The notes under the pieces are model-generated. The model was not told the origin of the DNA. It saw nothing but the letters and a program-made list of their open reading frames with translations, and made no database searches. Below are positions 1 to 64,000 of a stretch of 64,000 nucleotides of DNA, piece by piece. The position numbers and the translations under genes are program-made. This DNA is from Sandaracinaceae bacterium. GTDB taxonomy: Bacteria > Myxococcota_A > Polyangia > Polyangiales > JAFGIB01. The stretch is taken from assembly GCA_017881055.1 (NCBI GenBank), contig JADGRF010000034.1:23049-87048 (forward strand). The letters are read 5' to 3'. Numbering within the stretch: the first letter of the stretch is position 1; every line of letters starts with the position of its first letter.

Positions 1-2559
1 GTCTGCGTCGTGATGGACGCCGACGGCAGCCACCCGGTCGACGCTCTGCCCGCGATGGTGCGGATGGTCGAACAGGACAAGGCCGACATCGTGGTCGGCA
101 GCCGGCACGTGTCCGGCGGCGGCTCGCGCGACTGGCCCGTGTTCTCGCAGCTCAAGAGCAAGCTCGCAGCGGCGCTCTCGTTCGGCGTGACCAACATGAC
201 CGACCCGACGACGGGCTTCATGGCGCTGCGTCGCAGCTTGCTCGCGAACCTGAAGCTCGATCCCGTCGGTTGGAAGATCGTGCTCGAGATCGTAGTGAAG
301 GCCGCGCCGGTGCGCGTCGCGGAAGTCCCGATCATCTTCACGGATCGCGAGCTCGGCGAGAGTAAGCAGAGCGCGCGCGTCTTCCTGGAGTACGCCTCGC
401 ACCTGACGAAGCTCTACGCGTATCGCTATCCCGCGCTCGCAGAGCTCGTGAAGTTCTGCGTGGTGGGTGTGATCGGCATGCTGGTCGATCTCACGACCGT
501 GATCTCGCTCAAGGAGTGGCTCGGCCTCGACACACGCTTGTGTGCGGTGTTCGGCTTCGCGGTCGCCGTCACGAGCAATTTCGTGCTCAACCGCAAATAC
601 ACGTTCCGGCAAGCGCGCGAGCTCCCTGTCTTGTTCTCGTACGTCACGTACGTCGGTACGAACTTGGCGGGCCTCGCCGTGCGCATGCTCGCGATCCAGG
701 CCTTCATCGCGCTCGAAGGCATCGACGCAGGGCACGGGTACGTCGTCAGCAACGTGATCGGCATCATGCTCGCGACGCTGCTCAACTTCGTCGGCGCCAA
801 GTTCTTCGCGTTCGACCCGCAGCGCCTCGATGCGACCGACGTAAACACGAGCCGCGACAGCGGACCCGACGGCGCAAGAGCGCGCAGCCTCACGCTGCCT
901 CCGCTCGTGCTCGCGTTCTTCGTGCTCAGCGCCGGCTACGCATTCGCGAGCGGCGTGCTGCGCCCGGAGCTGAGCATGCCCGACGAAGGCGTGAACGTGA
1001 CCATGGCGCAGAACATTCGGCACAGCCGCGAGCTGTTCGTGCGGCCCTCGGTATATCCCGGCGGCCGCGCCGATTGGCGCACGGAAGACCTGCCCGCGCT
1101 CGGCAACCTGCCCTGCTATCCGCTGCTGCTCTCGCTCACGCCTGCGCGCACCGGCCTGTCGGGCATGGCGCTCGTGTCGTTTGTCGCGCTGTGCGTGACG
1201 ATCGTCTTCAGCGCGCGCCTGTGCGCGTTGGTCGATCCGAGCGCCGGCGTCTACACGGCGCTGCTGATGGCCGCCTCGCCGGCGCTGCTCTCGGAGTTTC
1301 GCCGCATCGAATACGAACCGGTGCTCACGGCGTTCGGTGCCGCCGGCTTGTTCTGGTTCGTGCGCGGTGCGCTCGCGCGTGCGCGCCTGCGGTGTTTCAT
1401 CGGGGGCGCATGCCTCGGTCTGGCGTTTCTGACGAAGCTCTGGCTGATCGTGCCGTACGCGTTCGCGCTGTTTGCATTCTGCGTGGTCGAAGCGGCTGCC
1501 GTGCGAAGAGATGGCGCATCCACGGGCTTACGGCGCAGCGTAGCCTTCGGCGCGCTCGGCTTTTTGCTGCTCGCGAGCGCACACGTTTCATTCGTGGCGA
1601 TCGTCGCGCCGAGCGACCTGCCTCTTTGGCTTTCGCACGTGTACCTGGGCATCTTCAGCGGCCAAGGCGTGACGGGCGACAAGCTGAGCGCGCTCACGCG
1701 CTACGCGGAGCAAAGTCGGTCGGCGTTCTACTATCCGCTCGCGCTCTACCGCGATCACTTCTTCCTCGCACCGCTCGTGCTCTTCGGCCTCGGTGAAGCG
1801 CTGCGAGCTCCGTCACGGCGCGCCGCCCGCGTGCTCGCGTTGATTGCAGGCGCGCTGGCAGCCTTGGTGGCGCTCTCGGTGCCGGCGGTGAAGACCACCG
1901 AGTACTCGCTCGCAGTCCAACCGTTCCTGTACATGCTCGCTGGGCTCTGTCTGGCCGCGCTGGCGAACGCGCCGCAGAAGATGCAGCCAGCGGCGCGCGG
2001 GCAGGTCCGGCTCGGTATGGCGTGGTGTGTCGCGTCAGGTTTGCTGGTCCCGCTCGCGCGCCTGCTGACGCTAGCTCCGACTCTTCCGGCTTGGTACCTG
2101 CTGGCGCACCCGTTCGGCATGCTGCTCGTGGCGCTACTCGGCGTCACGTGGCTGAAACGCCGGTCGCTCGCAGCGCTGCCGGTCCTGCTCGGGGTCGGCC
2201 TGGTCGCCTTCGCGGCGGCGGAACGCCTCGTGGCCCCGGCCCCACCGTACCAAGCCATTGCAGCCGCGCTCGCCCCGCACCTTTCCGCCTCACCCGGGGC
2301 ATATCCGAGCTTCCTGGCCCGGGACCACGAGCTGCTCCAGGGCTACCTGGGCCGCAGCGGCATTGGCTTCGACCAACTCCCACTGCAGCCGGAGGAGCAG
2401 CTCACACGCGATCTCGGACTGGCGGGATTCGTGTTCACCCCGGACGACACGCTCGGCCGAGAGCCACGCTCGCAAGCCGCGCAGCGCTGGCTTCTGGCAC
2501 ACGGCCACGAGCTGTCCGGGCCGTGGTCCAAGAGCGGCTATCGGGTCCTGGTGCGGTAG
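1..2559 (+). CDS. GT2-GtrA-GT39-like membrane glycosyltransferase fusion (5' partial)
   Basis: The frame is open to the first base, so the gene begins upstream; the ORF-track start is an internal GTG. Within the visible part, residues 1-130 resemble the end of a dolichyl-phosphate mannosyltransferase-like GT2 domain (DADGSHP, then a TGFMALRR segment). Residues about 145-270 form a four-helix GtrA-like domain. Residues about 285-849 are a GT39/ArnT-like membrane domain with many hydrophobic helices and an acidic DEG motif just after its first helix. GT2 domains of this class make polyprenyl-phosphate sugars, GtrA proteins are thought to flip them, and GT39 enzymes use them outside the membrane. 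One polypeptide could therefore couple all three steps; this is inference from domain order. It lies upstream of a rhamnose/polysaccharide locus. Confidence 0.85.
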   Translation, partial: VCVVMDADGSHPVDALPAMVRMVEQDKADIVVGSRHVSGGGSRDWPVFSQLKSKLAAALSFGVTNMTDPTTGFMALRRSLLANLKLDPVGWKIVLEIVVKAAPVRVAEVPIIFTDRELGESKQSARVFLEYASHLTKLYAYRYPALAELVKFCVVGVIGMLVDLTTVISLKEWLGLDTRLCAVFGFAVAVTSNFVLNRKYTFRQARELPVLFSYVTYVGTNLAGLAVRMLAIQAFIALEGIDAGHGYVVSNVIGIMLATLLNFVGAKFFAFDPQRLDATDVNTSRDSGPDGARARSLTLPPLVLAFFVLSAGYAFASGVLRPELSMPDEGVNVTMAQNIRHSRELFVRPSVYPGGRADWRTEDLPALGNLPCYPLLLSLTPARTGLSGMALVSFVALCVTIVFSARLCALVDPSAGVYTALLMAASPALLSEFRRIEYEPVLTAFGAAGLFWFVRGALARARLRCFIGGACLGLAFLTKLWLIVPYAFALFAFCVVEAAAVRRDGASTGLRRSVAFGALGFLLLASAHVSFVAIVAPSDLPLWLSHVYLGIFSGQGVTGDKLSALTRYAEQSRSAFYYPLALYRDHFFLAPLVLFGLGEALRAPSRRAARVLALIAGALAALVALSVPAVKTTEYSLAVQPFLYMLAGLCLAALANAPQKMQPAARGQVRLGMAWCVASGLLVPLARLLTLAPTLPAWYLLAHPFGMLLVALLGVTWLKRRSLAALPVLLGVGLVAFAAAERLVAPAPPYQAIAAALAPHLSASPGAYPSFLARDHELLQGYLGRSGIGFDQLPLQPEEQLTRDLGLAGFVFTPDDTLGREPRSQAAQRWLLAHGHELSGPWSKSGYRVLVR

Positions 2560-2764
2560 TCGCGATGTACTAGTTGCGATCCCTGTTCTGCGCAGTTCGT
2601 GCAAATGTTTTTACAGGTGGCGGTCGGCATGCCGGCGCTTACCTGCAAGGCGAGGACGTAATCAAATGATCCCGCAGAGAAAACCCAATAGTTTCAATGC
2701 GGCAATATTTGAGCGCACCTTGGCATACCAGCTGCATTGCTGGGCTCAGGAGTTGGAGAAGACC
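2560..2764 (+). promoter_or_regulatory. Intergenic leader upstream of the small secreted protein
   Basis: This 205-base stretch has no convincing ORF and is more AT-rich than its surroundings. It contains a short palindrome (CGGCATGCCG) flanked by imperfectly complementary CAGGT/ACCTG arms near 2618-2650, which could terminate the upstream gene or fold in the leader. The sigma-54-type promoter listed separately lies near its 3' end. I see no recognisable riboswitch. Confidence 0.4.
2721..2736 (+). promoter_or_regulatory. Sigma-54-type -24/-12 promoter
   Basis: The sequence TGGCATACCAGCTGCA keeps the invariant GG of the -24 element and GC of the -12 element at the correct spacing, against the RpoN consensus TGGCAC-N5-TTGCA. 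A start site about 10-12 bases downstream would leave a short leader that still includes AGGAG and GGAGAAG before the ATG at 2765. No enhancer-binding site could be identified by eye. Confidence 0.6.
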
Positions 2765-3088
2765 ATGACCCGCACACTTTCAACCTTTGTTCTCGCTGGC
2801 GCCCTCATTCTCGGAGGAACCGCAAGCGTCTTTGCCAAAGACAAGCTGCTCTCGGAGCAGGAGTTCGAAGCGCGTGCCCACCGAGCCGAGTGCTTGGCCG
2901 AGCGCGTACACCGCATTGAGACGTACCAACAGAAGCTGAACAAGCTGCGTTTTGGTCACGCCTGGCATCCGCGCGGTCCGAGCGTGAACGTGCCGGAGCT
3001 CAATCCGAACCTCGCCGGTAGCGCCATGGCGCTCCTGCTCGGCGGTGCTCTGGTCATCACGGGTCGTCGTCGTCGCACCGTGGTCTGA
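2765..3088 (+). CDS. Small secreted protein with PEP-CTERM-like (VPEL-type) C-terminal sorting signal
   Basis: The protein has 107 residues. The ATG at 2765 was chosen because it follows a GGAGAAG ribosome site and opens a clear Sec signal peptide ending near ASVFA-K. A short charged, helical middle follows. The C-terminus has VPELNPN, a Gly/Ala/Leu-rich transmembrane stretch and a terminal GRRRR cluster. That order (VPE motif, helix, Arg cluster) is the architecture of PEP-CTERM-family signals cut by exosortases. The VPEL variant is not the classical VPEP. The gene stands alone, with a sigma-54-type promoter before it and a hairpin terminator after it, beside exopolysaccharide genes, which is the usual setting of exosortase substrates. 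The mature function is unknown and no exosortase is visible in this window. Confidence 0.8.
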   Translation: MTRTLSTFVLAGALILGGTASVFAKDKLLSEQEFEARAHRAECLAERVHRIETYQQKLNKLRFGHAWHPRGPSVNVPELNPNLAGSAMALLLGGALVITGRRRRTVV

Positions 3089-3115
3089 CTCGTAACGGGC
3101 TTCTTCCTCCTCCTG

Positions 3116-3145
3116 AAAAGGGTGGCGCGTCTGCGTCACCCTTTT
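3116..3145 (+). terminator. Bidirectional-looking hairpin terminator
   Basis: Perfect 9-base arms AAAAGGGTG and CACCCTTTT are separated by 12 bases. The stem runs from an A-tract into a T-tract, as in intrinsic terminators. It lies 28 bases after the stop of the small secreted protein and should insulate it from rfbB. Confidence 0.8.
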
Positions 3146-3236
3146 AGCGTTTTGACGCTCGCTGCAGGTGCGTGTCCGTCCCGCAAGCCCCGAGATTGAC
3201 GCGCACGGGCCCGCGAATGCGCTAGATTGGTGGGCC

Positions 3237-4319
3237 ATGGATATCTTCGTCACGGGCGGCGCCGGCTTCATCGGCTCCAACTTCCTGAACTTGCTCGTGC
3301 CTCGGCACCCAGAGCATCGCTTCATCAACGTCGACACGCTCACCTACGCGGCCAACCTAAAGAACTTGGTCTCGATTGCGGATCGGCCGAACTATCTGCT
3401 CGAGCGCGTAGACATCGCCGACCGTTCGGCCGTACGCGAGGTGTTTGCACGCTACAGCCCCCAGATCGTCGTGCATTTCGCGGCCGAGAGTCACGTGGAC
3501 CGCAGCATCCACGCGCCGGACTCGTTCATCGAGACGAACATCACCGGAACCTTCAACCTACTGGAAGCGTTCCGCGCGCTGCCTGCCGGCACGGGCAAGC
3601 TGTTCCACCATGTCAGCACCGACGAGGTGTACGGCTCACTGGGCGAGAAGGGGCTCTTCACCGAGCAGACGGCGTACGACCCGTCGAGCCCGTACTCGGC
3701 GTCCAAGGCTTCCAGTGACCACCTCGTGCGCGCATACCACCGCACGTATGGCTTGCCAGCCAAGATCACCAACTGCTCGAACAACTACGGGCCGTATCAG
3801 TTCCCGGAGAAGCTCATCCCGCTGATCATCCTGAACGCCGCCGAACAGAAGCCGTTGCCGGTCTACGGCCAGGGCAGCAACGTACGCGACTGGCTGTACG
3901 TGGAAGATCACTGCGAAGCGATCTGGGCGGTGATGGAGAAGGGGCGACTCGGCCATACCTACAACGTCGGCGGCCGCAACGAGAAGAAGAACTTGGACGT
4001 GGTGAAGACCATCTGCAGCTTGGTCGCGCGTGAGCAAGGCGTCGCGGAGCAGACACTGCTGGACTTGATTCGCTTCGTGCCGGATCGGCCCGGTCACGAC
4101 CAGCGCTACGCCATCGACGCGAGCAAGGTGATCGCGGAGTGCGGCTGGAAGCCGAAGCGCGACTTCGAGAGCGGTATTCGCGACACGGTGCGCTGGTATC
4201 TGCAGAACGCCTCGTGGGTGAACGACGTGCGCTCGGGCGAATACCGTCAGTGGATCGAGACGAACTACGCGGCGCGGCAGACACAGAGCACACGCGAGAC
4301 CACGGGAGGTACGCCGTGA
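3237..4319 (+). CDS. rfbB: dTDP-glucose 4,6-dehydratase
   Basis: This 360-residue extended SDR enzyme converts dTDP-glucose to dTDP-4-keto-6-deoxyglucose, the second step of dTDP-L-rhamnose synthesis. Visible hallmarks are the N-terminal nucleotide-binding GGAGFIGS, the STDEVYG motif, and the catalytic YSASK (YxxxK). The length is normal for RmlB. The ATG at 3237 was chosen because [13 protein letters not shown] is the conserved start; the longer ORF adds non-homologous sequence. A -10-like TAGATT lies only 8 bases upstream, hinting at a very short leader. Its stop overlaps the GTG of rfbA, so the two are translationally coupled at the head of rfbBACD. Confidence 0.97.
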
Positions 4320-5191
4320 TCGAGAAGGGCATCATTCTCGCCGGTGGCACCGGCACGCGACTTCATCCGCTGACGCAGGCCGTGAGCAAGCAGCTCATGG
4401 CCGTGTACGACAAGCCGATGATCTACTACCCGCTCACGACGCTCATGCTCGCGGGCGTGCGGGACGTGCTGGTGATCACGACGCCGCAGGATCGCGCCAC
4501 GTTTGCGAGCTTGCTGGGCGACGGCGCAAAGTGGGGCATGAAGATCAACTACGCAGTGCAACCGAGCCCGGATGGGCTCGCGCAGGCGTTCCTGATCGGG
4601 GAGCAATTCATCGCGGGGGCGGGCTGCGCGCTCGTGCTGGGCGACAACATCTTCTATGGAGCGGGTCTCGCGGAGGCGCTGCGCGCCGCGGCGGGGCGCA
4701 CGAGCGGTGCCACGGTGTTCGGATACTGGGTCAAGAATCCAACGGCCTTCGGCGTCGTGGAATTCGACGCGAACGATCGCGCCATCAGCATCGAGGAGAA
4801 GCCTGCACAGCCTCGCTCGAACTATGCGGTGACTGGCGTGTACTTCTACGACTCGGAGGTGGTCGCGTTGGCGAAGAGCCTCAAGCCCTCGACGCGCGGC
4901 GAGCTGGAGATCACGGATCTCAACCGGCTGTATCTCGAGCGCGGTACGCTGCGCGTGGAGAAGCTCGGTCGGGGAACGGCGTGGCTGGATACCGGTACAC
5001 CCGATGCGCTGCTGCAAGCGGCGAACTTCGTGCAGACGCTGCAAGCTCGCCAGGGGCTGCAAATCGCGTGTCCGGAGGAAATTGCGTTCCGACTTGGCTG
5101 GATCGATGCGCTGCAATTGCGCAGCCTCGCGGGGCCGCTGGCCAAGACTGCGTACGGGCAGTACTTGCTCGACGTGGCACAGGGTGCCTGA
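4316..5191 (+). CDS. rfbA: Glucose-1-phosphate thymidylyltransferase
   Basis: The enzyme makes dTDP-glucose from dTTP and glucose-1-phosphate, the committing step of dTDP-rhamnose synthesis. The N-terminus carries the nucleotidyltransferase signature [23 protein letters not shown] and [15 protein letters not shown] segments follow, as in RmlA. At 291 residues it matches the family. The GTG at 4316 was chosen over the ORF start because it follows GGGAGGT and begins the conserved EKGIILAGG. The GTGA overlap with rfbB supports an operon. Confidence 0.97.
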
Positions 5192-5209
5192 CATGCTCGG
5201 TGAGACACG

Positions 5210-5761
5210 ATGCGCGTACTGACCACGAGTCTGCCTGATGTGCTGTTGATCGAGCCTGCGGTCTTCGGTGACACGCGCGGTTTCTTCTTCGAGTCGTGGC
5301 ACGCGGAGCGCTACGCGAAGGCCGGTGTGCCGCACCAGTTCGTGCAGGACAACATCTCGCGTTCGCAACGCGGCATCCTGCGCGGCCTGCATCTGCAGAA
5401 TCCGTTCGCGCAGGGCAAGCTCGTGTACGTGCTCGAAGGGGAAGTGTTCGACGTCGCGGTCGACGCGCGTGTGGGCTCGCCGAGCTTCGGCCGCTGGACG
5501 GGGCACACGCTCTCGGCCGAGAACAAGCACCAGCTGTACATCCCGCCGGGCTTCGCTCACGGCTTCTGCGTGACGTCCGACGCAGCCCTGTTCGCGTACA
5601 AGTGCACGGACCTGTACCACCCCGAAACCGAGATCAGCCTCGCGTGGAACGATCCCGCGCTGGCCATCCCCTGGCCGATCGCAGAACCGGCCCTATCTAC
5701 CAAGGATCAGAAGGCGCCACGCCTCTCCGAGGTCGCTCAAGACCGCCTGCCGCGCTACTGA
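5210..5761 (+). CDS. rfbC: dTDP-4-dehydrorhamnose 3,5-epimerase
   Basis: This 183-residue cupin-fold RmlC epimerises C3 and C5 of the dTDP-4-keto sugar. The conserved segments are GFFFESW, the substrate-binding GILRGLHLQ, and PPGFAHGF followed by YKCTDLYHPE, which includes the active-site Tyr region. It follows rfbA by 18 bases in the same direction and has the family's usual length. Confidence 0.96.
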   Translation: MRVLTTSLPDVLLIEPAVFGDTRGFFFESWHAERYAKAGVPHQFVQDNISRSQRGILRGLHLQNPFAQGKLVYVLEGEVFDVAVDARVGSPSFGRWTGHTLSAENKHQLYIPPGFAHGFCVTSDAALFAYKCTDLYHPETEISLAWNDPALAIPWPIAEPALSTKDQKAPRLSEVAQDRLPRY

Positions 5762-5807
5762 GCCAGAACCCTCACGCTCCAGTCACGCTCCACAGCCCCA
5801 CGAGCCG

Positions 5808-6704
5808 ATGTCGACCGAACCGAAGCGCGTTGCACCTCTTTTCTTGATCAGCCCCGACGGCATGCTCGGGCGCGCATTCTCCGCGCTGTTCGAAGGAAAG
5901 GCTGGGGCTTCGCGAACGCGAATCCCAGGACAGCGATTGCCGTTCGACGCCCTGTCGTACCCGAGCCTGGATCTGCGCGACGCCAGCAGTATCGAGCGCG
6001 CCGTGCAGCCGGGCTGCTCGCTCGTGATCAACTGCGCCGCGTACACCGACGTGGATGGCGCGGAGCAGCACGAGGCGGACGCCAACGCAGTGAATGCCGA
6101 AGGCGTAGGCCTGCTCGCGGCGCGCTGCCGCGCGGTCGGCGCGTGCCTTTTGCACTTCAGCACCGACTACGTGTTCGACGGACGCGCCAGCACGCCGTAC
6201 CCGGTGGACGCTCCGCGCGCACCGCAAAATGCCTATGGACGCAGCAAGGCCAGGGGCGAGGAGCTGCTCGAAGCGTCGGGCGCCGAGTACCTGATCGTGC
6301 GCACGAGCTGGCTGTACGCCCCGTGGGGAAAGAACTTCGTGGACACGATCGCGCGTGCTGCGCGCGAGCGGCCCGCACTGCGCGTCGTGAACGACCAGCG
6401 CGGCCGACCAACGAGCGCCGAATACTTGGCCGAGCGTTCCTTCGCGCTCGCGACACAGGGCGCACGCGGCGCGTATCACGTGACGGACGGCGGCGAGTGC
6501 ACTTGGTACGACTTCGCGAGCGAGATCGTCCGGCTCGAGGGCGCGAGCGCACGCGTCGAGCCCTGCACCAGCGCCGAGTTCGTACGGCCAGCACAGCGAC
6601 CCGCGTACAGCGTGCTCGACCTCGCGCGCACCGAGTCGCTGCTCGGACCGTCGCGACCGTGGCAGGAGAATCTCGCGGACGTGCTGCGGGCCCGCAGGTC
6701 CTGA
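5808..6704 (+). CDS. rfbD: dTDP-4-dehydrorhamnose reductase
   Basis: The 298-residue SDR enzyme reduces the 4-keto sugar to dTDP-L-rhamnose. It shows a nucleotide-binding DGMLGRAF, the DYVFDG motif and the catalytic YGRSK (YxxxK), with AYTDVD as in RmlD. The N-terminal glycine motif is slightly degenerate (ISPDGMLG rather than GxxGQLG). Residues about 34-40 (SRTRIP) are encoded by a palindromic repeat that also occurs inside an ABC-transporter gene at 54.8 kb, so this loop may be a lineage-specific insertion. The gene ends one base before the next ORF. Confidence 0.94.
   Translation: MSTEPKRVAPLFLISPDGMLGRAFSALFEGKAGASRTRIPGQRLPFDALSYPSLDLRDASSIERAVQPGCSLVINCAAYTDVDGAEQHEADANAVNAEGVGLLAARCRAVGACLLHFSTDYVFDGRASTPYPVDAPRAPQNAYGRSKARGEELLEASGAEYLIVRTSWLYAPWGKNFVDTIARAARERPALRVVNDQRGRPTSAEYLAERSFALATQGARGAYHVTDGGECTWYDFASEIVRLEGASARVEPCTSAEFVRPAQRPAYSVLDLARTESLLGPSRPWQENLADVLRARRS
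5904..5926. repeat. Dispersed palindrome, copy A (inside rfbD)
   Basis: The core TTCGCG-AA-CGCGAA is a perfect palindrome with partly complementary G/C flanks, followed by CAGGA. The same core with the central AA replaced by TT is found at 54811-54828; related hairpins lie at 19416-19436 and 57332-57351. Confidence 0.6.
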
Positions 6705-6705
6705 A

Positions 6706-9700
6706 ATGGCGAACGGCGGCGTCAAGGAGTCCGTAGAGGACACGGTAAAGGAAACCGTAGCCGCAGGCGGCTTGGACAGAGGGGCCAGCGAGGATTCCGC
6801 GCGCCAGGGATCGGTCGGCCGTGAAAGACTCGCTCTGCGCGTCGCGATCGCCGCCACGTTCACTGCGAATCCGATCGAAGCCCCCCTGCGCTTCTGGCTC
6901 GATCAGCTCGGCTTCGCGGGCGATGTCGAGCATGCGCCGTACAGCCAAGTCTTCCAAGCGCTGCTCGACCCGATGAGCGCGCTCGGGCAGAATGACGGCG
7001 GCGTGAACCTGGTGCTAGTGCGCTTCGAGGACTTCCTGCGCTTCGCGAACGCCGTCGACGCCGGCCGTGATCACGAAGCGCTGCTCTCGGCCCGGGTCGA
7101 AGAGCTGGCGTCGGCGCTGCGCAGCTACGCGAGCCGCCAAGCCACCCCGACGCTACTCTGGATCGGACCCGCCTCGACCGCGGCGCAGGCGAATCGCGAG
7201 CAGTGCGCGCTGTTCGCACGGCTCACCGAGACCTTGCTCGCGCGTGTGCAAGATCTGCCGAGTGTGCAGCTGCTCGAAGAACGAGCGCTGTCGCCGTACC
7301 CCGTACCGGTGATCTACGACGCGCGCCGCGATGAGATCGGCCACATTCCGTATGCGCCTGCATTCTTCAGCGCGCTCGGCACTGCGATCGCACGGCGCAT
7401 CTACGCGCTGAAGACACCGGCCATCAAAGTGATCGCGCTGGACTGCGACAACACGCTCTGGCGCGGCGTCGTGGGCGAAGACGGCCTGCGCGGCATCACG
7501 GTGCCGGAGGGCATGCTCGCGCTGCAACGCGCCGTGATCGAGCAGCAGACGCGCGGCGTGGTGCTTTGTCTGCTCAGCAAGAATGCGGAAGAAGACGTGC
7601 TCGAGGTGCTCGACCACCACGCAAGTATGCTGCTGACGCGAAAGCACCTCGTGGGCTATCGCATCGACTGGCAGCCGAAGGCACGGAACATCGCCGAGCT
7701 CGCGCGCGAGCTGAACCTCGGGCTCGATAGCTTCCTGTTCATCGACGACAACCCGGTCGAATGCGCGCACATGCTCGCGGCGCATCCGCAAGTGCTCACG
7801 TTCATGCTGCCCAAGGACGACACGCAGATTCCGTCGTTCTTGGAGCATTTGTGGCCGCTCGATCGGTTGCAGGTGACCGAGGAAGATCGGATGCGCACGC
7901 GCATGTACCAGGAGAACGCGCAGCGCAGCTCGCTCGAGCGCCAAGCAGGCAACATCGCCGCGTTTCTCGAAGGGCTCGAGCTCGAGGTGGACATCGCGCC
8001 ACCCGTGCCCGGCGAGATTCCGCGCATCGCACAGCTCACGGGCCGCACCAACCAGTTCAACTTCACGACCATCCGTCGCAACGAGGCCGACATGGCGCAG
8101 CTCACCAGCACAGGGCTCGAGTGCATGCGCGTGACGGTCAGCGACCGCTTCGGCGCGTACGGTCTGGTCGGCGTGATGATCTTCGGTGCACAGGGCGAGG
8201 TCCTGCGTATCGATACGCTGCTCCTCAGCTGTCGCGTGCTCGGTCGCGGCGTCGAGCACGCGATGCTGCGCGAGCTCGGCAAGCTCGCGCTCGCGCGTGG
8301 TGCTCGCAGCATCGAAGCACCGTTCTCGCCGACCAAGAAGAATCAACCGGCGCAGAACTTCCTGGAGAGCTTGGGCGTACCCGCGGAACCGATTGCGGGT
8401 GGCACCCGCTACACGATCGATGCGGAGCTCGCGGCCGGACTCGAGTATCGCCCCGGCGCGGACGCGGCGGCGCAGCTCGAGCTGGCGCGCACGGGCGGGA
8501 AGACTGGCCCTGCTGCCGCCGTCGGCAACGAAACGGCGCGCTACAGTGCCAGCGCCGTCTTGCAGCGCGTGACAAGTGAATGGCGTTCCGTCGATGCCGT
8601 GCACGCGGCCATCGAAGCCAGCGCGATCACGACGCGGCCTGAGCTCGACGTTGCGTGGACTGCGCCGCGCAACGTGCTCGAGCGAGAGCTGTGCGAGCTT
8701 TGGCAGCGCCTGTTGCACATCGATCGAGTCGGGGTAAACGACGATTTCACCGCGCTCTCGGGCACGTCGCTGGCAGCCGCGCAACTGTTCGCGGAGCTGG
8801 ACGAGCGCTACAGCGTGAAGCTACCGATGACGACTATTCTCGATGCGCCCACAGTGGCGGCGCTCGCGCTGCGCATCGCGGACAGCGAGCGCTCGGAAGC
8901 CCACAGCTCGCTCCGTACGTTGCGCAAGGGCAAGCCCGGGGGCCCCAAGCTCTTTCTGGTGCACGACGGCGATGGCGAGACGCTACTCTATTTGAACCTT
9001 GCGCGGCGCCTACCAGAGGAAGTGACGGTCTACGGGATCGAGCCGCTCGGCGATGCGCGCGTGCCCATGCGCCACACCCGCATCCCGGACATGGCCAAGC
9101 ACTATCTCGATCTCGTCACGCGCGAAGCGCCGGACGAGCCGTATTGGCTCGGCGGGATGTGCGCGGGCGGAACGATCGCGTTCGAGATGGCGTTGCAGCT
9201 CGAGGCACGCGGACGGCGTGTGCCGCTGGTCGCGCTGCTCGACTCGGCCGACCCGGAAGCCAAGCCGAAGCGCGGCATCCAGAGCAAGCGGCGCCTCACG
9301 CGCTTCGTGAACGCGCTGCGTGGGCGCTCGCAGCCGCCTCCGCCACCGGATGCGCCGAGCGCCGAGCTGATCGCCGCCAACGCCAACAAGGCGAAGGTTG
9401 CAGCTAACAGTTCCGGCGCGCATGGCGAGGAGAGCCGCCTGCAGCGCGCCGCCGCCAAGCTCAAGAACGTGATCGTGTACGAGACGCAGACACGCCTGGC
9501 GGCGCGTGACCAGCGCACGCGCTTCGCGGACTTGCGTCAGGTGCTCGAACGTGGAAAAGTCGTCCCCCCACGCCTGCAGCACCTGTCGGTGCGCACGGTC
9601 TACGATCTCGCGCAGGAAGAGTACGTGCCGAGCCGCGCGCCGAACGCCCACGTGGCGTTGTTTCGCGCGACCGGCGGTGAAGGCGGCGACGAGGCGTTCG

Positions 9701-9858
9701 TGCACCTGTACGAGGATCCGCTGCTCGGCTGGCAGCCGCGCCTGCGCCGGCCGCTCGAGGTGCTCGACATGCCGGGTGGTCACGCCAGCATGTTGCAGGA
9801 GCCGTACGTGGCGACCATGGCCGAGCGCATGGCCGCATGTATAAAGAAGACATCATGA
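6706..9858 (+). CDS. FkbH-type HAD / GNAT-like / acyl carrier / thioesterase fusion
   Basis: The 1050-residue protein has four parts. Residues about 40-230 are an FkbH N-terminal region. Residues 235-390 are a HAD domain with DCDNT (D246, D248). Residues about 390-570 are the GNAT-like region typical of FkbH (TNQFNFTT). A carrier domain at about 655-730 has the phosphopantetheine serine in SGTSLAA. Residues about 745-1050 are an alpha/beta-hydrolase thioesterase whose nucleophile elbow reads GMCAGG, with Cys819 in place of serine. FkbH proteins load a glyceryl unit from 1,3-bisphosphoglycerate onto a carrier protein. Here loading, carrying and off-loading are on one chain, one base after rfbD and overlapping a glycosyltransferase. 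The inferred role is making or transferring a glyceryl or lactyl-type decoration for the polysaccharide; the acceptor is unknown. Confidence 0.9.
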   Translation: MANGGVKESVEDTVKETVAAGGLDRGASEDSARQGSVGRERLALRVAIAATFTANPIEAPLRFWLDQLGFAGDVEHAPYSQVFQALLDPMSALGQNDGGVNLVLVRFEDFLRFANAVDAGRDHEALLSARVEELASALRSYASRQATPTLLWIGPASTAAQANREQCALFARLTETLLARVQDLPSVQLLEERALSPYPVPVIYDARRDEIGHIPYAPAFFSALGTAIARRIYALKTPAIKVIALDCDNTLWRGVVGEDGLRGITVPEGMLALQRAVIEQQTRGVVLCLLSKNAEEDVLEVLDHHASMLLTRKHLVGYRIDWQPKARNIAELARELNLGLDSFLFIDDNPVECAHMLAAHPQVLTFMLPKDDTQIPSFLEHLWPLDRLQVTEEDRMRTRMYQENAQRSSLERQAGNIAAFLEGLELEVDIAPPVPGEIPRIAQLTGRTNQFNFTTIRRNEADMAQLTSTGLECMRVTVSDRFGAYGLVGVMIFGAQGEVLRIDTLLLSCRVLGRGVEHAMLRELGKLALARGARSIEAPFSPTKKNQPAQNFLESLGVPAEPIAGGTRYTIDAELAAGLEYRPGADAAAQLELARTGGKTGPAAAVGNETARYSASAVLQRVTSEWRSVDAVHAAIEASAITTRPELDVAWTAPRNVLERELCELWQRLLHIDRVGVNDDFTALSGTSLAAAQLFAELDERYSVKLPMTTILDAPTVAALALRIADSERSEAHSSLRTLRKGKPGGPKLFLVHDGDGETLLYLNLARRLPEEVTVYGIEPLGDARVPMRHTRIPDMAKHYLDLVTREAPDEPYWLGGMCAGGTIAFEMALQLEARGRRVPLVALLDSADPEAKPKRGIQSKRRLTRFVNALRGRSQPPPPPDAPSAELIAANANKAKVAANSSGAHGEESRLQRAAAKLKNVIVYETQTRLAARDQRTRFADLRQVLERGKVVPPRLQHLSVRTVYDLAQEEYVPSRAPNAHVALFRATGGEGGDEAFVHLYEDPLLGWQPRLRRPLEVLDMPGGHASMLQEPYVATMAERMAACIKKTS

Positions 9859-10820
9859 CCACGAGCTACGAACGGGTGCTGATCGTCATCGTGAACTACA
9901 AGTCCGCGCGTTTGACTCTGGACTGCCTGGCTTCGCTCGAGCCGGAGCTGCGCGGAGTACCCGATGCGCACGTGGTCGTCGTGGAGAACGCCTCGGGCGA
10001 TGGCCCTGCGCTCGAGGAAGGCATCCGCACGCGCGGCTTCTCGGAGTGGGTCACGCTCGACTTGTCGGACAAGAACGGCGGCTTCGCGTACGGCAACAAC
10101 CGCGCGATCGCGCCTGCGCTGGCGTCAGCGAAGCCTCCCGCGTACGTGCTGCTCTTGAATCCCGATACGCGCATCTACCCTGGCGCGGTGAAAGAGCTGC
10201 TTGCCTTCATGGATCGCCGGCCCGACGTGGGCATTGCCGGCAGCAGCTTCGAAGACGACGAAGGCGAGGATTGGCCGTACGCGTTTCGCTTTCCCAGCGT
10301 GTGGAGCGAGCTCGATCGGGGCTTGCAGCTCGGTGTCGTGACGCGCCTGTTGAGCGAGCACGTGGTGGCCCAACGCATGGGCAAGACCGAAGCCCCGATC
10401 GACTGGGTGCCGGGCGCGAGCATGATGATCCGCTCGCAGGTGTTCCGCGACATCGGCCTGATGGATGACGGGTACTTTCTGTACTACGAGGAAACCGACT
10501 TCTGCTTGCGCGCGAAGCGAGCGGGCTGGCCGACCTGGTACGTGCCGCAGAGTCACGTGGTGCACATCGCCGGGCAGAGCACGGGCGTCACGCAGCGCAA
10601 CCGGCGCCCTCCGCGCACGCCCGAGTATTGGTTCGCATCGCGACGCCGCTACTTCACGAAGAACCACGGGCTCGCCTATGCGATCAGCGCCGATCTGCTC
10701 TTCGGCACGAGCTTCGGTCTGTCGCGCGCGCGCCACGTGCTGACGCGCAAGCAAGACGGCGACCCGCCGAAACATCTGCTCGATCACTGGAAGAACAGCG
10801 TGCTCTTCAAGCGCGGCTGA
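9855..10820 (+). CDS. GT2 glycosyltransferase, rhamnosyltransferase-like
   Basis: The 321-residue protein has the GT2 start VLIVIVNYKSA, LLNPDTRI (DxD region) and YYEETDFCLRAKRAGW, the acidic catalytic block seen in WbbL-type rhamnosyltransferases. The ATG at 9855 overlaps the preceding TGA in an ATGA pair, so it is translationally coupled to the FkbH fusion and the rfb genes. It probably transfers L-rhamnose from dTDP-rhamnose to a lipid-linked glycan; the donor is inferred from the operon. Its 3' end overlaps the convergent GT4 gene by 14 bases. Confidence 0.9.
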   Translation: MTTSYERVLIVIVNYKSARLTLDCLASLEPELRGVPDAHVVVVENASGDGPALEEGIRTRGFSEWVTLDLSDKNGGFAYGNNRAIAPALASAKPPAYVLLLNPDTRIYPGAVKELLAFMDRRPDVGIAGSSFEDDEGEDWPYAFRFPSVWSELDRGLQLGVVTRLLSEHVVAQRMGKTEAPIDWVPGASMMIRSQVFRDIGLMDDGYFLYYEETDFCLRAKRAGWPTWYVPQSHVVHIAGQSTGVTQRNRRPPRTPEYWFASRRRYFTKNHGLAYAISADLLFGTSFGLSRARHVLTRKQDGDPPKHLLDHWKNSVLFKRG

Positions 10821-12012
10821 CTTGCTCGAACAGCTCGCGCAGCTGCGTCGCAGAGGCGTCCACGTCGTGTAAGCTGCGCACCTTGGCTTGCCCGAGTCGA
10901 CCCATGCGCTGCAGCTCGGGCGTGGCCGTGGTCACCGCCGTTCGCAATGCGAGCGCGAGCGCTTCGACCGAACCTGCAGGCACGAGCCAACCGACCTCGC
11001 TCGTGACCAGCTCGGGTATGCCCGCGATCTGCGTCGTGACGACCGGACGACCGAGTGCGAGCGCTTCCATCACGACGATCGGCAGACCCTCGGCGAAGCT
11101 CGGCAGCACGAACAAGCGCGCGGCTTCGATTTCTGCGCGCACGCGCGCGGCATCCACCCAGCCCGTGATCGACACGCGCGCAGCGAGGCCGTGCTGCGCA
11201 ATCAGCTGCTCGAGCTCCGCGCGCAGCTCGCCGTCGCCCACCAACACCAGCTCGATGTCGAGACCGGCGCTGACCAAGCTCGCCATCGCGTCCAGCAACA
11301 GCAGCTGACCCTTCTGCTCGTGCAGGCGCGCCACGCAGGCGACGCGCACGCGCTCGGGCAGCGGCATCGCCTCGGCCGTGAGCAGCTCGGCATCGAGACC
11401 GCAGCGCACGACGTGAATCTTGGACCAGAGCGCGTGAGGCGCGTGACGATACAGCTGACTTCGACCGTAATCGCTGATCGCCACCACCAGCCGCGCGTGT
11501 TCGATCTTGGCGGCGAGGCCGAGCATCAAAGGCTTATCGAACTCTTCGGGGCCGTGCGCGGTGAAGCTGTAGCCCGGGCCGCCCAGCTCGTGGCAGAGCA
11601 TCGCGACGGTCGTGGAGTTCGTGCCGAAGTGGGCATGCACGTGAGTCGCACCGCTGGCAGCAAGCCAGGTCCGCAGCACACAAGCTTCCGCGAGATACGC
11701 GAGATGCTTCGGGGCGCCACTCTCCGAACGCCAACCGATGCGCAGCGTGAGCGCGAGCGCGCGCCAGGTCGCGGCTGGGCGAGTGATCGCGCTCGCGAAC
11801 AGCGCGCCGAGCAAGCCCGTGACGCCGACGTCCAAGATGGCGCGCGTCTTTTCGGCTTCGGCTCGGTCCGCCGCATCGACCAGCAGCGAGGTCTCCCGGC
11901 GCAGGGTGTAGCGATCGACCACCACGCCTTGCCGCTCGAGCGCGGCGATCTCACGCCGGATGAACGTATGACTGACCCGCGGGTAACAATTGACGAGGTA
12001 CGCAACCTTCAT
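10807..12012 (-). CDS. GT4-family glycosyltransferase
   Basis: This 401-residue GT-B enzyme starts with KVAYLVNCYPRVSHTFI. It has VHAHFGTNS in the N-terminal domain and the retaining-enzyme EX7E block in FAEGLPIVVMEALALG near the C-terminus. The overall pattern resembles WcaL/colanic-acid-type exopolysaccharide glycosyltransferases. The ATG directly follows the stop of the upstream GT2 gene with no gap, so the pair is a two-gene operon on the minus strand. Donor and acceptor cannot be told from sequence. Confidence 0.92.
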   Translation of the reverse strand: MKVAYLVNCYPRVSHTFIRREIAALERQGVVVDRYTLRRETSLLVDAADRAEAEKTRAILDVGVTGLLGALFASAITRPAATWRALALTLRIGWRSESGAPKHLAYLAEACVLRTWLAASGATHVHAHFGTNSTTVAMLCHELGGPGYSFTAHGPEEFDKPLMLGLAAKIEHARLVVAISDYGRSQLYRHAPHALWSKIHVVRCGLDAELLTAEAMPLPERVRVACVARLHEQKGQLLLLDAMASLVSAGLDIELVLVGDGELRAELEQLIAQHGLAARVSITGWVDAARVRAEIEAARLFVLPSFAEGLPIVVMEALALGRPVVTTQIAGIPELVTSEVGWLVPAGSVEALALALRTAVTTATPELQRMGRLGQAKVRSLHDVDASATQLRELFEQVSRA

Positions 12013-13062
12013 TCAGGTTTCGCTGCTCGCTGGCTTTGCTTTGTGCGCGAGCTTGTGCACCAGGCTCAGCATAGCGAACGTGGTCGCGCTGTAGAACAGG
12101 TGCACCTGATGAAACAAGAAGTACTGGAGCGCGAAGAACGGCCCGCGAATCGCGGCCAGACTGCGCAACATGTCGGAAAAGATCGCCGCCGAGACCAGCA
12201 CGGGTACGGACAAGGACAGGGCGATCAACCATGCGTCCTGCGCATGGCTCCCACCCAACATGCCGAAGAGCAGCGCGAGCGGGATGCCGGGCACGGCCAG
12301 GAGCACCAGAAGCGATAGCGCGGCAGCGATGCGCTGGCTGGTCCGCAGGTTGAGGTCGTTCGGCAACTTCCCAGTGTCGAGAATCAACTTGGCCCACGGG
12401 ATGGCGCGGCTCTTGATGTCGGTCTCGATCACGCCGCGCATGGTCCACAGCTTCAAGTGCGTGACGTGCAGCTGTGGGTCGAGCTTGCAACGGCCGAGCG
12501 GCGAAAGACGCAGGCCGAGGTCGATGTCCTCGATCATCGGCATTGGGAAACGCGCAGCGTCGAAGCCGTTCACTTTCACGAACGCCTCGCGACGAACCGC
12601 ACCGCAGCCGGCCCAGAAGCCGGCGTTCTCGGTGTTGGCGCGCTGGTGCGTGACGTGATGCCGCAGGTTCATGTACTGCGAGAAGAAGTTCTGCTCAGGG
12701 GGTGTGGAGTCGTACGAGCCGGTCAGGCTCACCAGCTCGGGGTCCGCGGCGAATGCGGCCCGGACGCGGTCCACGACGTCGGGGTGGGCCACGCAGTCCG
12801 AATCGATGAACAGCACGACCTCGCTCTGCACGTGGCTCACACCCACGTTGCGTGCGTGGGCGGGGCCTGCGCGCTCGGGCAGGCGCACTACCTCGGCACC
12901 AAGCGCCGCGGCCACCTCACCCGTGCGGTCGGTGGAGCCCGGGTCGACCAAAAGCACACGCCCACCGCGTGCGGCAGCGATTGCGGCGGGGATCGTACGT
13001 GTGACGAAATGAGCGGCGTTGTACGCCGGCATCACGATCGTCACTTCGGGGAGCTCCGCCAT
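12013..13062 (-). CDS. GT2-family glycosyltransferase with membrane tail
   Basis: The 349-residue protein opens with VTIVMPAYNAAHF, has VDPGSTDRTGE, and carries the metal-binding DSD in LFIDSDCVAH. IEDIDLGLRL is the acidic catalytic region. Residues about 245-330 hold two or three hydrophobic helices, so it is probably membrane anchored. It abuts the GT4 gene downstream, and 110 bases separate it from the divergent oxidoreductase gene, leaving room for divergent promoters. Confidence 0.9.
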   Translation of the reverse strand: MAELPEVTIVMPAYNAAHFVTRTIPAAIAAARGGRVLLVDPGSTDRTGEVAAALGAEVVRLPERAGPAHARNVGVSHVQSEVVLFIDSDCVAHPDVVDRVRAAFAADPELVSLTGSYDSTPPEQNFFSQYMNLRHHVTHQRANTENAGFWAGCGAVRREAFVKVNGFDAARFPMPMIEDIDLGLRLSPLGRCKLDPQLHVTHLKLWTMRGVIETDIKSRAIPWAKLILDTGKLPNDLNLRTSQRIAAALSLLVLLAVPGIPLALLFGMLGGSHAQDAWLIALSLSVPVLVSAAIFSDMLRSLAAIRGPFFALQYFLFHQVHLFYSATTFAMLSLVHKLAHKAKPASSET

Positions 13063-13172
13063 TGGATCTACGATGTGCCACCGCTCCGCGCGATGCCAAG
13101 CCCCCCCGAACGGGTTTGTGTATCACCCGAAGCCGTTGATCTCAATGAGGTTACGTACTAGAGAGCCCGAGC

Positions 13173-15038
13173 GTGCCCGACCCGGCTCAGACTGATAAGA
13201 AGTGCGTCATCATAGGTGCCGGTCCAGCAGGCCTCACGGCTGCGTGGGAGCTGTGCAAAGCCGATGTGCCCGCGATCGTGTTCGAGAAGGACAACATCGT
13301 CGGCGGCATCTCGCGCACGGTCGAGTACAAGGGCTTTCGCTACGACATCGGCGGCCATCGCTTCTTCACCAAAGTCGAGTCGGTGAACAAGTGGTGGTGG
13401 GAGATCCTGTCGAAGGAGTTCATCGAACGCCCGCGCATGTCGCGCATCTACTACGCCGATAAGTTCTTCGACTATCCGCTCAAGCCCGCCAACGCGCTGT
13501 TCGGCTTGGGCATCTTCGAAGCCATCCGTTGCGGCCTCAGCTACGTGACGGCGCAGGTTGCGCCGACCAAGCCCGAGATGAACCTCGAAGACTGGGTCAG
13601 CAACCGCTTCGGCACGCGCCTCTACCAAATCTTCTTCAAGACCTACACCGAGAAGGTGTGGGGCATGCCGTGCACCGAGATCAGCGCCGACTGGGCCGCG
13701 CAGCGCATCAAGAACTTGAACTTGATGACCGCGGTGAAGAACGCGCTGTTCGGCTCGGGCAAAGGCAAAGTCGTCACCACGCTGATCGAGTCGTTCCACT
13801 ACCCGCGCCTGGGCCCCGGCATGATGTGGGAACGCGTTGCGGAGCTGCTCACGGAGAAGGGCCTGCCGCCGCGCATGGAGCTCGACGTGGTGCGCATCAC
13901 GCACGACGGCAAGCGCGTCGTGTCGCTCACCGTGCGTGGCAAAGACGGCGTCGAGCACGTCGAGACCGGCACCGACTTCATCTCGACCATGCCCGTGCGT
14001 GAGCTGGTGCATGCGCTCGATCCGGCGCCGCCTAACGCAGTGCTCGAAGCGGCCGATCGCCTGAACTACCGCGACTTCCTGACCGTCGGTCTGATCATCG
14101 ACAAGGAGGAGATCTTCCCGGACAACTGGATCTACATCCACTCGCCGCACGTGAAAGTGGGCCGCATCCAGAACTTCCGTTCCTGGAGCCCGTTCATGAT
14201 CCCGGACGCGAAGAAGAACTCGATCGGCCTCGAGTACTTCGTGAACGAGGGCGACGAGATCTGGAACGCATCCGATCCGGATCTGATCGAGCTGGGCAAG
14301 CGCGAGTGCGAGAAGCTCGGCTTGTTCAAGGCAGCTGACGTCAGCGACGGTGTCGTGATCCGCATGCCGAAGGCCTACCCGGTCTACGACAAGATCTACA
14401 AAAACGCGCTGCAGACCATCCGCGACTACCTCACGACCTTGCCGAACATCCACCTCGTGGGTCGCAACGGCCAGCACCGTTACAACAACCAAGACCACTC
14501 CATGGTCACGGCGATGCTCGCAGCGGAGAACGTGTGCGGCGCCGACCACGACGTGTGGGCGGTGAACGTCGACGAGGAGTACCACGAGGAAGTCTCCGAA
14601 AAAGAGAAGCGCGGCCAAGAGCTCACGCACGGCAAGCGCGGCGGCGGCGACCGCTTGGTGCCGCGACGCCTCGACGAAACCGACAGGCTCATGGGCGCGC
14701 TGCGCGAGGCCTTCGCCCGCTACGACGCCGTGGCGCTCGGCGGCTCGATCGGCATCCTGCTCGGCGGAAGTCTGTTCTTGGCTACGGCGCTCTTGCTGCT
14801 GCGCGGCGGCGTCATGGTCGGCAAGAACCTGGCCCTGCTCGCGAACTACTTCCTGGGCTACGAAATCAGCTGGGCGGGCGCGTTCCTGGGTTTGCTCGAG
14901 GCCGGCGGCTTTGGCTTCATCTTCGGATTCATGTTAGCTAAGGCGATCAACGGGACGATCGCGCTGCACGAGCATGCGCTGGTGCGCCGGCTCGAAGTGA
15001 GCGCGACTCTCGACGCGATCGACGAGGAGCGCCAGTGA
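13173..15038 (+). CDS. FAD/NAD(P)-dependent amine-oxidase-like oxidoreductase with two-helix membrane tail
   Basis: The 621-residue protein begins at a GTG just before the Rossmann motif [15 protein letters not shown]. It has the GHRFF block typical of protoporphyrinogen-oxidase/UDP-galactopyranose-mutase-like flavoproteins, and [14 protein letters not shown] near residue 440 as the second FAD contact. Such proteins often sit in polysaccharide loci and probably act on a nucleotide- or lipid-linked sugar; the reaction here is unknown. After about residue 500 a tail with two transmembrane helices follows ([11 protein letters not shown], then [12 protein letters not shown]). This tail is repeated as the separate next gene. 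A GTGA overlap links the two. Confidence 0.88.
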
Positions 15039-15373
15039 CCGATCCGCTTACAGAACGCGTACGAGAGCCCGGCCAAGCCGAATGGGACGTCATCCAAGCG
15101 GCGATTGCGCGGCTGCGCGCCTCGGTCATGGCGGTGGTGTTCGGTCTGTGCGGCGGCGTGGGCTTGTTCGTGGCCACGGCCTGGCTGCTGCTGCGCGGCG
15201 GTCTGATGGTCGGCAGGACGCTGTCGCTGCTCGGCAACTTCTTCCCCGGCTACTCGGTGACCTGGGGCGGCGCGTTGGTCGGCTTCGTGTACGGCTCGCT
15301 GCTAGGCGCCGCAATCGGCTTCGCCTTCGCCTGGCTGTACAACATGATCGCTGATCTCCGCGATAAGGATTGA
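15035..15373 (+). CDS. Small two-helix membrane protein, paralogue of the preceding protein's tail
   Basis: The 112-residue protein starts with GTG in a GTGA overlap with the oxidoreductase gene. It has two hydrophobic helices separated by [10 protein letters not shown] and [12 protein letters not shown]. These align by eye with [10 protein letters not shown] and [12 protein letters not shown] in the upstream protein's C-terminus. It is therefore a stand-alone copy of that domain. Co-translation suggests the two tails may pair in the membrane and anchor the flavoprotein; this is inference. No named function is recognised. Confidence 0.85.
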
Positions 15374-15389
15374 AGAGAGAGAGAAAGCC

Positions 15390-16127
15390 ATGCGCGCGGT
15401 CTTGATGCTCCACAGCATCGATGCCTCGGGCTCGGTGCTCTCGATGACGCAGAGCGAGTTGCGCTCGCTCGTGCAGGCCGTGCGTCGCTCGGGGCACGAG
15501 CTGCTGCCGCTCACCCAGCTACTCGACGACGACTCGCAGAAGCGCGCGGTCGCGCTGACGTTCGACGACGGAATGCGCACGCTCGTCACCGACGCTGCGC
15601 CCGTACTGCGCGAGCTCGGCGTGCCCGCAACGCTGTTTCTGACGACCGGCTACGTGGGCAAAGACAACGGCTGGCCGAGCCAACCGCCGCTTGCCCCGCG
15701 CTTGCCGATCATGGGCTGGGATGAGCTCGAGACGCTGAAGCAGAGCGGCTGGGACATCCAAGCGCACACGGTCACGCACCCCGACCTGCGCACGCAGAGC
15801 GACGATGCGGCGCTGCACGAGCTGACCGAGCCCGTCGAGACGATCGCTCGACGCCTCGGGCACAAGCCCAGCTTGCTCGCGTATCCGTACGGCTACTTCG
15901 ATCGACGGATCGAAGCGCTCACGTCACGGGTCTACGGGCGCGCGCTCTCGACGCGCATGGCCCTGCTCGACGGCGACACGCGCGGCCCGCTCGCCGTGCC
16001 GCGGCTCGACACGTATTACTTCCGAAGCGAGGCCGTGCACCGGCACTTCGGCAGCAAGCGCTTTCGCGCGTACCTCGAAGCACGCGCGCTGTTGCGCCGC
16101 GCGCGCAAGCACCCCGGCGAATGCTAA
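15390..16127 (+). CDS. Polysaccharide deacetylase (NodB-like, CE4)
   Basis: This 245-residue NodB-homology protein has the catalytic TFDDG, the metal-binding HTVTHPDL (HxxxH) and the downstream AYPYGYFD motif. These enzymes remove N-acetyl groups from amino sugars in extracellular or lipid-linked polysaccharides. No signal peptide is visible, so it may act on the cytoplasmic side or depend on another route. It follows the small membrane protein by 16 bases after an AGAGAGAGAAAG purine-rich ribosome site, and is the last gene of this plus-strand group. Confidence 0.92.
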   Translation: MRAVLMLHSIDASGSVLSMTQSELRSLVQAVRRSGHELLPLTQLLDDDSQKRAVALTFDDGMRTLVTDAAPVLRELGVPATLFLTTGYVGKDNGWPSQPPLAPRLPIMGWDELETLKQSGWDIQAHTVTHPDLRTQSDDAALHELTEPVETIARRLGHKPSLLAYPYGYFDRRIEALTSRVYGRALSTRMALLDGDTRGPLAVPRLDTYYFRSEAVHRHFGSKRFRAYLEARALLRRARKHPGEC

Positions 16128-16150
16128 CAGAACGGGCATTGAGATCGGCT

Positions 16151-17092
16151 CTACGCGTTGTGACGCTCGCGGAAGAACGCGACCGTCTTGCGGATTCCAT
16201 CTGACAGCGTAGTCGCCGCACCGAGCGGCGCGGGGCTGCCCGGATCGAGCACCGAGCGCTCGACGTCGCCTTCGCGGCGCGGCCCGTGCTTGATCACGGC
16301 GGCCATGCCGGCGGCGCTCTCCATCATGCGCGCTAGCTCCATGGTGGTGGTGGCTACGCCGGTGCAGACGTTGATCGGGCTCGAGGCGAGCTTGCCTTCG
16401 ATCGCGAGTAGGTTCGCTTTGACCACGTCCGCCACGTACACGTAGTCGCGCACGCAGCCGTCGTCACCGGTTTGCTTGCGCGCGTTGATCTGAATCGCTT
16501 CGCCCTTGAGCAAGCGCTGCGCGAAGATCGCGACCACGCCGGCTTCGCCATGCGGATCCTGGCGCGGTCCGTACACGTTCGCGTAGCGCAGCACGGTGTA
16601 CGCCAGCTTGTGTTCGCTCTTGTACGCGTTCAAGTAGTTCTCGACGGCGAACTTCGAGCACGCGTACGGGCTGAGCGGATTGGGCGGCGTCGCGATGCTG
16701 GCGCGTGTGCCGTCGGGAACGTCGCCGTAGATCGCGCCGCCCGTGCTGGCGAACACGATCTTTTGCACGCGCTGCTGCACGCACTCGTTGAGGATGTTGA
16801 GGCTGCCGACCACGTTGATCTCGGCATCGCGCACCGGCTCGCGCGCGCTCACCGAGACGCTGGTCTGCGCCGCTTGATGCGTCACGACCTCGGGGCGGAA
16901 CTCGCCGAACACACGCGCCACGAAGACAGCATCGCGAATGTCCCCTTGCGCGAAGGTCGCGCGCGCCGGGACGTTCTCGCGTCGTCCGGTGCTGAGATCG
17001 TCGAGCACGAGCACTTCGTGCGACGCCGCCAGGAGCGCGTCGGCCACGTGTGAACCAATGAACCCCGCACCGCCAGTGACTAGAACTCGCAT
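16151..17092 (-). CDS. NAD-dependent nucleotide-sugar epimerase/dehydratase
   Basis: This 313-residue extended SDR enzyme starts at ATG 17092 ([15 protein letters not shown]), where the NAD motif must begin; the longer ORF start adds unrelated residues. FASTGGAIYG supplies the catalytic Ser/Thr, and YACSKFAVE the YxxxK pair. The pattern fits UDP-glucose 4-epimerase or a similar UDP-sugar epimerase, and the exact substrate is open. It is convergent with the deacetylase gene (23-base gap) and likely supplies a sugar nucleotide for the same polysaccharide. Confidence 0.92.
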   Translation of the reverse strand: MRVLVTGGAGFIGSHVADALLAASHEVLVLDDLSTGRRENVPARATFAQGDIRDAVFVARVFGEFRPEVVTHQAAQTSVSVSAREPVRDAEINVVGSLNILNECVQQRVQKIVFASTGGAIYGDVPDGTRASIATPPNPLSPYACSKFAVENYLNAYKSEHKLAYTVLRYANVYGPRQDPHGEAGVVAIFAQRLLKGEAIQINARKQTGDDGCVRDYVYVADVVKANLLAIEGKLASSPINVCTGVATTTMELARMMESAAGMAAVIKHGPRREGDVERSVLDPGSPAPLGAATTLSDGIRKTVAFFRERHNA

Positions 17093-17161
17093 GCCGGAGA
17101 CTTTACCACAGGGGCCTGTTTTCAAGCGATACGACCCGGCCGAGTGGCCCGGTCACGAAGA

Positions 17162-17980
17162 TCATGGGCGGTCACGGATGCGCCGGCCGGCCGCGTGGGC
17201 GAACAGCCGAAACACGAACGGAAGGTCGTTCAGCAGGTAGCGCCGCGCGAGCCGACGCGGCTCCTGCGAGAGGCGGTGCGTCCACTCGAGGCCCGTGCGC
17301 CGCATCCACGCCGGTGCGCGCGCGACGCCGCCGGAAACGAAGCTGAACGAGATGCCGACGCCCACCATCCAGGCGGCGGGGAAGTCCGCACGCAGCGCCG
17401 CGATCAGGTGTTCTTGCTTGGGCGAGCCGAGACCGACGAGCACGAGATCAGGACGGGTGCGGGTCAGCTCGGCGCGAATCTCGGCGAGCTCGGCAGCGGT
17501 GGCGGGCGTGTGAACACGGGGGGAAGAGCAGCCCGCGATGCGTAGCCCCGGAGACCGCTCGCACAGCACGCTCGCGGCGCCCTCGGCGGCGCCCAACTCG
17601 CCGCCGAGCAAGTAGAGCGAGCGGCCTTCGCGCGCGGCACGTTCGGCGAAGCGGTAGATCAAAGCCGAGCCCGCTACGCGCTCCGGCAGCGGCGAGCCGA
17701 GCACTTGCGACGCCCACACTAGAGGCATGCCGTCGGCGACGATCACGTCGGCGTCGGCGTAAAGCGTGCGTAGCGCGGGATCGTTGGCGTAGCGATGCAA
17801 GTGGTCGAGGTTGGCGGTGACGAGCCAGCCACCGCGCGCATGACTCAGCTCTCCGAACATGTGATCGAGCAGCGCGTTTTCGTCGACGTGCGCGAGCGGC
17901 ATGCCGAAGAGCGAGAGTGTGGGAAGCGCGTGCGTCATGATCTCGGAGGTGTTGCGCACCGACTCACGGAGCGCGCTCAT
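17162..17980 (-). CDS. WecG/TagA/CpsF-family glycosyltransferase (GT26)
   Basis: The 272-residue protein contains WLVTANLDHLHRYANDP, ADGMPLVWASQVLG and VGLGSPKQE, the hallmarks of the WecG/TagA/CpsF family, which adds N-acetylmannosamine-type sugars to undecaprenyl-linked acceptors. The ATG at 17980 was preferred because a GGTGG ribosome site precedes it; it overlaps the upstream glycosyltransferase gene by 17 bases. The family is common in exosortase/PEP-CTERM-associated exopolysaccharide clusters, which fits the VPEL-tailed protein at 2.8 kb. Confidence 0.92.
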   Translation of the reverse strand: MSALRESVRNTSEIMTHALPTLSLFGMPLAHVDENALLDHMFGELSHARGGWLVTANLDHLHRYANDPALRTLYADADVIVADGMPLVWASQVLGSPLPERVAGSALIYRFAERAAREGRSLYLLGGELGAAEGAASVLCERSPGLRIAGCSSPRVHTPATAAELAEIRAELTRTRPDLVLVGLGSPKQEHLIAALRADFPAAWMVGVGISFSFVSGGVARAPAWMRRTGLEWTHRLSQEPRRLARRYLLNDLPFVFRLFAHAAGRRIRDRP

Positions 17981-19175
17981 CGTTGCCACCGCGGTCGGTG
18001 CGCTCCCAGCGCGCATGGCGACCCCGCGTGAGGAAGCTGAAGTATAGCGGCAGCTTCCACAGCACGTAGCGCGGAATGGCAAGTAACTGACGCGCGCTCA
18101 CGACCTCGCGTCCGTACGCGAGCCAGGCCGACAGCACACCCGACACCATGAACACGACGCACAACGCTGCGAGCTGCGCGGGCAGCCAGGACGCACCGAG
18201 CCACGGCACGATCAGCGCGAAGCCGAGCGTGGCCAGCACGAGCATGAGCAAGAGCGAGAGCGGCGGCACCGCGAGATCCAGCGCCAGCGCGACCAAGCCG
18301 AAACGCGCCTGCGTGAGGCCCTGCAGGAACAAGCTCGGGCCGTGCTCGAGCAGCGTGGCGAGATGACCGTGCTCCCAGCGCCGACGCTGCGTGTGCGCCG
18401 CTTCGGCGCGCTCCGGCAGCTCGCTCGTCACGTAGGCATCGGGACACAAGAGCGGCGCGTGGCCGAGGCGCGCGAGATCGAGACCCATCACCATGTCCTC
18501 GACCAGATGCCCTTCCGTCGGCGGCGCCATGCGAATCACGCGCCACGGAAACGCCATGCCGGTACCCGTGAGCAGGCATGGCAGCCCGAGCGCATGAAGT
18601 CCTCGTGGTCGCGCACGATTCTTCACCACGAACGCCAGCGCCGAGACGACCGACAGCCCCTTCGGATCCTTCGGCGCATCGAGCACGTAGTCCGCTTGCA
18701 CCGGCCGATCAGTGCGCGCCGCCAAGCGTGCGATCCGATCGATCGAACCCGCTGCCACGGTGCAGTCCGCATCCACGATCACGACGACATCCGGCGGATC
18801 TGCCGCGAGATGATCGAGCCCAAACACGAGCGCATAGCCCTTGCCGCGCCGCTCGAAATCGCTGCGCTCGATCGCCGTCGCCCCCGACGCACGCGCAATC
18901 GCCGCCGTGTCGTCGCTGCAGTTGTCCGCGACGACGAGCAACACATCGTTCGCCTTCAGCTGCGCCCGTAACCCCGAAAGCGTGCGAGCAATGATCCCCC
19001 GCTCATCATGCGCCGGCACAAGGATCGCAACCCGCGGCGCCCCCCCGCCATCATCCCCGCCCCGCGTCCCCCCCCGCGCCAGCGCCCCAATCAAACACTC
19101 CGCAAAGAACACAAAACAAGGCACGAGCAACCCGCCCACCCAAACCAACAACCCAAGCTCAAGAACAAAACCCAT
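17964..19175 (-). CDS. Membrane GT2 glycosyltransferase (processive-type)
   Basis: The 403-residue protein starts at ATG 19175 with a hydrophobic helix (MGFVLELGLLVWVGG); the ORF-track extension runs into repeat DNA and is not coding. The GT2 domain has ILVPAHDERG, VIVDADC (DxD) and a QRRRWEHG block matching the (Q/R)xxRW motif of processive beta-glycosyltransferases. Three to four helices follow residue about 300. It overlaps the WecG/TagA gene, forming a two-gene unit. It could polymerise or extend the exopolysaccharide; the sugar is unknown. Confidence 0.9.
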   Translation of the reverse strand: MGFVLELGLLVWVGGLLVPCFVFFAECLIGALARGGTRGGDDGGGAPRVAILVPAHDERGIIARTLSGLRAQLKANDVLLVVADNCSDDTAAIARASGATAIERSDFERRGKGYALVFGLDHLAADPPDVVVIVDADCTVAAGSIDRIARLAARTDRPVQADYVLDAPKDPKGLSVVSALAFVVKNRARPRGLHALGLPCLLTGTGMAFPWRVIRMAPPTEGHLVEDMVMGLDLARLGHAPLLCPDAYVTSELPERAEAAHTQRRRWEHGHLATLLEHGPSLFLQGLTQARFGLVALALDLAVPPLSLLLMLVLATLGFALIVPWLGASWLPAQLAALCVVFMVSGVLSAWLAYGREVVSARQLLAIPRYVLWKLPLYFSFLTRGRHARWERTDRGGNDERAP

Positions 19176-19230
19176 CGCCCCAATCCTACACGCACTCGAA
19201 GCCCCGCGCTTCGCAGGGCCGCGCGCTCTT

Positions 19231-19306
19231 CCCCACGCTGAGCGCGCCCAAAGGGCCGCGCGTCCCACCTCACCCCCACGCTGAGCGCGCCCAAAGGGCC
19301 GCGCGT
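19231..19306. repeat. Two 33-base direct repeats, each a hairpin
   Basis: The unit starts CCCCACGCTGAGCGCGCC and continues through AAAGGGCCGCGCGT. It occurs at 19231-19263 and 19274-19306 (period 43) with no mismatch seen. Each copy has a GCGCG(C)CC / GG(GC)CGCGC stem around AAA, so each would fold as a GC-rich hairpin in RNA. Confidence 0.75.
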
Positions 19307-19336
19307 GCAAGCCTCTTCCCGCCACGAGCGTCGCGA

Positions 19337-19468
19337 TTTGGCTCTGAGAGCGAGCGCGCCCGCAGCGAGGCAAGGGAGCGTACTTCCTGTACGTGACCGC
19401 GCCGAGCCGGTCCTCGGGTTCGCGAGACGCGAACCCGCAACCCAACGTAAGCCGCTCTCAGAGCCAAA
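19337..19468. repeat. 132-base element with perfect 16-base inverted ends
   Basis: The ends are TTTGGCTCTGAGAGCG (19337-19352) and its exact reverse complement (19453-19468). Between them are smaller inverted repeats: CGTAC/GTACG, CCGAG/CTCGG and the 9-base-arm hairpin at 19416-19436. This could be a large structured RNA, a terminator block or a miniature mobile element; no target-site duplication is evident. Confidence 0.6.
19416..19436. repeat. Dispersed palindrome, copy B (intergenic)
   Basis: Perfect arms GGGTTCGCG and CGCGAACCC flank AGA. With the following GCAACCC it closely matches the copy at 57332-57351, which lies inside a coding region. Confidence 0.65.
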
Positions 19469-19632
19469 GCGCGGCGCGATCATTAAAATGATCCGTACCG
19501 TCGTGACCGAATGCTGAAAGTAAGAATCTCCTCATCACTAGGTGGGAGCTGGTATCGATCACATTAGGCTTCCCGATGATGCTCGTCGGGCCGGCACACC
19601 GCGATCGAGGGTGACCCCCGTAGTAAATCAGA

Positions 19633-19773
19633 TTACGAAGATTCTTTACGTCGCAGCACTTGCTCGAATCTCGACAGAGGGATCTCCTCAAACCTAACGA
19701 TCACGACCGGGTCGGTCAAGTCGGAAGGCGGACGGAACACGAGCCGATGCGCAGGCAGAACCCGAATCCGCAT
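19633..19773 (-). CDS. Possible 46-residue ORF after the cobalamin adenosyltransferase gene
   Basis: An ATG 8 bases past the upstream stop opens a 46-residue frame (MRIRVLPAHRLVFRPP... ending RRKESS) with a balanced, protein-like composition in a less GC-rich stretch. There is no clear ribosome site and no recognised homologue. It could be a gene remnant or chance. Confidence 0.25.
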   Translation of the reverse strand: MRIRVLPAHRLVFRPPSDLTDPVVIVRFEEIPLSRFEQVLRRKESS

Positions 19774-19781
19774 GCGGCACG

Positions 19782-20354
19782 CTATTTCTTTTCGCCGCCG
19801 CGCATGGCGCCCTGCCACGGCACGTCCGCGACGCCGAGTGTGTGGTTTGCGTGACGCGCCATGACGAACAGCAGATCGCTCAAGCGATTCAAATACCTGA
19901 CGAGCTCCATGCGCAGGGTCTCCTGCCCACCCAGACGCACCACCGCGCGCTCCGCACGCCGACACGTCGTGCGCGAAACATGCAGGAAAGCGGCCACCGG
20001 GCTGCCTCCCGGTAGGATGAACGTCTTGAGCGGGGCGAGATCGCGCTCCAGCAAATCGATGGCGTCTTCCAGGCGCTCGACATCCGCGTCCGACACGAGC
20101 GGCACGCCGATGTCGAGATCCTTCTTGTCGGGATTGGTCGCGAGCTCCGCGCCGACGTTGAACAAGTCGATCTGAATCGCGTGCAAGAGCGCGTCGAGCG
20201 CGGCTGGAGCCGCGTGGGCGCGCACGACACCGAGCGTCGAGTTCAGCTCGTCCACGTCGCCGTACGCCGTCACGCGCTCGCTCGCCTTCGAAGCGCGCGC
20301 GCCGCCGAACAAACCCGTGTCGCCCTGGTCGCCCGTCTTCGTGTAGATCTTCAT
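19782..20354 (-). CDS. Cob(I)yrinic acid a,c-diamide / cobalamin adenosyltransferase (PduO type)
   Basis: This 190-residue PduO-family ATP:corrinoid adenosyltransferase makes adenosylcobalamin. The start MKIYTKTGDQGDTGL is the family's ATP-binding signature. YGDVDELNS and the late RYLNRLSDLLFVMAR block, with its conserved Arg/Asn/Asp, are also present. Its ATG overlaps the fmt stop (ATGA), which fixes the start against the longer ORF frame. It is the last gene of the priA-def-fmt group. Confidence 0.95.
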   Translation of the reverse strand: MKIYTKTGDQGDTGLFGGARASKASERVTAYGDVDELNSTLGVVRAHAAPAALDALLHAIQIDLFNVGAELATNPDKKDLDIGVPLVSDADVERLEDAIDLLERDLAPLKTFILPGGSPVAAFLHVSRTTCRRAERAVVRLGGQETLRMELVRYLNRLSDLLFVMARHANHTLGVADVPWQGAMRGGEKK

Positions 20355-21316
20355 GCGCTCGTGCTCCCCGAGAAACGTGTTTCTGTGGTGACGCGCTGAC
20401 CGGCTGCAAACGCTGCAGCCGGCATGCGGTTCCTGCCTTCGGGCTGCAGCTCGAGCAGCGCGAGTGTGCCGCGACCGCACGCGACCTCGATCGCATCTGC
20501 AGTCACGCGCAGAACCGTGCCTGGCTCGGCGAGCACACCGTCCTCGGCAACCACGCGCACGCGCTGCACCTTGACGCGACGCTCCGCGAAGAACGTGTAC
20601 GCGCCGGGCCAGGAGTAAAAGCCGCGCACCAGGTCATGCAGCTGACGCGCGCTCTTGCTCCAATCGATGGCGCCGTGATCTTTACGCAGCACCGGTGCCG
20701 ACGTAGCGCGCGCGTGATCTTGGGGCACCGCACTCAGCTCACCGCGTAGATACCGCGGCAGCTCGCGACGCAGCAGCTCGGCGCCGAGCTGCGACAGACG
20801 CACGGCAAGCTCGTCGCCGGTTTCTTCGGCGCCGATCGCGAGGGCTTCCCTCGCCAGCACAGGGCCCGTATCCATGCCTTCGTCCATCTGCATGAGACAC
20901 ACGCCGGTCTCGGGCTCGCCGTTTACGATCGACCACTGCACCGGCGCAGCCCCGCGCAACTTGGGTAACAGCGAGGCGTGTACGTTCACGCAGCCGAGGC
21001 GCGGCGCGTTCAATAGAGCCGGTGGCAGAATGCGCCCGTACGCGACTACCACGGCGACGTCTGCGCGCAGCGCCGTGAGCTGGGCAGCGAACTCCGGTGT
21101 GCGCACTTTCGTCGGCTGCTGCACTGCGATGCCCAGCTCCTGCGCCGCGACCTTCACGGCAGGCGGCGCCAGCTTCATGCCCCGACCCGCGGGCCGGTCG
21201 GGCTGCGTGATCACCTGGACCACGTCTGCCAGCTCGGCGAGCACGCGCAGGCACGGCACGGCGAAGTCAGGCGTGCCGAAAAACAGCGCGCGCGGCTTGT
21301 TCGGGGTAGGGCTCAC
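20351..21316 (-). CDS. fmt: Methionyl-tRNA formyltransferase
   Basis: The 321-residue enzyme formylates initiator Met-tRNA. The N-terminal domain shows ALFFGTPDFAVP, the catalytic NVHASLLPKLRGAAPVQW and MDEGMDTGPV, all Fmt hallmarks; a C-terminal OB-like domain follows (DWSKSARQLHDLVRG). The start is a GTG. It lies 82 bases after def in the same direction, a common def-fmt pairing that links formylation with deformylation. Confidence 0.97.
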   Translation of the reverse strand: MSPTPNKPRALFFGTPDFAVPCLRVLAELADVVQVITQPDRPAGRGMKLAPPAVKVAAQELGIAVQQPTKVRTPEFAAQLTALRADVAVVVAYGRILPPALLNAPRLGCVNVHASLLPKLRGAAPVQWSIVNGEPETGVCLMQMDEGMDTGPVLAREALAIGAEETGDELAVRLSQLGAELLRRELPRYLRGELSAVPQDHARATSAPVLRKDHGAIDWSKSARQLHDLVRGFYSWPGAYTFFAERRVKVQRVRVVAEDGVLAEPGTVLRVTADAIEVACGRGTLALLELQPEGRNRMPAAAFAAGQRVTTETRFSGSTSA

Positions 21317-21398
21317 GGCGCGTGTTGTACCGCGCTAGCTCCTGGACTGAAACGGGTAGACTAAACGGGTGGACTGAGACGCGGCGACTACGAGCGGC

Positions 21399-21917
21399 TC
21401 ATAGACTGGCTTCCGCCGCGGCGCGCTTCTGCATTGCGCGATTCACCAGCCTGCGGCGCAAGAGGCTCAGGTGGTCGACCATGAGCTTGCCTTCGAGGTG
21501 GTCGTGTTCGTGCTGGATCGCGATCGCGAGCAGGCCATCGGCTTCGAGCTCGAACGGTTTTCCGGCGCCGTCCAACGCGCGCACCTTGACGCGCTCGGCG
21601 CGCCGGATCTCTTCGTGCACGCCGGGAAACGACAGGCAGCCCTCTTCGTAGTCGACCTGGCCGAGGCGATCGATCAGCTCCGGGTTGACGAACACGCGCA
21701 GATCGCTCGGCTGGTTCTCGCCGACCGCGACGTCGATCAAGAACAGCCGGAGCGCCACACCGATCTGCGGCGCAGCAAGCCCCACACCGGGGGCTGCGTA
21801 CATGGTCTCCGCCATGTCGTCGATCAAGCGCGCGAGCTCCGCGTCGAAGCGCGAGACGGGCTGCGCTACGCCGCGCAGGCGCTTGTCCGGGTAGTGGAGG
21901 ATCGTGCGGATCGCCAT
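21399..21917 (-). CDS. def: Peptide deformylase
   Basis: The 172-residue metalloenzyme removes the N-formyl group from new proteins. All three conserved motifs are present: GVGLAAPQIG, EGCLSFP and QHEHDHLEG; the Cys and two His bind the metal and the Glu is catalytic. The length is typical. It lies between priA and fmt. Confidence 0.97.
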   Translation of the reverse strand: MAIRTILHYPDKRLRGVAQPVSRFDAELARLIDDMAETMYAAPGVGLAAPQIGVALRLFLIDVAVGENQPSDLRVFVNPELIDRLGQVDYEEGCLSFPGVHEEIRRAERVKVRALDGAGKPFELEADGLLAIAIQHEHDHLEGKLMVDHLSLLRRRLVNRAMQKRAAAEASL

Positions 21918-21979
21918 GACGCTCCATTCTATTTAACACCGGTGGAAAGGTGCGGCAAGCGCGCGCGTCGCTGCGTCCG

Positions 21980-24268
21980 TCACAGCATGGAGACCGGGTC
22001 GATGTCGAGCGTGGCGTGAGCGGGAGAAATCCCTTCTTCGAGCCGGGAAAGTACGGCGAGCGCGGCCGCGCGCAGGGCTTTGCGATCGCGCGCACGCAAC
22101 ATGAAACGGTGGCGATAACGCCCGCGCAGCCGCTCGATCGGGGCGGGCGCCGGGCCCAGCACGACGACGGACCCGTCACGCACCGGCGCCGACTGCTTGG
22201 CAGCGTGGGCCAGCTCCTGCGCGACGCGGCGCGCCTGCGCGTCTTCGCCGGCATCGATGCGAATCATCGCCAGTCGCGAGAACGGCGGGTAGTCCAGGTC
22301 GCGACGCTCTTTCAGCTCGCTCTTGCAGAAGCTCGCGTAGTCGTGCGTGCTGGCATGCACGAGCGAGGGGTGCGTGGGCTGATACGTCTGCAACACCACC
22401 TTACCCGCACGCGCACCGCGGCCGGCGCGACCCGCGACCTGCGTGAGCAGCTGGAACGTGCGCTCCTGCGCGCGGAAATCCGGGAACGCCAGCGACTGGT
22501 CCGCTAGGATCACGCCGACCAGCGTGACACCGGGCAAGTCGTGACCCTTGGTGACCATCTGCGTACCGACCAAGATGTCGATCTCGCCGCGGCGCATGCG
22601 CTCCATCACGGCGCCGACACCTTCGGCGGCGGCGGTGTCGCGATCGAGGCGCGCCACGCGTGCGCTGGGGAACAGCGTGCCGAGCGACTCCTCGAGCTTC
22701 TCGGTGCCGACGCCCAGCTCACTTGCGCCGCGCGTCTTGCAGTGCGGACAGGGCGAGTCGACCGGCACGCTGAAGTCGCAGTAGTGACAGCGCAGAAGGC
22801 CGGCGCGCTTGTGCCGGGTGAGACTCACGCTGCAGGCCGGGCACTCGCGCAGCTCCGAGCAGCCATCGCAGCGCATGCTGGGCGAGAAGCCGCGCCGGTT
22901 CAGAAACAGGATGGCTTGTTCCTTTGCATCGAGCGTCGCCTTCAGCGCGTGCACGAGCGGTCCGCTCAAATATTGCAGCCCGCCGGGCCCGCTGCGATGG
23001 CGCGTGAGGTCAACGATCTCGACCGGCGGCAACGCGTGCGCCGTGGCGCGGGCCGGCAGCTCGAGCAGCGTGAGCTTGCCCGCTTTCGCCAGCTGGAAAC
23101 TCTCGAGCGAGGGCGTCGCGCTGCCGAGCACGCATACCGCCCCGGCGCGATGCGCACGCAAGAGGGCCATGTCCCGCGCCTGGTAACGAAAGCCCTCTTC
23201 CTGCTTGAACGAGCCGTCGTGCTCCTCGTCGACGATCAAGACGCCGAGCTTCGGTACCGGCGCGAACAGCGCAGAACGCGCGCCGATCGCGAGGTTCACG
23301 CGCCCCTCGCGCAGCGCCTGCCACGACGCATGCCGCTCGTTCTCGCCGAGCTCGCTGTGCAGGACCGCGATGTCGTCGCCGAAGCGCGCGCGAAAGCGCG
23401 ACACGAGCTGCGGTGTTAGCGCGATCTCCGGCACCAGCATCAGCGCACCGAGGCCCTGCTCGCGCGCCTGCGTGATCACGCGCAGGTACACCTCGGTCTT
23501 GCCGCTGCCCGTGATGCCGTGCAGCAGAAAGCCGCCGCCCTGCCCGACGCGACCGAGGATCTGCTCGATCGCCTTGGCCTGCGCGGGATTGGGCGTAGGA
23601 CCGGCCTCGCGCTCCACGGCATTCGCGAAGAAACGATCGGCGGGGACCTCGCGCTCTTCGCTGCTGACCCAGCCCTTCACTTCCAACGTACGCAGCACGC
23701 CGCGCGGGCTCTTCACGTCCGCGCGCAGCTCGTCGAGAAACAGCTCGCGGCGCTCGATCACGCGCGAGAGAGCGCGACGCTGACTGACACCGAGGCGTGC
23801 GTCCGGCATGTCGGTGATCAGCGCGCGCACGATCGTGACTCGCTTGGTGGCGACGCGCCGACCCGGCAGAGTTTCGTCGCGCTCGAGAAAGCCCTCGGCA
23901 CGCAGCTCGCTCAGCGCTTTGGTCGCGAGCGCCGGCGCTGCCGCGCGCAGCACATCCCCGAGCGGATGAAGGTAGTAATCGGCCCCCGCGACCAGGAAGC
24001 TGAATAGCTCCGCCGGGAACACGGGCTCGCGGTCGAGCACGGACGCGATCGCCTTGAGCTTGGCGCCGGGCGGCGGTGCGACGTCGCCGTTCACCACGTA
24101 GCCTGCGAGCTTGCGCGGGCCGAACGGCACGGCCACACGGGCACCGGGGACGATCCGCGCTGCCAAATGTTCCGGCACGCGGTACGTGAACAACCGGCGC
24201 AGCGGGACCGGCACCGCGACCTCGGCGTAACGCTGGTGCTCGGGAGTCAACGACTGCTGCGTGCTCAT
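21980..24268 (-). CDS. priA: Primosomal protein N', replication restart helicase
   Basis: The 762-residue PriA has an N-terminal DNA-binding region (YRVPEHLAARIVPGARVAVPFG), a Walker A GITGSGKTEVY, a DEEH box in VDEEHDGSFKQ, and a zinc-binding insert of paired cysteines (CDGC, CPAC, CHYC, CPHC). The late helicase motifs include TQMVTKGHD and QVAGRAGR. The ATG at 24268 was chosen because homology begins there; it overlaps the stop of the FlhB-like gene (ATGA). It restarts stalled replication forks. Confidence 0.96.
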   Translation of the reverse strand: MSTQQSLTPEHQRYAEVAVPVPLRRLFTYRVPEHLAARIVPGARVAVPFGPRKLAGYVVNGDVAPPPGAKLKAIASVLDREPVFPAELFSFLVAGADYYLHPLGDVLRAAAPALATKALSELRAEGFLERDETLPGRRVATKRVTIVRALITDMPDARLGVSQRRALSRVIERRELFLDELRADVKSPRGVLRTLEVKGWVSSEEREVPADRFFANAVEREAGPTPNPAQAKAIEQILGRVGQGGGFLLHGITGSGKTEVYLRVITQAREQGLGALMLVPEIALTPQLVSRFRARFGDDIAVLHSELGENERHASWQALREGRVNLAIGARSALFAPVPKLGVLIVDEEHDGSFKQEEGFRYQARDMALLRAHRAGAVCVLGSATPSLESFQLAKAGKLTLLELPARATAHALPPVEIVDLTRHRSGPGGLQYLSGPLVHALKATLDAKEQAILFLNRRGFSPSMRCDGCSELRECPACSVSLTRHKRAGLLRCHYCDFSVPVDSPCPHCKTRGASELGVGTEKLEESLGTLFPSARVARLDRDTAAAEGVGAVMERMRRGEIDILVGTQMVTKGHDLPGVTLVGVILADQSLAFPDFRAQERTFQLLTQVAGRAGRGARAGKVVLQTYQPTHPSLVHASTHDYASFCKSELKERRDLDYPPFSRLAMIRIDAGEDAQARRVAQELAHAAKQSAPVRDGSVVVLGPAPAPIERLRGRYRHRFMLRARDRKALRAAALAVLSRLEEGISPAHATLDIDPVSML

Positions 24269-25281
24269 CGCGCGCCTGCCGCCATCAGCTGCGCGACGCG
24301 AGCGTACGATTCCGCGGGAACGGGCTCCGTGATCTCCAGGCGCACGAGCCGCGTCACCAGCTCGGGCTCGCAGTGAACGGGAACGCCCAGGTGGTTCGCG
24401 TGCTCGAGCATGCGCGTCGCGCTCGCGCCTCGGCCTTTGCTCCACACCACGGGCGCCGGGTGCTTGCCGGGCTCGAAACACAGCGCCACGGCAAGCCCGC
24501 TGGCGTCGTGCAGCACGAGCGTGGCGCGTGCCAGCTCGGCCAGCGTGGCTTCGTCCGCGAGCGCGCGTGCGCGACGCTGGCGCTCGCTGCGCAGCTGGGG
24601 ATCACCCTCTGTGGCGCGACGCTCGTCGTCGAGCTCACGACGGGTCATGCGCAGGCGCTGCTTGTGCCGGAGCCGTCGGTAGACGAGATCAGCGAAGCCG
24701 ACGAACGACAACACGGCCGCCGCGCGCAGCAGCATGAACCGGGCAAGCTTCGCGCTCGCGACTCCAGCCCATGCAGGCGCGCTTTCCGCGAGGTCGAGCA
24801 ACCCAGGCAGCGAAGGCGCTAGCGCAGCGCCGAGCGCGCAGGCGAGCACCAGCACCTTGACCGCGAGCCACGCGTGCTCACGCCCATGCTCTGCGGTTGC
24901 GAACGGAAAGGCCTGCGCACGCAGCGACGGACGTTCACGTCCGTGTATCTGCGACCACGCGAACCCGGTCTGCAGCAACGAACCGAGCAGCGCGCCGCAT
25001 GCGATCGCTAGGAGCACCAGGAACGCAGCACTGCCTCCCGCCTGAACCGCCGACCATGCAGCTTCCGTGGGCAACGCGGAGCCGGCTCGCGCTGCAGCGA
25101 GAGCGACGCTCCAGAGCGCTTCGCAGGCCTGCGCGATCCGCGGCCCGAGCAGCCCGAGCGCGACCACGCACGCCGCAAGCGACGCCGCGCACGCGAGGTC
25201 GCGGCTATGCGGCAGGTCGCCCGCACGGCGTGCGTCGTCCAACCTGCGCGGTGTCGCATCGTGGGTTTTCGAGGAGGTCAC
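24265..25281 (-). CDS. FlhB/SctU-like type III export switch protein lacking the NPTH motif
   Basis: The 338-residue protein starts at GTG. The N-terminus (ATPRRLDDARRAGDLPHSRDL) matches the FlhB/SctU opening. Four hydrophobic helices follow, then the cytoplasmic linker MTRRELDDERRATEGDPQ, also family-specific. In FlhB/SctU the next domain self-cleaves at NPTH; the aligned residues here are HDAS (about 258-261), so cleavage and substrate switching should be lost. The rest of the domain (GLAVALCFEPGKHPAPVVWSKG, PVPAESYARVAQLM) is intact. It is divergent from an aminotransferase gene and coupled to priA, away from other export genes. It may serve a reduced, non-flagellar T3SS-like apparatus; that is inference. 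Confidence 0.85.
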   Translation of the reverse strand: MTSSKTHDATPRRLDDARRAGDLPHSRDLACAASLAACVVALGLLGPRIAQACEALWSVALAAARAGSALPTEAAWSAVQAGGSAAFLVLLAIACGALLGSLLQTGFAWSQIHGRERPSLRAQAFPFATAEHGREHAWLAVKVLVLACALGAALAPSLPGLLDLAESAPAWAGVASAKLARFMLLRAAAVLSFVGFADLVYRRLRHKQRLRMTRRELDDERRATEGDPQLRSERQRRARALADEATLAELARATLVLHDASGLAVALCFEPGKHPAPVVWSKGRGASATRMLEHANHLGVPVHCEPELVTRLVRLEITEPVPAESYARVAQLMAAGAR

Positions 25282-25326
25282 GGGGCGTCGAACAATAGCC
25301 TACGGCGCTCGCGGCCGCGCGCTACG

Positions 25327-26547
25327 ATGGCCCAAGCGAGCCACGATTCGCTGCGCATTGCCAAGCGCGGGAGCGCACGCGATGCTCGGCCCGTGTTTTC
25401 GCAGCGAAGCGCCTACGACGCGCGCAAGAACTCGCTCGCGCTGGCGCTCGAAGCGACGCCGGCGCAGCTCGACTTGACGCTCTCGAACCCCACCCACGCC
25501 GGCTTCGAGTATCCGGTGCCCGAGCTGCTGTCGGCCCTCCACAACCCTGCCGCGCACCGCTACGACCCGGACCCGCGCGGCCTGCCCGCAACGCGTCGTG
25601 CGATCGCACAGCGCCTTCTGCAGCAGGCGCTGCGTGTCGACCCTGACCACGTCTTTCTCACGGCGGGCACGAGCGAGGCGTACGCGCACTTGTTCACGCT
25701 GCTGTGCGATCCCGGCGACGAGCTGCTGGTGCCCGCGCCGAGCTACCCACTGTTCGAACACCTAGCGCGTCTCACCGACGTGAACGCCGTCCCCTATCCG
25801 CTGGTGTACGACGGCCAATGGCATATCGACCTCGCGCAGCTGCGCGCGGCGGTTTCTCCGCGCACGCGCGGCGTGTTGCTCGTGAGCCCGAACAATCCGA
25901 CCGGCTCGTATCTGAAGCAGCATGAGCTTGCCGCGCTCGAGCAGCTGAACCTGCCGCTGATCTCGGACGAGGTATTCGCGGACTACCCGCTGCGCGCGGA
26001 TGCGACGCGCGTCATGAGCGCCTTGCAATCCGAGCGCGCGCTGGTGTTCTCGCTGTTCGGGCTGAGCAAGCAAGCCGCTCTTCCGCAGTGGAAGCTGGCG
26101 TGGCTGTGCATGCGCGGACCGCGCGAGCTCACGACCGAAGCCGCGCAGCGCCTCGACTTGATCTGCGACACCTATTTGTCAGTTGCCACCCCGACGCAGC
26201 ACGCATTGCCACGCATGCTCGAGCTGATGCAGCCGATCACGCAGGCGATTCGCGCACGACTCGAGCGCAACTCGAGAGCGCTGCGCGCACGCATCGGCAG
26301 CAGCTCGCCCGTGTCGCTGCTGGATGCAGAAGGCGGCTTCTACGCTACGCTGCGCCTGCCCCGCACGCAGACGGAAGAGCGCTGGGTGCTGGATTTCCTG
26401 CAGCTCGACGGCGTGCACGTGCAGCCAGGCTACTTCTTCGATTTTGCCGAAGAAGCTTACGTAGTGCTGAGCCTGCTCACGCCCGAGGCCACGTTCGACG
26501 AAGGCGTCACCCGCCTGCTGGCACGCGTCGAGCAACGGGTAAGCTGA
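25327..26547 (+). CDS. PLP-dependent class I/II aminotransferase
   Basis: The 406-residue fold-type I enzyme has an N-terminal RYDPDPRGLPATRRAIA segment, the PLP-ring-stacking region TAGTSEAYAHL, SPNNPTGSY and the catalytic lysine context LFGLSKQAALPQWKLAW. The ATG at 25327 is preferred; the longer ORF start adds non-conserved residues and runs into the divergent FlhB-like gene. The amino-acid substrate is not evident. A short 45-base region separates the divergent starts. Confidence 0.9.
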   Translation: MAQASHDSLRIAKRGSARDARPVFSQRSAYDARKNSLALALEATPAQLDLTLSNPTHAGFEYPVPELLSALHNPAAHRYDPDPRGLPATRRAIAQRLLQQALRVDPDHVFLTAGTSEAYAHLFTLLCDPGDELLVPAPSYPLFEHLARLTDVNAVPYPLVYDGQWHIDLAQLRAAVSPRTRGVLLVSPNNPTGSYLKQHELAALEQLNLPLISDEVFADYPLRADATRVMSALQSERALVFSLFGLSKQAALPQWKLAWLCMRGPRELTTEAAQRLDLICDTYLSVATPTQHALPRMLELMQPITQAIRARLERNSRALRARIGSSSPVSLLDAEGGFYATLRLPRTQTEERWVLDFLQLDGVHVQPGYFFDFAEEAYVVLSLLTPEATFDEGVTRLLARVEQRVS

Positions 26548-26574
26548 GCCAGTCGCACGGCGATCACGCCGCGG

Positions 26575-27981
26575 TCACTTCGGCGGCGACTTCGACGTCC
26601 GCGACGGAGCGCCGTATTTCTTCGCGAGGTATTCGATCAAGTCGATCTTGGTCACGACGCCCACCAGCTCGCCCTTGTCGAGCACGAGCGCGATGCGCGC
26701 GTCGACCAAGAGCCCCTGCACGAGCTCCACGCGCGTCTCGGGCGTGACCGTGGCGTAGTCGCCTTCCGCGAGCGCGGCCACGGTGCTGGACAGCGAGTGA
26801 TCGCCGCTGGCGAGATAGCGCAAGAGCGCCACCTCGGTCACCAGCCCGAGCAGCTCGTTGCCTTGGAGCACGGGCATCTGCGAGATCCCGTGATCCTTCA
26901 TCATGCCGATCACGTCACGCACACGATCGGTGGCGCGCGCGCTGATCACGGGTCGCTGCCGCAGCTCGAGCACGTCCGAGACGAAGCCGAGGCCATGCAC
27001 GTCGCCGAGAAAGCCGTTCTCGCGCAGCCACTCGTCGTTGAACACTTTCGACAGGTACTTGGCGGCGCCATCGGGCAACAGCACCACGATGTTCTCGGCC
27101 TTGCCACTCTGACGCGCGTACTTGATCGCACCCGCCACTGCAGCACCCGACGAGCCGCCCGCGTACAAGCCCTCCATGCGCACGAGATCGCGCGCCGTGA
27201 GGAAGCACTCCTCGTCGTTCACGCGCACGATGTCGTCGAGCAGCTTCGGATCGAACGTCGACGGCAAGAAGTCTTCGCCGATGCCCTCCACCTTGTACGT
27301 GAACGGCTTGGTCAGCCGCGCGCTCTTCACGTAGTCGTAATACAGCGAGCCGACCGGATCGACACCGACCAGCTTCACGCTCGGCTTGCGCTCTTTCAAG
27401 TAGCGCCCGACGCCCGCCATCGTGCCACCGGTGCCCATGCCCGCGACGAACACGTCGATCTCGCCGTTCGTGTCTTCCCAGATCTCGGGGCCCGTCGAGC
27501 GGTAGTGACCACCCGGGTTATCTTGGTTGTGATACTGGTTGGCGTAGAACGAGTTCGATGTTTGCTCCGCGAGCCGCTTCGCCACCGAGTAGTAGCTGCG
27601 CGGATCCTCGGGCTCGACCGCAGTTGGACACACCACCACGCGCGCACCCCAGGCGCGCAGGGATGCAATCTTCTCAGTCGACATCTTGTCCGGCATCACG
27701 AACACGCAGTGATAGCCGCGCACGGCCGCGATCATGGCGAGGCCCGCGCCGGTGTTGCCGCTGGTGGCTTCGATGATGGTGCCACCGGGCGAGAGCTCGC
27801 CGCGCGCTTCGGCTTGGTTCACCAAGTGCAGCGTCATGCGGTCCTTCATGGAACCGCCGGGATTCAGGTATTCGCACTTGACGTAGATCGCGGCCGGAAG
27901 GCCGTGACCCAAGCGATTGAGCTTCACCAGAGGCGTGTGCCCGATCGCTTCCAAGATGTTCGCGCGCGCGCCCTTCAGCAT
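26575..27981 (-). CDS. Cystathionine beta-synthase (PLP domain plus CBS pair)
   Basis: The 468-residue protein has a fold-type II PLP domain with the Schiff-base lysine in NPGGSMKDRM, phosphate/substrate loops TSGNTGAGLA and GMGTGGTMAG, and a tandem CBS pair from about residue 340 to 455. The domain order matches cystathionine beta-synthase rather than cysteine synthase, which lacks the CBS pair. There is no N-terminal heme-binding extension. It would condense serine with homocysteine; the CBS pair probably senses an adenosyl ligand. It is convergent with the aminotransferase gene. Confidence 0.92.
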   Translation of the reverse strand: MLKGARANILEAIGHTPLVKLNRLGHGLPAAIYVKCEYLNPGGSMKDRMTLHLVNQAEARGELSPGGTIIEATSGNTGAGLAMIAAVRGYHCVFVMPDKMSTEKIASLRAWGARVVVCPTAVEPEDPRSYYSVAKRLAEQTSNSFYANQYHNQDNPGGHYRSTGPEIWEDTNGEIDVFVAGMGTGGTMAGVGRYLKERKPSVKLVGVDPVGSLYYDYVKSARLTKPFTYKVEGIGEDFLPSTFDPKLLDDIVRVNDEECFLTARDLVRMEGLYAGGSSGAAVAGAIKYARQSGKAENIVVLLPDGAAKYLSKVFNDEWLRENGFLGDVHGLGFVSDVLELRQRPVISARATDRVRDVIGMMKDHGISQMPVLQGNELLGLVTEVALLRYLASGDHSLSSTVAALAEGDYATVTPETRVELVQGLLVDARIALVLDKGELVGVVTKIDLIEYLAKKYGAPSRTSKSPPK

Positions 27982-28065
27982 GTCGTGCTCCTTCGCGTGA
28001 CCGCCCAGCCCTCATGAGTATGGGTTCGCGCGAGCGCGGCGAGCAAGCTTTGTGCGCGTCAGCGC

Positions 28066-29148
28066 TCAGGCGCGAGGCAAGCGCGAGGATTTGTAGCGTT
28101 TCGAAGCGGGCGAATCGCCCGTGACACCGAGCAGCGGCGAGCGTGAGAACACTTCCAGGGCAGGGCCATCGTCTTCCCCGCGCAGCAGGCGCTGCGCGCC
28201 GGCGTAGGCAATCATTGCGGCGTTGTCGGTGCACGAGGCAAACGGCGGTACGAACACGGCGACGCCCGCAGCGGCTCCCGCCTCCTGCGCTCGCGCGCGC
28301 AAGCCGCGGTTGGCCGCGACGCCGCCCGTGATCACCAAGCGCGGCACGCCTCGCAGCGCGCAGGCCGCGAGTGACTTCTGCACGAGCACCTCGACCACGT
28401 TGCGCTGAAACGACGCGCAGATGTCGGCGATGCAGCTGTCGTCGAGCTGGCCAGGTTCGAGCTCGGCGACACGATGTGCGACCGCTGTCTTGAGGCCCGA
28501 GAACGAGAACTCCAGGTTCTTCTTGCTCGCCATGGGCTTCGGCAGCGGGAAGCGCTTGGGGTTGCCCTGCGCAGCCAGGCGATCGACGCGTGGCCCACCG
28601 GGATAGCCGAGCCCGAGCAGCTTCGCGACTTTGTCGAACGCTTCGCCGGCCGCGTCGTCACGCGTCTGCCCAAGCTGCTCGATCTCGAACGGCGAGCGCA
28701 CTTCGTAGAGCGCGCTGTGGCCTCCGCTCACGAGCAACGCGATGAACGGATATTCCGGCGACGCATCGCTGGCGTCGCCGCGCTTCAAGTGCACGGCCAA
28801 GAGATGGCCCACCAGGTGGTTCACGCCGACCAGCGGCAAGCCCCGCGCGAGGGCGAATGCCTTGCCCGCCTGCACGCCCACCAGCAAAGCGCCCACGAGG
28901 CCCGGCCCCTGCGTGACGGCCACACCATCGAGCGCAGCCATGCCGCCCGGCAGCTCTGCGAGCGCGCGCGTCACGACCGGCACGATGTTCTCCATGTGTG
29001 CGCGCGCCGCGAGCTCCGGCACGACGCCCCCGTACGGCGCGTGCAGCTCGATCTGGCTCGCCACGACGTCGGCGAGCACCCGTCCATCGCTGACGACCAC
29101 GGCCGCCGCGGTTTCGTCGCACGACGATTCGATCCCGAGGACGATCAC
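28066..29148 (-). CDS. tsaD: tRNA N6-adenosine threonylcarbamoyltransferase
   Basis: The 360-residue ASKHA-fold protein transfers threonylcarbamoyl to A37 of ANN-decoding tRNAs with TsaB/E. The start VLGIESSCDETAAAVV, GGVVPELAARAH, GVNHLVGHLLAVHL and ITGGVAANRGLR motifs are all diagnostic, and the length is normal. Its ATG overlaps the stop of the upstream lipoprotein gene. Confidence 0.97.
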   Translation of the reverse strand: MIVLGIESSCDETAAAVVVSDGRVLADVVASQIELHAPYGGVVPELAARAHMENIVPVVTRALAELPGGMAALDGVAVTQGPGLVGALLVGVQAGKAFALARGLPLVGVNHLVGHLLAVHLKRGDASDASPEYPFIALLVSGGHSALYEVRSPFEIEQLGQTRDDAAGEAFDKVAKLLGLGYPGGPRVDRLAAQGNPKRFPLPKPMASKKNLEFSFSGLKTAVAHRVAELEPGQLDDSCIADICASFQRNVVEVLVQKSLAACALRGVPRLVITGGVAANRGLRARAQEAGAAAGVAVFVPPFASCTDNAAMIAYAGAQRLLRGEDDGPALEVFSRSPLLGVTGDSPASKRYKSSRLPRA

Positions 29149-29789
29149 GACCTGCGCCGCTCCAGCGCGAACACGCCGAATAGCGCGGGCAGGACCTCGG
29201 TCTGTCCGTCAGCTGCCACGACGTTCGGAGCGATGATGCGCACTTCGATCACGCCGCTCTCAATGAGCGAGAGAAAGACCATCGCGTAGCGCTGCACGGG
29301 TCCCGTCGGCAGCGCGCTCTTGAAGCGCGCGCCAAAGATGTAGTTGCGGATGCGCCCACCACCGGGGAACGTGTACTCACTGAGCGAGTCGTGAGCCAGG
29401 TTCTCGATCGGCAAAAGCGGCGCCGACTCGAACAGCACCGGCATGCGCGCCGACGGTGCACAGCGACTCGAGCCGCCCGGGCACGTGTACGTCGCGAGCA
29501 TGCCCGGGCCGTCGATGGCTCCGGCGCCCGCATCCCGCACGGCCGAGAGCGTGGCGCGACCCGGATCGAAGGTCAGATCCAGCTGCGTGTGGGAGCTGAA
29601 GCCCTGGCGAATGAACGAGGAATCGCCCTGCTCGCTGGCGCTGCCGAGCACCTCGCCGCGAAAGATCTCGCCTGGGCTGGTCTTGAACTCGGACAGGCTG
29701 TCGCACGCGACGAGCCACGGAGCGCAGCACAGGGCAGCCAGAAAGACGACCGTCGAACACGGTCTATGGACGCACGGCGGACACGGCAT
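29145..29789 (-). CDS. Predicted lipoprotein, unknown function
   Basis: The 214-residue protein starts at ATG 29789, giving a signal peptide with a lipobox-like LVAC before the mature Cys; the longer ORF start is unlikely. No known domain is recognised. The mature part has Gly/Pro-rich turns and short strands, and ends in a hydrophobic FGVFALERRR. It overlaps the kinase gene stop region upstream (10 bases apart) and tsaD downstream, so the three may be co-transcribed. Confidence 0.75.
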   Translation of the reverse strand: MPCPPCVHRPCSTVVFLAALCCAPWLVACDSLSEFKTSPGEIFRGEVLGSASEQGDSSFIRQGFSSHTQLDLTFDPGRATLSAVRDAGAGAIDGPGMLATYTCPGGSSRCAPSARMPVLFESAPLLPIENLAHDSLSEYTFPGGGRIRNYIFGARFKSALPTGPVQRYAMVFLSLIESGVIEVRIIAPNVVAADGQTEVLPALFGVFALERRRS

Positions 29790-29799
29790 AGAGGGGTCT

Positions 29800-32700
29800 T
29801 CAGGGCGAGGAGTCTCGCAGACCGTTGTCGCTCGCGCCAGCCGGGGGCTCGGACAGGGATCGGCTGGCAGCCTGCTCGAGCCGCTGCGCGTAGTCGGCCG
29901 CACCCGCGGTCTGCGACAGCCGCACCGCGCTCATGTAGTGCGTGAGCCCGTGCTCCCGATCGCCCATGGCGGAGACGGACAGGCGCGCGTGCAGCGCGGC
30001 GGCGCGTGCCTGCAAGAACGGCAGACGAACCTCGGCGGCGAGCGTGTCCACCTCCTCTAGCACCGCGCGAGCTTCGACGGGCTCACCGGCATCGAGTAGC
30101 GTCTCGACCAAGAGCAACGAGAGCCGGAGTCGACGCGGGCCGTCGAACCCGGCCTGGCTCGCGAGGCGACCCGCTGCCCGCAGCGCCGAGACGGCTTCTT
30201 TCATGCTGTGCTCGGCGCGCCGCAGCTCCGCCAGTGTCAGCTGCACCTCGGCTTGTACGCCGAGCAGGTCGTCTTGATACGTGGCTTCGAGCGCCTGGCC
30301 CAGCAAGCGATACGCCTCGCGCGCACGACTGCGCTGCATCACGACGCGCGCGAGCTCGATCAAGATTTGCGCGCGCTGCAGCGCGGATTGACTCGTGTAC
30401 TCGAGCGCTTCACGCAGCACACCTTCAGCGCCCGTGATGTCCCCGCGCCGTGCCAGCACCGAGCCAAGACGCCGGCTCATGCTGGCGAGCGCGTCATCGA
30501 GCGACGTATCGCCTGACTCGAGCAGCTCTCGGCGACCGAGCTCGATGCCGCGCTGGTAGCCGAGCACGGCCGTGTCCAGGTCGCCGCGCGAAGTAGACAC
30601 ATCGCCCAGGCGCTCCAGCAGCACCAACGCCGAGAGCGCCTCGCCTGCGCCGTGCGCGTGGTGCGCTCTCACTTCGAGCGGCGCGTCCGTCTCCGAGGCG
30701 AGATCGAGCGCACGCAGATGCAATGCTTTGCGCGCCTCCGCCGGTGTGGAGGCTTCGATCAAGTCACGCACGAACGGATGAATGATCTGCAGCGAGCCAT
30801 CCGCCTCCACCACGAAGCCGCGTGCCAACAGCAGCGAAAGGCCGCTCATGTCGTCGCGCTCTGCCATGCGCTGCACGTTCTCTTTGGTGGCGCTGCGCCC
30901 GAGCACGGCAATCGTCTGCAAGAGGCGACGCGCGCTCACGTTGAGGCGCTGAATGCGCTGGGCAACCGCGTCCGCCAAGCGCGACGGCAGTGTGGCATTG
31001 CGCGCGCTGTCTCCGAGACCGAGGCCCAGGCCTTGCAGCTGCTCGATGTACAGCGGCGTGAGCAAGCGATCCTCGGGCTCGGGCTCGGCCATGTCCGAGA
31101 GGCTCCGACCGGCCATGAACGCCTTGGCTTCGCGCATCGTGAAACCGCGCAGCGTGATCACCGTGGTCTCGCGGGGCAGCGGGATGGGCTTGGCCTTGCC
31201 GCTGGCCGTGAGCAGAAACAGCGACGAGTCGGCCGCATAGCGTGGCAGCTCGGCAAGCGCACGTGGCGAGAGCCCGTCGCAGCGATGCAGGTCGTCGACC
31301 ATGAGCACGATGCGCTTGCCGGGAGCGTCCGCGGCAGCTCTACGCACGGCGAAACCCAGCGCACACGCGACCGACCCGATCTTCGATTCGCGGGGATCGC
31401 CGAGCACGCCCGACGGGAACAGCACTTCGCGGATACCCGCCGCTACCAGCGGCTGATTCATGGCCTCGCGATCGGCAAGCGCCGCGAGCGCGTCGTCCTC
31501 GAGCGTGAGCAGACCGCGCAGCAACATACGAATCGGGTGGTACGCCACGGGCGCGCCACTCTCGTGCGGGCCGGCGCCGATCACGATGTCGCCGGCGCGA
31601 TCCGCACGCTCGGCGATCTCGGCGAGCAAGCGCGTACGCCCTACGCCGGACTCGCCGATCACGTTCACGGACACGACGCGGCCCTGTGCGGACTTGCGCT
31701 CGCTCTCGATCGCCTCCAGCTCGCGCTGCCGGCCCACCAAGAACGGGTGCTGCGTGCGCGCGATCGTCATGCGCGGCGGCAGCGACATGCGCGCGCTGGG
31801 CGGGGTGACGTGAACCGCGAGCGGCGCGCCGCACTCCGCGCAGAAGCGCTTGGGGAACGGCGAGCGCGCACCGCACGCGGCGCACGTGACCTCGGCGCTG
31901 CGCGGCGACAGCTCGCGACCGACGCGCCGCAGCTCGCTCGCCATTTCGTCGGCACGCGCGTAGCGATCCGCCGTGCTCTTCGCGAGGGCGTGCATCACCA
32001 CATCCACCAAGAGCGCTGGAATGTCGCGCTCCGGTGCGACCTCACGCGGGTCGGGCACGGGCTCCTGAATGTGCTTGAGCACGACGTTGGTCGGCGTGTC
32101 CGCCATGAACGGCAGACGCTCGGTCAAGAGCTCATAGAGCATCACGCCCACCGAATAGATATCGCCGCGCGCGTCGACCTCTTCGCCACGTCCCTGCTCG
32201 GGCGACATGTAGTCGGGCGTGCCGCACACCAGGCCCGGCAGCGTGATCGACCTCGCGCCCTGCGTCCCGCGCAGCAACTTGGCGAGCCCGAAGTCGACCA
32301 CCTTCACCAAGTCACCGCCCGCTTTCAGGCGCTCGATGATCACGTTCTCGGGCTTCAGATCGCGATGCACGACATCGAGCGCGTGCGCTTCGCCGAGCGC
32401 ATCGAGCACCGCGCTCACGATGTCGCAGATGCGAGGCAACGGCAGCGGGCCGTCTTCACGCATCATGCGCGCGAGATCCTTGCCCTGCAGGAACTCCATG
32501 ACGAGATAGAGGATCCCGTCGTCGGTGCGACCGAAGTCGATGATGCTGACGCTGTTCGGGTGATTGAGCCGGCTGGCCGCGCGCGCCTCCGTGTAGAAGC
32601 GCGCGACCGACTGCTCGTCCGAGAGCAGGTGCGGGTGGATGACCTTGATCGCGACCGTGCGGCCCAGCATGCTCTGCTCGGCTCGATACACGCGACCCAT

Positions 32701-32865
32701 GCCGCCGACACCAACCAGATCGAGCATTACGTACGAGCCACCGATCGTGCGACCGATCAACGGATCGTTGCTCGCGGCCTCGTTCGCTTTCGCGCCAGCC
32801 CCGCACGACGGACAGAAACGATCCACCTCGCCGTGGGGCGTCCCGCACTGATGGCACAGGATCAC
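29800..32865 (-). CDS. Ser/Thr protein kinase fused to STAND-type ATPase and TPR region, with two zinc ribbons
   Basis: The 1021-residue protein has an N-terminal zinc ribbon (CHQCG, CPSCG). A complete Hanks kinase domain (about 40-310) follows with GVGGMGRVY, catalytic HRDLKPENV and DFGLAK. A second ribbon (CAACG, CAECG) lies near 335-360. From about 385 there is an ATPase with P-loop GESGVGRTRL (Arg in place of the usual Lys), and then about 400 residues of TPR-like helical repeats. Similar kinase-ATPase-TPR giants occur in Myxococcota. The GTG start is fixed by the adjacent zinc ribbon; a TATCCT box 7 bases upstream suggests a leaderless message. The ligand and targets are unknown. Confidence 0.9.
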   Translation of the reverse strand: MILCHQCGTPHGEVDRFCPSCGAGAKANEAASNDPLIGRTIGGSYVMLDLVGVGGMGRVYRAEQSMLGRTVAIKVIHPHLLSDEQSVARFYTEARAASRLNHPNSVSIIDFGRTDDGILYLVMEFLQGKDLARMMREDGPLPLPRICDIVSAVLDALGEAHALDVVHRDLKPENVIIERLKAGGDLVKVVDFGLAKLLRGTQGARSITLPGLVCGTPDYMSPEQGRGEEVDARGDIYSVGVMLYELLTERLPFMADTPTNVVLKHIQEPVPDPREVAPERDIPALLVDVVMHALAKSTADRYARADEMASELRRVGRELSPRSAEVTCAACGARSPFPKRFCAECGAPLAVHVTPPSARMSLPPRMTIARTQHPFLVGRQRELEAIESERKSAQGRVVSVNVIGESGVGRTRLLAEIAERADRAGDIVIGAGPHESGAPVAYHPIRMLLRGLLTLEDDALAALADREAMNQPLVAAGIREVLFPSGVLGDPRESKIGSVACALGFAVRRAAADAPGKRIVLMVDDLHRCDGLSPRALAELPRYAADSSLFLLTASGKAKPIPLPRETTVITLRGFTMREAKAFMAGRSLSDMAEPEPEDRLLTPLYIEQLQGLGLGLGDSARNATLPSRLADAVAQRIQRLNVSARRLLQTIAVLGRSATKENVQRMAERDDMSGLSLLLARGFVVEADGSLQIIHPFVRDLIEASTPAEARKALHLRALDLASETDAPLEVRAHHAHGAGEALSALVLLERLGDVSTSRGDLDTAVLGYQRGIELGRRELLESGDTSLDDALASMSRRLGSVLARRGDITGAEGVLREALEYTSQSALQRAQILIELARVVMQRSRAREAYRLLGQALEATYQDDLLGVQAEVQLTLAELRRAEHSMKEAVSALRAAGRLASQAGFDGPRRLRLSLLLVETLLDAGEPVEARAVLEEVDTLAAEVRLPFLQARAAALHARLSVSAMGDREHGLTHYMSAVRLSQTAGAADYAQRLEQAASRSLSEPPAGASDNGLRDSSP

Positions 32866-33699
32866 ATGTCCGAGGATACTCTAAGCGCGCCAAGCCCCAA
32901 AGCACCGACCGACACGTCGAGCTTTCACCCGCCGACGCCGAACCGGTGGGCCACTTCACTCGTAGTGGCGGGCCTCGGCGTGAACGCGCTGCTGGTGTGC
33001 GTCGGCTGGCCAGCTCTCGTCTCTGACGCGGCAGCCGGAAACACGAGCCTCGGACTCACGCTGGTGGCGCTTCTTGCGCTGGCCGTCGGTGTTGCCACGC
33101 TGCTCCGCGACTCACAAGCCACCGCCCGCTGGTCGCTGCTGTGCGCGTTCCCTGCCGCTATTGGCTGCAGTCTGGCCGTCGTCCCCGAAGCCGCGCTCGA
33201 GCGGGCGCACGGCCCGTCGTCACTGTCTCTCGCCGTGCTCGCGCTTTTGGCCCATTGCGCGGGTAGCATCGCGGCCTGTCGTCCGAACGCCACCAGCCTG
33301 CCGCTGGCGTCACGCCCACTCGCGCAGACCGGCTCGGCCACGGCAAGCGCGCCCAACCCGCCCGACCCACAACCGGCCGCGCTCGCAACCACGCTGCTCC
33401 GGGGCCTGGTCGTGTCCCTCCTGCTGGCCGGTGCGTTCGCCATCGCGGTACTCGCGCCCACCCTCCCAAGCTACGGGCAGGTCGAGGCCGCCTGGGGTGA
33501 CTCAGCCAGGGCGGGCGCCGTGCTCGCCGCGGTGGTCGCCGGGGCACTCGCGACCTCGCTGCTCGCGCTGCACCTGGGCACGCTGCTGCGCCTCTCCGAC
33601 ACGCCACCCACCCCGAGCGCGCCCGAACGTCGCATGCGCGTCGCGCTGGCGTTGTTCGTGTCCGTGCTCGGCGCGGTCGTCTACTACACGATCAGCTAA
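32866..33699 (+). CDS. Predicted multi-pass membrane protein, unknown
   Basis: Only the last quarter of the 1015-codon ORF is coding. From about codon 30 there are alternating hydrophobic segments (about six predicted helices) with a Pro/Ala-rich linker near residue 165. The ATG at 32866 directly abuts the divergent kinase start, so a later start (for example a GTG near 32968 at VAGLGVNALL) is possible. No family is recognised. It is convergent with the HD-GYP gene across a 2-base gap. Confidence 0.65.
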   Translation: MSEDTLSAPSPKAPTDTSSFHPPTPNRWATSLVVAGLGVNALLVCVGWPALVSDAAAGNTSLGLTLVALLALAVGVATLLRDSQATARWSLLCAFPAAIGCSLAVVPEAALERAHGPSSLSLAVLALLAHCAGSIAACRPNATSLPLASRPLAQTGSATASAPNPPDPQPAALATTLLRGLVVSLLLAGAFAIAVLAPTLPSYGQVEAAWGDSARAGAVLAAVVAGALATSLLALHLGTLLRLSDTPPTPSAPERRMRVALALFVSVLGAVVYYTIS

Positions 33700-33701
33700 A
33701 C

Positions 33702-35921
33702 TCAGCGGCCGCTCTCATCGAGCCTGCGCATCCCTTCGAGCAACAAGCTCTCCGGGCCCAGCTCGATCTTGCGCTCGCTGGTGCGGAAATTCGGGTCGAG
33801 CTCGAAGTCGCCGCCGGTCAGGCTGAGCATCTCGTAGAACGCTTCTTCTTTGCGCAAGTCGCCAAAGTTCGCGTCGAAGATCTGGCCTTCGGAGAAGCTG
33901 ATGTCGCCGCGCTTGCCCTCGGACGAGATCGCGAGCTTGCCGCTCTTGCGACCGTGGAAGAGGATCTGCACGACGTCGGGCAGGGCCATCTCGGTGAGCG
34001 AGCCGCTGACACCGCCCGTCTTGCGCTTGCGCCCTGCTCCGTCGAGCACGCGGTTCACCTTGAGCGCGACCACGTCCGGCGATGCCGGCTTGTTGATGAA
34101 GTCGTCCGCGCCCAGCTCGAAGCCACGCTGCACGATCTCGCTCTCGTCCTTGTTGCTGAGGAAGATGAACGGCACTTCGTTGCCCGACTCGCGCACCTTC
34201 TGCAAGAGCGCGAACCCGTCGAGCGGTCGCAGCTCGACCTCGCTGATCACGATGTCGAATTCGTTGGTGAGCTCGTTCTCGGCGTCAGTCGACGTGCGGG
34301 CGATCGTGACTTCGTAGCCGTGCTCGGCGAGCCGCAGCTCGAGCACCGTGGTCTCTTCGGCGTCGCTGTCGATGATCAGTGCGCGCCTCCGATCGGCCAG
34401 CAGCTTGGCGCGCAGGTCGTCGCCGAGCACGACCAGCTTGAGCACGTCGACCAAGTTGCCATCGAACAGCTTGGCCTTGCACTTGGCCAGCACGTCCCAC
34501 GCTTCCTGCGGCGTGAGCTTCTTGCGAAACGCGTTGCCCGCGTGACCGGTGAGATCGACGTACGTCTCCGTGATCGCGAGCACGCGCGAGCCGAGCGGGA
34601 TTTCCTTGCCCGACTGCCGATCCGGAAAGCCCTGCCCATCCACACGCTCATAGAGATGCGTGAGGATCATCGAAACCTTGTCGGGCAAGCGCACCGACTC
34701 GAAGATGCGCACCGGCGTGAGGTAGCTCTTCTTCGCCTGCTGACGATGCGCATCGTACTGCGCGACGTTGAGCGCGGTGAGGTGATGCGCGGACGACTTG
34801 CCGATGTCGTGCAGGTACGCCGCCGCGATGATCGCGTCCGACTCCGGACTCGCGAGGCCGAGCCGCTCGCACATGCGGCGCGTGACGCGTGCGACCGTCA
34901 TCGAGTGGCCACGCAGATCGCCGCGCTCCTGCTCGAGCAGCGCCACGAGCACGTTGAGCGACTCGAGGAAATCGTGCATCGCCACGCTCGAGGGCGGCGG
35001 CGGCTGTTCGATCGGCAGCTCGGCCGTGGCACGCAGATCGACGTGCTGCTGCCCAGCCGGCAGCTGCATCGCCGAGCCGAACGGTTGCAGACCTGGCATC
35101 GGCATCGCGACAATAGTCGCGGCGTGGCCGAAGCTGCCACCAGCCGCCATCGGAAAACCGCTGGTCGCGGGCGGCATCGGCGCGGGCATCTGCGGCGGGG
35201 GCGGAGGAGGGGGTGGTGGTGGTGGCGCGTGCCGACCGACGATCTCCACCGTGGACGTGCGCCGGCGCGCTTCCTGCGGCTCGACTGGCGCGACCGAGTC
35301 CGGTGGCGGCGGCGCCATCGACGACTGGTCGTACGTCTGCGTGGTGCGACGCGGACGATCTTCGTTGAGCGTGCCGGTGCGCTCGCTGGTGCCGCCATTG
35401 CGCACCGATCCGAAAGCAGCTGCTTCACCCAAGAAATGCAAGCGAATTGCCGCTTGGATCGCTGCGGGACGCGCAATCAGCGCGCGAACCTTCGACGCAC
35501 GCGTCGCGAACTGCACGCTCTTCAACACGTCCGGGTCGTCGGGCTCGACCGTGAGGATCGAAAGCTCTCCGGTGCGCGGCTCGTACTTCACCGGGAACAC
35601 GCACAGCTTCTGGGCGAGCTTCTGCGTGACCAACTTGAGCAGCGATTCGTTGATCGGCGCGCTCGAAAGTTTCTTCGTCGAAACGAAGTACGTCTTGTAG
35701 AGCGCCGCTTGGAACTTGAGCAGCTGCGCTTCGTCGAGTGGGCCGATCTCGATCAGCGCCTCTTCCACGTGCAAACGACGGCGCTTCGCATAAAGCTCGG
35801 CCTGCTCAGCATCGCTCGGCGTGATCGCCCCCTCGGCGAGAAGCGCCTTCAGCAGCTTCTGATTGATCCGCGGGGCGGGGCCTTCTTGTGGATGTAATGA
35901 CGCCACCACTGAGATAGGCAT
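33702..35921 (-). CDS. MshEN / HD-GYP-like / receiver / DUF4388 (PATAN) regulatory protein
   Basis: The 739-residue cytoplasmic protein has four modules. An N-terminal MshEN/GspE_N-like domain (15-160), a fold known to bind c-di-GMP, is followed by a linker with an 11-proline run. An HD-GYP-like domain (about 320-510) keeps YLHDIGK but has HLYE for HHE, GQGFP for GYP and TETY for the later Asp. A receiver domain (about 515-635) carries Glu561 where the phospho-accepting Asp belongs, while INKP Lys is kept. A C-terminal DUF4388/PATAN domain (about 645-735) ends the protein. The likely role is c-di-GMP-linked control of motility or secretion, with a receiver that cannot be normally phosphorylated. 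It is divergent from the TPR gene. Confidence 0.88.
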   Translation of the reverse strand: MPISVVASLHPQEGPAPRINQKLLKALLAEGAITPSDAEQAELYAKRRRLHVEEALIEIGPLDEAQLLKFQAALYKTYFVSTKKLSSAPINESLLKLVTQKLAQKLCVFPVKYEPRTGELSILTVEPDDPDVLKSVQFATRASKVRALIARPAAIQAAIRLHFLGEAAAFGSVRNGGTSERTGTLNEDRPRRTTQTYDQSSMAPPPPDSVAPVEPQEARRRTSTVEIVGRHAPPPPPPPPPPPQMPAPMPPATSGFPMAAGGSFGHAATIVAMPMPGLQPFGSAMQLPAGQQHVDLRATAELPIEQPPPPSSVAMHDFLESLNVLVALLEQERGDLRGHSMTVARVTRRMCERLGLASPESDAIIAAAYLHDIGKSSAHHLTALNVAQYDAHRQQAKKSYLTPVRIFESVRLPDKVSMILTHLYERVDGQGFPDRQSGKEIPLGSRVLAITETYVDLTGHAGNAFRKKLTPQEAWDVLAKCKAKLFDGNLVDVLKLVVLGDDLRAKLLADRRRALIIDSDAEETTVLELRLAEHGYEVTIARTSTDAENELTNEFDIVISEVELRPLDGFALLQKVRESGNEVPFIFLSNKDESEIVQRGFELGADDFINKPASPDVVALKVNRVLDGAGRKRKTGGVSGSLTEMALPDVVQILFHGRKSGKLAISSEGKRGDISFSEGQIFDANFGDLRKEEAFYEMLSLTGGDFELDPNFRTSERKIELGPESLLLEGMRRLDESGR

Positions 35922-36118
35922 TGTAACTCATGGGGAGGCAGGAAGAAGGGGCAAGAACGCTTCGTGCGCCGCATCGGGTCCGGCGGGCGTCCGCAGCGGT
36001 TGGCTGCATGTGGGCGCGCGGGAGCTTCGGTGATCCCGAGCGGCATGCTCCCCCACAGCTGCGTGCGCTGGCGCTCGAAACGACGCGTGGCCTGCTACGT
36101 TTCCGCGGGGGCACTACC

Positions 36119-37348
36119 ATGCGCCACGCCGCGATCGCGATTTCCGTCCTGTGTCTGGCCCCGACCGCCGTGTTTCCGGCCCAGGCGCAGCCGAAGCCGG
36201 CGCCGGCGCCGCAACGATACAGCGCGCACTTCTATCGCTTGGCGGCCGATCCCGGCAGCGTGCAAGCCTCGGCGCGGCTGCTGCAGGCGCTCACTCTCCT
36301 GCAGCAAGCGGCGCAGGTGCTGCCAACCGATTGGCGATCTCTGTGCGAGCGCACACTCGCGCTGCAACTGTCGCCGGAGCACGGAGACGAGGCGGCCCAG
36401 CGCGCGGGCAAGGAACAGGCGCTGCAGCTGGTCGCACGACAGGCCGAGGCGCGCCGCAGCATGATCGACGCCGCGCTTGCGACGCTCGACAGCGCGCTCG
36501 CGCTCGCGCCACAGAATGTCGATCTACTTTACGTGCGCGCGCGCGCACTGGCGGCGTGGGAGCAACCGGTTGCGCCGCCTCCGCGTGCTCGGTCCGGGCC
36601 CGTGGCCCCGCCTCGAGGCTGCGACGTGCAGCGACGCGACACCGAAGCCAGCGCTGCGCTCGAGCTCGTGATGCAGGTCGACCCGGGCTACGCCGCCAAC
36701 CAAGTCGCGTTCGAGCTCGGCATCGAGCGAACGCGCCTGCACGACTTCGCGGGCGCGGCCGAGGCGTACGCGCGCGCCATCGAGCTCACCTGGCGGGCGC
36801 ACGACGCAGCCATCAGCGAAGCGAACTTGGCCGAGGTCACGATGCTCGCGGGTGATCCGGCCGGCGCGCTTCCGCACTACCAGCAGGCGCTGGGCTTGTC
36901 CGGTGGACCGGGCGGGACGCGCGACTACGCGCTCGCACGCTTCGGGATCGCGGTGGCCGAGGATCGCCTGGGCGAGCACGAGAAAGCGCTGACGAGCGCG
37001 GCCCAGGCCACGGAGAGCGCCGGCCGCACGCTCTCGGCGCTCGAAGCAGACGGCGTGTTCTTCGAGCCAGCCTACGAACGGCACTACTACCTCGCGCTCG
37101 GCCACGAGTCGCTCGCGCAGCTGGCACCCGAAGCGCGTGCAGCACACCTGGCAGCCGCACGGCTGGAGTATCAGGCCTTCGTCACGGCCGCCCCGGAAAG
37201 CGACCCTTACCGGGAAGCGGCGCAGACAGACTTGGGGGCCATCGTGCGCGAGCTCGCAGCCCTACCTCACCCAGTCGCGCCGAAGCCAGATCGTCAGCTG
37301 GAACGACTCAAGCCACGACGGCAGTCGCCGTCCGGCGCTGCAAAATGA
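36119..37348 (+). CDS. Periplasmic TPR-repeat protein
   Basis: The 409-residue protein starts at ATG 36119 with a signal peptide (ending AVFPAQAQ). Helical TPR-like repeats follow, clearest at 195-300 (AAEAYARAIELT, ALPHYQQALGL). The 60 codons before this ATG in the ORF track lie in the divergent promoter region. The C-terminus is Pro/Arg-rich. No enzyme motif is seen, so a scaffold or assembly role is likely. Its last 41 bases overlap the convergent ketosynthase-like gene, an unusually long overlap. Confidence 0.75.
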   Translation: MRHAAIAISVLCLAPTAVFPAQAQPKPAPAPQRYSAHFYRLAADPGSVQASARLLQALTLLQQAAQVLPTDWRSLCERTLALQLSPEHGDEAAQRAGKEQALQLVARQAEARRSMIDAALATLDSALALAPQNVDLLYVRARALAAWEQPVAPPPRARSGPVAPPRGCDVQRRDTEASAALELVMQVDPGYAANQVAFELGIERTRLHDFAGAAEAYARAIELTWRAHDAAISEANLAEVTMLAGDPAGALPHYQQALGLSGGPGGTRDYALARFGIAVAEDRLGEHEKALTSAAQATESAGRTLSALEADGVFFEPAYERHYYLALGHESLAQLAPEARAAHLAAARLEYQAFVTAAPESDPYREAAQTDLGAIVRELAALPHPVAPKPDRQLERLKPRRQSPSGAAK

Positions 37349-38522
37349 CCGCGGACGCATTGCCGTAGTAGCCCACGGCGAGCACCAGCACGTGCTCGAT
37401 GTGCTCGGGCCGCTTGCCCTGCACGACCGGGCCGATCTCGACGCCATCGAACCAGCTGAGCACGCAGGCCATCGCCAGGGCACCGGCGGCACCGAACGTC
37501 TCGCCGAACAACGCCTTCGGCGCGATCACGCACGGCCGCGCGCCCAGCACGGCTTCGATACCCGACAGCTCCGCGGCATCGAAATGCGGGATGCCGCTCG
37601 CCGCGCTCGCCACGACGTCGATGTCGGCCGCCGTCAGCTGCGCATCCGAGAGCGCCATGCGGATCGCGCGCTGCACCGCGAGCGGCGAGACGTGCACGAG
37701 TAGCGCCTGCGACTCCGGCGGCTCGAACGCATTGCCATAGCCCACGATGTCGGCGAGCACATGCGCACCGCGGCTCTTCGCGAACTCCTGCGTCTCGAGG
37801 CATAGGTACGCAGCCCCCTCGCCCAGGCGCATGCCCTGGCTTTCACGGCGACCCGGCGCGAACACGCGCTCGCCCTCCGCCAACACATCGAGCTTGCGGA
37901 ACGCCAAGTACAGCGGCTCGCTCAGCGATTCACCGCCGCCGACCAGAAACGCGTCAGCGCGCCCGTTGCGCAAATGAGTCTCGCTGCTGAGCACGGCGTC
38001 GAGCGAGCCGCAGTTGCCGTCGACCACGGTCACGTTCGGAGCGCGCAGGTCTTCCCAGATGCTCACGTAACCAGCCGCCGCGTTGATCACGGTGTTCGGA
38101 AAGCGGTTGGGATTCAGAAAGCGCGGGTCCTCGAGCTCGGAGACCTGCACCGCTTCGGTGATCGCTTCGAGCGAGCCGTACGCCGTCGCGGAGCACAGGC
38201 CAATGCGATGCGGCGAGAACTTGTGCACACCGTCCTGCTTGAGCCCGCTGTCCTCGAGCGCGAGCTTGGCCGCGACGATCAAGAGCTTGGTCAAACGATC
38301 GAAGTTACGCAGGCCCTTGTCGCCCAGGTAGTGCTTGGCGTCGAAGTCGAAGCACTCGGCCGCTGTCGGCTGCGGAATGATCTTCGGATCGAGGCACGAA
38401 GGATGATCGTGGAACACGTCGGGGCCGCCGCGCGAGTGCGCGACCAGCGCCCGCCGGAAGGCTTCGGCGCCAATGCCGATCGGGCTGACCAGCCCGTAGC
38501 CGGTGATCGCGTACGGGTTCAC
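37308..38522 (-). CDS. Ketosynthase-like partner protein with altered active site
   Basis: The 404-residue thiolase-fold protein starts with GTG (VNPYAITGYGLVSPIGIG) in a GTGA overlap with the upstream ketosynthase gene. The nucleophile-elbow Cys is present (GNCGSL, Cys171). However, the HGTGT His position reads AASGIP, and the second His motif reads FGETFGAAG (Glu for His). Both catalytic histidines are therefore missing. Type II systems pair an active ketosynthase with a chain-length-factor-like partner; retention of Cys but loss of both His is not the classical chain-length-factor pattern. The inferred role is a heterodimer partner of the neighbouring ketosynthase. Confidence 0.88.
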   Translation of the reverse strand: MNPYAITGYGLVSPIGIGAEAFRRALVAHSRGGPDVFHDHPSCLDPKIIPQPTAAECFDFDAKHYLGDKGLRNFDRLTKLLIVAAKLALEDSGLKQDGVHKFSPHRIGLCSATAYGSLEAITEAVQVSELEDPRFLNPNRFPNTVINAAAGYVSIWEDLRAPNVTVVDGNCGSLDAVLSSETHLRNGRADAFLVGGGESLSEPLYLAFRKLDVLAEGERVFAPGRRESQGMRLGEGAAYLCLETQEFAKSRGAHVLADIVGYGNAFEPPESQALLVHVSPLAVQRAIRMALSDAQLTAADIDVVASAASGIPHFDAAELSGIEAVLGARPCVIAPKALFGETFGAAGALAMACVLSWFDGVEIGPVVQGKRPEHIEHVLVLAVGYYGNASAVILQRRTATAVVA

Positions 38523-39805
38523 GGGGCGACGGCTGCAGCGGCCGCAGCCGCGTTGTCGGAGAGAGCCGCCCTGTAGGCCTCGTTCGGATCCGGCAAGCGA
38601 CCCGGCTTGGCAAACGCGACCACGGCATCGTACCCGCCGAACGCGAGCGCGTTGTTGAGCACGATGTCGGCGCGACCGCTGGCCGCGCGGTTCGCGACCA
38701 AGTTGAGATCGCACTCGGGGTCGGGCGTCTCGTAGCTCACGGTGGGCGGATAGATGCCCGTCTGCACGGTGAGCACGCAAGCCACGGCTTCGAGCGCGCT
38801 GGCCGCACCCATGCAGTGCCCGAGCATGCCCTTCATGCTGCTGACCGCGACCGGACGCGAGCCGAACACCTCGCGGATCACGAGCGCCTCGACCTTGTCG
38901 TTGGCGTGCGTGCCGGTGCCGTGCGCGTTGATGAAGTCGATGTCGTCGGCGGTCACGCCGCTGCGCGCGATCGCTTCGCGCATGGCAACCAAGCTGCCGA
39001 TGCCCTCGGGATGCGGACGTGTGATGTGATGCGCGTCGCACGCCAGGCCCGTGCCGCCGATCTCGGCCATCGGCGTTGCGCCACGGCGCACCGCGTGCGC
39101 TTCCGACTCGAGCACGAGCACGCCCGCACCTTCACCGACGATCAAGCCCTTGCGGTTCTTGTCGAACGGCTGACAGCGCTCCGGCGCCACCGCACCCAAG
39201 CGCACGAAGCCCGCGAACTGCAGCTTCTGCAGGAGCTCGCTCGCACCGGTGATCACGACATCCGCGCGCCCTGCGCGGATCAAGTCCGCTGCAAACGCGA
39301 TCGAGTAGTTGCCAGCTGCACACGCGGCCGGCAGCGTCTGCACCATGCCGCGCGCACCGAACGCACGCGCCAAGTGGATGGGCAGGAGCGTGGAGCCGTA
39401 GAGCGGAAGCTTGTTCGGCAGCACGGCATCGTTGCCGCCGTGAATCCACGATTCCTCGAGCTCACCGATCACGTCGGCCTCACCCATCGTCGTGCCCAAG
39501 ATCACAGAGGTGCGATCACCCGCCAGGTGCTTCGGTAGCAGCCCCGCGTCGGTGACGGCCATGCGTGCTGCGGCGAGCGCGAACGCGGAGCAACGACCCA
39601 TGCGGCGCGCTTCGGCGGCCGTGAGAAAGTCGCGCGGGCTGAAGCCTTTGACCTCGGCGGCGACGGTGCGATCCAGCGTCTTGGTGTCGAAGCTCTCGAT
39701 CGTCGAGAAGCCCGAGCGCCCCTCGACGACGGCCTTCCAATACGCGTCGCGGCCAAACCCGAGTGAGCTGACGACGCCGAGACCCGTGACATAGACGCGT
39801 GACAT
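38519..39805 (-). CDS. Beta-ketoacyl-ACP synthase II-like
   Basis: The 428-residue condensing enzyme starts at ATG 39805 (MSRVYVTGLGVVSSLG), where homology begins. The full catalytic triad is present: Cys162 in PAACAAG, His295 in NAHGTGTHAND and His330 in KGMLGHCMGAAS. The length and fold match FabF and type II polyketide KS-alpha. It is translationally coupled to the altered partner and divergent from the fatty-acyl-AMP ligase by 144 bases. It probably elongates ACP-bound chains made with the two nearby carrier proteins. Confidence 0.93.
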   Translation of the reverse strand: MSRVYVTGLGVVSSLGFGRDAYWKAVVEGRSGFSTIESFDTKTLDRTVAAEVKGFSPRDFLTAAEARRMGRCSAFALAAARMAVTDAGLLPKHLAGDRTSVILGTTMGEADVIGELEESWIHGGNDAVLPNKLPLYGSTLLPIHLARAFGARGMVQTLPAACAAGNYSIAFAADLIRAGRADVVITGASELLQKLQFAGFVRLGAVAPERCQPFDKNRKGLIVGEGAGVLVLESEAHAVRRGATPMAEIGGTGLACDAHHITRPHPEGIGSLVAMREAIARSGVTADDIDFINAHGTGTHANDKVEALVIREVFGSRPVAVSSMKGMLGHCMGAASALEAVACVLTVQTGIYPPTVSYETPDPECDLNLVANRAASGRADIVLNNALAFGGYDAVVAFAKPGRLPDPNEAYRAALSDNAAAAAAAVAP

Positions 39806-39814
39806 TCGTGCGAA

Positions 39815-39843
39815 GCTATAGCGTCCGCGATCCGCCACCGCAA
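39815..39843 (-). promoter_or_regulatory. Candidate promoter for the ketosynthase pair
   Basis: Read on the minus strand, a TTGCGG -35-like box and a TATAGC -10-like box are 17 bases apart. The -10 ends 9 bases before the ATG at 39805, so transcription would begin within a few bases of the start codon. Confidence 0.35.
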
Positions 39844-39911
39844 GGTTGCGACACGCACACGACACGTGTTCCGGCCGGCCGACTGGCCTAATTTCCTCGG
39901 GGAATTGTCGC

Positions 39912-39941
39912 TTGACACGGTGTCGCTGCGGCCCGTAGATA
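39912..39941 (+). promoter_or_regulatory. Candidate promoter for the acyl-AMP ligase operon
   Basis: A perfect TTGACA -35 (39912-39917) is followed after 18 bases by TAGATA, 8 bases before the ATG at 39950. This again predicts a leaderless or nearly leaderless transcript. Confidence 0.45.
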
Positions 39942-39949
39942 GGCGCGCC

Positions 39950-41647
39950 ATGGCGCCCTCCGACCAGGACACGCTCGTGTCTTGCCTAGCGAATCTACCG
40001 CGCGGCGAAGCGCGTGGCTTTCGTTTCCGCAATCTTCTTGGCGGCGAGGACGGCAACGAGCGCTACTTCCCGTTTCAAGAGCTGGAGCGCGAAGCCAAGG
40101 TGCGCGCGGCCCGCCTGCACGCTCTCGGGTTGCGCAAGGGCGATCGCATCGCGCTCGTGATCGCCGACCCGGCCGAGTTCGTGCTGAGCTTCCTGGGTGC
40201 CGCTGTTGGCGGCATCGTGCCGGTGCCGATCTACCCGCGCGCCAGCTTCAAGGCCAAGAACGCCTACGTCGAGACGGTCAGCCACATCGTGAAGGCGGCC
40301 GGCGCGAAGGTCTTGCTGCTCACGGAGTCCAGTAAGCCCGTGGTCGAAGAAGTGCTGCAGCACGACACGGGGCTCTCCGAGCTGGTCGTGCTGGAAGAGT
40401 GGCTCACGCGTCCGGTCGTGCCGACCACGCTGCCGACCATCGCGCCCGAAGACCTGTGCTTTCTGCAGTTCACCTCGGGCAGCACGTCGTTGCCCAAGGG
40501 CGTGATGGTCACGCATCGCAACCTCGTGGCGAATGCGCGCGCGTTTCTCGGTGAGCGCGGCATCGCTCGCACCGACGACGACGTCGCGGTGACGTGGCTT
40601 CCGCTCTATCACGACATGGGCTTGATCGGCTTCGTGCTCGGCACGCTGGTCTGCAACATCAACACCGTGCTCTTGCCGACCGAAGCGTTCGGGCGTCGTC
40701 CGAATGTGTGGATCGACTGCATGCACAAGTACGGCGGCACGATCACCTTCGCGCCGAACTTCGCCTACGGCCTCGCCACCAAGCGCGCGCGCGACAAAGA
40801 TCTCGAAGGCCTCGACCTCAGCAAGTGGCGCATCGCCGGCTGCGGCGCAGAGCCCATCAACCCCAAGGTGATGCGCGAATTCGCCGAGCGCTTCGCACGC
40901 TGCGGCTTCAACGCCAACGCGCTCATGCCCGCGTACGGCATGGCGGAAGCCACGCTCGCGATCACGTTCCACACGCGCGGCACACCGATCATCACCGATC
41001 GCGTGGATGCGGATCGTATGCAGCAGGGCAAAGCCGTGCCGACGGATGCTCCCGCGGAAGGCGTGGGTGGTGTGCTCGAGCTGATCAACTGCGGGCACCC
41101 GTTCCCCGGCCACGCGGTGAAGATCGTGAACGAGCTGGGTGAGACGCTCGCGGATCGCGAAGTCGGCGAGATCTGGGCGAACGGCGCCAGCATCACGGCC
41201 GGCTACTACGGCAACCCCGAAGCCACCGCAGCCACGTATACCGACGGTTGGCTGCACACCGGCGACCTCGGCTACATGGTGAACGGCGACGTCTACGTGT
41301 GCGGGCGCTTGAAGGATCTAATCATCATCCGCGGCGCGAACTTCTACCCGCAGGACATCGAGTGGGCCGTCGCCGAAGTCGAAGGCGTGCGGCGCGACAA
41401 CGTGGTCGCGTTCAGCGTGATGCGTGAGGGCGAAGAAACGCTGATCGTGTCCGCGGAAGGTAACTCGACCGACGCAGCCACACTGCGCAGGACCATCGCC
41501 ACCAAAGTCATGGAGACCACGGGCCTCGCCGTCGGCCACGTCGCGGTCGTGAAAGTCGGCTCACTGCCGAAGACCTCGAGCGGCAAGGTTCAACGCCGCC
41601 GCACCAAAGCGCTGTTCGAGAGCGGGCAGCTGGAAGAACACAGTTAA
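39950..41647 (+). CDS. Fatty-acyl-AMP ligase (FAAL-like adenylating enzyme)
   Basis: The 565-residue ANL-superfamily enzyme has the AMP-binding FTSGSTSLPKGVMVTH, WLPLYHDMGLIG, AYGMAEATL, TGDLGYMVNGDVYVCGR and the C-terminal catalytic lysine context PKTSSGKVQRR. WLPLYHDMGLIG and the overall spacing are typical of FAALs, which pass acyl-adenylates to carrier proteins rather than CoA. The ATG at 39950 follows a promoter-like TTGACA/TAGATA. It leads a plus-strand set with two carrier proteins and a thioesterase and probably loads the starter acid. Confidence 0.93.
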   Translation: MAPSDQDTLVSCLANLPRGEARGFRFRNLLGGEDGNERYFPFQELEREAKVRAARLHALGLRKGDRIALVIADPAEFVLSFLGAAVGGIVPVPIYPRASFKAKNAYVETVSHIVKAAGAKVLLLTESSKPVVEEVLQHDTGLSELVVLEEWLTRPVVPTTLPTIAPEDLCFLQFTSGSTSLPKGVMVTHRNLVANARAFLGERGIARTDDDVAVTWLPLYHDMGLIGFVLGTLVCNINTVLLPTEAFGRRPNVWIDCMHKYGGTITFAPNFAYGLATKRARDKDLEGLDLSKWRIAGCGAEPINPKVMREFAERFARCGFNANALMPAYGMAEATLAITFHTRGTPIITDRVDADRMQQGKAVPTDAPAEGVGGVLELINCGHPFPGHAVKIVNELGETLADREVGEIWANGASITAGYYGNPEATAATYTDGWLHTGDLGYMVNGDVYVCGRLKDLIIIRGANFYPQDIEWAVAEVEGVRRDNVVAFSVMREGEETLIVSAEGNSTDAATLRRTIATKVMETTGLAVGHVAVVKVGSLPKTSSGKVQRRRTKALFESGQLEEHS

Positions 41648-41722
41648 TCACCTTGAAGCTCGCACGTGGACGGAACGTCCGTTTGCGCGTATTAAGGGCC
41701 ACCGATAACCTTGGAGAACTCT

Positions 41723-41971
41723 ATGACCCGGGCTGAGCTGTTGCAGATTTTTCGGTCGACCGCCTCTGAAATTGCCGAAAAGGACCTGCAAAACGTGGAG
41801 GAAACCCGCGTGATCGCCGAGCTCGGCATCGACTCGCTCGAGCTGCTCGAAGTGATCGGCAGCCTGGAGCGCGATCTCAACATCCGCGTCCCGGACGACC
41901 AGCTCGTCGGCATCCAGACGGTGGGTCAGCTGATCTCGCTGGTGGCCGACAAGATGCCGATGAACGGTTGA
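41723..41971 (+). CDS. Acyl carrier protein 1
   Basis: The 82-residue carrier protein has the phosphopantetheine serine in LGIDSLELLEVIG and four-helix ACP spacing. The ATG at 41723 was preferred over the ORF-track TTG because GGAG lies 7 bases upstream. It is separated from the next carrier gene by 5 bases. The likely role is a dedicated carrier for the FAAL/ketosynthase system. Confidence 0.93.
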   Translation: MTRAELLQIFRSTASEIAEKDLQNVEETRVIAELGIDSLELLEVIGSLERDLNIRVPDDQLVGIQTVGQLISLVADKMPMNG

Positions 41972-41976
41972 TTCGG

Positions 41977-42216
41977 ATGGCCCTAAGCACCGAAGAGCTG
42001 CGCGAGAAGATCCGTGCCGTCGTGGCGGAGATCGCCGAAATCGACGAGGTCCCGGACGATGCCCCGTTCAAGGACCTCGGCATCGATTCCATGATGGCGA
42101 TCGAGATCGTTGCCGAGATCGAGCGCAGCTACGGCATCAAGATTCCCGAAGCCGAGCTCGAGAAGGTTCGCGATCTGAGCTCGGTCGTGGCGCTCGTGCA
42201 GTCGAAGCTCGGCTGA
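41977..42216 (+). CDS. Acyl carrier protein 2
   Basis: The 79-residue carrier protein has its attachment serine in LGIDSMMAIEIVAEIE. It differs clearly from the first ACP, so the two are not a recent duplication and may carry different intermediates. ATG 41977 was preferred over the TTG used in the ORF track. Confidence 0.93.
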   Translation: MALSTEELREKIRAVVAEIAEIDEVPDDAPFKDLGIDSMMAIEIVAEIERSYGIKIPEAELEKVRDLSSVVALVQSKLG

Positions 42217-42231
42217 CGGGTCCGCCAGCGC

Positions 42232-42678
42232 ATGGCAGCTCTCGCACCGGTTCCGGGCGTCACGATCACGACGCATCGCCTGCGCGTGGCCTACGCCGAC
42301 ACCGATCAGGGCGGCGTCGTGCACCACGGCACGTACCTGCGCTACCTGGAGTGCGCTCGGGTCGAGCACATGCGCGAACGCGGGTTCGACTACCGAAGGC
42401 TCGAGCTGCAAGACCGCTTGGGCCTCCTCGTGGTCGAAGCCAACCTCCGCTACAAGCTGCCCGCCCGCTTCGACGACGAGCTCTCGCTGCGTACCTGGAT
42501 CGGCTTCGCCAACCGGGCAAAAATACGCTTCGACACGTTGATCATGCACGGCGACCACGTGCTCACGGAGGCGCAGCTGACGCTGGCCTGCGTGAATATG
42601 GTCAAGGCCAAGATCACCAGCATGCCGGCGAGCGTGCTCGCGCTGGCCGACGCCACCGTGGGCGCCTCCGTGCGCTGA
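42232..42678 (+). CDS. Hotdog-fold acyl thioesterase (YbgC/4HBT-like)
   Basis: The 148-residue protein carries the 4HBT signature YADTDQGGVVHHGTYLRYLE, with the catalytic Asp and the loop contacting the thioester. It lies 15 bases after the second ACP, so it probably releases or edits acyl chains from the carriers. The final chain and chemistry cannot be predicted. Confidence 0.93.
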   Translation: MAALAPVPGVTITTHRLRVAYADTDQGGVVHHGTYLRYLECARVEHMRERGFDYRRLELQDRLGLLVVEANLRYKLPARFDDELSLRTWIGFANRAKIRFDTLIMHGDHVLTEAQLTLACVNMVKAKITSMPASVLALADATVGASVR

Positions 42679-42695
42679 CGCGCTACGCTACCGTG

Positions 42696-44420
42696 ATGCC
42701 GAGTCCGCCCGTCACGCCTTCCGCCATACCTACCGCAGCTCGGGTCGCCTGGGGCTTCCGCTTGGGCCTGGTCGTCTCGGTCGTGCTCGCGCTGGGCCTG
42801 TATGCGGTCTGGATGATCGGCCCGGGGCGCCCGGCCGATCTATTTCTCAGCTGGGCGGTGAACGCGTGCGCGTGCGCGTGGCTGTGGGCGCTCTGTGAAG
42901 TCGTCGCCGGTCGCGGCGGGAAGCTGCGAAACGCGCTCGCGACGCTCGTGTTCTACCCGGTGATCTACTTCCTGTTCGCCAGCTGCTTCGTGCACACGTT
43001 CTTCTTCGACGCGGCAGCCGAACGGCGCGTCTCGCTGCTCGATCTGAACCTCGGCGCGGTGGCATTCTTTTTCTTCCGCGTGCTGCCGCCGAAGGGCTGG
43101 GCGGCGCTGACGCTGCTGACCACGGCCATTCACGCAGGTGCGCAGCTGACGCGCCGGAATACGCGCAGCGCGTCGTCGCCGCAGTTCCTCGGAGCTCTGC
43201 TTGGATTCACGCTGCTCACGTCCACCGTGGCCGCAAACGCGGCCCGCATCCCCTCGCCGCTCGTCGACATCGCCCACGATTTCTGGGAGCTCGGCACGCT
43301 GCCGCGCATCGTGCCGGCCGCACGCGCTGCGTACCCGCTCGACACGCTCGACAAGAGCGCGGCGGCTCCCACTCTCCGCAGCACACCGTTCAAGAAGGTG
43401 CTGGTCTTCGTGATGGAGACCATGACGCAGCAGAAGCTGACTGCGGAAATCGCCGGGCTCTCGCCGAATTCGTTCTTGGTGCGCGAGCGTGCGCATCTTC
43501 ATCACTACACGCGCTACACCACGAACAACCAAGACAGCCGCACGGGCATGCTCGACATGCTCAGCTCGCGCTTGATCCCGTACGAGGCCTACACCGAAGC
43601 TGGCCGTGACCACTACGCGTTCCTGGCCGACAAGCCCTCGCTCGTGGATCGCTTTCACGATCTAGGCTTTCAAACGGCCTACGGGCTCTCACAAGTCGAT
43701 GTGGAGATCGTGGTTGGCGACATGCCGTGGACGAAGGTGCTGCATCTCGAAGAACAGCAGGTACGCAGCGATCCGCGCAACCTGTGCTTCGTGACGTTCC
43801 AGTTCGAGCACGGCTGTGAAGATCGCGCGCTCTTGCCGCAGGTGTTCGACTTCATCGACAGCAGCGAGCGCGCGTTCCTGTACCAGGAGTTCATCTGGGG
43901 CCACGCGATCGAATACAACCAAGCTTCAGGCAAGACCAACACGCAGTACTACTCGTCGTATCTCGACGCCGTCGTAGCGCACTTGAAAGAGAAGGGCCTG
44001 CTGGACGACACGTTGATCGTGCTCACCTCCGATCACGGCTTTCGCGACAAGGGCAAGCAGAGCGACCCTGATGTCTTTCACATTCCCTTGTTGTTCTTCT
44101 CGACGCGCTTCACGGAGCAGAGCGACGAGCGCCTGTTCTCGCATTCCGACCTGAAGGATCTATTGTTTCACGAACTAGGCGCGGACGACATGCTGGTCGA
44201 GGATCCGTTCGTGATGGTGGTCGGTCCGACCAGCTCCGCGATGACTGCCGTGCTGACGAAGAACGACGACTTCATGCTCTGGAAGCAGCGCGGCAACGCT
44301 CATTTTCTCGTGCGCTACCAGAACGTGCGCGCGCCGAGCACGCGCGTCGATCCCGCGCAGCCAGGCGCGTTCCTGAAGCTGTTCGACGACTATCGGCGTC
44401 ACTTCGACGCGTCGCGCTGA
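42696..44420 (+). CDS. LtaS-like membrane sulfatase-fold phosphotransferase
   Basis: The 574-residue protein starts at ATG 42696. Residues about 20-180 hold five or so membrane helices, and the remainder is a periplasmic alkaline-phosphatase/sulfatase-fold domain. KVLVFVMETMT (metal-binding Glu), YTTNNQDSRTG (probable Thr/Ser nucleophile region) and LTSDHGFRDKG (late metal ligands) follow the order seen in LtaS and phosphoethanolamine transferases. It sits 17 bases after the thioesterase gene and may attach a phospho-headgroup to the lipid made by the upstream genes; this is inference. Confidence 0.85.
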   Translation: MPSPPVTPSAIPTAARVAWGFRLGLVVSVVLALGLYAVWMIGPGRPADLFLSWAVNACACAWLWALCEVVAGRGGKLRNALATLVFYPVIYFLFASCFVHTFFFDAAAERRVSLLDLNLGAVAFFFFRVLPPKGWAALTLLTTAIHAGAQLTRRNTRSASSPQFLGALLGFTLLTSTVAANAARIPSPLVDIAHDFWELGTLPRIVPAARAAYPLDTLDKSAAAPTLRSTPFKKVLVFVMETMTQQKLTAEIAGLSPNSFLVRERAHLHHYTRYTTNNQDSRTGMLDMLSSRLIPYEAYTEAGRDHYAFLADKPSLVDRFHDLGFQTAYGLSQVDVEIVVGDMPWTKVLHLEEQQVRSDPRNLCFVTFQFEHGCEDRALLPQVFDFIDSSERAFLYQEFIWGHAIEYNQASGKTNTQYYSSYLDAVVAHLKEKGLLDDTLIVLTSDHGFRDKGKQSDPDVFHIPLLFFSTRFTEQSDERLFSHSDLKDLLFHELGADDMLVEDPFVMVVGPTSSAMTAVLTKNDDFMLWKQRGNAHFLVRYQNVRAPSTRVDPAQPGAFLKLFDDYRRHFDASR

Positions 44421-44566
44421 ACAGCAACGCCTGGACCGCGATCCACGTCGCGATCCGCCTTCACTTTCTGCGGTGCGTGCTCAGCGACAGGAGTCGCCTG
44501 CGCGCGCTCCTCGAAACTGAAGACGCCTCGCTCGTGTCTCGCGGCCCATGCGTTGCTGTTCTACTC

Positions 44567-44640
44567 GCCACGCTGGGCGTGGCTTTCAATTGCTCGCCAC
44601 GCTCGGCGTGGCTCTAGTTACTCGCCACGCTCGGCGTGGC
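44567..44640. repeat. Three tandem hairpin repeats
   Basis: Copies at 44567-44583, 44596-44612 and 44624-44640 each read GCCACGC-TSG-GCGTGGC, a 7-base stem with a 3-base loop, spaced 28-29 bases apart. The third copy encodes the last residues (EATPSVASN) of the convergent hydrolase gene. There is no T-tract, but stacked hairpins between convergent genes could stop transcription or stabilise mRNA ends. Confidence 0.8.
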
Positions 44641-45474
44641 TTCTATGTACCGCGCGTTGCGCGCCTGCCAGCGCCGGATCAGGGAGGAGTCGTCCTTGTC
44701 CCAGGGGTGGTAGCTCGGGCGGAAGTACGCGAAGAACGCGGGCGTCATGCGCGAGATCAGACCCTGACGGCCGAGCAGGTACGCAAGGCCGCGAGCCAAG
44801 TCGCGCGGGTCGAGGGGCGGGCCGTCCTGAGCGAGCAGGTCCCGCGTGTTGCGCAGCGTGATGGCGATCAAGAGCAGCCACGCTGCAGGCATCACCATCA
44901 CGCGCCGGACGTAGCCACCACCCAGCTTCTGATACAGGTCGAAGCACGTCGCCTTGTGTTCGGCTTCCTCGGCGGCATGCCACGCCCAGAGCGCGACCAC
45001 GTTCGGATCCGCGCCCTCGGTGACGTGCGGGTTGTCGAGATACTGTTCGGCGAAGCCAGCCGTGAGGTGCTCCAGCGCCACCGTGATCGCCAGCATGTCG
45101 AGCGGCTCGGCATGAGCGCGGACGCGATCGAGCACGGCGGAAAAGCGCGCCTGCAGGCGCATCACGTCGAAGCCCTGCTTCTCGACCATGCGGTTGAACT
45201 TCACGTGCTGTGCGGTGTGATGGCCTTCCTGACGGCAGAACTCCGCTATCTCCTCGCGCAGCTGCGGGTCGTCGGCGAGGTCGCGCAGCGCTCGGGCCGA
45301 GTCGATGAAGAACTTCTCGCCCGGGGGGAACGCGGTGGACAGCGCATCCCAGAAGAACGAGATGCTCGGGCTACCGGCGTGCCAGTGCTTGACGAAGCCC
45401 TTTTCCTCGAACTCGAAGCGCATGCGCCGGTAGGTCACGTGGACGCTTTTCGGTCGAGCTGACAGTTTCGACAT
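44614..45474 (-). CDS. Metal-dependent hydrolase family protein (PF10118-like)
   Basis: The 286-residue helical protein starts at ATG 45474 behind an excellent ribosome site (AAGGAGGT); the longer ORF is rejected. Family features are HWHAGSPSISFFWDALS, FCRQEGHHTAQHVKFN and AWHAAEEAEHKATCFDLY. These His/Glu clusters suggest a di-metal helical centre like other PF10118 members, whose reactions are poorly defined. Its 3' end runs into the tandem hairpin repeats. It is convergent with the LtaS-like gene. Confidence 0.88.
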   Translation of the reverse strand: MSKLSARPKSVHVTYRRMRFEFEEKGFVKHWHAGSPSISFFWDALSTAFPPGEKFFIDSARALRDLADDPQLREEIAEFCRQEGHHTAQHVKFNRMVEKQGFDVMRLQARFSAVLDRVRAHAEPLDMLAITVALEHLTAGFAEQYLDNPHVTEGADPNVVALWAWHAAEEAEHKATCFDLYQKLGGGYVRRVMVMPAAWLLLIAITLRNTRDLLAQDGPPLDPRDLARGLAYLLGRQGLISRMTPAFFAYFRPSYHPWDKDDSSLIRRWQARNARYIEATPSVASN

Positions 45475-45595
45475 CCAGCTACCTCCTTCGTCCAAGACTG
45501 GCCGAGGACGAGATCGAGCGCAAGCTGCGCCGCCTCGTGCACGTACGCACGCGGCGCACGCGATCAAGTCGAGTACGACGCCAGACGCGACCCGA

Positions 45596-46606
45596 TCAGA
45601 CGACTGCGATCGGCAGGCGCACGGTGCGCGGGGCCTTTTGCGCGTGCACGTGGCCCTGCTCGGGCTCTGCCGCGATCGGCGAGAGGCCGGCGTCGCGCAG
45701 CAGCTTCATGTCGTCGTCGCCGTCGGGGTTGGCAGTGGTCAACAGCTTGTCGCCGAAGAAGATCGAGTTCGCGCCGGCCAGAAAGCACAGCACCTGCGCC
45801 TCGCGGCTGAGTGCCGTCCGGCCCGCCGACAAGCGCACGCGCGCGTTCGGCATGAGGATGCGCGCCGTCGCGCACATGCGCACCAACTCGAACGGATCGA
45901 TCGGCGGCTGCGCTTCGAGCGGCGTACCCGGCACGGCCACGAGCGCGTTGACCGGCACGCTCTCCGGCTGCGGCGAGAAGCTCGCGAGCGTGAGCAGCAT
46001 GTTGCAGCGATCATCGATCGATTCGCCCATGCCGATGATCCCGCCGCAACACACACTGATGCCGGCATGGCTCACGTGCTCGAGCGTGCGCAGGCGATCG
46101 TCGTACGTGCGCGTGCTGATGATCTCGCTGTAGAACTCGCGCGACGTGTCCAGGTTGTGGTTGTACGCCGTGAGGCCGGCCTCTTTCAGCGCGAGCGCTT
46201 GCTCGCCGTCGAGCATGCCCAGCGTGACGCACGCCTCCATGCCCAGCGCGCGCACGCCGCGCACCATGCGCAGCACGCGCTCGAACTGCTCACCGCCCTT
46301 GGCGTTGCGCCAGGCCGCACCCATGCAGAAGCGCGTCGCGCCGCTGTCGCGGGCCGCGCGGGCTTGGCTCAGCACGTGGCGCTCGTCCAGCAACGGCTCG
46401 GCGTCCATGGTCTTGTCGTGACGCGAGCTCTGCGGGCAGTAGCCGCAGTCCTCGGGGCAGCCGCCGGTCTTGATCGAGAGCAACGTGCAGAGCTGCACGC
46501 TGTCGGGCTGCTGGTGTTCGCGATGCACGCCTTGGGCGCGGAACACGAGCTGCGTGAGGGGCAAATCGTGGATGGCACGCACGTCTTCGAGCGTCAGAAC
46601 GGTCAT
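45596..46606 (-). CDS. bioB: Biotin synthase
   Basis: The 336-residue radical-SAM enzyme inserts sulfur into dethiobiotin. The 4Fe-4S cluster motif is [29 protein letters not shown] and RLSAGR also match BioB. ATG 46606 is chosen over the upstream GTG because GGTGG precedes it. It is divergent from a membrane-protein gene, and no other bio genes are in the window. Confidence 0.97.
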
Positions 46607-46718
46607 GTCCACCGTTTATCTCGGGGCGGTCACGGTGACAAGGCGGACAAGCCGGCGACCCCCGCCAGCGGCCCGGTTCTCCTTGACGCGGGTCCGGGTC
46701 CGGCTGACTCTCGCAGCG

Positions 46719-47768
46719 GTGAGTGAGGACGTTTCGGGCAGGGACCCTGTGCGCGCGCCGGAGCCCCAGGGCACCGTGTCTCGCGCAGTCGCGGTCGCCC
46801 CTCGCACCGGCTTCGAGGTGGCGCCCCCGCTGGTCGGCCTGTGCGCGCTTGCGGCCACCTGCTCGATGGCGCTGAACCAAGTGGCGTTGCCGGTGCTCGG
46901 TACGCACGCGGCGGCCCTGGTCACGATGCGCGTGGCGCGCGCCGGGGCGTTCTTCGAGAACCTAGCGGTGATCGCCGGAACCATCGCGCTCTTGGCGGGC
47001 GTGCTCAGCGTGGTGCGCGCCGGTGCCGGAGTCTCGTTGCCGCGGCGCGCCTTCGGGCTCGTCTTGCTCGTGTTGCTGTTGCGAGCCGTGGCGATCGCGA
47101 CGCTGCGCGAGCGGCAAGATACGACGAGCGAGAATGTGTATCTGGCGGTCGGCGCCGCGGATTTTCTGTGCGTGCTGTGCGGCATGGCGGCGATCGACAT
47201 CGCGCGCACGTACCTGGCACGCGTGCTCGCCATCCTGGCCACGAGCGTGCCGCTGCTCAGCATGCTCGCGACCACGCTCTCGGTCGCGCCGGACGTGCAC
47301 CTCGATCCGTGGAAGCGGCACTCGTACGACATCCTGGCCGCGCTCGGCGAGCTCTCCTATCTGGCACTGCTGCTCGCCTCGCCGCTGGCGTTCATGCCGC
47401 GCGAGCGCACACCGCGCGCGTTGTTCGCGCGCAGCGCAGGTTTTGCCACGCTCGGCGCGGTGCTCGCGCTCATGCACGCCGCGCGTTCCACACTGCAGGC
47501 GGACTTCGGCTTGCTCGTCTACCATGCGCAGCGTGTGAGCCTCTTGCTCGATCGCTGGCCGTTCGGCTACGCGCTCCCGTTTGCAGCTGCGCTCGCAGCG
47601 GCGAGCTCGGCGATGATCGCGGGTGGCCGACGTTATCAAGCGGGCGCAGGCGTACTGCTCGTGTTCGTCTCCGGCTACGCCCCCGAGACACCCGGCCGCC
47701 TGCTCACGATGACGCTCGGCTTCGTGCTCTTGGCGCGCGCCCAAACGCTGTTCTTCGAAGAACGGTAA
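46719..47768 (+). CDS. Predicted multi-pass membrane protein, unknown
   Basis: The 349-residue protein starts at a GTG at 46719 (VSEDVSGRDP), though a slightly later start is possible. About nine hydrophobic helices are visible from residue 35 on, linked by short Arg-rich loops. No conserved family motif is recognised. It is divergent from bioB and convergent with an aminotransferase gene after a single base. Confidence 0.7.
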   Translation: MSEDVSGRDPVRAPEPQGTVSRAVAVAPRTGFEVAPPLVGLCALAATCSMALNQVALPVLGTHAAALVTMRVARAGAFFENLAVIAGTIALLAGVLSVVRAGAGVSLPRRAFGLVLLVLLLRAVAIATLRERQDTTSENVYLAVGAADFLCVLCGMAAIDIARTYLARVLAILATSVPLLSMLATTLSVAPDVHLDPWKRHSYDILAALGELSYLALLLASPLAFMPRERTPRALFARSAGFATLGAVLALMHAARSTLQADFGLLVYHAQRVSLLLDRWPFGYALPFAAALAAASSAMIAGGRRYQAGAGVLLVFVSGYAPETPGRLLTMTLGFVLLARAQTLFFEER

Positions 47769-47769
47769 A

Positions 47770-48972
47770 TCAAAAGAGCGTCGCAACGAACGCCGCGATG
47801 CGGGCGAGCGCGCTATCGATGTCCGCGAGCGACGCGGCGTACGACAGGCGCAGATAGCCCGGTCCATGGAACGCGCTACCCGGCACGACGGCCACGCGCG
47901 CGCGCTCGAGCAGCACGCGCGCGAAATCCAGATCGTTTGCGATGAGCTGCTCGCCCTCGCGCCGCCCGAGCAGCGCACACACGTCCGCGAACGCGTAGAA
48001 CGCGCCGCTGGGCATGCCACAGCGGATGCCGGGAATCGCGGCAAGGCCGTCCACGATGCGCGTGCGACGAGCACGGTAGGTCTCGCGCATCTCGCGCACG
48101 CAGGCCTGATCGCCATGCAGCGCCGCGATCGTTGCCAGCTGTGCAACCGTCGCGATGCTGGTCGTGGCCTGGCTCTGCACCGTCTCGCACGCGCGTGCGA
48201 GCGTGGGCGGCGCCATCAACCAACCCACGCGAAAGCCCGTCATCGCGTAGCTCTTGCTCACACCGTCCACGATCACGAGCCGCTCGCGCAGCTCGGGCGC
48301 CACGCTTGCAAGGGACGGCGCGCACTCGCCGTCGTAGTACAACTCGGCGTAGATCTCGTCGACGATCGTCCAGATCGGATGCAGACCGAGCACGTCCGCG
48401 AGCGCGCGCAGCTGCTCGGCGTCGTACGTGGCGCCGGTCGGATTGCTGGGCGAGCACAGAATCAGCGCTTTGGTGCGCGGCGTGATCGCGGCTGCGAGCG
48501 CAGCGGGCGTGAGCAAGAAGCCCTGCTCCTCGCGGCACGGTACGAGCACGGGTGTCGCGCCACACAGCGTCACCTGCTCGGCGTAGCTGACCCAGCTCGG
48601 CGTCGGGATCAACACCTCGTCACCGGGCTCGTAGAGCACCTGCGCGAGGTTGAACAGCGCATGCTTGGCGCCCGCAGACACCACGACCTCGTTCGGCGCG
48701 TGCGTGACACCGCGTCGCAGGCGTGAGCGCTCGCAGATTGCTTCCCGCAGCGGAGCAAGGCCTGCCACGGTCGTGTAGCCGAACGGCCCGTGGTCGAGCG
48801 CGCGCTTGGCCGCCTCGCGCACGTGCAGCGGCGGCTCGAAGTCCGGCTCGCCCACCGACAGGGACACGATCGAGACGCCCTGCGCTCGCAGCTCGGCGAC
48901 ACGCTTGAAGACCTCGGTAGTGGCAGAGGGAGCGACACTCTGCATGCGGCCGGCGAACGATCGCGGTTTCAT
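47770..48972 (-). CDS. Aspartate-type PLP aminotransferase
   Basis: The 400-residue class I aminotransferase has GYTTVAGLAPLREAI, CSPSNPTGATY, VDEIYAELYY and the Schiff-base lysine in VDGVSKSYAMTGFRVGW. Together these resemble the AspC/alanine-aminotransferase Ib group. ATG 48972 is preferred, with GGGGGA about 8 bases upstream. It is 19 bases from the MATE gene and may be co-transcribed with it. Confidence 0.93.
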   Translation of the reverse strand: MKPRSFAGRMQSVAPSATTEVFKRVAELRAQGVSIVSLSVGEPDFEPPLHVREAAKRALDHGPFGYTTVAGLAPLREAICERSRLRRGVTHAPNEVVVSAGAKHALFNLAQVLYEPGDEVLIPTPSWVSYAEQVTLCGATPVLVPCREEQGFLLTPAALAAAITPRTKALILCSPSNPTGATYDAEQLRALADVLGLHPIWTIVDEIYAELYYDGECAPSLASVAPELRERLVIVDGVSKSYAMTGFRVGWLMAPPTLARACETVQSQATTSIATVAQLATIAALHGDQACVREMRETYRARRTRIVDGLAAIPGIRCGMPSGAFYAFADVCALLGRREGEQLIANDLDFARVLLERARVAVVPGSAFHGPGYLRLSYAASLADIDSALARIAAFVATLF

Positions 48973-48991
48973 GAGGCGTCCCCCGACCAAC

Positions 48992-50401
48992 CTAGATATC
49001 GATGGTCTTCCAGCTGCCCTGACGGAATTTCCACGCCATGATCGTGGTCAGCATGACCGCGTACACGGCCGCCGCGGACCACACGCCCAGAAGCCCGCCG
49101 TGCAGCACCACGCCGCACACGTACGCGACCGGCAAGAGCACGCAGAAGTGCAGGAGCAGCTCGACGATCATCACGAAGCGCGTGTTGCCCGCCCCGAACA
49201 GCGCCTGCGTCAAGATCATGCCGCAGGCGATCACGGGCCCGGTCGCACCCATCAAGCGCATCGACGACGAACCGACCGCGATCACGTGGGGCGACTTGTT
49301 GAAGATCGCGATCCAGAACTCCGGGAACATCAGCTCGTGCGTGCCCAGCACGCCGAACAGCATCGCGGCGATCTTCACGCTGCTCCACGCGTAGCGCTCG
49401 GCGCTGTCGGCATCTTTGGCACCCAGGCTCTGCGACACCAACGTGGCGGTGGAGACACCGAACGCCATGCACGAGAAGAACGTCAAGCTGAGCACGTTGA
49501 TGATGATCGTGGTCGCCGCGCCGTAGATGGATTCGGTGCCGCCTTCCTTCGCGAGCTGTGTGTCGAATAGATTCACGATCCGAATGAACAGAATGAAGCC
49601 CGTCATGACCACGGTGGTGGCAACACCCGACGGGATCGACAGGCGTGCCAGCTGCTTCATGAGCGTGGCCGAGAGCACTCCCCGCCGATACGGCTTGTAC
49701 TTGTCGCGATCGACGGGTCGCATCGAGAACGCGATCATCGCGAACAGGCCCACCCAGGACGAGATCGCCGCGGCGAGCCCCGCACCCGCAACGCCCATGT
49801 GCGGCGCGCCCGCTTCGCCGAAGATCAGCAGCCAACACAGCAGCACGTTCACGAGGTTCATGAACAGCGCCGCCCAGAAGTGCACGTACGTGCGACCGGT
49901 GCCGTCGTAGAACGATTTGTACGCGGCGGTGACGACCATCGAGACCAGGCCGACGAAGCGCCACTGGGTGTAGGCCACGCCGATCTTGATGTAGTCGGGA
50001 TCGTGCGACGTGAGACGAAACACCGCGGGAATCAGCAGGAAGCCGACGATGCTTACGACCACGCTTGCACACAGGGACAGCACCACGGCGTTCGTGAGCA
50101 CCGCGCCGCTGTCGTGCGGGTGGCTCTGGCCCTCGCGGCGACCCACCATGGCCTGCGTTCCGACCGAGATCGCGGACAGAAACCCGCCCACGGCCCACAG
50201 CAGGATCAGGGCGAAAGAGAGCATGGCTTGGCCATCGCTACGCTCGGGCTCCGGTAAAAAGCCCATGAAATACGTATCGACGAGGTTGATCGCAGTCTGC
50301 GTCAGCAGGGCCAGCATCGCTGGCACCGCCAAATACAAAATGCGCTTTACGTCTGCCAGCGCAAGAAATGTGCCTGGCTTGCCATCTGCTGCAAGCGCCA
50401 T
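48992..50401 (-). CDS. MATE-family multidrug/metabolite efflux protein
   Basis: The 469-residue protein has twelve predicted helices in the two-fold MATE arrangement. It starts at ATG 50401 (MALAADGKPG), close to the first cytoplasmic segment; the extended ORF would add non-family residues. PAMLALLTQTAINLVDTYFMG and the mirrored second half (SIPSGVATTVVMTGF) fit the family. It would export cationic compounds using an ion gradient. Substrates are unknown. Confidence 0.92.
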   Translation of the reverse strand: MALAADGKPGTFLALADVKRILYLAVPAMLALLTQTAINLVDTYFMGFLPEPERSDGQAMLSFALILLWAVGGFLSAISVGTQAMVGRREGQSHPHDSGAVLTNAVVLSLCASVVVSIVGFLLIPAVFRLTSHDPDYIKIGVAYTQWRFVGLVSMVVTAAYKSFYDGTGRTYVHFWAALFMNLVNVLLCWLLIFGEAGAPHMGVAGAGLAAAISSWVGLFAMIAFSMRPVDRDKYKPYRRGVLSATLMKQLARLSIPSGVATTVVMTGFILFIRIVNLFDTQLAKEGGTESIYGAATTIIINVLSLTFFSCMAFGVSTATLVSQSLGAKDADSAERYAWSSVKIAAMLFGVLGTHELMFPEFWIAIFNKSPHVIAVGSSSMRLMGATGPVIACGMILTQALFGAGNTRFVMIVELLLHFCVLLPVAYVCGVVLHGGLLGVWSAAAVYAVMLTTIMAWKFRQGSWKTIDI

Positions 50402-50510
50402 TGAAGGCCCGGAATGTACGGGACGGCCCGGTGTGTTGACAAGCCGTACCTCGTGGACTACGCACGCCTTCAAAATCAAGGCTCGGTACTAGACTAAAAA
50501 GGGAATCCCC

Positions 50511-51188
50511 ATGCGCCGCACGTCATTCACTGCCCTCCATACTGGCTCGCTCGCGCTCAGCGTGGTGTTTGGTCTTTTCGTATCCCTCGCAGCAGGCTGC
50601 AGCTCGCCGACGTACCCCAAGTGCGATCACGATGAGGACTGCCATAAAGGCGAGTTCTGCGTGAACAACATGTGCCAGCAGTGCCGCGGCAACAACGACT
50701 GCCCCGCCGGCCAGCAGTGCGCATCGGGTGCCTGCAACGCGATCCCCGGCTACTGCACCACCGCCAGCCAGTGCGGTCCCGGCATGGATTGCCAGAACAA
50801 CACGTGCGTCACGCAGACCCAGAGCAACCTCACGCCTCCGCCCGCGGCAGCGCCGACCGGCGGCCAGTGCGAGCTCAGCGCGGTCTACTTCGACTACGAC
50901 TCGGACTCGCTCGCCGACAGCGCACGTGATCAGCTCTCGAAGGACGCCAGCTGCGTCAAAGAGCGCAGCATCAAGGGCGTTCACCTCACGGGCATGACCG
51001 ATCCGCGCGGCACCGAAGAGTACAACCTCGCGCTCGGCGACCGTCGTGCGAAGAGCGCGCAGCAGTACTTGAAGTCGCTCGGCCTCGACGCCGACGTCAG
51101 CTACTCGTCCACGGGCGAAGAGATGGCCTCCGGCACCGACGAAGGCTCCTGGGCGAAGGATCGCCGCGTCGACTTCAAAGCCAAGTGA
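50511..51188 (+). CDS. Pal/OmpA-like lipoprotein with Cys-rich N-terminal repeats
   Basis: The 225-residue protein has a signal peptide with a lipobox (LAAGC). Cys-rich repeats at about 37-100 follow (CDHDEDCHKGEFC, CRGNNDCPAGQQC and similar). A Pro-rich linker leads to an OmpA-like peptidoglycan-binding domain (VYFDYDSDSL, then TDPRGTEEYNLALGDRRA). The Asp and Arg that grip diaminopimelate in Pal are present. The Cys-rich module is not part of ordinary Pal. A CpoB/YbgF-like gene follows, as in tol-pal operons. It likely tethers the outer membrane to peptidoglycan. Confidence 0.92.
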   Translation: MRRTSFTALHTGSLALSVVFGLFVSLAAGCSSPTYPKCDHDEDCHKGEFCVNNMCQQCRGNNDCPAGQQCASGACNAIPGYCTTASQCGPGMDCQNNTCVTQTQSNLTPPPAAAPTGGQCELSAVYFDYDSDSLADSARDQLSKDASCVKERSIKGVHLTGMTDPRGTEEYNLALGDRRAKSAQQYLKSLGLDADVSYSSTGEEMASGTDEGSWAKDRRVDFKAK

Positions 51189-51232
51189 CACGAGTGACGC
51201 GAGTGACCGACCGGACGATCGCCAAGAGCGGT

Positions 51233-52075
51233 ATGTTGATTCGCACCTTCCGTGCGGTGTCACTCTGCGCCTGCGTCCTCGCAGCGTCCGGCTGCTTGAT
51301 GCTGAAGAAGGACGGCGACGAGCTACGCACGTCGATCGACGCGCAGGACAAGCGCCTCGCGCAGCTCGAAGCCGAAGTGCGCGCCAAGAACCTGGAGCTC
51401 GACGCCAAGCTCACCGAGCTGTCGAGCGGCATGGAGCGCGCGAAGAGCCTGCTCACGCGCGACAGCGCCGACGTCGGCGCCCAAGTTCAGACGCAGGCCC
51501 AGGCCATGGCCGAGCTGCAGGGCAAGATCGACGAGCTGCAGCACGCGCTCTCGGATCTCACGCAGGGCAGCGCCAAGACCATCGCCGAGCTCGACGACAA
51601 GATCGCCAAGCTCTCGACCACGAAGCCGGCTGCCGGCGGTACCGCGCCCGCCATCGACGCGAGCGAAGTGCCCGCCGATAAGATCGCGCACTTCACTGCG
51701 GCGTACGAAGCGTACCGCGGCGGTGAGCACGAAAAGGCTCGCGCGCTGTTCAACGAGTACATCACGCGCTACCCGGACGACGACAAGGCCGGCGAAGCTC
51801 AATACTGGATCGGCGCGAGCTTCCTCGTGCAGAACAAGCCCGGCACTGCGCTCGGCGAGTACCGCAAAGTCATCGCGAGCTACCCGAAGAGCCCCGCGGT
51901 CGACACCGCGCTCTACGGCATGGCCGACGCGTTCTTCCGCCTGCACGCCTGCAGCGACGCCAAAGGCGCGGTCCTCACGCTGCAGAAGCGCAAGCCGAGC
52001 AAAGCGCTCGAGCAACGCGCCGGCGAGCTACTGAAGGCGATCACCGCCGGCGGCAGCGGCTACTGCACGTCGTGA
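51233..52075 (+). CDS. CpoB/YbgF-like coiled-coil TPR lipoprotein
   Basis: The 280-residue protein starts at ATG 51233, giving a signal peptide with lipobox LAASGC; the upstream GTG overlapping the Pal stop is less likely. A coiled coil (about 30-130) precedes C-terminal TPR repeats (YEAYRGGEHEKARALFNEYITRYPDD, AQYWIGASFLVQNKPG), the CpoB layout. CpoB links Tol-Pal constriction with septal peptidoglycan synthesis; here it is probably lipid anchored. It follows the Pal-like gene by 44 bases. Confidence 0.9.
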   Translation: MLIRTFRAVSLCACVLAASGCLMLKKDGDELRTSIDAQDKRLAQLEAEVRAKNLELDAKLTELSSGMERAKSLLTRDSADVGAQVQTQAQAMAELQGKIDELQHALSDLTQGSAKTIAELDDKIAKLSTTKPAAGGTAPAIDASEVPADKIAHFTAAYEAYRGGEHEKARALFNEYITRYPDDDKAGEAQYWIGASFLVQNKPGTALGEYRKVIASYPKSPAVDTALYGMADAFFRLHACSDAKGAVLTLQKRKPSKALEQRAGELLKAITAGGSGYCTS

Positions 52076-52088
52076 GCGCGACTCGCCG

Positions 52089-52511
52089 CTAACGCGCGAA
52101 GTGGTACAGCACGAGGTACACGAGCACGCCGGTGGCGAGCACGTACATCCACACCGGCAGCACCTTCGGCGCGATCTTGCGATGACGCTCGCGCTGATCG
52201 CGTAGGCCGAGAACCACCAGGTAGATCACGGCAGGTGCGATCACGAGCGCGAGGCCCACGTGCGAGATCAGCAGCGCAAAGTACGCGCTGCGCGCGAGGC
52301 CTGTGCCGGGAAACGGCGTGTTGCCGAACAGCGCGATGCGCGTCAGGTACGAGGTGAGGAAGATGGCCGACAGCGTGAACGCCGTGAGCATGAAGCGTTT
52401 GTGCGTCTGAAAGTCGCGCGCTCGGATCGCCCGGTAGCCGAGAAACACGCACGTGAACGCCGCGGCGTTGAGCAACGCGTTGAGCGTGGCCAGGTTGTAG
52501 CTGGTGATCAT
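52089..52511 (-). CDS. DUF420 membrane protein (CtaM-like)
   Basis: The 140-residue protein has four hydrophobic helices with conserved histidines (THKRFMLTAFTLSAIFLTSY, LLISHVGLAL). DUF420/CtaM proteins help assemble heme-copper oxidases. The ATG overlaps the SCO1 stop (ATGA), and it is the last gene of the ctaB-ABC-SCO1 operon, which supports the oxidase-assembly role. Confidence 0.9.
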   Translation of the reverse strand: MITSYNLATLNALLNAAAFTCVFLGYRAIRARDFQTHKRFMLTAFTLSAIFLTSYLTRIALFGNTPFPGTGLARSAYFALLISHVGLALVIAPAVIYLVVLGLRDQRERHRKIAPKVLPVWMYVLATGVLVYLVLYHFAR

Positions 52512-53101
52512 GACTGGGTTTCCTGTCGCAAGAGCTGCGCGGTCGCATGCTCCAAGTCGCGAATGCCATCGCTGTCGGAGCGAAAGAAGCCTCGAATCGT
52601 GCCAGTGCCGTCGACCAACACGTAGTGCGTGCCGTGCAGCACGTTGGCCGGAGCGTTCGGCGCCGTGGGCTGCGCGTCGATCGCTTGCTTGAAGCCTTGG
52701 ACGACTACGCGCTTCACGTCGTCGAGGCCGCCGGTGAGAAACCGCCAGTTGGCTGCCGTTGCGCCGTGGTGTGCCGCGAACTCGCGCAGCTTCTCCGGCG
52801 TGTCGTGCTCCGGATCCACGCTGAACGACACGTACACGAGCCGCGGATCGTCCGGAAGACGCTTCTTCACACCCGCGAGCTGCTCGGTCAGCAGCGGACA
52901 CACGTCGGGGCACGACGTGAAGATGAAGTCGACGACCCAGACCTTCTTGGTCAGCGAGTCGCGCGTGACGGTCGCGCCCGTCTGATCGCGCAGTGAGAAC
53001 TGAGGGACCGCGCCGAAGCTCGGCAGCGGCTCGTCGCGTGTGCAGGCCGTGATGGCCAGCAGCAACAAGCCGAAGCAGAACGTGGCAGCTCGCGGCAGCA
53101 C
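52508..53101 (-). CDS. SCO1/SenC-family copper chaperone lipoprotein
   Basis: The 197-residue protein has a lipobox-like AITAC and a thioredoxin-like fold. The copper-binding TSCPDVCP (CxxxC) is present, and the later conserved His lies in LHGTHYVLVDG. SCO proteins deliver copper to the CuA site of cytochrome oxidase. It is 7 bases from the ABC permease gene and overlaps DUF420. Confidence 0.95.
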   Translation of the reverse strand: MLPRAATFCFGLLLLAITACTRDEPLPSFGAVPQFSLRDQTGATVTRDSLTKKVWVVDFIFTSCPDVCPLLTEQLAGVKKRLPDDPRLVYVSFSVDPEHDTPEKLREFAAHHGATAANWRFLTGGLDDVKRVVVQGFKQAIDAQPTAPNAPANVLHGTHYVLVDGTGTIRGFFRSDSDGIRDLEHATAQLLRQETQS

Positions 53102-53108
53102 GGCGCCC

Positions 53109-53897
53109 TCACCTCTTACGAAAACACACGCGCACAGCCAAGAGCGTCGAGGCCAGCGCGAACGAGATCAGCACGAGCACTTCGCTCCAGACACTGTGAT
53201 CGGCGGCGAGCATACCGGCTGGCAACACGGCGCCGTAGAGGCCTCGACGCACCGCCGCCACGGCGTAGCTCATCGGGTTGACGCGTGCGATCAAGGCGAA
53301 CGCGCTGCCCGCCGGTGCAGGAAACATCGCGCCGGAGAGAATCCAGAGCGGCAACAGCACGAGGCTCATCACCACGTGATAGCCGCCGGTGGAGTCGAGC
53401 CACCACGCCACCGCAAAGCCGAGCGCACACAGCGAAAGACACGTAAAACACAGGCCCGCGCACAGCGGCAGCCACTGCATCTGACCGAAATGAAAACCCG
53501 CGAACGGCGCGAGCAGAAGGAACATGCCGCCCTGCACGAGGGCGACGGTGGATGAGCCCAGGCACTTGCCGAGCACGACGGATACGCGCGAGCCCGGCGC
53601 CACCAACACGGCCTGCAAGAAGCCGCTGTGACGATCTTCGATCACCGACATGGTCGTGAAGATCGCCGTGAAGAGCACGACCATCACGATCACGCCCGGG
53701 AAGAAGTACTCGAGGTAGCCCACCTGACTCTGACCCGGCAGACGAAACGTCGACGACATGCCGGAGCCGATCACCAGCCAGAAGATCAGCGGCTGCAGGA
53801 GCGCGCCGATCACGCGTGAACGTTCGCGCGCGAAGCGCACCAGATCGCGACGTACGAGCACGCCGATCGTAGCCAGCTCTTGCCCAAGCACCGACAT
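53109..53897 (-). CDS. ABC-2 type transporter permease
   Basis: The 262-residue protein has six predicted helices and the ABC-2 family core (VMVVLFTAIFTTMSVIEDRHSGFLQ, then PLWILSGAMFPAP). It pairs with the adjacent ATPase, one base away. The cargo is unknown, but position between ctaB and SCO1 suggests a role in oxidase assembly. Confidence 0.92.
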   Translation of the reverse strand: MSVLGQELATIGVLVRRDLVRFARERSRVIGALLQPLIFWLVIGSGMSSTFRLPGQSQVGYLEYFFPGVIVMVVLFTAIFTTMSVIEDRHSGFLQAVLVAPGSRVSVVLGKCLGSSTVALVQGGMFLLLAPFAGFHFGQMQWLPLCAGLCFTCLSLCALGFAVAWWLDSTGGYHVVMSLVLLPLWILSGAMFPAPAGSAFALIARVNPMSYAVAAVRRGLYGAVLPAGMLAADHSVWSEVLVLISFALASTLLAVRVCFRKR

Positions 53898-53898
53898 C

Positions 53899-54873
53899 TC
53901 AGCTCGGCTCCCCGCCGCGACCGAGCGAGCGGCCGGTCAGCTTCACGAACACGTCGGCCAGCGTCGGCCGGTGCATCGACAGCGACGCGATGCTGCCCCT
54001 CGGCAGCGCCTCGACCAAGCGCGGAATCAGCTCGTGGCCGCGCTCGCGCTCCAGCACGAGCTTGCCCTCGACCACGCGCGCTTCGAGGCCGAACTCAGCA
54101 CGAATCTGCGCCGCGACGGCGTCGGTGTCGTGCGCTTCGAGCGTGAGCACGTCGCCCGACACGCTCTGCGCGAGCTCGGCCGGTGTTCCGAGCGCGACGA
54201 TCTTGCCTTGGTCGAGCACCGCGACGCGATCACAGCGCGCGGCTTCGTCGGCGCGGTGCGTGGTCAGGAGCACGCTCACGGCGCGCCGGCTGCGCAGCTC
54301 ATCCAAACGTTGCCAGGTTCGCTGAAACGACAGCTCGTCGAGCCCCGTCGTAGGCTCATCCATGAGTAACAGCGACGGCTCGTGCAAGAGCGCGCGTGCC
54401 AGCTCGAGACGCCGCTTCATGCCGCCCGACAGCTTGCTCACAAGGTCACCCGCACGCTCGCGCAGCTGTGCGAGCTCGAGCGCGTCGTCGATGCGCGCCG
54501 CAACCTTGCTACGATCGACCTGCTGCAGCGCGGCGCTCAACGCCAAGTTCTCGCGCACGGTCAGGCGCCCGTCGAGGCTCGGCGCTTGAAACACCACGCC
54601 CATGCAGGAGCGCAGCGCACGCCCGCCTGGGGCCACTGCCACGCCGTTCCAACGCAGCTCCACCGCGTCGGGCTCGAGCAAGCCAAGCAGCACGCGCAGC
54701 GCCGTGGACTTGCCGCAGCCGTTCGGACCGAGCAGACCGAACACTTCGCCTTCACGCACCTCGAACGAGACATCGTCGAGCACGCGCGACGCGTCGCGTC
54801 CCGGCGCGGGGATTCGCGTTCGCGAATCTCGGACCCAGGAGTGTCGCAGCCCCCTAACTTCGAGGCTAGGCAT
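53899..54873 (-). CDS. ABC transporter ATPase
   Basis: The 324-residue ATPase has Walker A GPNGCGKST, the signature LSGGMKRRLELARAL, Walker B LLLMDEP and the switch His in TTHRADE, followed by a C-terminal accessory region as in DrrA-type exporters. Residues near 17-23 (SRTRIP) are encoded by a palindromic repeat shared with rfbD, an apparent in-frame insertion before the ABC core. It lies 3 bases after ctaB and one base before the permease. Confidence 0.94.
   Translation of the reverse strand: MPSLEVRGLRHSWVRDSRTRIPAPGRDASRVLDDVSFEVREGEVFGLLGPNGCGKSTALRVLLGLLEPDAVELRWNGVAVAPGGRALRSCMGVVFQAPSLDGRLTVRENLALSAALQQVDRSKVAARIDDALELAQLRERAGDLVSKLSGGMKRRLELARALLHEPSLLLMDEPTTGLDELSFQRTWQRLDELRSRRAVSVLLTTHRADEAARCDRVAVLDQGKIVALGTPAELAQSVSGDVLTLEAHDTDAVAAQIRAEFGLEARVVEGKLVLERERGHELIPRLVEALPRGSIASLSMHRPTLADVFVKLTGRSLGRGGEPS
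54808..54830. repeat. Dispersed palindrome, copy C (inside the ABC ATPase gene)
   Basis: The core GATTCGCG-TT-CGCGAATC (54811-54828) is a perfect palindrome. Read on the minus strand it encodes the same SRTRIP peptide that copy A encodes in rfbD on the plus strand. Confidence 0.6.
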
Positions 54874-54876
54874 GAC

Positions 54877-55761
54877 TCAGCCGCGCCCAGTCCAGAGCAG
54901 AGCGAGAAATAGCAGCGGCAAATAGAAGAGCGACGTGACGAACACGCCGCGGCCCCAGCGCGCGAGCGGCGCAGTCGAGAAGCCGCGCAGCGTGGCTGCG
55001 AGATAGCCACCGCCGAGCACGATCGCGACCACGAGATAGCTTGGCGAGGTCCAGTGCAGGACGCTCGGGATCACACTCACCGCGAACAGCACGATCGTCC
55101 AGAGCACGGCGTGAAGCTTCACGGCGCGCTCGCCGTACACGGCCGGCAGCACGCGGATGCCTGCCGCCACGTAGTCGTCGCGGCGAAATGACGCAAGGCC
55201 GATCACGTGCGGGATCTGCCAGAGAAACAGAATGCTGAAGAGCAGCACGCCAGGAGCGCCGATCTGTCCGGTCACCGCCGTGTAGCCCATCAGCGGCGGC
55301 AGCGCGCCCGGGATGGCGCCGACGATCAGCGCCGCGGGGCTCTGCGTCTTCATGGGGGTGTACACGGCGACGTAGCTCGTGAGCGCGAGCAAGCCGAGCA
55401 AGCCCGTGACGAAGTTCACACCAAGCGCGAGCAGCGGCACCGACACCGCGCCGAGCAAGAGGCCGAACGAGAGCGCGAGGTTGGCGTCGAGGCGACCTGC
55501 GGGCAGCGCGCGGTTGCGCGTGCGCGCCATGAGCTTATCGCTCTCGCGCTCCATGAAGCAGTTGAGCGCGTTGGCCGAAGCCACGCACAGCAGCGTGCCG
55601 AACATCATGATCGACGCGCGACCGCCCGAGATCTCACCGTGCGCGAGGCCCATGCCCGCAGCGGACGTCGCCAACACGAGCGAGGTCACGCGCGGCTTGG
55701 TCAGTGAGACCAGGTCGCGGAACGTCGGCAAAAAGCCTGATGTGGCAAGTACAGTGCTCAT
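54877..55761 (-). CDS. ctaB: Protoheme IX farnesyltransferase
   Basis: The 294-residue UbiA-family enzyme makes heme O from heme B. It shows LTKPRVTSLVLAT at the start and the prenyl-diphosphate-binding block ALNCFMERESDKLMARTRNR, a slight variant of the NxxxDxxxD motif. About nine helices are predicted. ATG 55761 is chosen because homology begins at the LTKPR region shortly after it. It heads the oxidase-assembly operon. Confidence 0.95.
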   Translation of the reverse strand: MSTVLATSGFLPTFRDLVSLTKPRVTSLVLATSAAGMGLAHGEISGGRASIMMFGTLLCVASANALNCFMERESDKLMARTRNRALPAGRLDANLALSFGLLLGAVSVPLLALGVNFVTGLLGLLALTSYVAVYTPMKTQSPAALIVGAIPGALPPLMGYTAVTGQIGAPGVLLFSILFLWQIPHVIGLASFRRDDYVAAGIRVLPAVYGERAVKLHAVLWTIVLFAVSVIPSVLHWTSPSYLVVAIVLGGGYLAATLRGFSTAPLARWGRGVFVTSLFYLPLLFLALLWTGRG

Positions 55762-55953
55762 GCGGTGCAACCACCCGACCGGAACCCGACAGCCGTCACT
55801 AGGTTCGCGCCGCGTGCAGCGCAAGCGTCAGGACGGCGCGCATGTTGTAGGAAAGGTCTGGCAGCGTCAAGGCGCAGCGACGTCTCCCGATACCGCGGCG
55901 AAAACCGTGCGATTTCAGGACGATGACGAGCCGCGACCGGCCGCCCGCACGCG

Positions 55954-57066
55954 CTACTTCGCGAACATCTGCAGCAGGAAGTAACCCACGATGGCGACGC
56001 CCACGCCGATCGCCAAACCCAGCATGAGCGTGGGGGTGTTCGACGTCGGGACGGTGGGCGGATCCGCCTCGTTCTGCACGACGCCGGTCTGCGCTCCAGC
56101 ACCGCCCGAGGCCGGCCGCTGCGATAGCGCTTTGGCCGCAGGCGAAGGCCGGTTCGACGCAGGCACCGCGCGCCGAGCCGCAGTATTGAGCAAGCTGTCC
56201 GCCAGGCAGCCCTTGAGCGCCTCGGCAAACTCGACCGCGCTGTCGTAGCGATTGTCAGGCTTCTTGGCGAGGGCCTTCTCGATGACCGCTTCGAGCTCCG
56301 GCGAGAACGTCTTGCCCGGGATCCTCTTGCTCAGCGGGATCGGCGGGTCCTTCACGTGCGCCTTCATGATGTCGAGCGGCGACTTGGCGTCGAACGGCAG
56401 CTTGCTCGTCAGCAGCTCGTACAGGATCAACGCCAGCGAATAGATGTCGCTGCGACGATCGATCGTCTCGCCCTGCGCTTGCTCGGGGCTCATGAACTCC
56501 GGCGTGCCGAAGACCATGCCCTGCTGCGTGAACATCATCGAGCCGCGACCCATCTGCTTCTCGCTCATCTTGGCGAGACCGAAGTCGAGCACCTTCGGAA
56601 AGTCCTTCGTGCCGCCCTGATTGGTGAGGAACACGTTCTCGGGCTTCAGATCGCGGTGCACGATGCCAGCCTTGTGCGCCTCTTCGAGCGCGCCGCAGAC
56701 CTGCACCATGATGTTGATCGCGCGATCGGCTTCCATCGGGCCGTTCTCGCGCACTTCGTGCGCCAGGTTGCGGCCCTCCAAGTAGTCCATCACGAAGTAC
56801 ACGGCGCCGTCGTCCAGCTCGCCGTATTTGTAGACGCGTGCGGTGTTCGGATGCGCGAGCTGGCTCATCGCGCGCGCTTCGCGCCGGAAGCGCGCCACCA
56901 AGTCGTCGCGCGTAGCGAAGCGCGAGTGCAGCACCTTGATCGCCACCATGCGATTCATGCTCGGCTGCTCGGCGCGATAGACCGAGCCCATGCCACCCGA
57001 ACCGATCCGGTCGACGATCACGTACTCACCGTTGTCGACCTGCTTCCCGATCAGCGGATCTGCCAC
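55954..57066 (-). CDS. Membrane-anchored Ser/Thr protein kinase
   Basis: The 370-residue protein has a complete Hanks kinase domain (GSGGMGSVY, VAIKVL, HRDLKPENV, DFGLAK, SPEQA). A Ser/Pro/Ala-rich linker and one C-terminal transmembrane helix (LGLAIGVGVAIVGYFLL) follow, leaving almost no external domain. The start is a GTG with a TACTAT box 6 bases upstream. It is 192 bases upstream of ctaB on the same strand, and that gap holds no recognisable gene. Substrates are unknown. Confidence 0.93.
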   Translation of the reverse strand: MADPLIGKQVDNGEYVIVDRIGSGGMGSVYRAEQPSMNRMVAIKVLHSRFATRDDLVARFRREARAMSQLAHPNTARVYKYGELDDGAVYFVMDYLEGRNLAHEVRENGPMEADRAINIMVQVCGALEEAHKAGIVHRDLKPENVFLTNQGGTKDFPKVLDFGLAKMSEKQMGRGSMMFTQQGMVFGTPEFMSPEQAQGETIDRRSDIYSLALILYELLTSKLPFDAKSPLDIMKAHVKDPPIPLSKRIPGKTFSPELEAVIEKALAKKPDNRYDSAVEFAEALKGCLADSLLNTAARRAVPASNRPSPAAKALSQRPASGGAGAQTGVVQNEADPPTVPTSNTPTLMLGLAIGVGVAIVGYFLLQMFAK

Positions 57067-57190
57067 GTCGCGATAGTACCAAAGCAGCGACGGGCTGGCT
57101 CACTCTTCCGGTGCACCCGATCATTTTCCACGCCGAGAGGCGCTGCCGGGCGCTGCCGCCTGGAAAGTCCTGCGCTATACGTCGGCCGTC

Positions 57191-58393
57191 ATGGACGTGC
57201 GTGCCTACCCGTTCCAGCGTCTGCCGAGACTCGCCCGCAGCGATCTGCGCAGCCTGGTCTTGTTGCGGCCCTACTTGACCCAGCGCGCAATGGAACGCTG
57301 GTGCGAGGCGGCGCGACCGCTGCTCGGTCTGGGGTTCGCAAACGCGAACCCGCAACCCGAGGGCGTGGACCTACGCTGCACGATCGAGCCCCCCGAACGC
57401 CTCTCGGACGAAGAACTGCGTGCACGCCTGCGCGCACCGCTGTGCGCCTTCCTGTTCGAGGGCGGCGGCGGCGGACCACGCGACTGTCTCGTGGTCGAGG
57501 CCGATCCGGGCAGTGCAGCCCTGCTGGTCGACCGCGTGCTCGGCGGGGACGGAAGCCGCGCATTCGCGTACGCGGGCAGCTCACTCGACGACATGTCGCT
57601 CGGCGTGCTCGCGTACTTTGCCGCGCGCATGGCAGCGGCCCTCGAGGCGCGCCTTCTGCTCCGCTGTGCGCTCGCGCAACCGGATGAGCTGGTTCGCGCA
57701 CTGGGCGGCGAGGTGATGCTGGTACCGCTCCGCTGCCACGTGGCAGGACAGCTCGTGCAGCTGCGGGTAATCATCCCGAGCGCACTGCTGCTCGGCGCCC
57801 CCACGACCGCGACCACGAGCCCGACCGAAGCAGCCATCGCGCCGCCCGCATGGTTGAGCGCCGTGGCCGTCAGCTTGTGGGCCAACGCAGGTCGTTCCAC
57901 GCTGCCGCTGATGGCGGCACGAACGCTCGCGCTGGGCGACGTGGTCGTGCTCGATCACACGCACCTGGTGCGCGACGGGCTGGCCTTTCACGGCGGTGTC
58001 ACGCTGCACGTGGGCCACGGCACGGCACGTTTTCGCGCCACGGCGCGCGACCGCGAGCTCATGATCGACGACATCGAATCGGGGACAGATCGAACCATGA
58101 CCACAGGACGAACCATCCACGCACAAGAGCCCGACACCACGCAGGCGCTGGGTGGTGACACCCCCATCGAGCTCTCGGTAGAGCTCGCGCGCTTCACTGT
58201 CACGCTCGCCGAGCTGTCGCAGCTGCGCGCCGGCGATGTGCTCACGACCGGACGACGCATCGGCGAAGCCGTCACGCTGCGCGCAGGCGGGGCTCCAATC
58301 GCACACGGCGAGCTCGTCGATGTAGATGGCGAGCTCGGCGTGCGTGTGCTTGCCGTACTGCGAGGCGAGCCCGATCAGTCCGAGATCGTGTAA
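57191..58393 (+). CDS. SctQ/FliM-FliN-like C-ring protein with two SpoA-type domains
   Basis: The 400-residue protein has an N-terminal region of the SctQ/YscQ kind and two C-terminal SpoA-like domains. The first is at about 225-275 (STLPLMAARTLALGDVVVLD). The second is at about 325-395 (ELARFTVTLAELSQLRAGDVLTTGR, then AHGELVDVDGELGVRVLAVL). These proteins form the cytoplasmic sorting platform of type III secretion systems. It stands apart from other export genes, with a PDZ protein convergent over 19 bases. Residues about 48-56 (GFANANPQP) are encoded by a dispersed palindromic repeat. Confidence 0.8.
   Translation: MDVRAYPFQRLPRLARSDLRSLVLLRPYLTQRAMERWCEAARPLLGLGFANANPQPEGVDLRCTIEPPERLSDEELRARLRAPLCAFLFEGGGGGPRDCLVVEADPGSAALLVDRVLGGDGSRAFAYAGSSLDDMSLGVLAYFAARMAAALEARLLLRCALAQPDELVRALGGEVMLVPLRCHVAGQLVQLRVIIPSALLLGAPTTATTSPTEAAIAPPAWLSAVAVSLWANAGRSTLPLMAARTLALGDVVVLDHTHLVRDGLAFHGGVTLHVGHGTARFRATARDRELMIDDIESGTDRTMTTGRTIHAQEPDTTQALGGDTPIELSVELARFTVTLAELSQLRAGDVLTTGRRIGEAVTLRAGGAPIAHGELVDVDGELGVRVLAVLRGEPDQSEIV
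57332..57351. repeat. Dispersed palindrome, copy D (inside the SctQ-like gene)
   Basis: Arms GGGTTCGC and GCGAACCC flank AAAC, followed by GCAACCC as in the intergenic copy at 19416-19436. It is in frame and encodes an Asn/Pro-rich loop. Confidence 0.6.
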
Positions 58394-58968
58394 CGCAGCT
58401 TGGCAGGATGACCGCCGCGCTCGATCTCGAGCACCAGCTCTTTCGCAGTCGCCATGCCGTTCCAGACGGATTGAAACGCTTCCGGTCGCTCGATCGACTG
58501 ACCGTTGGCACGCAACACCGTGTCGCCCGGACGCAGGACCGCCACGCGCACGCCCGGCTGGTCGGCGAATAAGCCGAGGATGCGAAAGCCACCGAAGCGC
58601 CCCTTCACCACCAGAGGCTCGGTCGGAACATCCTGGAGGAAGTGCCCGATGCCACGCGCGAGCACGGCCTTCAGCTCGCGCCGAGAAATCACGCCGGCGT
58701 TCACCTCGGGAGCGAGTGGCGGCTCCACGGGCAACTTCGCGGGATCGCCTGACGTGGTGGGCAACGCGGGCAAGGTCTGTTGCGACGAGCCAGCAGCTGA
58801 AGCTTCGGGCTCGGGCGGCGACGCGGGGGGCGCCCCTTCCCCGTCGCTATCCGTCATCGGCGTGGGCGGCTGCGCGAGCTCGCGCTTGGCCGCGGCGCTG
58901 CTGCCCGCGCATGCTCCTATACCGACCGTAAGCAAACCCAGAGACGCCCAGCGGCGAACGACGCGCAT
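58375..58968 (-). CDS. Lipoprotein with GspC-like PDZ region
   Basis: The 197-residue protein has a lipobox-like GIGAC, a long Pro/Ala/Ser-rich spacer (about 30-95), and a C-terminal part whose order matches the type II secretion GspC homology-plus-PDZ region. That part has SRRELKAVL, GGFRILGLFADQ, then VLRPGDTVLRANGQSIERPE. The spacer would span the periplasm from a lipid anchor. No other type II secretion genes are nearby. It may act in secretion or as a protease adaptor; the assignment is moderate. Confidence 0.75.
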   Translation of the reverse strand: MRVVRRWASLGLLTVGIGACAGSSAAAKRELAQPPTPMTDSDGEGAPPASPPEPEASAAGSSQQTLPALPTTSGDPAKLPVEPPLAPEVNAGVISRRELKAVLARGIGHFLQDVPTEPLVVKGRFGGFRILGLFADQPGVRVAVLRPGDTVLRANGQSIERPEAFQSVWNGMATAKELVLEIERGGHPAKLRYTISD

Positions 58969-59034
58969 GCGTTGTTATGCGGGGGGTCGCCGTGCAGGTC
59001 CAGTTTTCAGGTGCCGTTTTGGGGGACGCGCGCG

Positions 59035-59691
59035 CTACGCGGGCTTGGCGGACCGAAGCCTGTGCTCGGCGTGAGCGAGGATATCGGCGCTGACTGCCTC
59101 GACCGCGCGGTTCGAATCGACGTGCACGATGTTCTGATCGGGAAAGTGCCGCTCCAGCTCGCGATAGAATTCGCAGAGCTGCGCCTGCAGCGGATCGTCG
59201 TCGAAGATCTCGACCCCTGGGCGTCTGCGCCGGCGCTCGGCGGCGACTGGAGCCGGAATGTCCAAGACGATCGTCAGATCGGGTGCGATCGCATGGCGAT
59301 TGATCTCGCGGATCCACTGGACGGTAGCCGCGGAATCCGAGCCCGAGGTCAGCGACTGATAGGCGATCGACGAGTGATAGTAGCGGTCGCAGACCACGCT
59401 GATGCGCGCGTGTAACAACGGCAAGATCTCGGCCTCGAGATGATCGAGCCGATCCGCCGCGAACATCAGCGCCAACGTGTTCCAGGCAGGCGGCCGCACG
59501 CCGAGCGCACCCGGCGTGACGAGCCGACCCGTGAGCGCCTGCCGAAGCAGCGCTCCGACCGGGCCCGCCGTGGGCTCGCGCGTCTCGTGCACGGCGATCT
59601 TCTTACCCAGCGCATCGCACAGCCGACGCGAATGTGTCGTCGTGCCGGCGCCGTCGACGCCCTCGAGCACGATGAAATGCCCCTGCCTCAT
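59035..59691 (-). CDS. tmk: Thymidylate kinase
   Basis: The 218-residue enzyme phosphorylates dTMP to dTDP. It begins at ATG 59691 (MRQGHFIVLEGVDGAG). The DRYYHSSIAYQ motif and TREPT match Tmk. The P-loop reads GVDGAGTTT, so the usual Lys (GxxGxGKS/T) is Thr here; such a variant may be lineage-typical but would change phosphate contacts. It lies about 70 bases after the FecR gene on the same strand. Confidence 0.9.
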   Translation of the reverse strand: MRQGHFIVLEGVDGAGTTTHSRRLCDALGKKIAVHETREPTAGPVGALLRQALTGRLVTPGALGVRPPAWNTLALMFAADRLDHLEAEILPLLHARISVVCDRYYHSSIAYQSLTSGSDSAATVQWIREINRHAIAPDLTIVLDIPAPVAAERRRRRPGVEIFDDDPLQAQLCEFYRELERHFPDQNIVHVDSNRAVEAVSADILAHAEHRLRSAKPA

Positions 59692-59738
59692 GCACACCCC
59701 TCTCGAATGCGGGCAGCCTAGCACGAGTGGTCACGCAG

Positions 59739-59762
59739 GTCGTGACTGCTGTCGTGACTGCT
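59739..59762. repeat. Perfect 12-base tandem duplication
   Basis: GTCGTGACTGCT occurs twice in succession, and the second copy reaches into the FecR-protein stop codon. A nearby GTGGTCACG can pair with CGTGACTGC, so the first copy may also form a hairpin between the FecR gene and tmk. Confidence 0.6.
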
Positions 59763-61071
59763 ACTTGCACGAGCTCGCGTCGCCGAGACGGCACAACGCT
59801 TCACGCGCCTGCGGCGCTAGCGCACCCGAGGGCGCGCGCGCGAGGTACTCGCGATAGGCCGTGCCCGCCGAGCTCTTGTCCTCGCTGTGGCGCTCGAGCA
59901 AGCGAGCCAGCGCGAACAGCGCGTTGTAACCCGCAGGGTGATGCGGCGCGATCCGGACGGCCTCGCGATACGCATCGGTCGCGCGCGGGATCTGCCCCTG
60001 CGCTGTATACGACTCGGCGATCAGCGTCAGCGCTTCGACGCGCCCGCCCGTAGGCAGAGCGCTCTTCGCCAGCTTCTGCAGGCGCTCGCGAGCCGCAGCG
60101 TGCTTGCCCTGCATCAACAGGTTGCGAGCCGCTTCCAGGCGACGTTGCAACGACGCTTCGTGGACGTGCTGCTCGCGCTCGGCACTCGCGGCATCGACAT
60201 GGTCGCCCCCGGTTCCCGCCGCACCGCGCGCTTCGCCCGTGCCTTCGTCCGCGTCTTCCTGCGCCAGGCGCGCCTTGATGCCTTCACGCACCGCTCGCTC
60301 GCGATCGATCGGCGCTTCCACCGGAACGTCCAGGCGCTCGCCCGCGCGCACGAAGCGCGTCTCGCCGCCGCTACGCGGCACGACCTGCACGACGCCTTCG
60401 CTCACGATCACGGTCGTGTCGCCCGACGCGTTCGCCACGACCTCGAAGCGCGTGCCGACCACGAGCACCCGTGCCGCGCGGGTCTCGACCGACATGCGGT
60501 CCTTGCCCTTGTGCTCCGGATGAAACGCGACCTCGACGTGGCCGATCACCAGCGACAACCGTAGCTCGTCCTGTGCGAGACGCTCGAAGCGCACGCGGCT
60601 GTCCGGCGCGATGTCGACGCGACTCTGCGCGAGGCCCACTTCGATCCGACCGTGCTTGCCGCTCTCCAGCATCTGGCCTTCGGTCAGGTAGCCGCTCTGC
60701 ACCGCGCCATCGTCGATCACGAGCTCGAAGTGCGCGATCACGTTGCCGGAGTTGCTCGCGCGCCCGTCGTACCCCTCGTGGTACCCATCTTGGTACCTAT
60801 CGTGGCTGCGCAGCATCGCGAGGCCGAGCAGCACGCCCGCCGCTGCCGAGAGCGCCACCGAGAGCACCCATGCGCCACGCGTAGGACCACGACCGCTCGC
60901 CGGCAACGCCACGGCACGCGCACCGCGCACACGCCAGGCGTCGACCAAGTTGCGCTCCATGCGCGCACGCGCGAACTCGTCGAGCGCGAGCGGCGCATCG
61001 CGCAGCGAGGCTGCGAGCTGTTCCGACGGCGTCTGCGGATGCGTGTGCGGATCGTTGATGATCTCACGCAT
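59761..61071 (-). CDS. FecR-domain anti-sigma-like protein with TPR tail
   Basis: The 436-residue protein begins at ATG 61071, overlapping the sigma-factor stop by 8 bases. One transmembrane helix lies near residue 75 (WVLSVALSAAAGVLLGLAML). A FecR domain follows (about 115-265), with TEGQMLESGKHGRIEVGL and VETRAARVLVVGTRFEVVA. After an acidic linker, C-terminal TPR repeats run from about 330. The topology (cytoplasmic N-terminus, periplasmic FecR and TPR) suits a membrane sensor or anti-sigma factor of the adjacent ECF sigma factor. Confidence 0.88.
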   Translation of the reverse strand: MREIINDPHTHPQTPSEQLAASLRDAPLALDEFARARMERNLVDAWRVRGARAVALPASGRGPTRGAWVLSVALSAAAGVLLGLAMLRSHDRYQDGYHEGYDGRASNSGNVIAHFELVIDDGAVQSGYLTEGQMLESGKHGRIEVGLAQSRVDIAPDSRVRFERLAQDELRLSLVIGHVEVAFHPEHKGKDRMSVETRAARVLVVGTRFEVVANASGDTTVIVSEGVVQVVPRSGGETRFVRAGERLDVPVEAPIDRERAVREGIKARLAQEDADEGTGEARGAAGTGGDHVDAASAEREQHVHEASLQRRLEAARNLLMQGKHAAARERLQKLAKSALPTGGRVEALTLIAESYTAQGQIPRATDAYREAVRIAPHHPAGYNALFALARLLERHSEDKSSAGTAYREYLARAPSGALAPQAREALCRLGDASSCK

Positions 61072-61675
61072 CGTCGCCTCGCGTTCTGATGCCGATGCGG
61101 GCACCCGAGACAGCTGACAGATCGTCGACGCGCTTACGCGCCGCGAGCAGACGACCATGCAAGGTGGAGATGCCGACGTCGGTCAAGCCCGAGATCTCGG
61201 CGAACGTGTAGCCTTCGACGTCGTGCAGCACGAACACCACGCGCTGCATCGGCGCGAGCTGCGCGAGCACCTCTTCGGCCTCCGACGCAGCCAAGTACGA
61301 GCACTCGGCCGTGGGCGCCGTGCCGCCGCCGAAGCCCACGAGCTCGGCGATCCGCGAGAAGCGCTGGCGACGCCAGCGAGCACGTGCGGCGTCGAGCGCA
61401 CGGCGCGTCACGATTCCGAAGAGCCACGTCTGCACGCTCGAGCGACCGTCGAACTTGGACGCGCCGTCGAGGGCGGCCAGGAACGCCTGCTGGACGACGT
61501 CTTCGACGTCCGGGTCGCTGGGGCCGAGCACGCGCGCGGCGTGCCTGTGGAGCTTGGCGGCGTGCGCGCGGTAAAGATGACGCACGGCCGCTTCGTCCCC
61601 GGACGCCGCACGCGCCAACAGCTCGCGCTCGTCGGGCACGGCTTTGGGCAGGGTCGGGTCGGAGATCCGGGTCAT
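61064..61675 (-). CDS. ECF-family RNA polymerase sigma factor
   Basis: The 203-residue protein has region 2 (ARVLGPSDPDVEDVVQQAFLAALDG, FDGRSSVQTWLFGI) and region 4 (LAPMQRVVFVLHDVEGYTFAEISGLTDVGISTLHGRL) of ECF sigma factors and lacks regions 1 and 3. ATG 61675 is preferred over the preceding TTG. It overlaps the FecR gene, which likely controls it. The outer-membrane candidate gene lies 98 bases upstream. Confidence 0.93.
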   Translation of the reverse strand: MTRISDPTLPKAVPDERELLARAASGDEAAVRHLYRAHAAKLHRHAARVLGPSDPDVEDVVQQAFLAALDGASKFDGRSSVQTWLFGIVTRRALDAARARWRRQRFSRIAELVGFGGGTAPTAECSYLAASEAEEVLAQLAPMQRVVFVLHDVEGYTFAEISGLTDVGISTLHGRLLAARKRVDDLSAVSGARIGIRTRGDDA

Positions 61676-61773
61676 CAACGTGCAGTTCCTCTAAGCTTGG
61701 TCGTCCGACGGGCTCCGAATTTCCGGCCATTGCTCCGCGACCATGTCGGGCGCGGGAAAGAACGCGAAGTGGG

Positions 61774-62919
61774 TCAGAGCCGAACGCGGATCGCCGCCTG
61801 AAACCAGGGCGTTTCCCGCTGTCCGCGATAGGCGACCACGTCGCCGTGGCCGATCCGATAGCGGTCCAGCGCGTAGTCGAGCCCAAGCTCGCCGACCGCA
61901 TCGACCGCGTGCATCACCTCATAGGCCGCCTCGAGCGTGCCGCGCACCCCGAGGTCGGTGTCGAGCCCGCCGTTCTGAGGCAAGCCCATGTCGCGCTCGA
62001 AGTTCCCGATGCGGGATAGAAGCCCGATGCTCGCGCCGGGCGTGAAGCGCCCGAAGCTGATCGGACGAGCATGGAATGTGGACGTGAACGTGGTGTAGCG
62101 ATAGCGAATGTCCTGCGCGCGCGCCTGCAGGGCGAACGGGATCGGGTACTCGACCGCCAACACGAAGCAGTACCCGAGGACGCACAGCCCGCCGCCGCTG
62201 CCGATGCCCATGCGCGGTCCCGTGCTCTGCGCCGAGGCGCCACCATAAGCCTGCAGAAAGAAGTACGGCTGAACGGGCTTGAGCCGATGGTCGGGGAACG
62301 GCGGCACGACCAAGCCGGCGCCGTCGTCGCGCGGGGCATCGTGCAGACCGGTGGGCACGAAGCTCGAGTCGTGCGTGTCGTGCGTGTCGTTCCCATCGTG
62401 CGCGTCGTGACCGGCTCCATCGTCAGCTGCAACAACGGCGGAATTTTGAGTCGCTTCGAGCTGTGCACGCGCTTCGATTGCGCGATCGCGCAGCGTTTCC
62501 ACCGCAAGCGCGACCGAGCGCACGTCGCTCTCGCCCTGGCCGTCGGCCAGCTGCACCACCGACTCGAACGAGCGGCCGAACGCGGCGCCGAGCACCAGAC
62601 GCACCTGGCCTTCTTCGCGTGCTAGCGCGATGTGCCCGGCAGGCACCGCCTCGAGCAGGCCCGGCGGGGGCGCGGAACCAACCTCGACGACCGTGCCGGT
62701 GCGCAGCGCAAGCACGCGCGCAACCTTGGCCGCCAACGCCTCGAGGCCTTGCTCCGGCCGCAGCGTGAGCTGCGATTCGGGCGGCAGGCGATGCACGTCG
62801 ACGGCAGTCGCGGCGAGCGCCGCGGATTGCGCACGCGCGTTGTCGGCTCCGAGTGCGAACGACAGGCACGCCGTCAGGCACGCAAGCGTAAACGCTAGAC
62901 GTCGGGCCCCATCCCACAC
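61774..62919 (-). CDS. Probable outer-membrane protein, His/Asp-rich linker
   Basis: The 381-residue protein starts at GTG 62919 with a signal peptide ending near ADNARAQ. The N-terminal 140 residues resemble no known family. Residues about 165-190 are His/Asp-rich (HDAHDGNDTHDTHD). The C-terminal 170 residues have alternating aromatic/hydrophobic strands (YRYTTFTSTF, FQAAIRVRL) and end in a hydrophobic beta-strand typical of outer-membrane barrels. It precedes the sigma/FecR pair, so it may be their target or partner. Confidence 0.65.
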   Translation of the reverse strand: MWDGARRLAFTLACLTACLSFALGADNARAQSAALAATAVDVHRLPPESQLTLRPEQGLEALAAKVARVLALRTGTVVEVGSAPPPGLLEAVPAGHIALAREEGQVRLVLGAAFGRSFESVVQLADGQGESDVRSVALAVETLRDRAIEARAQLEATQNSAVVAADDGAGHDAHDGNDTHDTHDSSFVPTGLHDAPRDDGAGLVVPPFPDHRLKPVQPYFFLQAYGGASAQSTGPRMGIGSGGGLCVLGYCFVLAVEYPIPFALQARAQDIRYRYTTFTSTFHARPISFGRFTPGASIGLLSRIGNFERDMGLPQNGGLDTDLGVRGTLEAAYEVMHAVDAVGELGLDYALDRYRIGHGDVVAYRGQRETPWFQAAIRVRL

Positions 62920-63050
62920 GCTCCGAAGCTAACAGCCAGGTGTGTACGAAGCAAGCACAGTCGCGACGGAAAGCCGGCAAAAACCGGGGGAATTCCGGGC
63001 CGGGGCCAAAAGTCGCAGGGGCACCACAGGGCACCACGCTGCTCGTACGT

Positions 63051-63572
63051 TTAGTCCGAGAACAGCGCGCGGGTGACCTCGGCAGCGGTCGTTCCGTGGC
63101 GCTTGGCGACCTCCGCAAACACCCATGGATTGAGGCGCCCTGCTGGCGGCTTTTCGATCGCCCGCAGCGTTACTTCGTCGAACCAGGCACGCTCAGGCTC
63201 GTCAGCTGCGCCGACGTAACTGAGCATGGCGAGGTCAACCCGCATCAAGCTGGCGCCGGCGCGCTCACGCAGCGCCCGCCGCAGACGCAACGCGGCACGC
63301 ATGTAGCCGTGGTAGCTCGCCTGTAGCAGCATCCAGCGCGCGGGCGGAGCACCGTGCTCGACCACGCCGCGCAGGGCCGAGAGCCGCTCTTCCAGCAGCG
63401 CATCGGGCAACCGATCCAGCTCGCGCAGCGCCCCAGGAAACCGGCTGGCAAGCGCGAGCATGTCGCTGCGGGCTTCGGCCTCGCTCTGCGCGCCGGCCGA
63501 CGCGCGCAGCCGAGCGATCGCACCGTACTTGTCGAGGAGGCCCCGCATGACGCCGTGCAGTGACTCATCCAT
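63051..63572 (-). CDS. Hypothetical alpha-helical protein
   Basis: The 173-residue protein has no signal peptide and no recognised domain. It is rich in Leu, Ala and Arg with long amphipathic helices, and its C-terminus (VFAEVAKRHGTTAAEVTRALF) looks like a small helical or HTH-like element. The coding potential is supported by codon pattern and its fit between neighbours. It is divergent from acs. Confidence 0.6.
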   Translation of the reverse strand: MDESLHGVMRGLLDKYGAIARLRASAGAQSEAEARSDMLALASRFPGALRELDRLPDALLEERLSALRGVVEHGAPPARWMLLQASYHGYMRAALRLRRALRERAGASLMRVDLAMLSYVGAADEPERAWFDEVTLRAIEKPPAGRLNPWVFAEVAKRHGTTAAEVTRALFSD

Positions 63573-63631
63573 GCGCGCGTAAGCGTGGTATGCAGCCGTT
63601 CGGTCGCGCGGGCGCGAACTGCAGGAAGACC

Positions 63632-64000
63632 ATGTCCGAAACCCAGACCAAGGCTGTCACGTCCGCCACCTCGATCGAGAGTGTATCGCAGGAACAGCGC
63701 GTGTTCCCGCCGCCGGAAGACTTCGCGAAGAGCGCGCGCGTCGGCACCCGCGCAGCCTACGACGCGCTGTACAAGCGCAGCATCGACGACCCGGCGGGCT
63801 TCTTCGCGGAGCAAGCGCGCGAGCTGCGCTGGCAAGTCCCGCCGCAGCAGACGCTCGAGTGGCGAGCGCCGCACGCCAGATGGTTCCAAGGCGGCAAGCT
63901 CAATCTGAGCGACAATTGCCTCGACCGGCACACCGAGACCTGGCGTGCGAACAAGGCGGCGATCATCTGGGAAGGCGAGCCCGGCGAAGTCCGCGTGTTC
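63632..64000 (+). CDS. acs: Acetyl-CoA synthetase (3' partial)
   Basis: The first 123 codons are visible before the window ends. After a Ser/Thr-rich start, FPPPEDFAKSARV, ARELRWQVPP, WFQGGKLNLSDNCLDRH and IIWEGEPGE match the N-terminal domain of AMP-forming acetyl-CoA synthetase, including the family-specific NLSDNCLDRH. GGAAGA precedes the ATG. The catalytic part lies outside the window. Confidence 0.93.
   Translation, partial: MSETQTKAVTSATSIESVSQEQRVFPPPEDFAKSARVGTRAAYDALYKRSIDDPAGFFAEQARELRWQVPPQQTLEWRAPHARWFQGGKLNLSDNCLDRHTETWRANKAAIIWEGEPGEVRVF

Follow-up and report, generated by a model that had tools for sequence, protein, structure and literature searches.

A small, putatively secreted protein with a VPEL-type C-terminal tail as a probable exosortase E substrate in a Myxococcota genome

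Which sorting system does a small, putatively secreted protein belong to when its C-terminal tail has the layout of an exosortase signal and a non-classical motif? The question is raised by P0001, a protein of 107 amino acids encoded at positions 2765-3088 (+) of the window, a 64,000-nucleotide stretch (contig C51:23049-87048) of a Sandaracinaceae assembly of 5.88 Mb in 341 contigs, rated 94% complete. The open reading frame is genuine. A GGAG-type ribosome-binding sequence precedes the ATG, the translation is MTRTLSTFVLAGALILGGTASVFAKDK...SVNVPELNPNLAGSAMALLLGGALVITGRRRRTVV*, and syntenic orthologs were found in two congeners, G056 (54% identity over 103 amino acids) and G055 (47%); the G055 copy has one in-frame TAA, either a disruption or an assembly error. 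Residues ~1-24 (MTRTLSTFVLAGALILGGTASVFA; 2765-2836, +) are a predicted N-terminal signal peptide, in which, by hydropathy and inspection by eye, residues 8-22 are strongly hydrophobic and a cleavage-like site lies between A and K of V-F-A-K. The body between the predicted signal peptide and the tail is short, charged and helical-looking, and was assigned to no named family by Pfam or NCBIfam. Named genomes searched with the full protein gave no match, and the body therefore appears genus-restricted.

The tail reads VPELNPN-LAGSAMALLLGGALVIT-GRRRR. It consists of the signature motif VPELNPN (residues 76-82; 2990-3010, +), a Gly/Ala/Leu-rich transmembrane segment placed by the hydropathy maximum and the tail alignment (residues ~84-99; 3014-3061, +; Kyte-Doolittle about 2.07) and the basic cluster RRRR (residues 101-104; 3065-3076, +). 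When the six frames of the window were searched with a leave-own-genome-out profile, built from tails of other genomes with none from the host genome, the P0001 tail was found at E = 9.3e-16; the next-best frame of the window reached 0.013 and the shuffled frames 0.11 at best, so that the tail is not a chance match. Translation, hydropathy and profile thus bear out the preliminary description, which had seen an exosortase-substrate layout with a non-classical motif in the VPELNPN, the Gly/Leu-rich helix and the terminal Arg cluster.

Models of two other C-terminal signals also respond to this tail. TIGR01167, the LPXTG model, gives P0001 21.5 bits, above its permissive cut-off of 15.9, as would be expected of a protein anchored by sortase; the match is confined to the helix and basic cluster (profile positions 13-33), the LPXTG motif is absent from P0001, and no match to sortase PF04203 was obtained in the host genome, while Gram-positive controls were positive. 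With both enzyme and motif absent this identity was ruled out, and its probability is practically nil. Because the cut-off is passed on the helix and basic residues alone, automatic pipelines are likely to misname P0001 as an LPXTG protein. The host genome also encodes about seven MYXO-CTERM proteins, and the P0001 helix and basic cluster score weakly on TIGR03901 (15.5-18 bits), which would fit a MYXO-CTERM identity with myxosortase MrtX as the processing enzyme; the score is under the cut-off of 20, and the invariant MYXO-CTERM cysteine is needed for MrtX cleavage (PMC11980579). There is no Cys in residues 70-107 of P0001, and the lack of this defining residue rules out the MYXO-CTERM identity, to which we give only a very slight chance.

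P0001 is not the only bearer of the tail, whose uniqueness would have counted against a sorting signal in the preliminary description. Three further host-genome proteins carry it, on contigs C148 (VPELDPSAASSAGTLLIGGALTLLGRKR), C314 (VPELDANTASSALALLGCALLIHSGRRR) and C168, the last being a protein of 65 amino acids that is scarcely more than a signal peptide and IPELDPKAGGAALVLLAGVIAVLTARRR. The tail-bearing proteins differ in body, and some relatives reach 220-270 amino acids or longer. Alignment of 17 tails, whose bodies are for the most part unrelated, shows no variation in P-E-L or in a Leu-Leu pair. Since APEL or TPEL occurs in the tails of some relatives, the firm motif core is PEL. Matches to the tail profile were counted at E 1e-6 or better, a threshold that was set after the list was seen, because many chance transmembrane matches appear at E 0.001-0.1.

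The preliminary description had tied its proposal to the presence of an exosortase (PF09721) in the same genome, and one clear exosortase E was found there. Two host-genome proteins score above the curated PF09721 cut-off, one of 560 amino acids on C96 and one of 182 amino acids on C47; a third protein, a fragment of 79 amino acids on C9, matches TIGR04178 weakly. The C96 protein is an exosortase E/CAAX-protease fusion (XrtE), with 190.6 bits on TIGR04162 (cut-off 150) and, for its CAAX-protease half, 94.3 bits on TIGR03008 (cut-off 81). C223, R244, R270 and H291, together with the EExxR, H and N of the protease half, are invariant in 14 XrtE sequences of the order, the host sequence included. 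The C47 protein is XrtM/H/X-like, scores below the cut-offs of those models and has conserved residues that look intact. In two genomes of the genus, a small XrtM/H/X-like exosortase of 182-201 amino acids is followed by a hypothetical membrane protein (L213:14535-15861, G000:C47; L118, G055:C740).

Pairing of tail and XrtE was assessed in 184 genomes of the host's order, using a tail profile seeded from P0001 independently of XrtE; XrtE was found in 15 genomes and the tail, at E 1e-6 or better, in 21. The tail is present in 14/15 genomes with XrtE versus 7/169 without (14 both, 1 XrtE only, 7 tail only, 162 neither; Fisher p = 4.8e-15, with no phylogeny correction beyond genus and a post hoc threshold). 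Counted by genus, which is as far as phylogeny is handled and again under the post hoc threshold, the figures are 9 both, 1 XrtE only, 0 tail only and 74 neither (p = 2.7e-11).

Gene order and profile comparison connect the same two partners. Of 80 public XrtE loci, 66 have 2 kb of upstream DNA, and a same-strand open reading frame with a VPE[ILVFM] tail lies within this distance upstream of XrtE in 19, compared with 0-2 per 2-kb bin elsewhere. VPELDP genes adjoin XrtE in G058 and G039, as do other tail genes in G060, G092 and G161. On an Acidobacteriota contig (L203 8313-9353), five small VPEID-tailed open reading frames stand in series just upstream of xrtE. A profile made from 24 XrtE-adjacent tails, mostly of other phyla and matched by TIGR04161 (VPEID-CTERM) in 20 cases, selects exactly the same four host-genome proteins, with P0001 at 1.3e-8; aligned with the PEL tail profile in hhalign, it gives a profile-profile probability of 98.4%. 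A tree of XrtE places the Myxococcota enzymes together on one side (95/92), and most of them are accompanied by PEL tails; VPEI is seen in two basal Myxococcota rows, and Hydrogenophaga arrived at VPEL separately. The type of tail motif follows the XrtE tree, and the VPEL-[DN]-P, transmembrane and Arg tail is best read as a lineage form of the VPEID-CTERM sorting signal. P0001 is accordingly placed, with high though incomplete confidence, as a VPEL-type substrate of the host XrtE on C96 within the XrtE/VPEID-CTERM system.

Recognition of the tail by the second exosortase, the C47 enzyme, would be compatible with its presence in the same genome as P0001 and with its apparently intact residues, and a C47-type protein also occurs in congener G055, where the tail is present and XrtE was not detected. 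Against it, G057, G058, G039, G161 and other tail genomes have XrtE and no C47-type enzyme, PEL tails adjoin XrtE, and the XrtE-adjacent profile recovers PEL tails; we therefore consider this assignment improbable.

The seven genomes in which the tail was found and XrtE was not are G028, G030, G031, G040, G044, G045 and G055, several of them in genus g21; for G030 and G040 the completeness rating is about 100%. The gene order in G039 is tail-XrtE-TetR-DctP and in G040 tail-TetR-DctP, and G031 and G045, judged by the same gene clusters, likewise lack XrtE between their tail and TetR genes. Since the slot occupied in G039 lacks XrtE in G040, the tail can persist after the enzyme has gone. G041 has a broken exosortase E remnant beside the TetR gene (L050 1456-2241, G041:C28) and no tail past the threshold, and thus represents natural loss of the exosortase E system. 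A replacement enzyme was sought beside the tail in the XrtE-less g21 genomes, and no protease was found there, the neighbours being a TetR regulator and DctP-like proteins. The g21 exceptions read as loss of the enzyme, after which the substrate was retained or disappeared in its turn. G030, which has a PEL tail, also encodes a small exosortase-family protein adjoining a protein that looks by eye like a VIT/VWA protein (L083 1462-3353, G030:C36), a different sorting pair.

Retention of the tail without XrtE in several g21 genomes is also what a permanent, unprocessed C-terminal membrane anchor would allow, and topology by itself would anchor P0001. Such an anchor would have no need of a PEL motif, yet P-E-L is invariant in the 17 tails, mostly on unrelated bodies, and the occurrence of the tail is closely tied to that of XrtE; a plain anchor is thus a very improbable account of P0001.

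If P0001 is an XrtE substrate, its processing would follow the published exosortase model (PMC1569441). The protein would be exported via Sec and held in the inner membrane by its tail, which would place the VPEL motif on the periplasmic side. XrtE, with its Cys-Arg-His exosortase domain and its CAAX-type glutamic intramembrane protease domain, would cleave at or near VPEL and free the body from its helix. The body would then probably be joined by transpeptidation to a different carrier that takes it to the cell surface or into the polysaccharide matrix.

A polysaccharide destination is suggested by the surroundings of P0001, which are a polysaccharide locus. Upstream lies a GT2/GtrA membrane protein. 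Downstream, a dTDP-glucose 4,6-dehydratase of the RfbB type (3168-4319, +; likely true start near 3238) is followed by RfbA-, RfbC- and RfbD-type genes identified by Pfam (4139-5191, 5210-5761 and 5808-6704; together 4139-6704, +), which complete a dTDP-rhamnose operon, then by an acyl carrier protein (ACP)-thioesterase protein and glycosyltransferases. The tail gene stands beside rfbB in all three genomes of the genus (host, G056 and G055). The protein directly after the rhamnose genes (6706-9858, +; 1050 amino acids) has phosphopantetheine-binding and thioesterase domains and, by eye, an FkbH-like N-terminal part, unusual company for a sugar operon. The exopolysaccharide neighbourhood of the preliminary description holds for the adjoining GT2/GtrA and rfb genes; the deacetylase (15390-16127) and WecG/TagA enzyme (17162-18082) that it named exist, but 12-15 kb from P0001. 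As the host XrtE is on C96, neither beside the P0001 gene nor in any polysaccharide locus, the WecG and deacetylase neighbourhood is weak evidence. Gene context therefore only suggests a role for P0001 in polysaccharide export, and a functional link to the adjacent dTDP-rhamnose locus would be of the same kind. A more far-reaching proposal is that the tail marks a distinct PEL-CTERM subclass of the exosortase E signal in Myxococcota of this order, uncoupled from XrtE in some genomes and there used by another enzyme or as a plain anchor, with one substrate fixed in the dTDP-rhamnose locus in the host genus; we hold this to be tentative and rather doubtful.

Assignment to XrtE would give myxobacteria a second C-terminal sorting route beside MYXO-CTERM. 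No description of a PEL-tail/XrtE system was found in the literature searched. The PEL tail profile captures substrates that current models miss or likely mislabel as LPXTG, and four proteins with one enzyme form a small substrate set suited to probing the role of the fused protease half of exosortase E.

Among known systems, classical PEP-CTERM/exosortase A (TIGR02595/TIGR03109) shares the tripartite layout, a signal peptide (predicted in P0001), an exosortase-fold enzyme and nearby polysaccharide genes, whereas P0001 has no Pro-Glu-Pro and the host enzyme is an exosortase E that carries a fused protease. TIGR02595 gave no qualifying match for P0001 and matched 1/17 tails (E = 0.08). The PEP-CTERM-like label of the preliminary description needs correcting in that the closest class is XrtE/VPEID-CTERM rather than generic PEP-CTERM. 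MYXO-CTERM/myxosortase (TIGR03901/MrtX) has in common with P0001 the phylum, the host genome, a similar helix and Arg cluster and the involvement of a CAAX-family protease; it differs in that the P0001 motif is without cysteine and the proposed partner is an exosortase E with a CAAX-type half of its own. For exosortase E/VPEID-CTERM (TIGR04162/TIGR04161), the differences are the host motif, VPEL[DN] versus VPEID, and the host substrates, dispersed rather than adjoining the enzyme. No host tail reaches the TIGR04161 cut-off of 33 bits (best, 25.2 bits); the model alone gives two host-genome matches with E < 0.1, both below the cut-off, and P0001 is not among the matches. P0001 is therefore filed as a variant and not as a TIGR04161 member. 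Shared are an enzyme above cut-off, small and putatively secreted proteins ending in a tripartite tail, the position of tail genes immediately before xrtE in other genomes and the profile-profile match of 98.4%. The preliminary description rightly suspected that this lineage has a sorting class that is less studied; on the best reading that class is exosortase E/VPEID-CTERM, and the P0001 tail is a lineage-specific VPEL form of this already known system, so divergent that the NCBIfam model does not capture it.

Follow-up and report, generated by a model that had tools for sequence, protein, structure and literature searches.

A predicted FkbH–carrier–thioesterase chain paired with a GT2 glycosyltransferase in a rhamnose operon, a candidate enzyme of glycan acylation

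FkbH proteins are held to turn 1,3-bisphosphoglycerate into glyceryl-ACP (PMC7489565). The thioesterase (TE) of Pks13 releases its product on polyols, with trehalose preferred, which is a precedent for a TE acylating a sugar (PMC9210659). Type I TEs carrying a cysteine variant exist as well, for example SulM (PMC11298585). Gellan, a rhamnose-containing exopolysaccharide, bears L-glycerate (PMC9104527), and the flagellar sugar of Campylobacter jejuni can carry dimethylglyceric acid (PMC7099621; PMC3068675). The literature searched names no enzyme for the attachment of glycerate to bacterial glycans, and a search on FkbH together with polysaccharide and glyceryl returned no paper.

The window, i.e., the whole analyzed stretch of 64,000 nucleotides from a Sandaracinaceae bacterium, contains at positions 6706–9858 an intact plus-strand ORF of 1050 open codons. 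Its product (1050 amino acids) comprises an N-terminal region, an FkbH domain, a carrier domain, and a TE, in this order and on one chain (Table 1). This was the only FkbH gene found in the source genome. A scan of genome contigs with a single sequence returned one distant FkbH, located in a betaproteobacterial glycan-type locus, and nothing else. Upstream lie rmlB, rmlA, rmlC, and rmlD, whose products all surpass the NCBIfam equivalog cut-offs. A single base separates the end of rmlD (6704) from the ORF, whose TGA stop codon (9856–9858) overlaps the ATG of the following GT2 glycosyltransferase gene at 9855, so that both share the sequence ATGA. The six genes look like a single transcription unit with the FkbH gene in fifth place. 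The earlier note, made from the sequence alone, had given the same tight spacing on both sides. It had also called the downstream neighbor rhamnosyltransferase-like; the match of this GT2 to the rhamnosyltransferase model TIGR01556 is weak (42 bits, cut-off 200.55), so rhamnosyltransferase identity is not established and that name was dropped. Farther downstream, a gene similar to flavin amine oxidoreductases (13173–15038, plus strand), with a weak match to UDP-galactopyranose mutase, is located between glycosyltransferase and polysaccharide deacetylase genes. The minus-strand ORF 13158–14630 opposite to it matched no family, had an odd composition, and was discarded as spurious.

Table 1. Features of the rml–FkbH–GT2 region in the window
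Feature	Position	Strand	Basis
rmlB, dTDP-glucose 4,6-dehydratase	3237..4319	+	TIGR01181, 477 bits (cut-off 365); ATG start chosen, ORF opens at 3168
rmlA, glucose-1-phosphate thymidylyltransferase	4316..5191	+	TIGR01207, 487 bits (cut-off 361); GTG start chosen, overlaps the rmlB stop
rmlC, dTDP-4-dehydrorhamnose 3,5-epimerase	5210..5761	+	TIGR01221, 248 bits (cut-off 156)
rmlD, dTDP-4-dehydrorhamnose reductase	5808..6704	+	TIGR01214, 253 bits (cut-off 224)
FkbH–carrier–thioesterase protein, 1050 aa	6706..9858	+	Pfam and NCBIfam matches
N-terminal region, residues 46–237	6841..7416	+	Position of the FkbH_N domain; 34–46% identity in homologues
FkbH domain, residues 238–558	7417..8379	+	TIGR01686; HAD motifs D246/D248, S291, K325, D347/D348; conserved C509
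Carrier domain, residues 661–722	8686..8871	+	PF00550, 47.7 bits (cut-off 20.8); pantetheine site Ser688 in SGTSL
Thioesterase, residues 748–1045	8947..9840	+	PF00975; Cys819 in GMCAGG, Asp846, His1026
GT2 glycosyltransferase	9855..10820	+	ATGA overlap with the FkbH–carrier–TE gene; homologue fused to that protein in G003

The FkbH domain matched TIGR01686 over positions 1–319 of the 323 of the model (298 bits, cut-off 146.65), and residues 241–356 gave a HAD-IIIC match of 63.8 bits. Residues 748–876 matched the Pfam Thioesterase family PF00975 (80.8 bits, cut-off 26.4). Since the carrier domain also lies above its cut-off, the combination of FkbH, carrier, and TE on one chain that the earlier note had proposed is borne out, and the HAD and carrier motifs that it had pointed to are present. 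For the N-terminal region of about 190 residues, a Pfam search returned no match, though the region is conserved in homologues. The TE itself was recognized correctly, but its nucleophile had been overlooked: it is Cys819 (GMCAGG) instead of the usual serine. The protein thus lacks the GxSxG serine of type I TEs, while Asp846 and His1026 are kept. Alignments pair Cys819 with the serine position in the TE of NocB and with a cysteine in that of AB3403. All FkbH residues of Table 1 (D246, D248, S291, K325, D347, D348, and C509) as well as S688, C819, D846, and H1026 are identical in both full-length homologues, from Aquisphaera and from genome G003 (see below). Because these catalytic residues are invariant, no domain looks dead, neither the HAD and carrier domains for which the earlier note had raised this concern nor the TE. 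A single-sequence AlphaFold2 model had a mean pLDDT of 39, too low to be of use.

The cysteine is found in all six TEs joined to FkbH, whether on one chain or as a close neighbor (window, Aquisphaera, G003, G456, G391, and Streptomyces NBC_00441). The TEs of PKS genes adjoining the same GT2 family carry serine, as does the TE of a large FkbH-containing PKS in Ensifer (L073).

We propose, with a probability of roughly 0.58, that the protein, on one chain and in cooperation with the adjacent GT2, both loads and transfers an acyl group, placing glyceryl on a sugar handled by this glycosyltransferase. Removal of the phosphate from a phosphoglyceryl group and loading of glyceryl onto a carrier are the activities attributed to the FkbH family. 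Here, the FkbH domain would take phosphoglyceryl from 1,3-bisphosphoglycerate, dephosphorylate it in the HAD active site, and load glyceryl onto the carrier, at the thiol of the pantetheine on Ser688. The carrier would hand it to Cys819 of the TE, from which the sugar added by the neighboring GT2 would receive it on a hydroxyl or an amine; this acceptor sugar probably belongs to a rhamnose-containing exopolysaccharide. We infer that the TE transfers rather than hydrolyzes, that a sugar is the acceptor, and, because of the FkbH family membership, that the acyl group is glyceryl. Since relatives in other phyla adjoin, or are fused to, a GT2 of the same kind, the protein probably decorates a surface polysaccharide. 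The earlier note had suggested a self-contained chain that loads and off-loads a three-carbon acyl group for glycan decoration. Comparative genomics strengthens this reading as a lead, and gene context backs it best: pairing with the GT2 is conserved, GT2 fusions occur in two genomes, and in another phylum an exopolysaccharide locus exists with and without the gene. The support is partial, in that the glyceryl identity would follow from the FkbH family and transfer instead of hydrolysis is part of the proposal.

Three full-length proteins with a GMCAGG TE were found, including that of the window, and all of these closest homologues have a link to sugars. A plasmid of Aquisphaera giovannonii (Planctomycetota) encodes a protein of the same architecture (47% identity), located directly behind a GT2 that is 45% identical to the GT2 of the window, with rfbC and rfbA nearby. 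The surroundings form an exopolysaccharide/exosortase locus with genes for a tyrosine autokinase, a sugar transferase, and an ABC transporter. On plasmids of Paludisphaera borealis and Planctomyces SH-PL62, the genes surrounding the GT2 follow a closely similar order, but the FkbH–carrier–TE gene is missing. The presence of related plasmid loci with and without the gene suggests an optional decoration and not a step in backbone synthesis. In G003, a genome from the family of the source organism, a GT2 (47% identical) is fused behind the FkbH–carrier–TE part in a protein of 1360 residues; the 6.8-kb contig contains no polysaccharide gene besides the fused GT2. In G001, from the genus of the source genome, a contig begins inside a TE, and the ORF at this contig end continues into a fused GT2. 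Streptomyces NBC_00441 has the parts together as separate genes (an FkbH–carrier protein, a further ACP, a Cys TE, glycosyltransferases, and dTDP-sugar genes). Among 398 sampled Pseudomonadota genomes, no full-length homologue of the GMCAGG type was detected; the best match was a condensation–FkbH–carrier fragment at a contig end.

When the GT2 served as the only query against 183 genomes of the source order, 38 places reached E 1e-50 or better. Neighborhoods were read by eye, and 22 of the 38 lie beside, or are fused to, genes for carrier(–TE) proteins or hexapeptide acyltransferases: 18 with PKS, NRPS, or FkbH carrier genes (TE present in all but one) and four with hexapeptide acyltransferases. 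About 12 of the 34 assessable places had no adjacent acyl gene (four of the 38 could not be judged). As a control, we inspected homologues of three further window glycosyltransferases; none of them (0/18) lay beside such acyl genes. A script count over all loci gave an acyl neighbor for 26 of 45 distinct GT2 genes, in a set that is partly biased, because some loci were entered via the TE. The pairing was also seen in Gloeothece verrucosa, where a GT2 with 50% identity is overlapped by an NRPS that has a carrier and a GLCAGG TE at its C-terminal end. Behind the GT2 of G479 come a hexapeptide–FkbH fusion and then rmlBACD; a predicted acyltransferase of another fold here stands in for the TE. In a GT2 tree of 43 rows, in which many forks are weak, the kind of neighbor changes at least 13 times, and FkbH–carrier–TE neighbors fall on at least two branches. 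The recurrent pairing with acyl genes, the fusions, the replacement by a hexapeptide domain, and the switching of neighbors argue that acyl transfer and this GT2 family belong together. At gene level, the same pattern would fit a modular class that we put forward tentatively, at somewhat less than even odds: one GT2 family would cooperate either with a TE and interchangeable loading modules (FkbH, NRPS, or PKS) or with a hexapeptide domain, and surface polysaccharides in several phyla would in this way receive acyl groups, for the most part directly from carrier proteins.

These observations also bear on the role of the TE. It might be a hydrolase that releases the free acid or edits misloaded carriers, with shared regulation as the only link to the glycosyltransferase, and type I TEs do mostly hydrolyze or cyclize. 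However, the TE–GT2 fusions in G003 and G001 and the replacement of the TE by a hexapeptide acyltransferase in G479 speak for transfer, and free hydrolysis would be a wasteful route that spends 1,3-bisphosphoglycerate and gives merely free glycerate. We consider this role highly improbable.

Two further kinds of assembly-line genes were observed during the survey. One is a PKS with a C-terminal carrier–TE and a length of about 2200 residues; it usually adjoins the same GT2 family, often together with a MupA/Atu3671-type NRPS (L075–L085, L176–L178, L098, and L100; L082 is contig G000:C219 of the source genome itself). These PKSs mostly share 47–56% identity; their loci, several of which are polysaccharide-type, belong to the source order or lie on plasmids of Rhodobacterales. 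The other is an NRPS of locus L124 (3624–8090) that begins with a formyltransferase domain and ends in a carrier–TE with GLCAGG.

FkbH genes at large have other surroundings. Of 76 FkbH genes in a non-random sample, 25 adjoin PKS/NRPS genes without a sugar gene, 11 have sugar, MBOAT, or mixed surroundings, and 40 have neither. The FkbH–carrier–TE proteins of G456 (peptide-synthetase region; L122) and G391 have a different TE type (GWCLGG) and no GT2 nearby; the architecture alone is therefore no proof of a glycan role. The earlier note had held that homologues in polyketide clusters with no link to sugar genes would count against its reading; this applies in part to the wider family, given the 25 genes beside PKS/NRPS genes and the lack of a nearby GT2 in G456 and G391, but not to the homologues with GMCAGG. 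An alternative product is conceivable on these grounds, namely a small metabolite for secretion or storage, such as an ester of glycerate or glycosylated glycerate, that the GT2 glycosylates, the rml genes just supplying dTDP-rhamnose. FkbH genes often serve natural products, in the above sample as well as in described pathways (PMC7489565), and the G456 gene adjoins peptide synthetases. Against this stand the position of the Aquisphaera homologue within an exopolysaccharide locus with autokinase, sugar transferase, and transporter genes and the occurrence of the GT2 family in polysaccharide-type loci without any natural-product gene, so that we regard a metabolite as unlikely, if the most credible of the alternatives. 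Three loci with FkbH genes beside MBOAT and SGNH-like genes (L034, 8539–14736; L035, 58–4925; L087, 8874–14647) likely represent a second route by which a carrier-bound acyl group is placed on a polymer. In addition, a Pseudomonadota locus (L212, 4504–15329) combines a polyprenyl glycosylphosphotransferase, rml genes, FkbH, a MaoC–SDR protein, a hexapeptide acyltransferase, and a sulfotransferase, and an IMG/VR contig (L164, 8501–9523) encodes an FkbH-like protein with an epimerase-like gene nearby.

The transferred group need not be plain glyceryl if, after loading, enzymes encoded elsewhere altered or extended it by methylation, oxidation, or peptide or polyketide extension. Methoxymalonate pathways oxidize and methylate FkbH products (PMC7489565), and an FkbH–carrier protein in G963 adjoins a MupA-type NRPS and an exopolysaccharide-type PKS. 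In the rml operon, on the other hand, we saw neither a ketosynthase or condensation domain nor a methyltransferase or an FkbI/FkbK-like dehydrogenase; one has to go about 27 kb to reach the nearest genes for a ketosynthase (37308–39041) and an AMP-binding protein. Such a modification appears quite unlikely. The distant genes, a ketosynthase gene and a DIP2-like AMP-binding gene (37308–41647), may form a small separate biosynthetic locus.

Exopolysaccharides owe their gel and surface properties to acyl groups. If the proposed transfer of glyceryl to a GT2-handled sugar is true, parts of natural-product assembly lines decorate exopolysaccharides with an acyl group drawn from glycolysis. The one-chain form makes this chemistry directly testable with a single protein.

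The glyceryl-ACP synthases of the FK520 and tetronate pathways (e.g., Mad7/Mad14 of tetromadurin) likewise use an FkbH with HAD motifs that delivers to a carrier. There, the ACP is separate and glyceryl enters polyketide extension or tetronate ring closure, whereas in the window carrier and TE share the chain and the partner is a glycosyltransferase. Around the gene, the FabH-like ring-closing enzyme, separate ACP, acyltransferase, and dehydratase of a glycerate-utilization (tetronate) operon are absent, the neighbors being rml and glycosyltransferase genes. The two dehydrogenases and the O-methyltransferase of methoxymalonyl-ACP pathways are absent from the rml operon and the next annotated genes. 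The flagellar glycan locus of C. jejuni is described as having an fkbH-domain gene, cj1302, and the two studies that describe the dimethylglyceric acid make no link between cj1302 and this group (PMC7099621; PMC3068675). Gellan of Sphingomonas shares the combination of rhamnose and a glycerate ester, for whose addition the literature search found no enzyme. Its L-glycerate sits on glucose (PMC9104527), and the configuration is a point against our proposal, as D-glyceryl is expected from 1,3-bisphosphoglycerate. AB3403 (PDB 4zxh), an NRPS, is the best solved relative of the carrier–TE part (165 bits) and has a cysteine at the nucleophile position (GGWCFGG), but it is loaded by condensation and adenylation domains and has no glycan link here. 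Pks13 is the best NCBIfam match to the carrier–TE stretch (94.9 bits) and also ends in a carrier and an alpha/beta-hydrolase TE that acylates a sugar (PMC9210659). It differs in its very long, PKS-made mycolic chain and its serine nucleophile, in place of FkbH loading and a cysteine. The parts of the protein are known from described systems; what is new is the variation in which a chain with a cysteine TE is coupled to a glycosyltransferase for polysaccharides.
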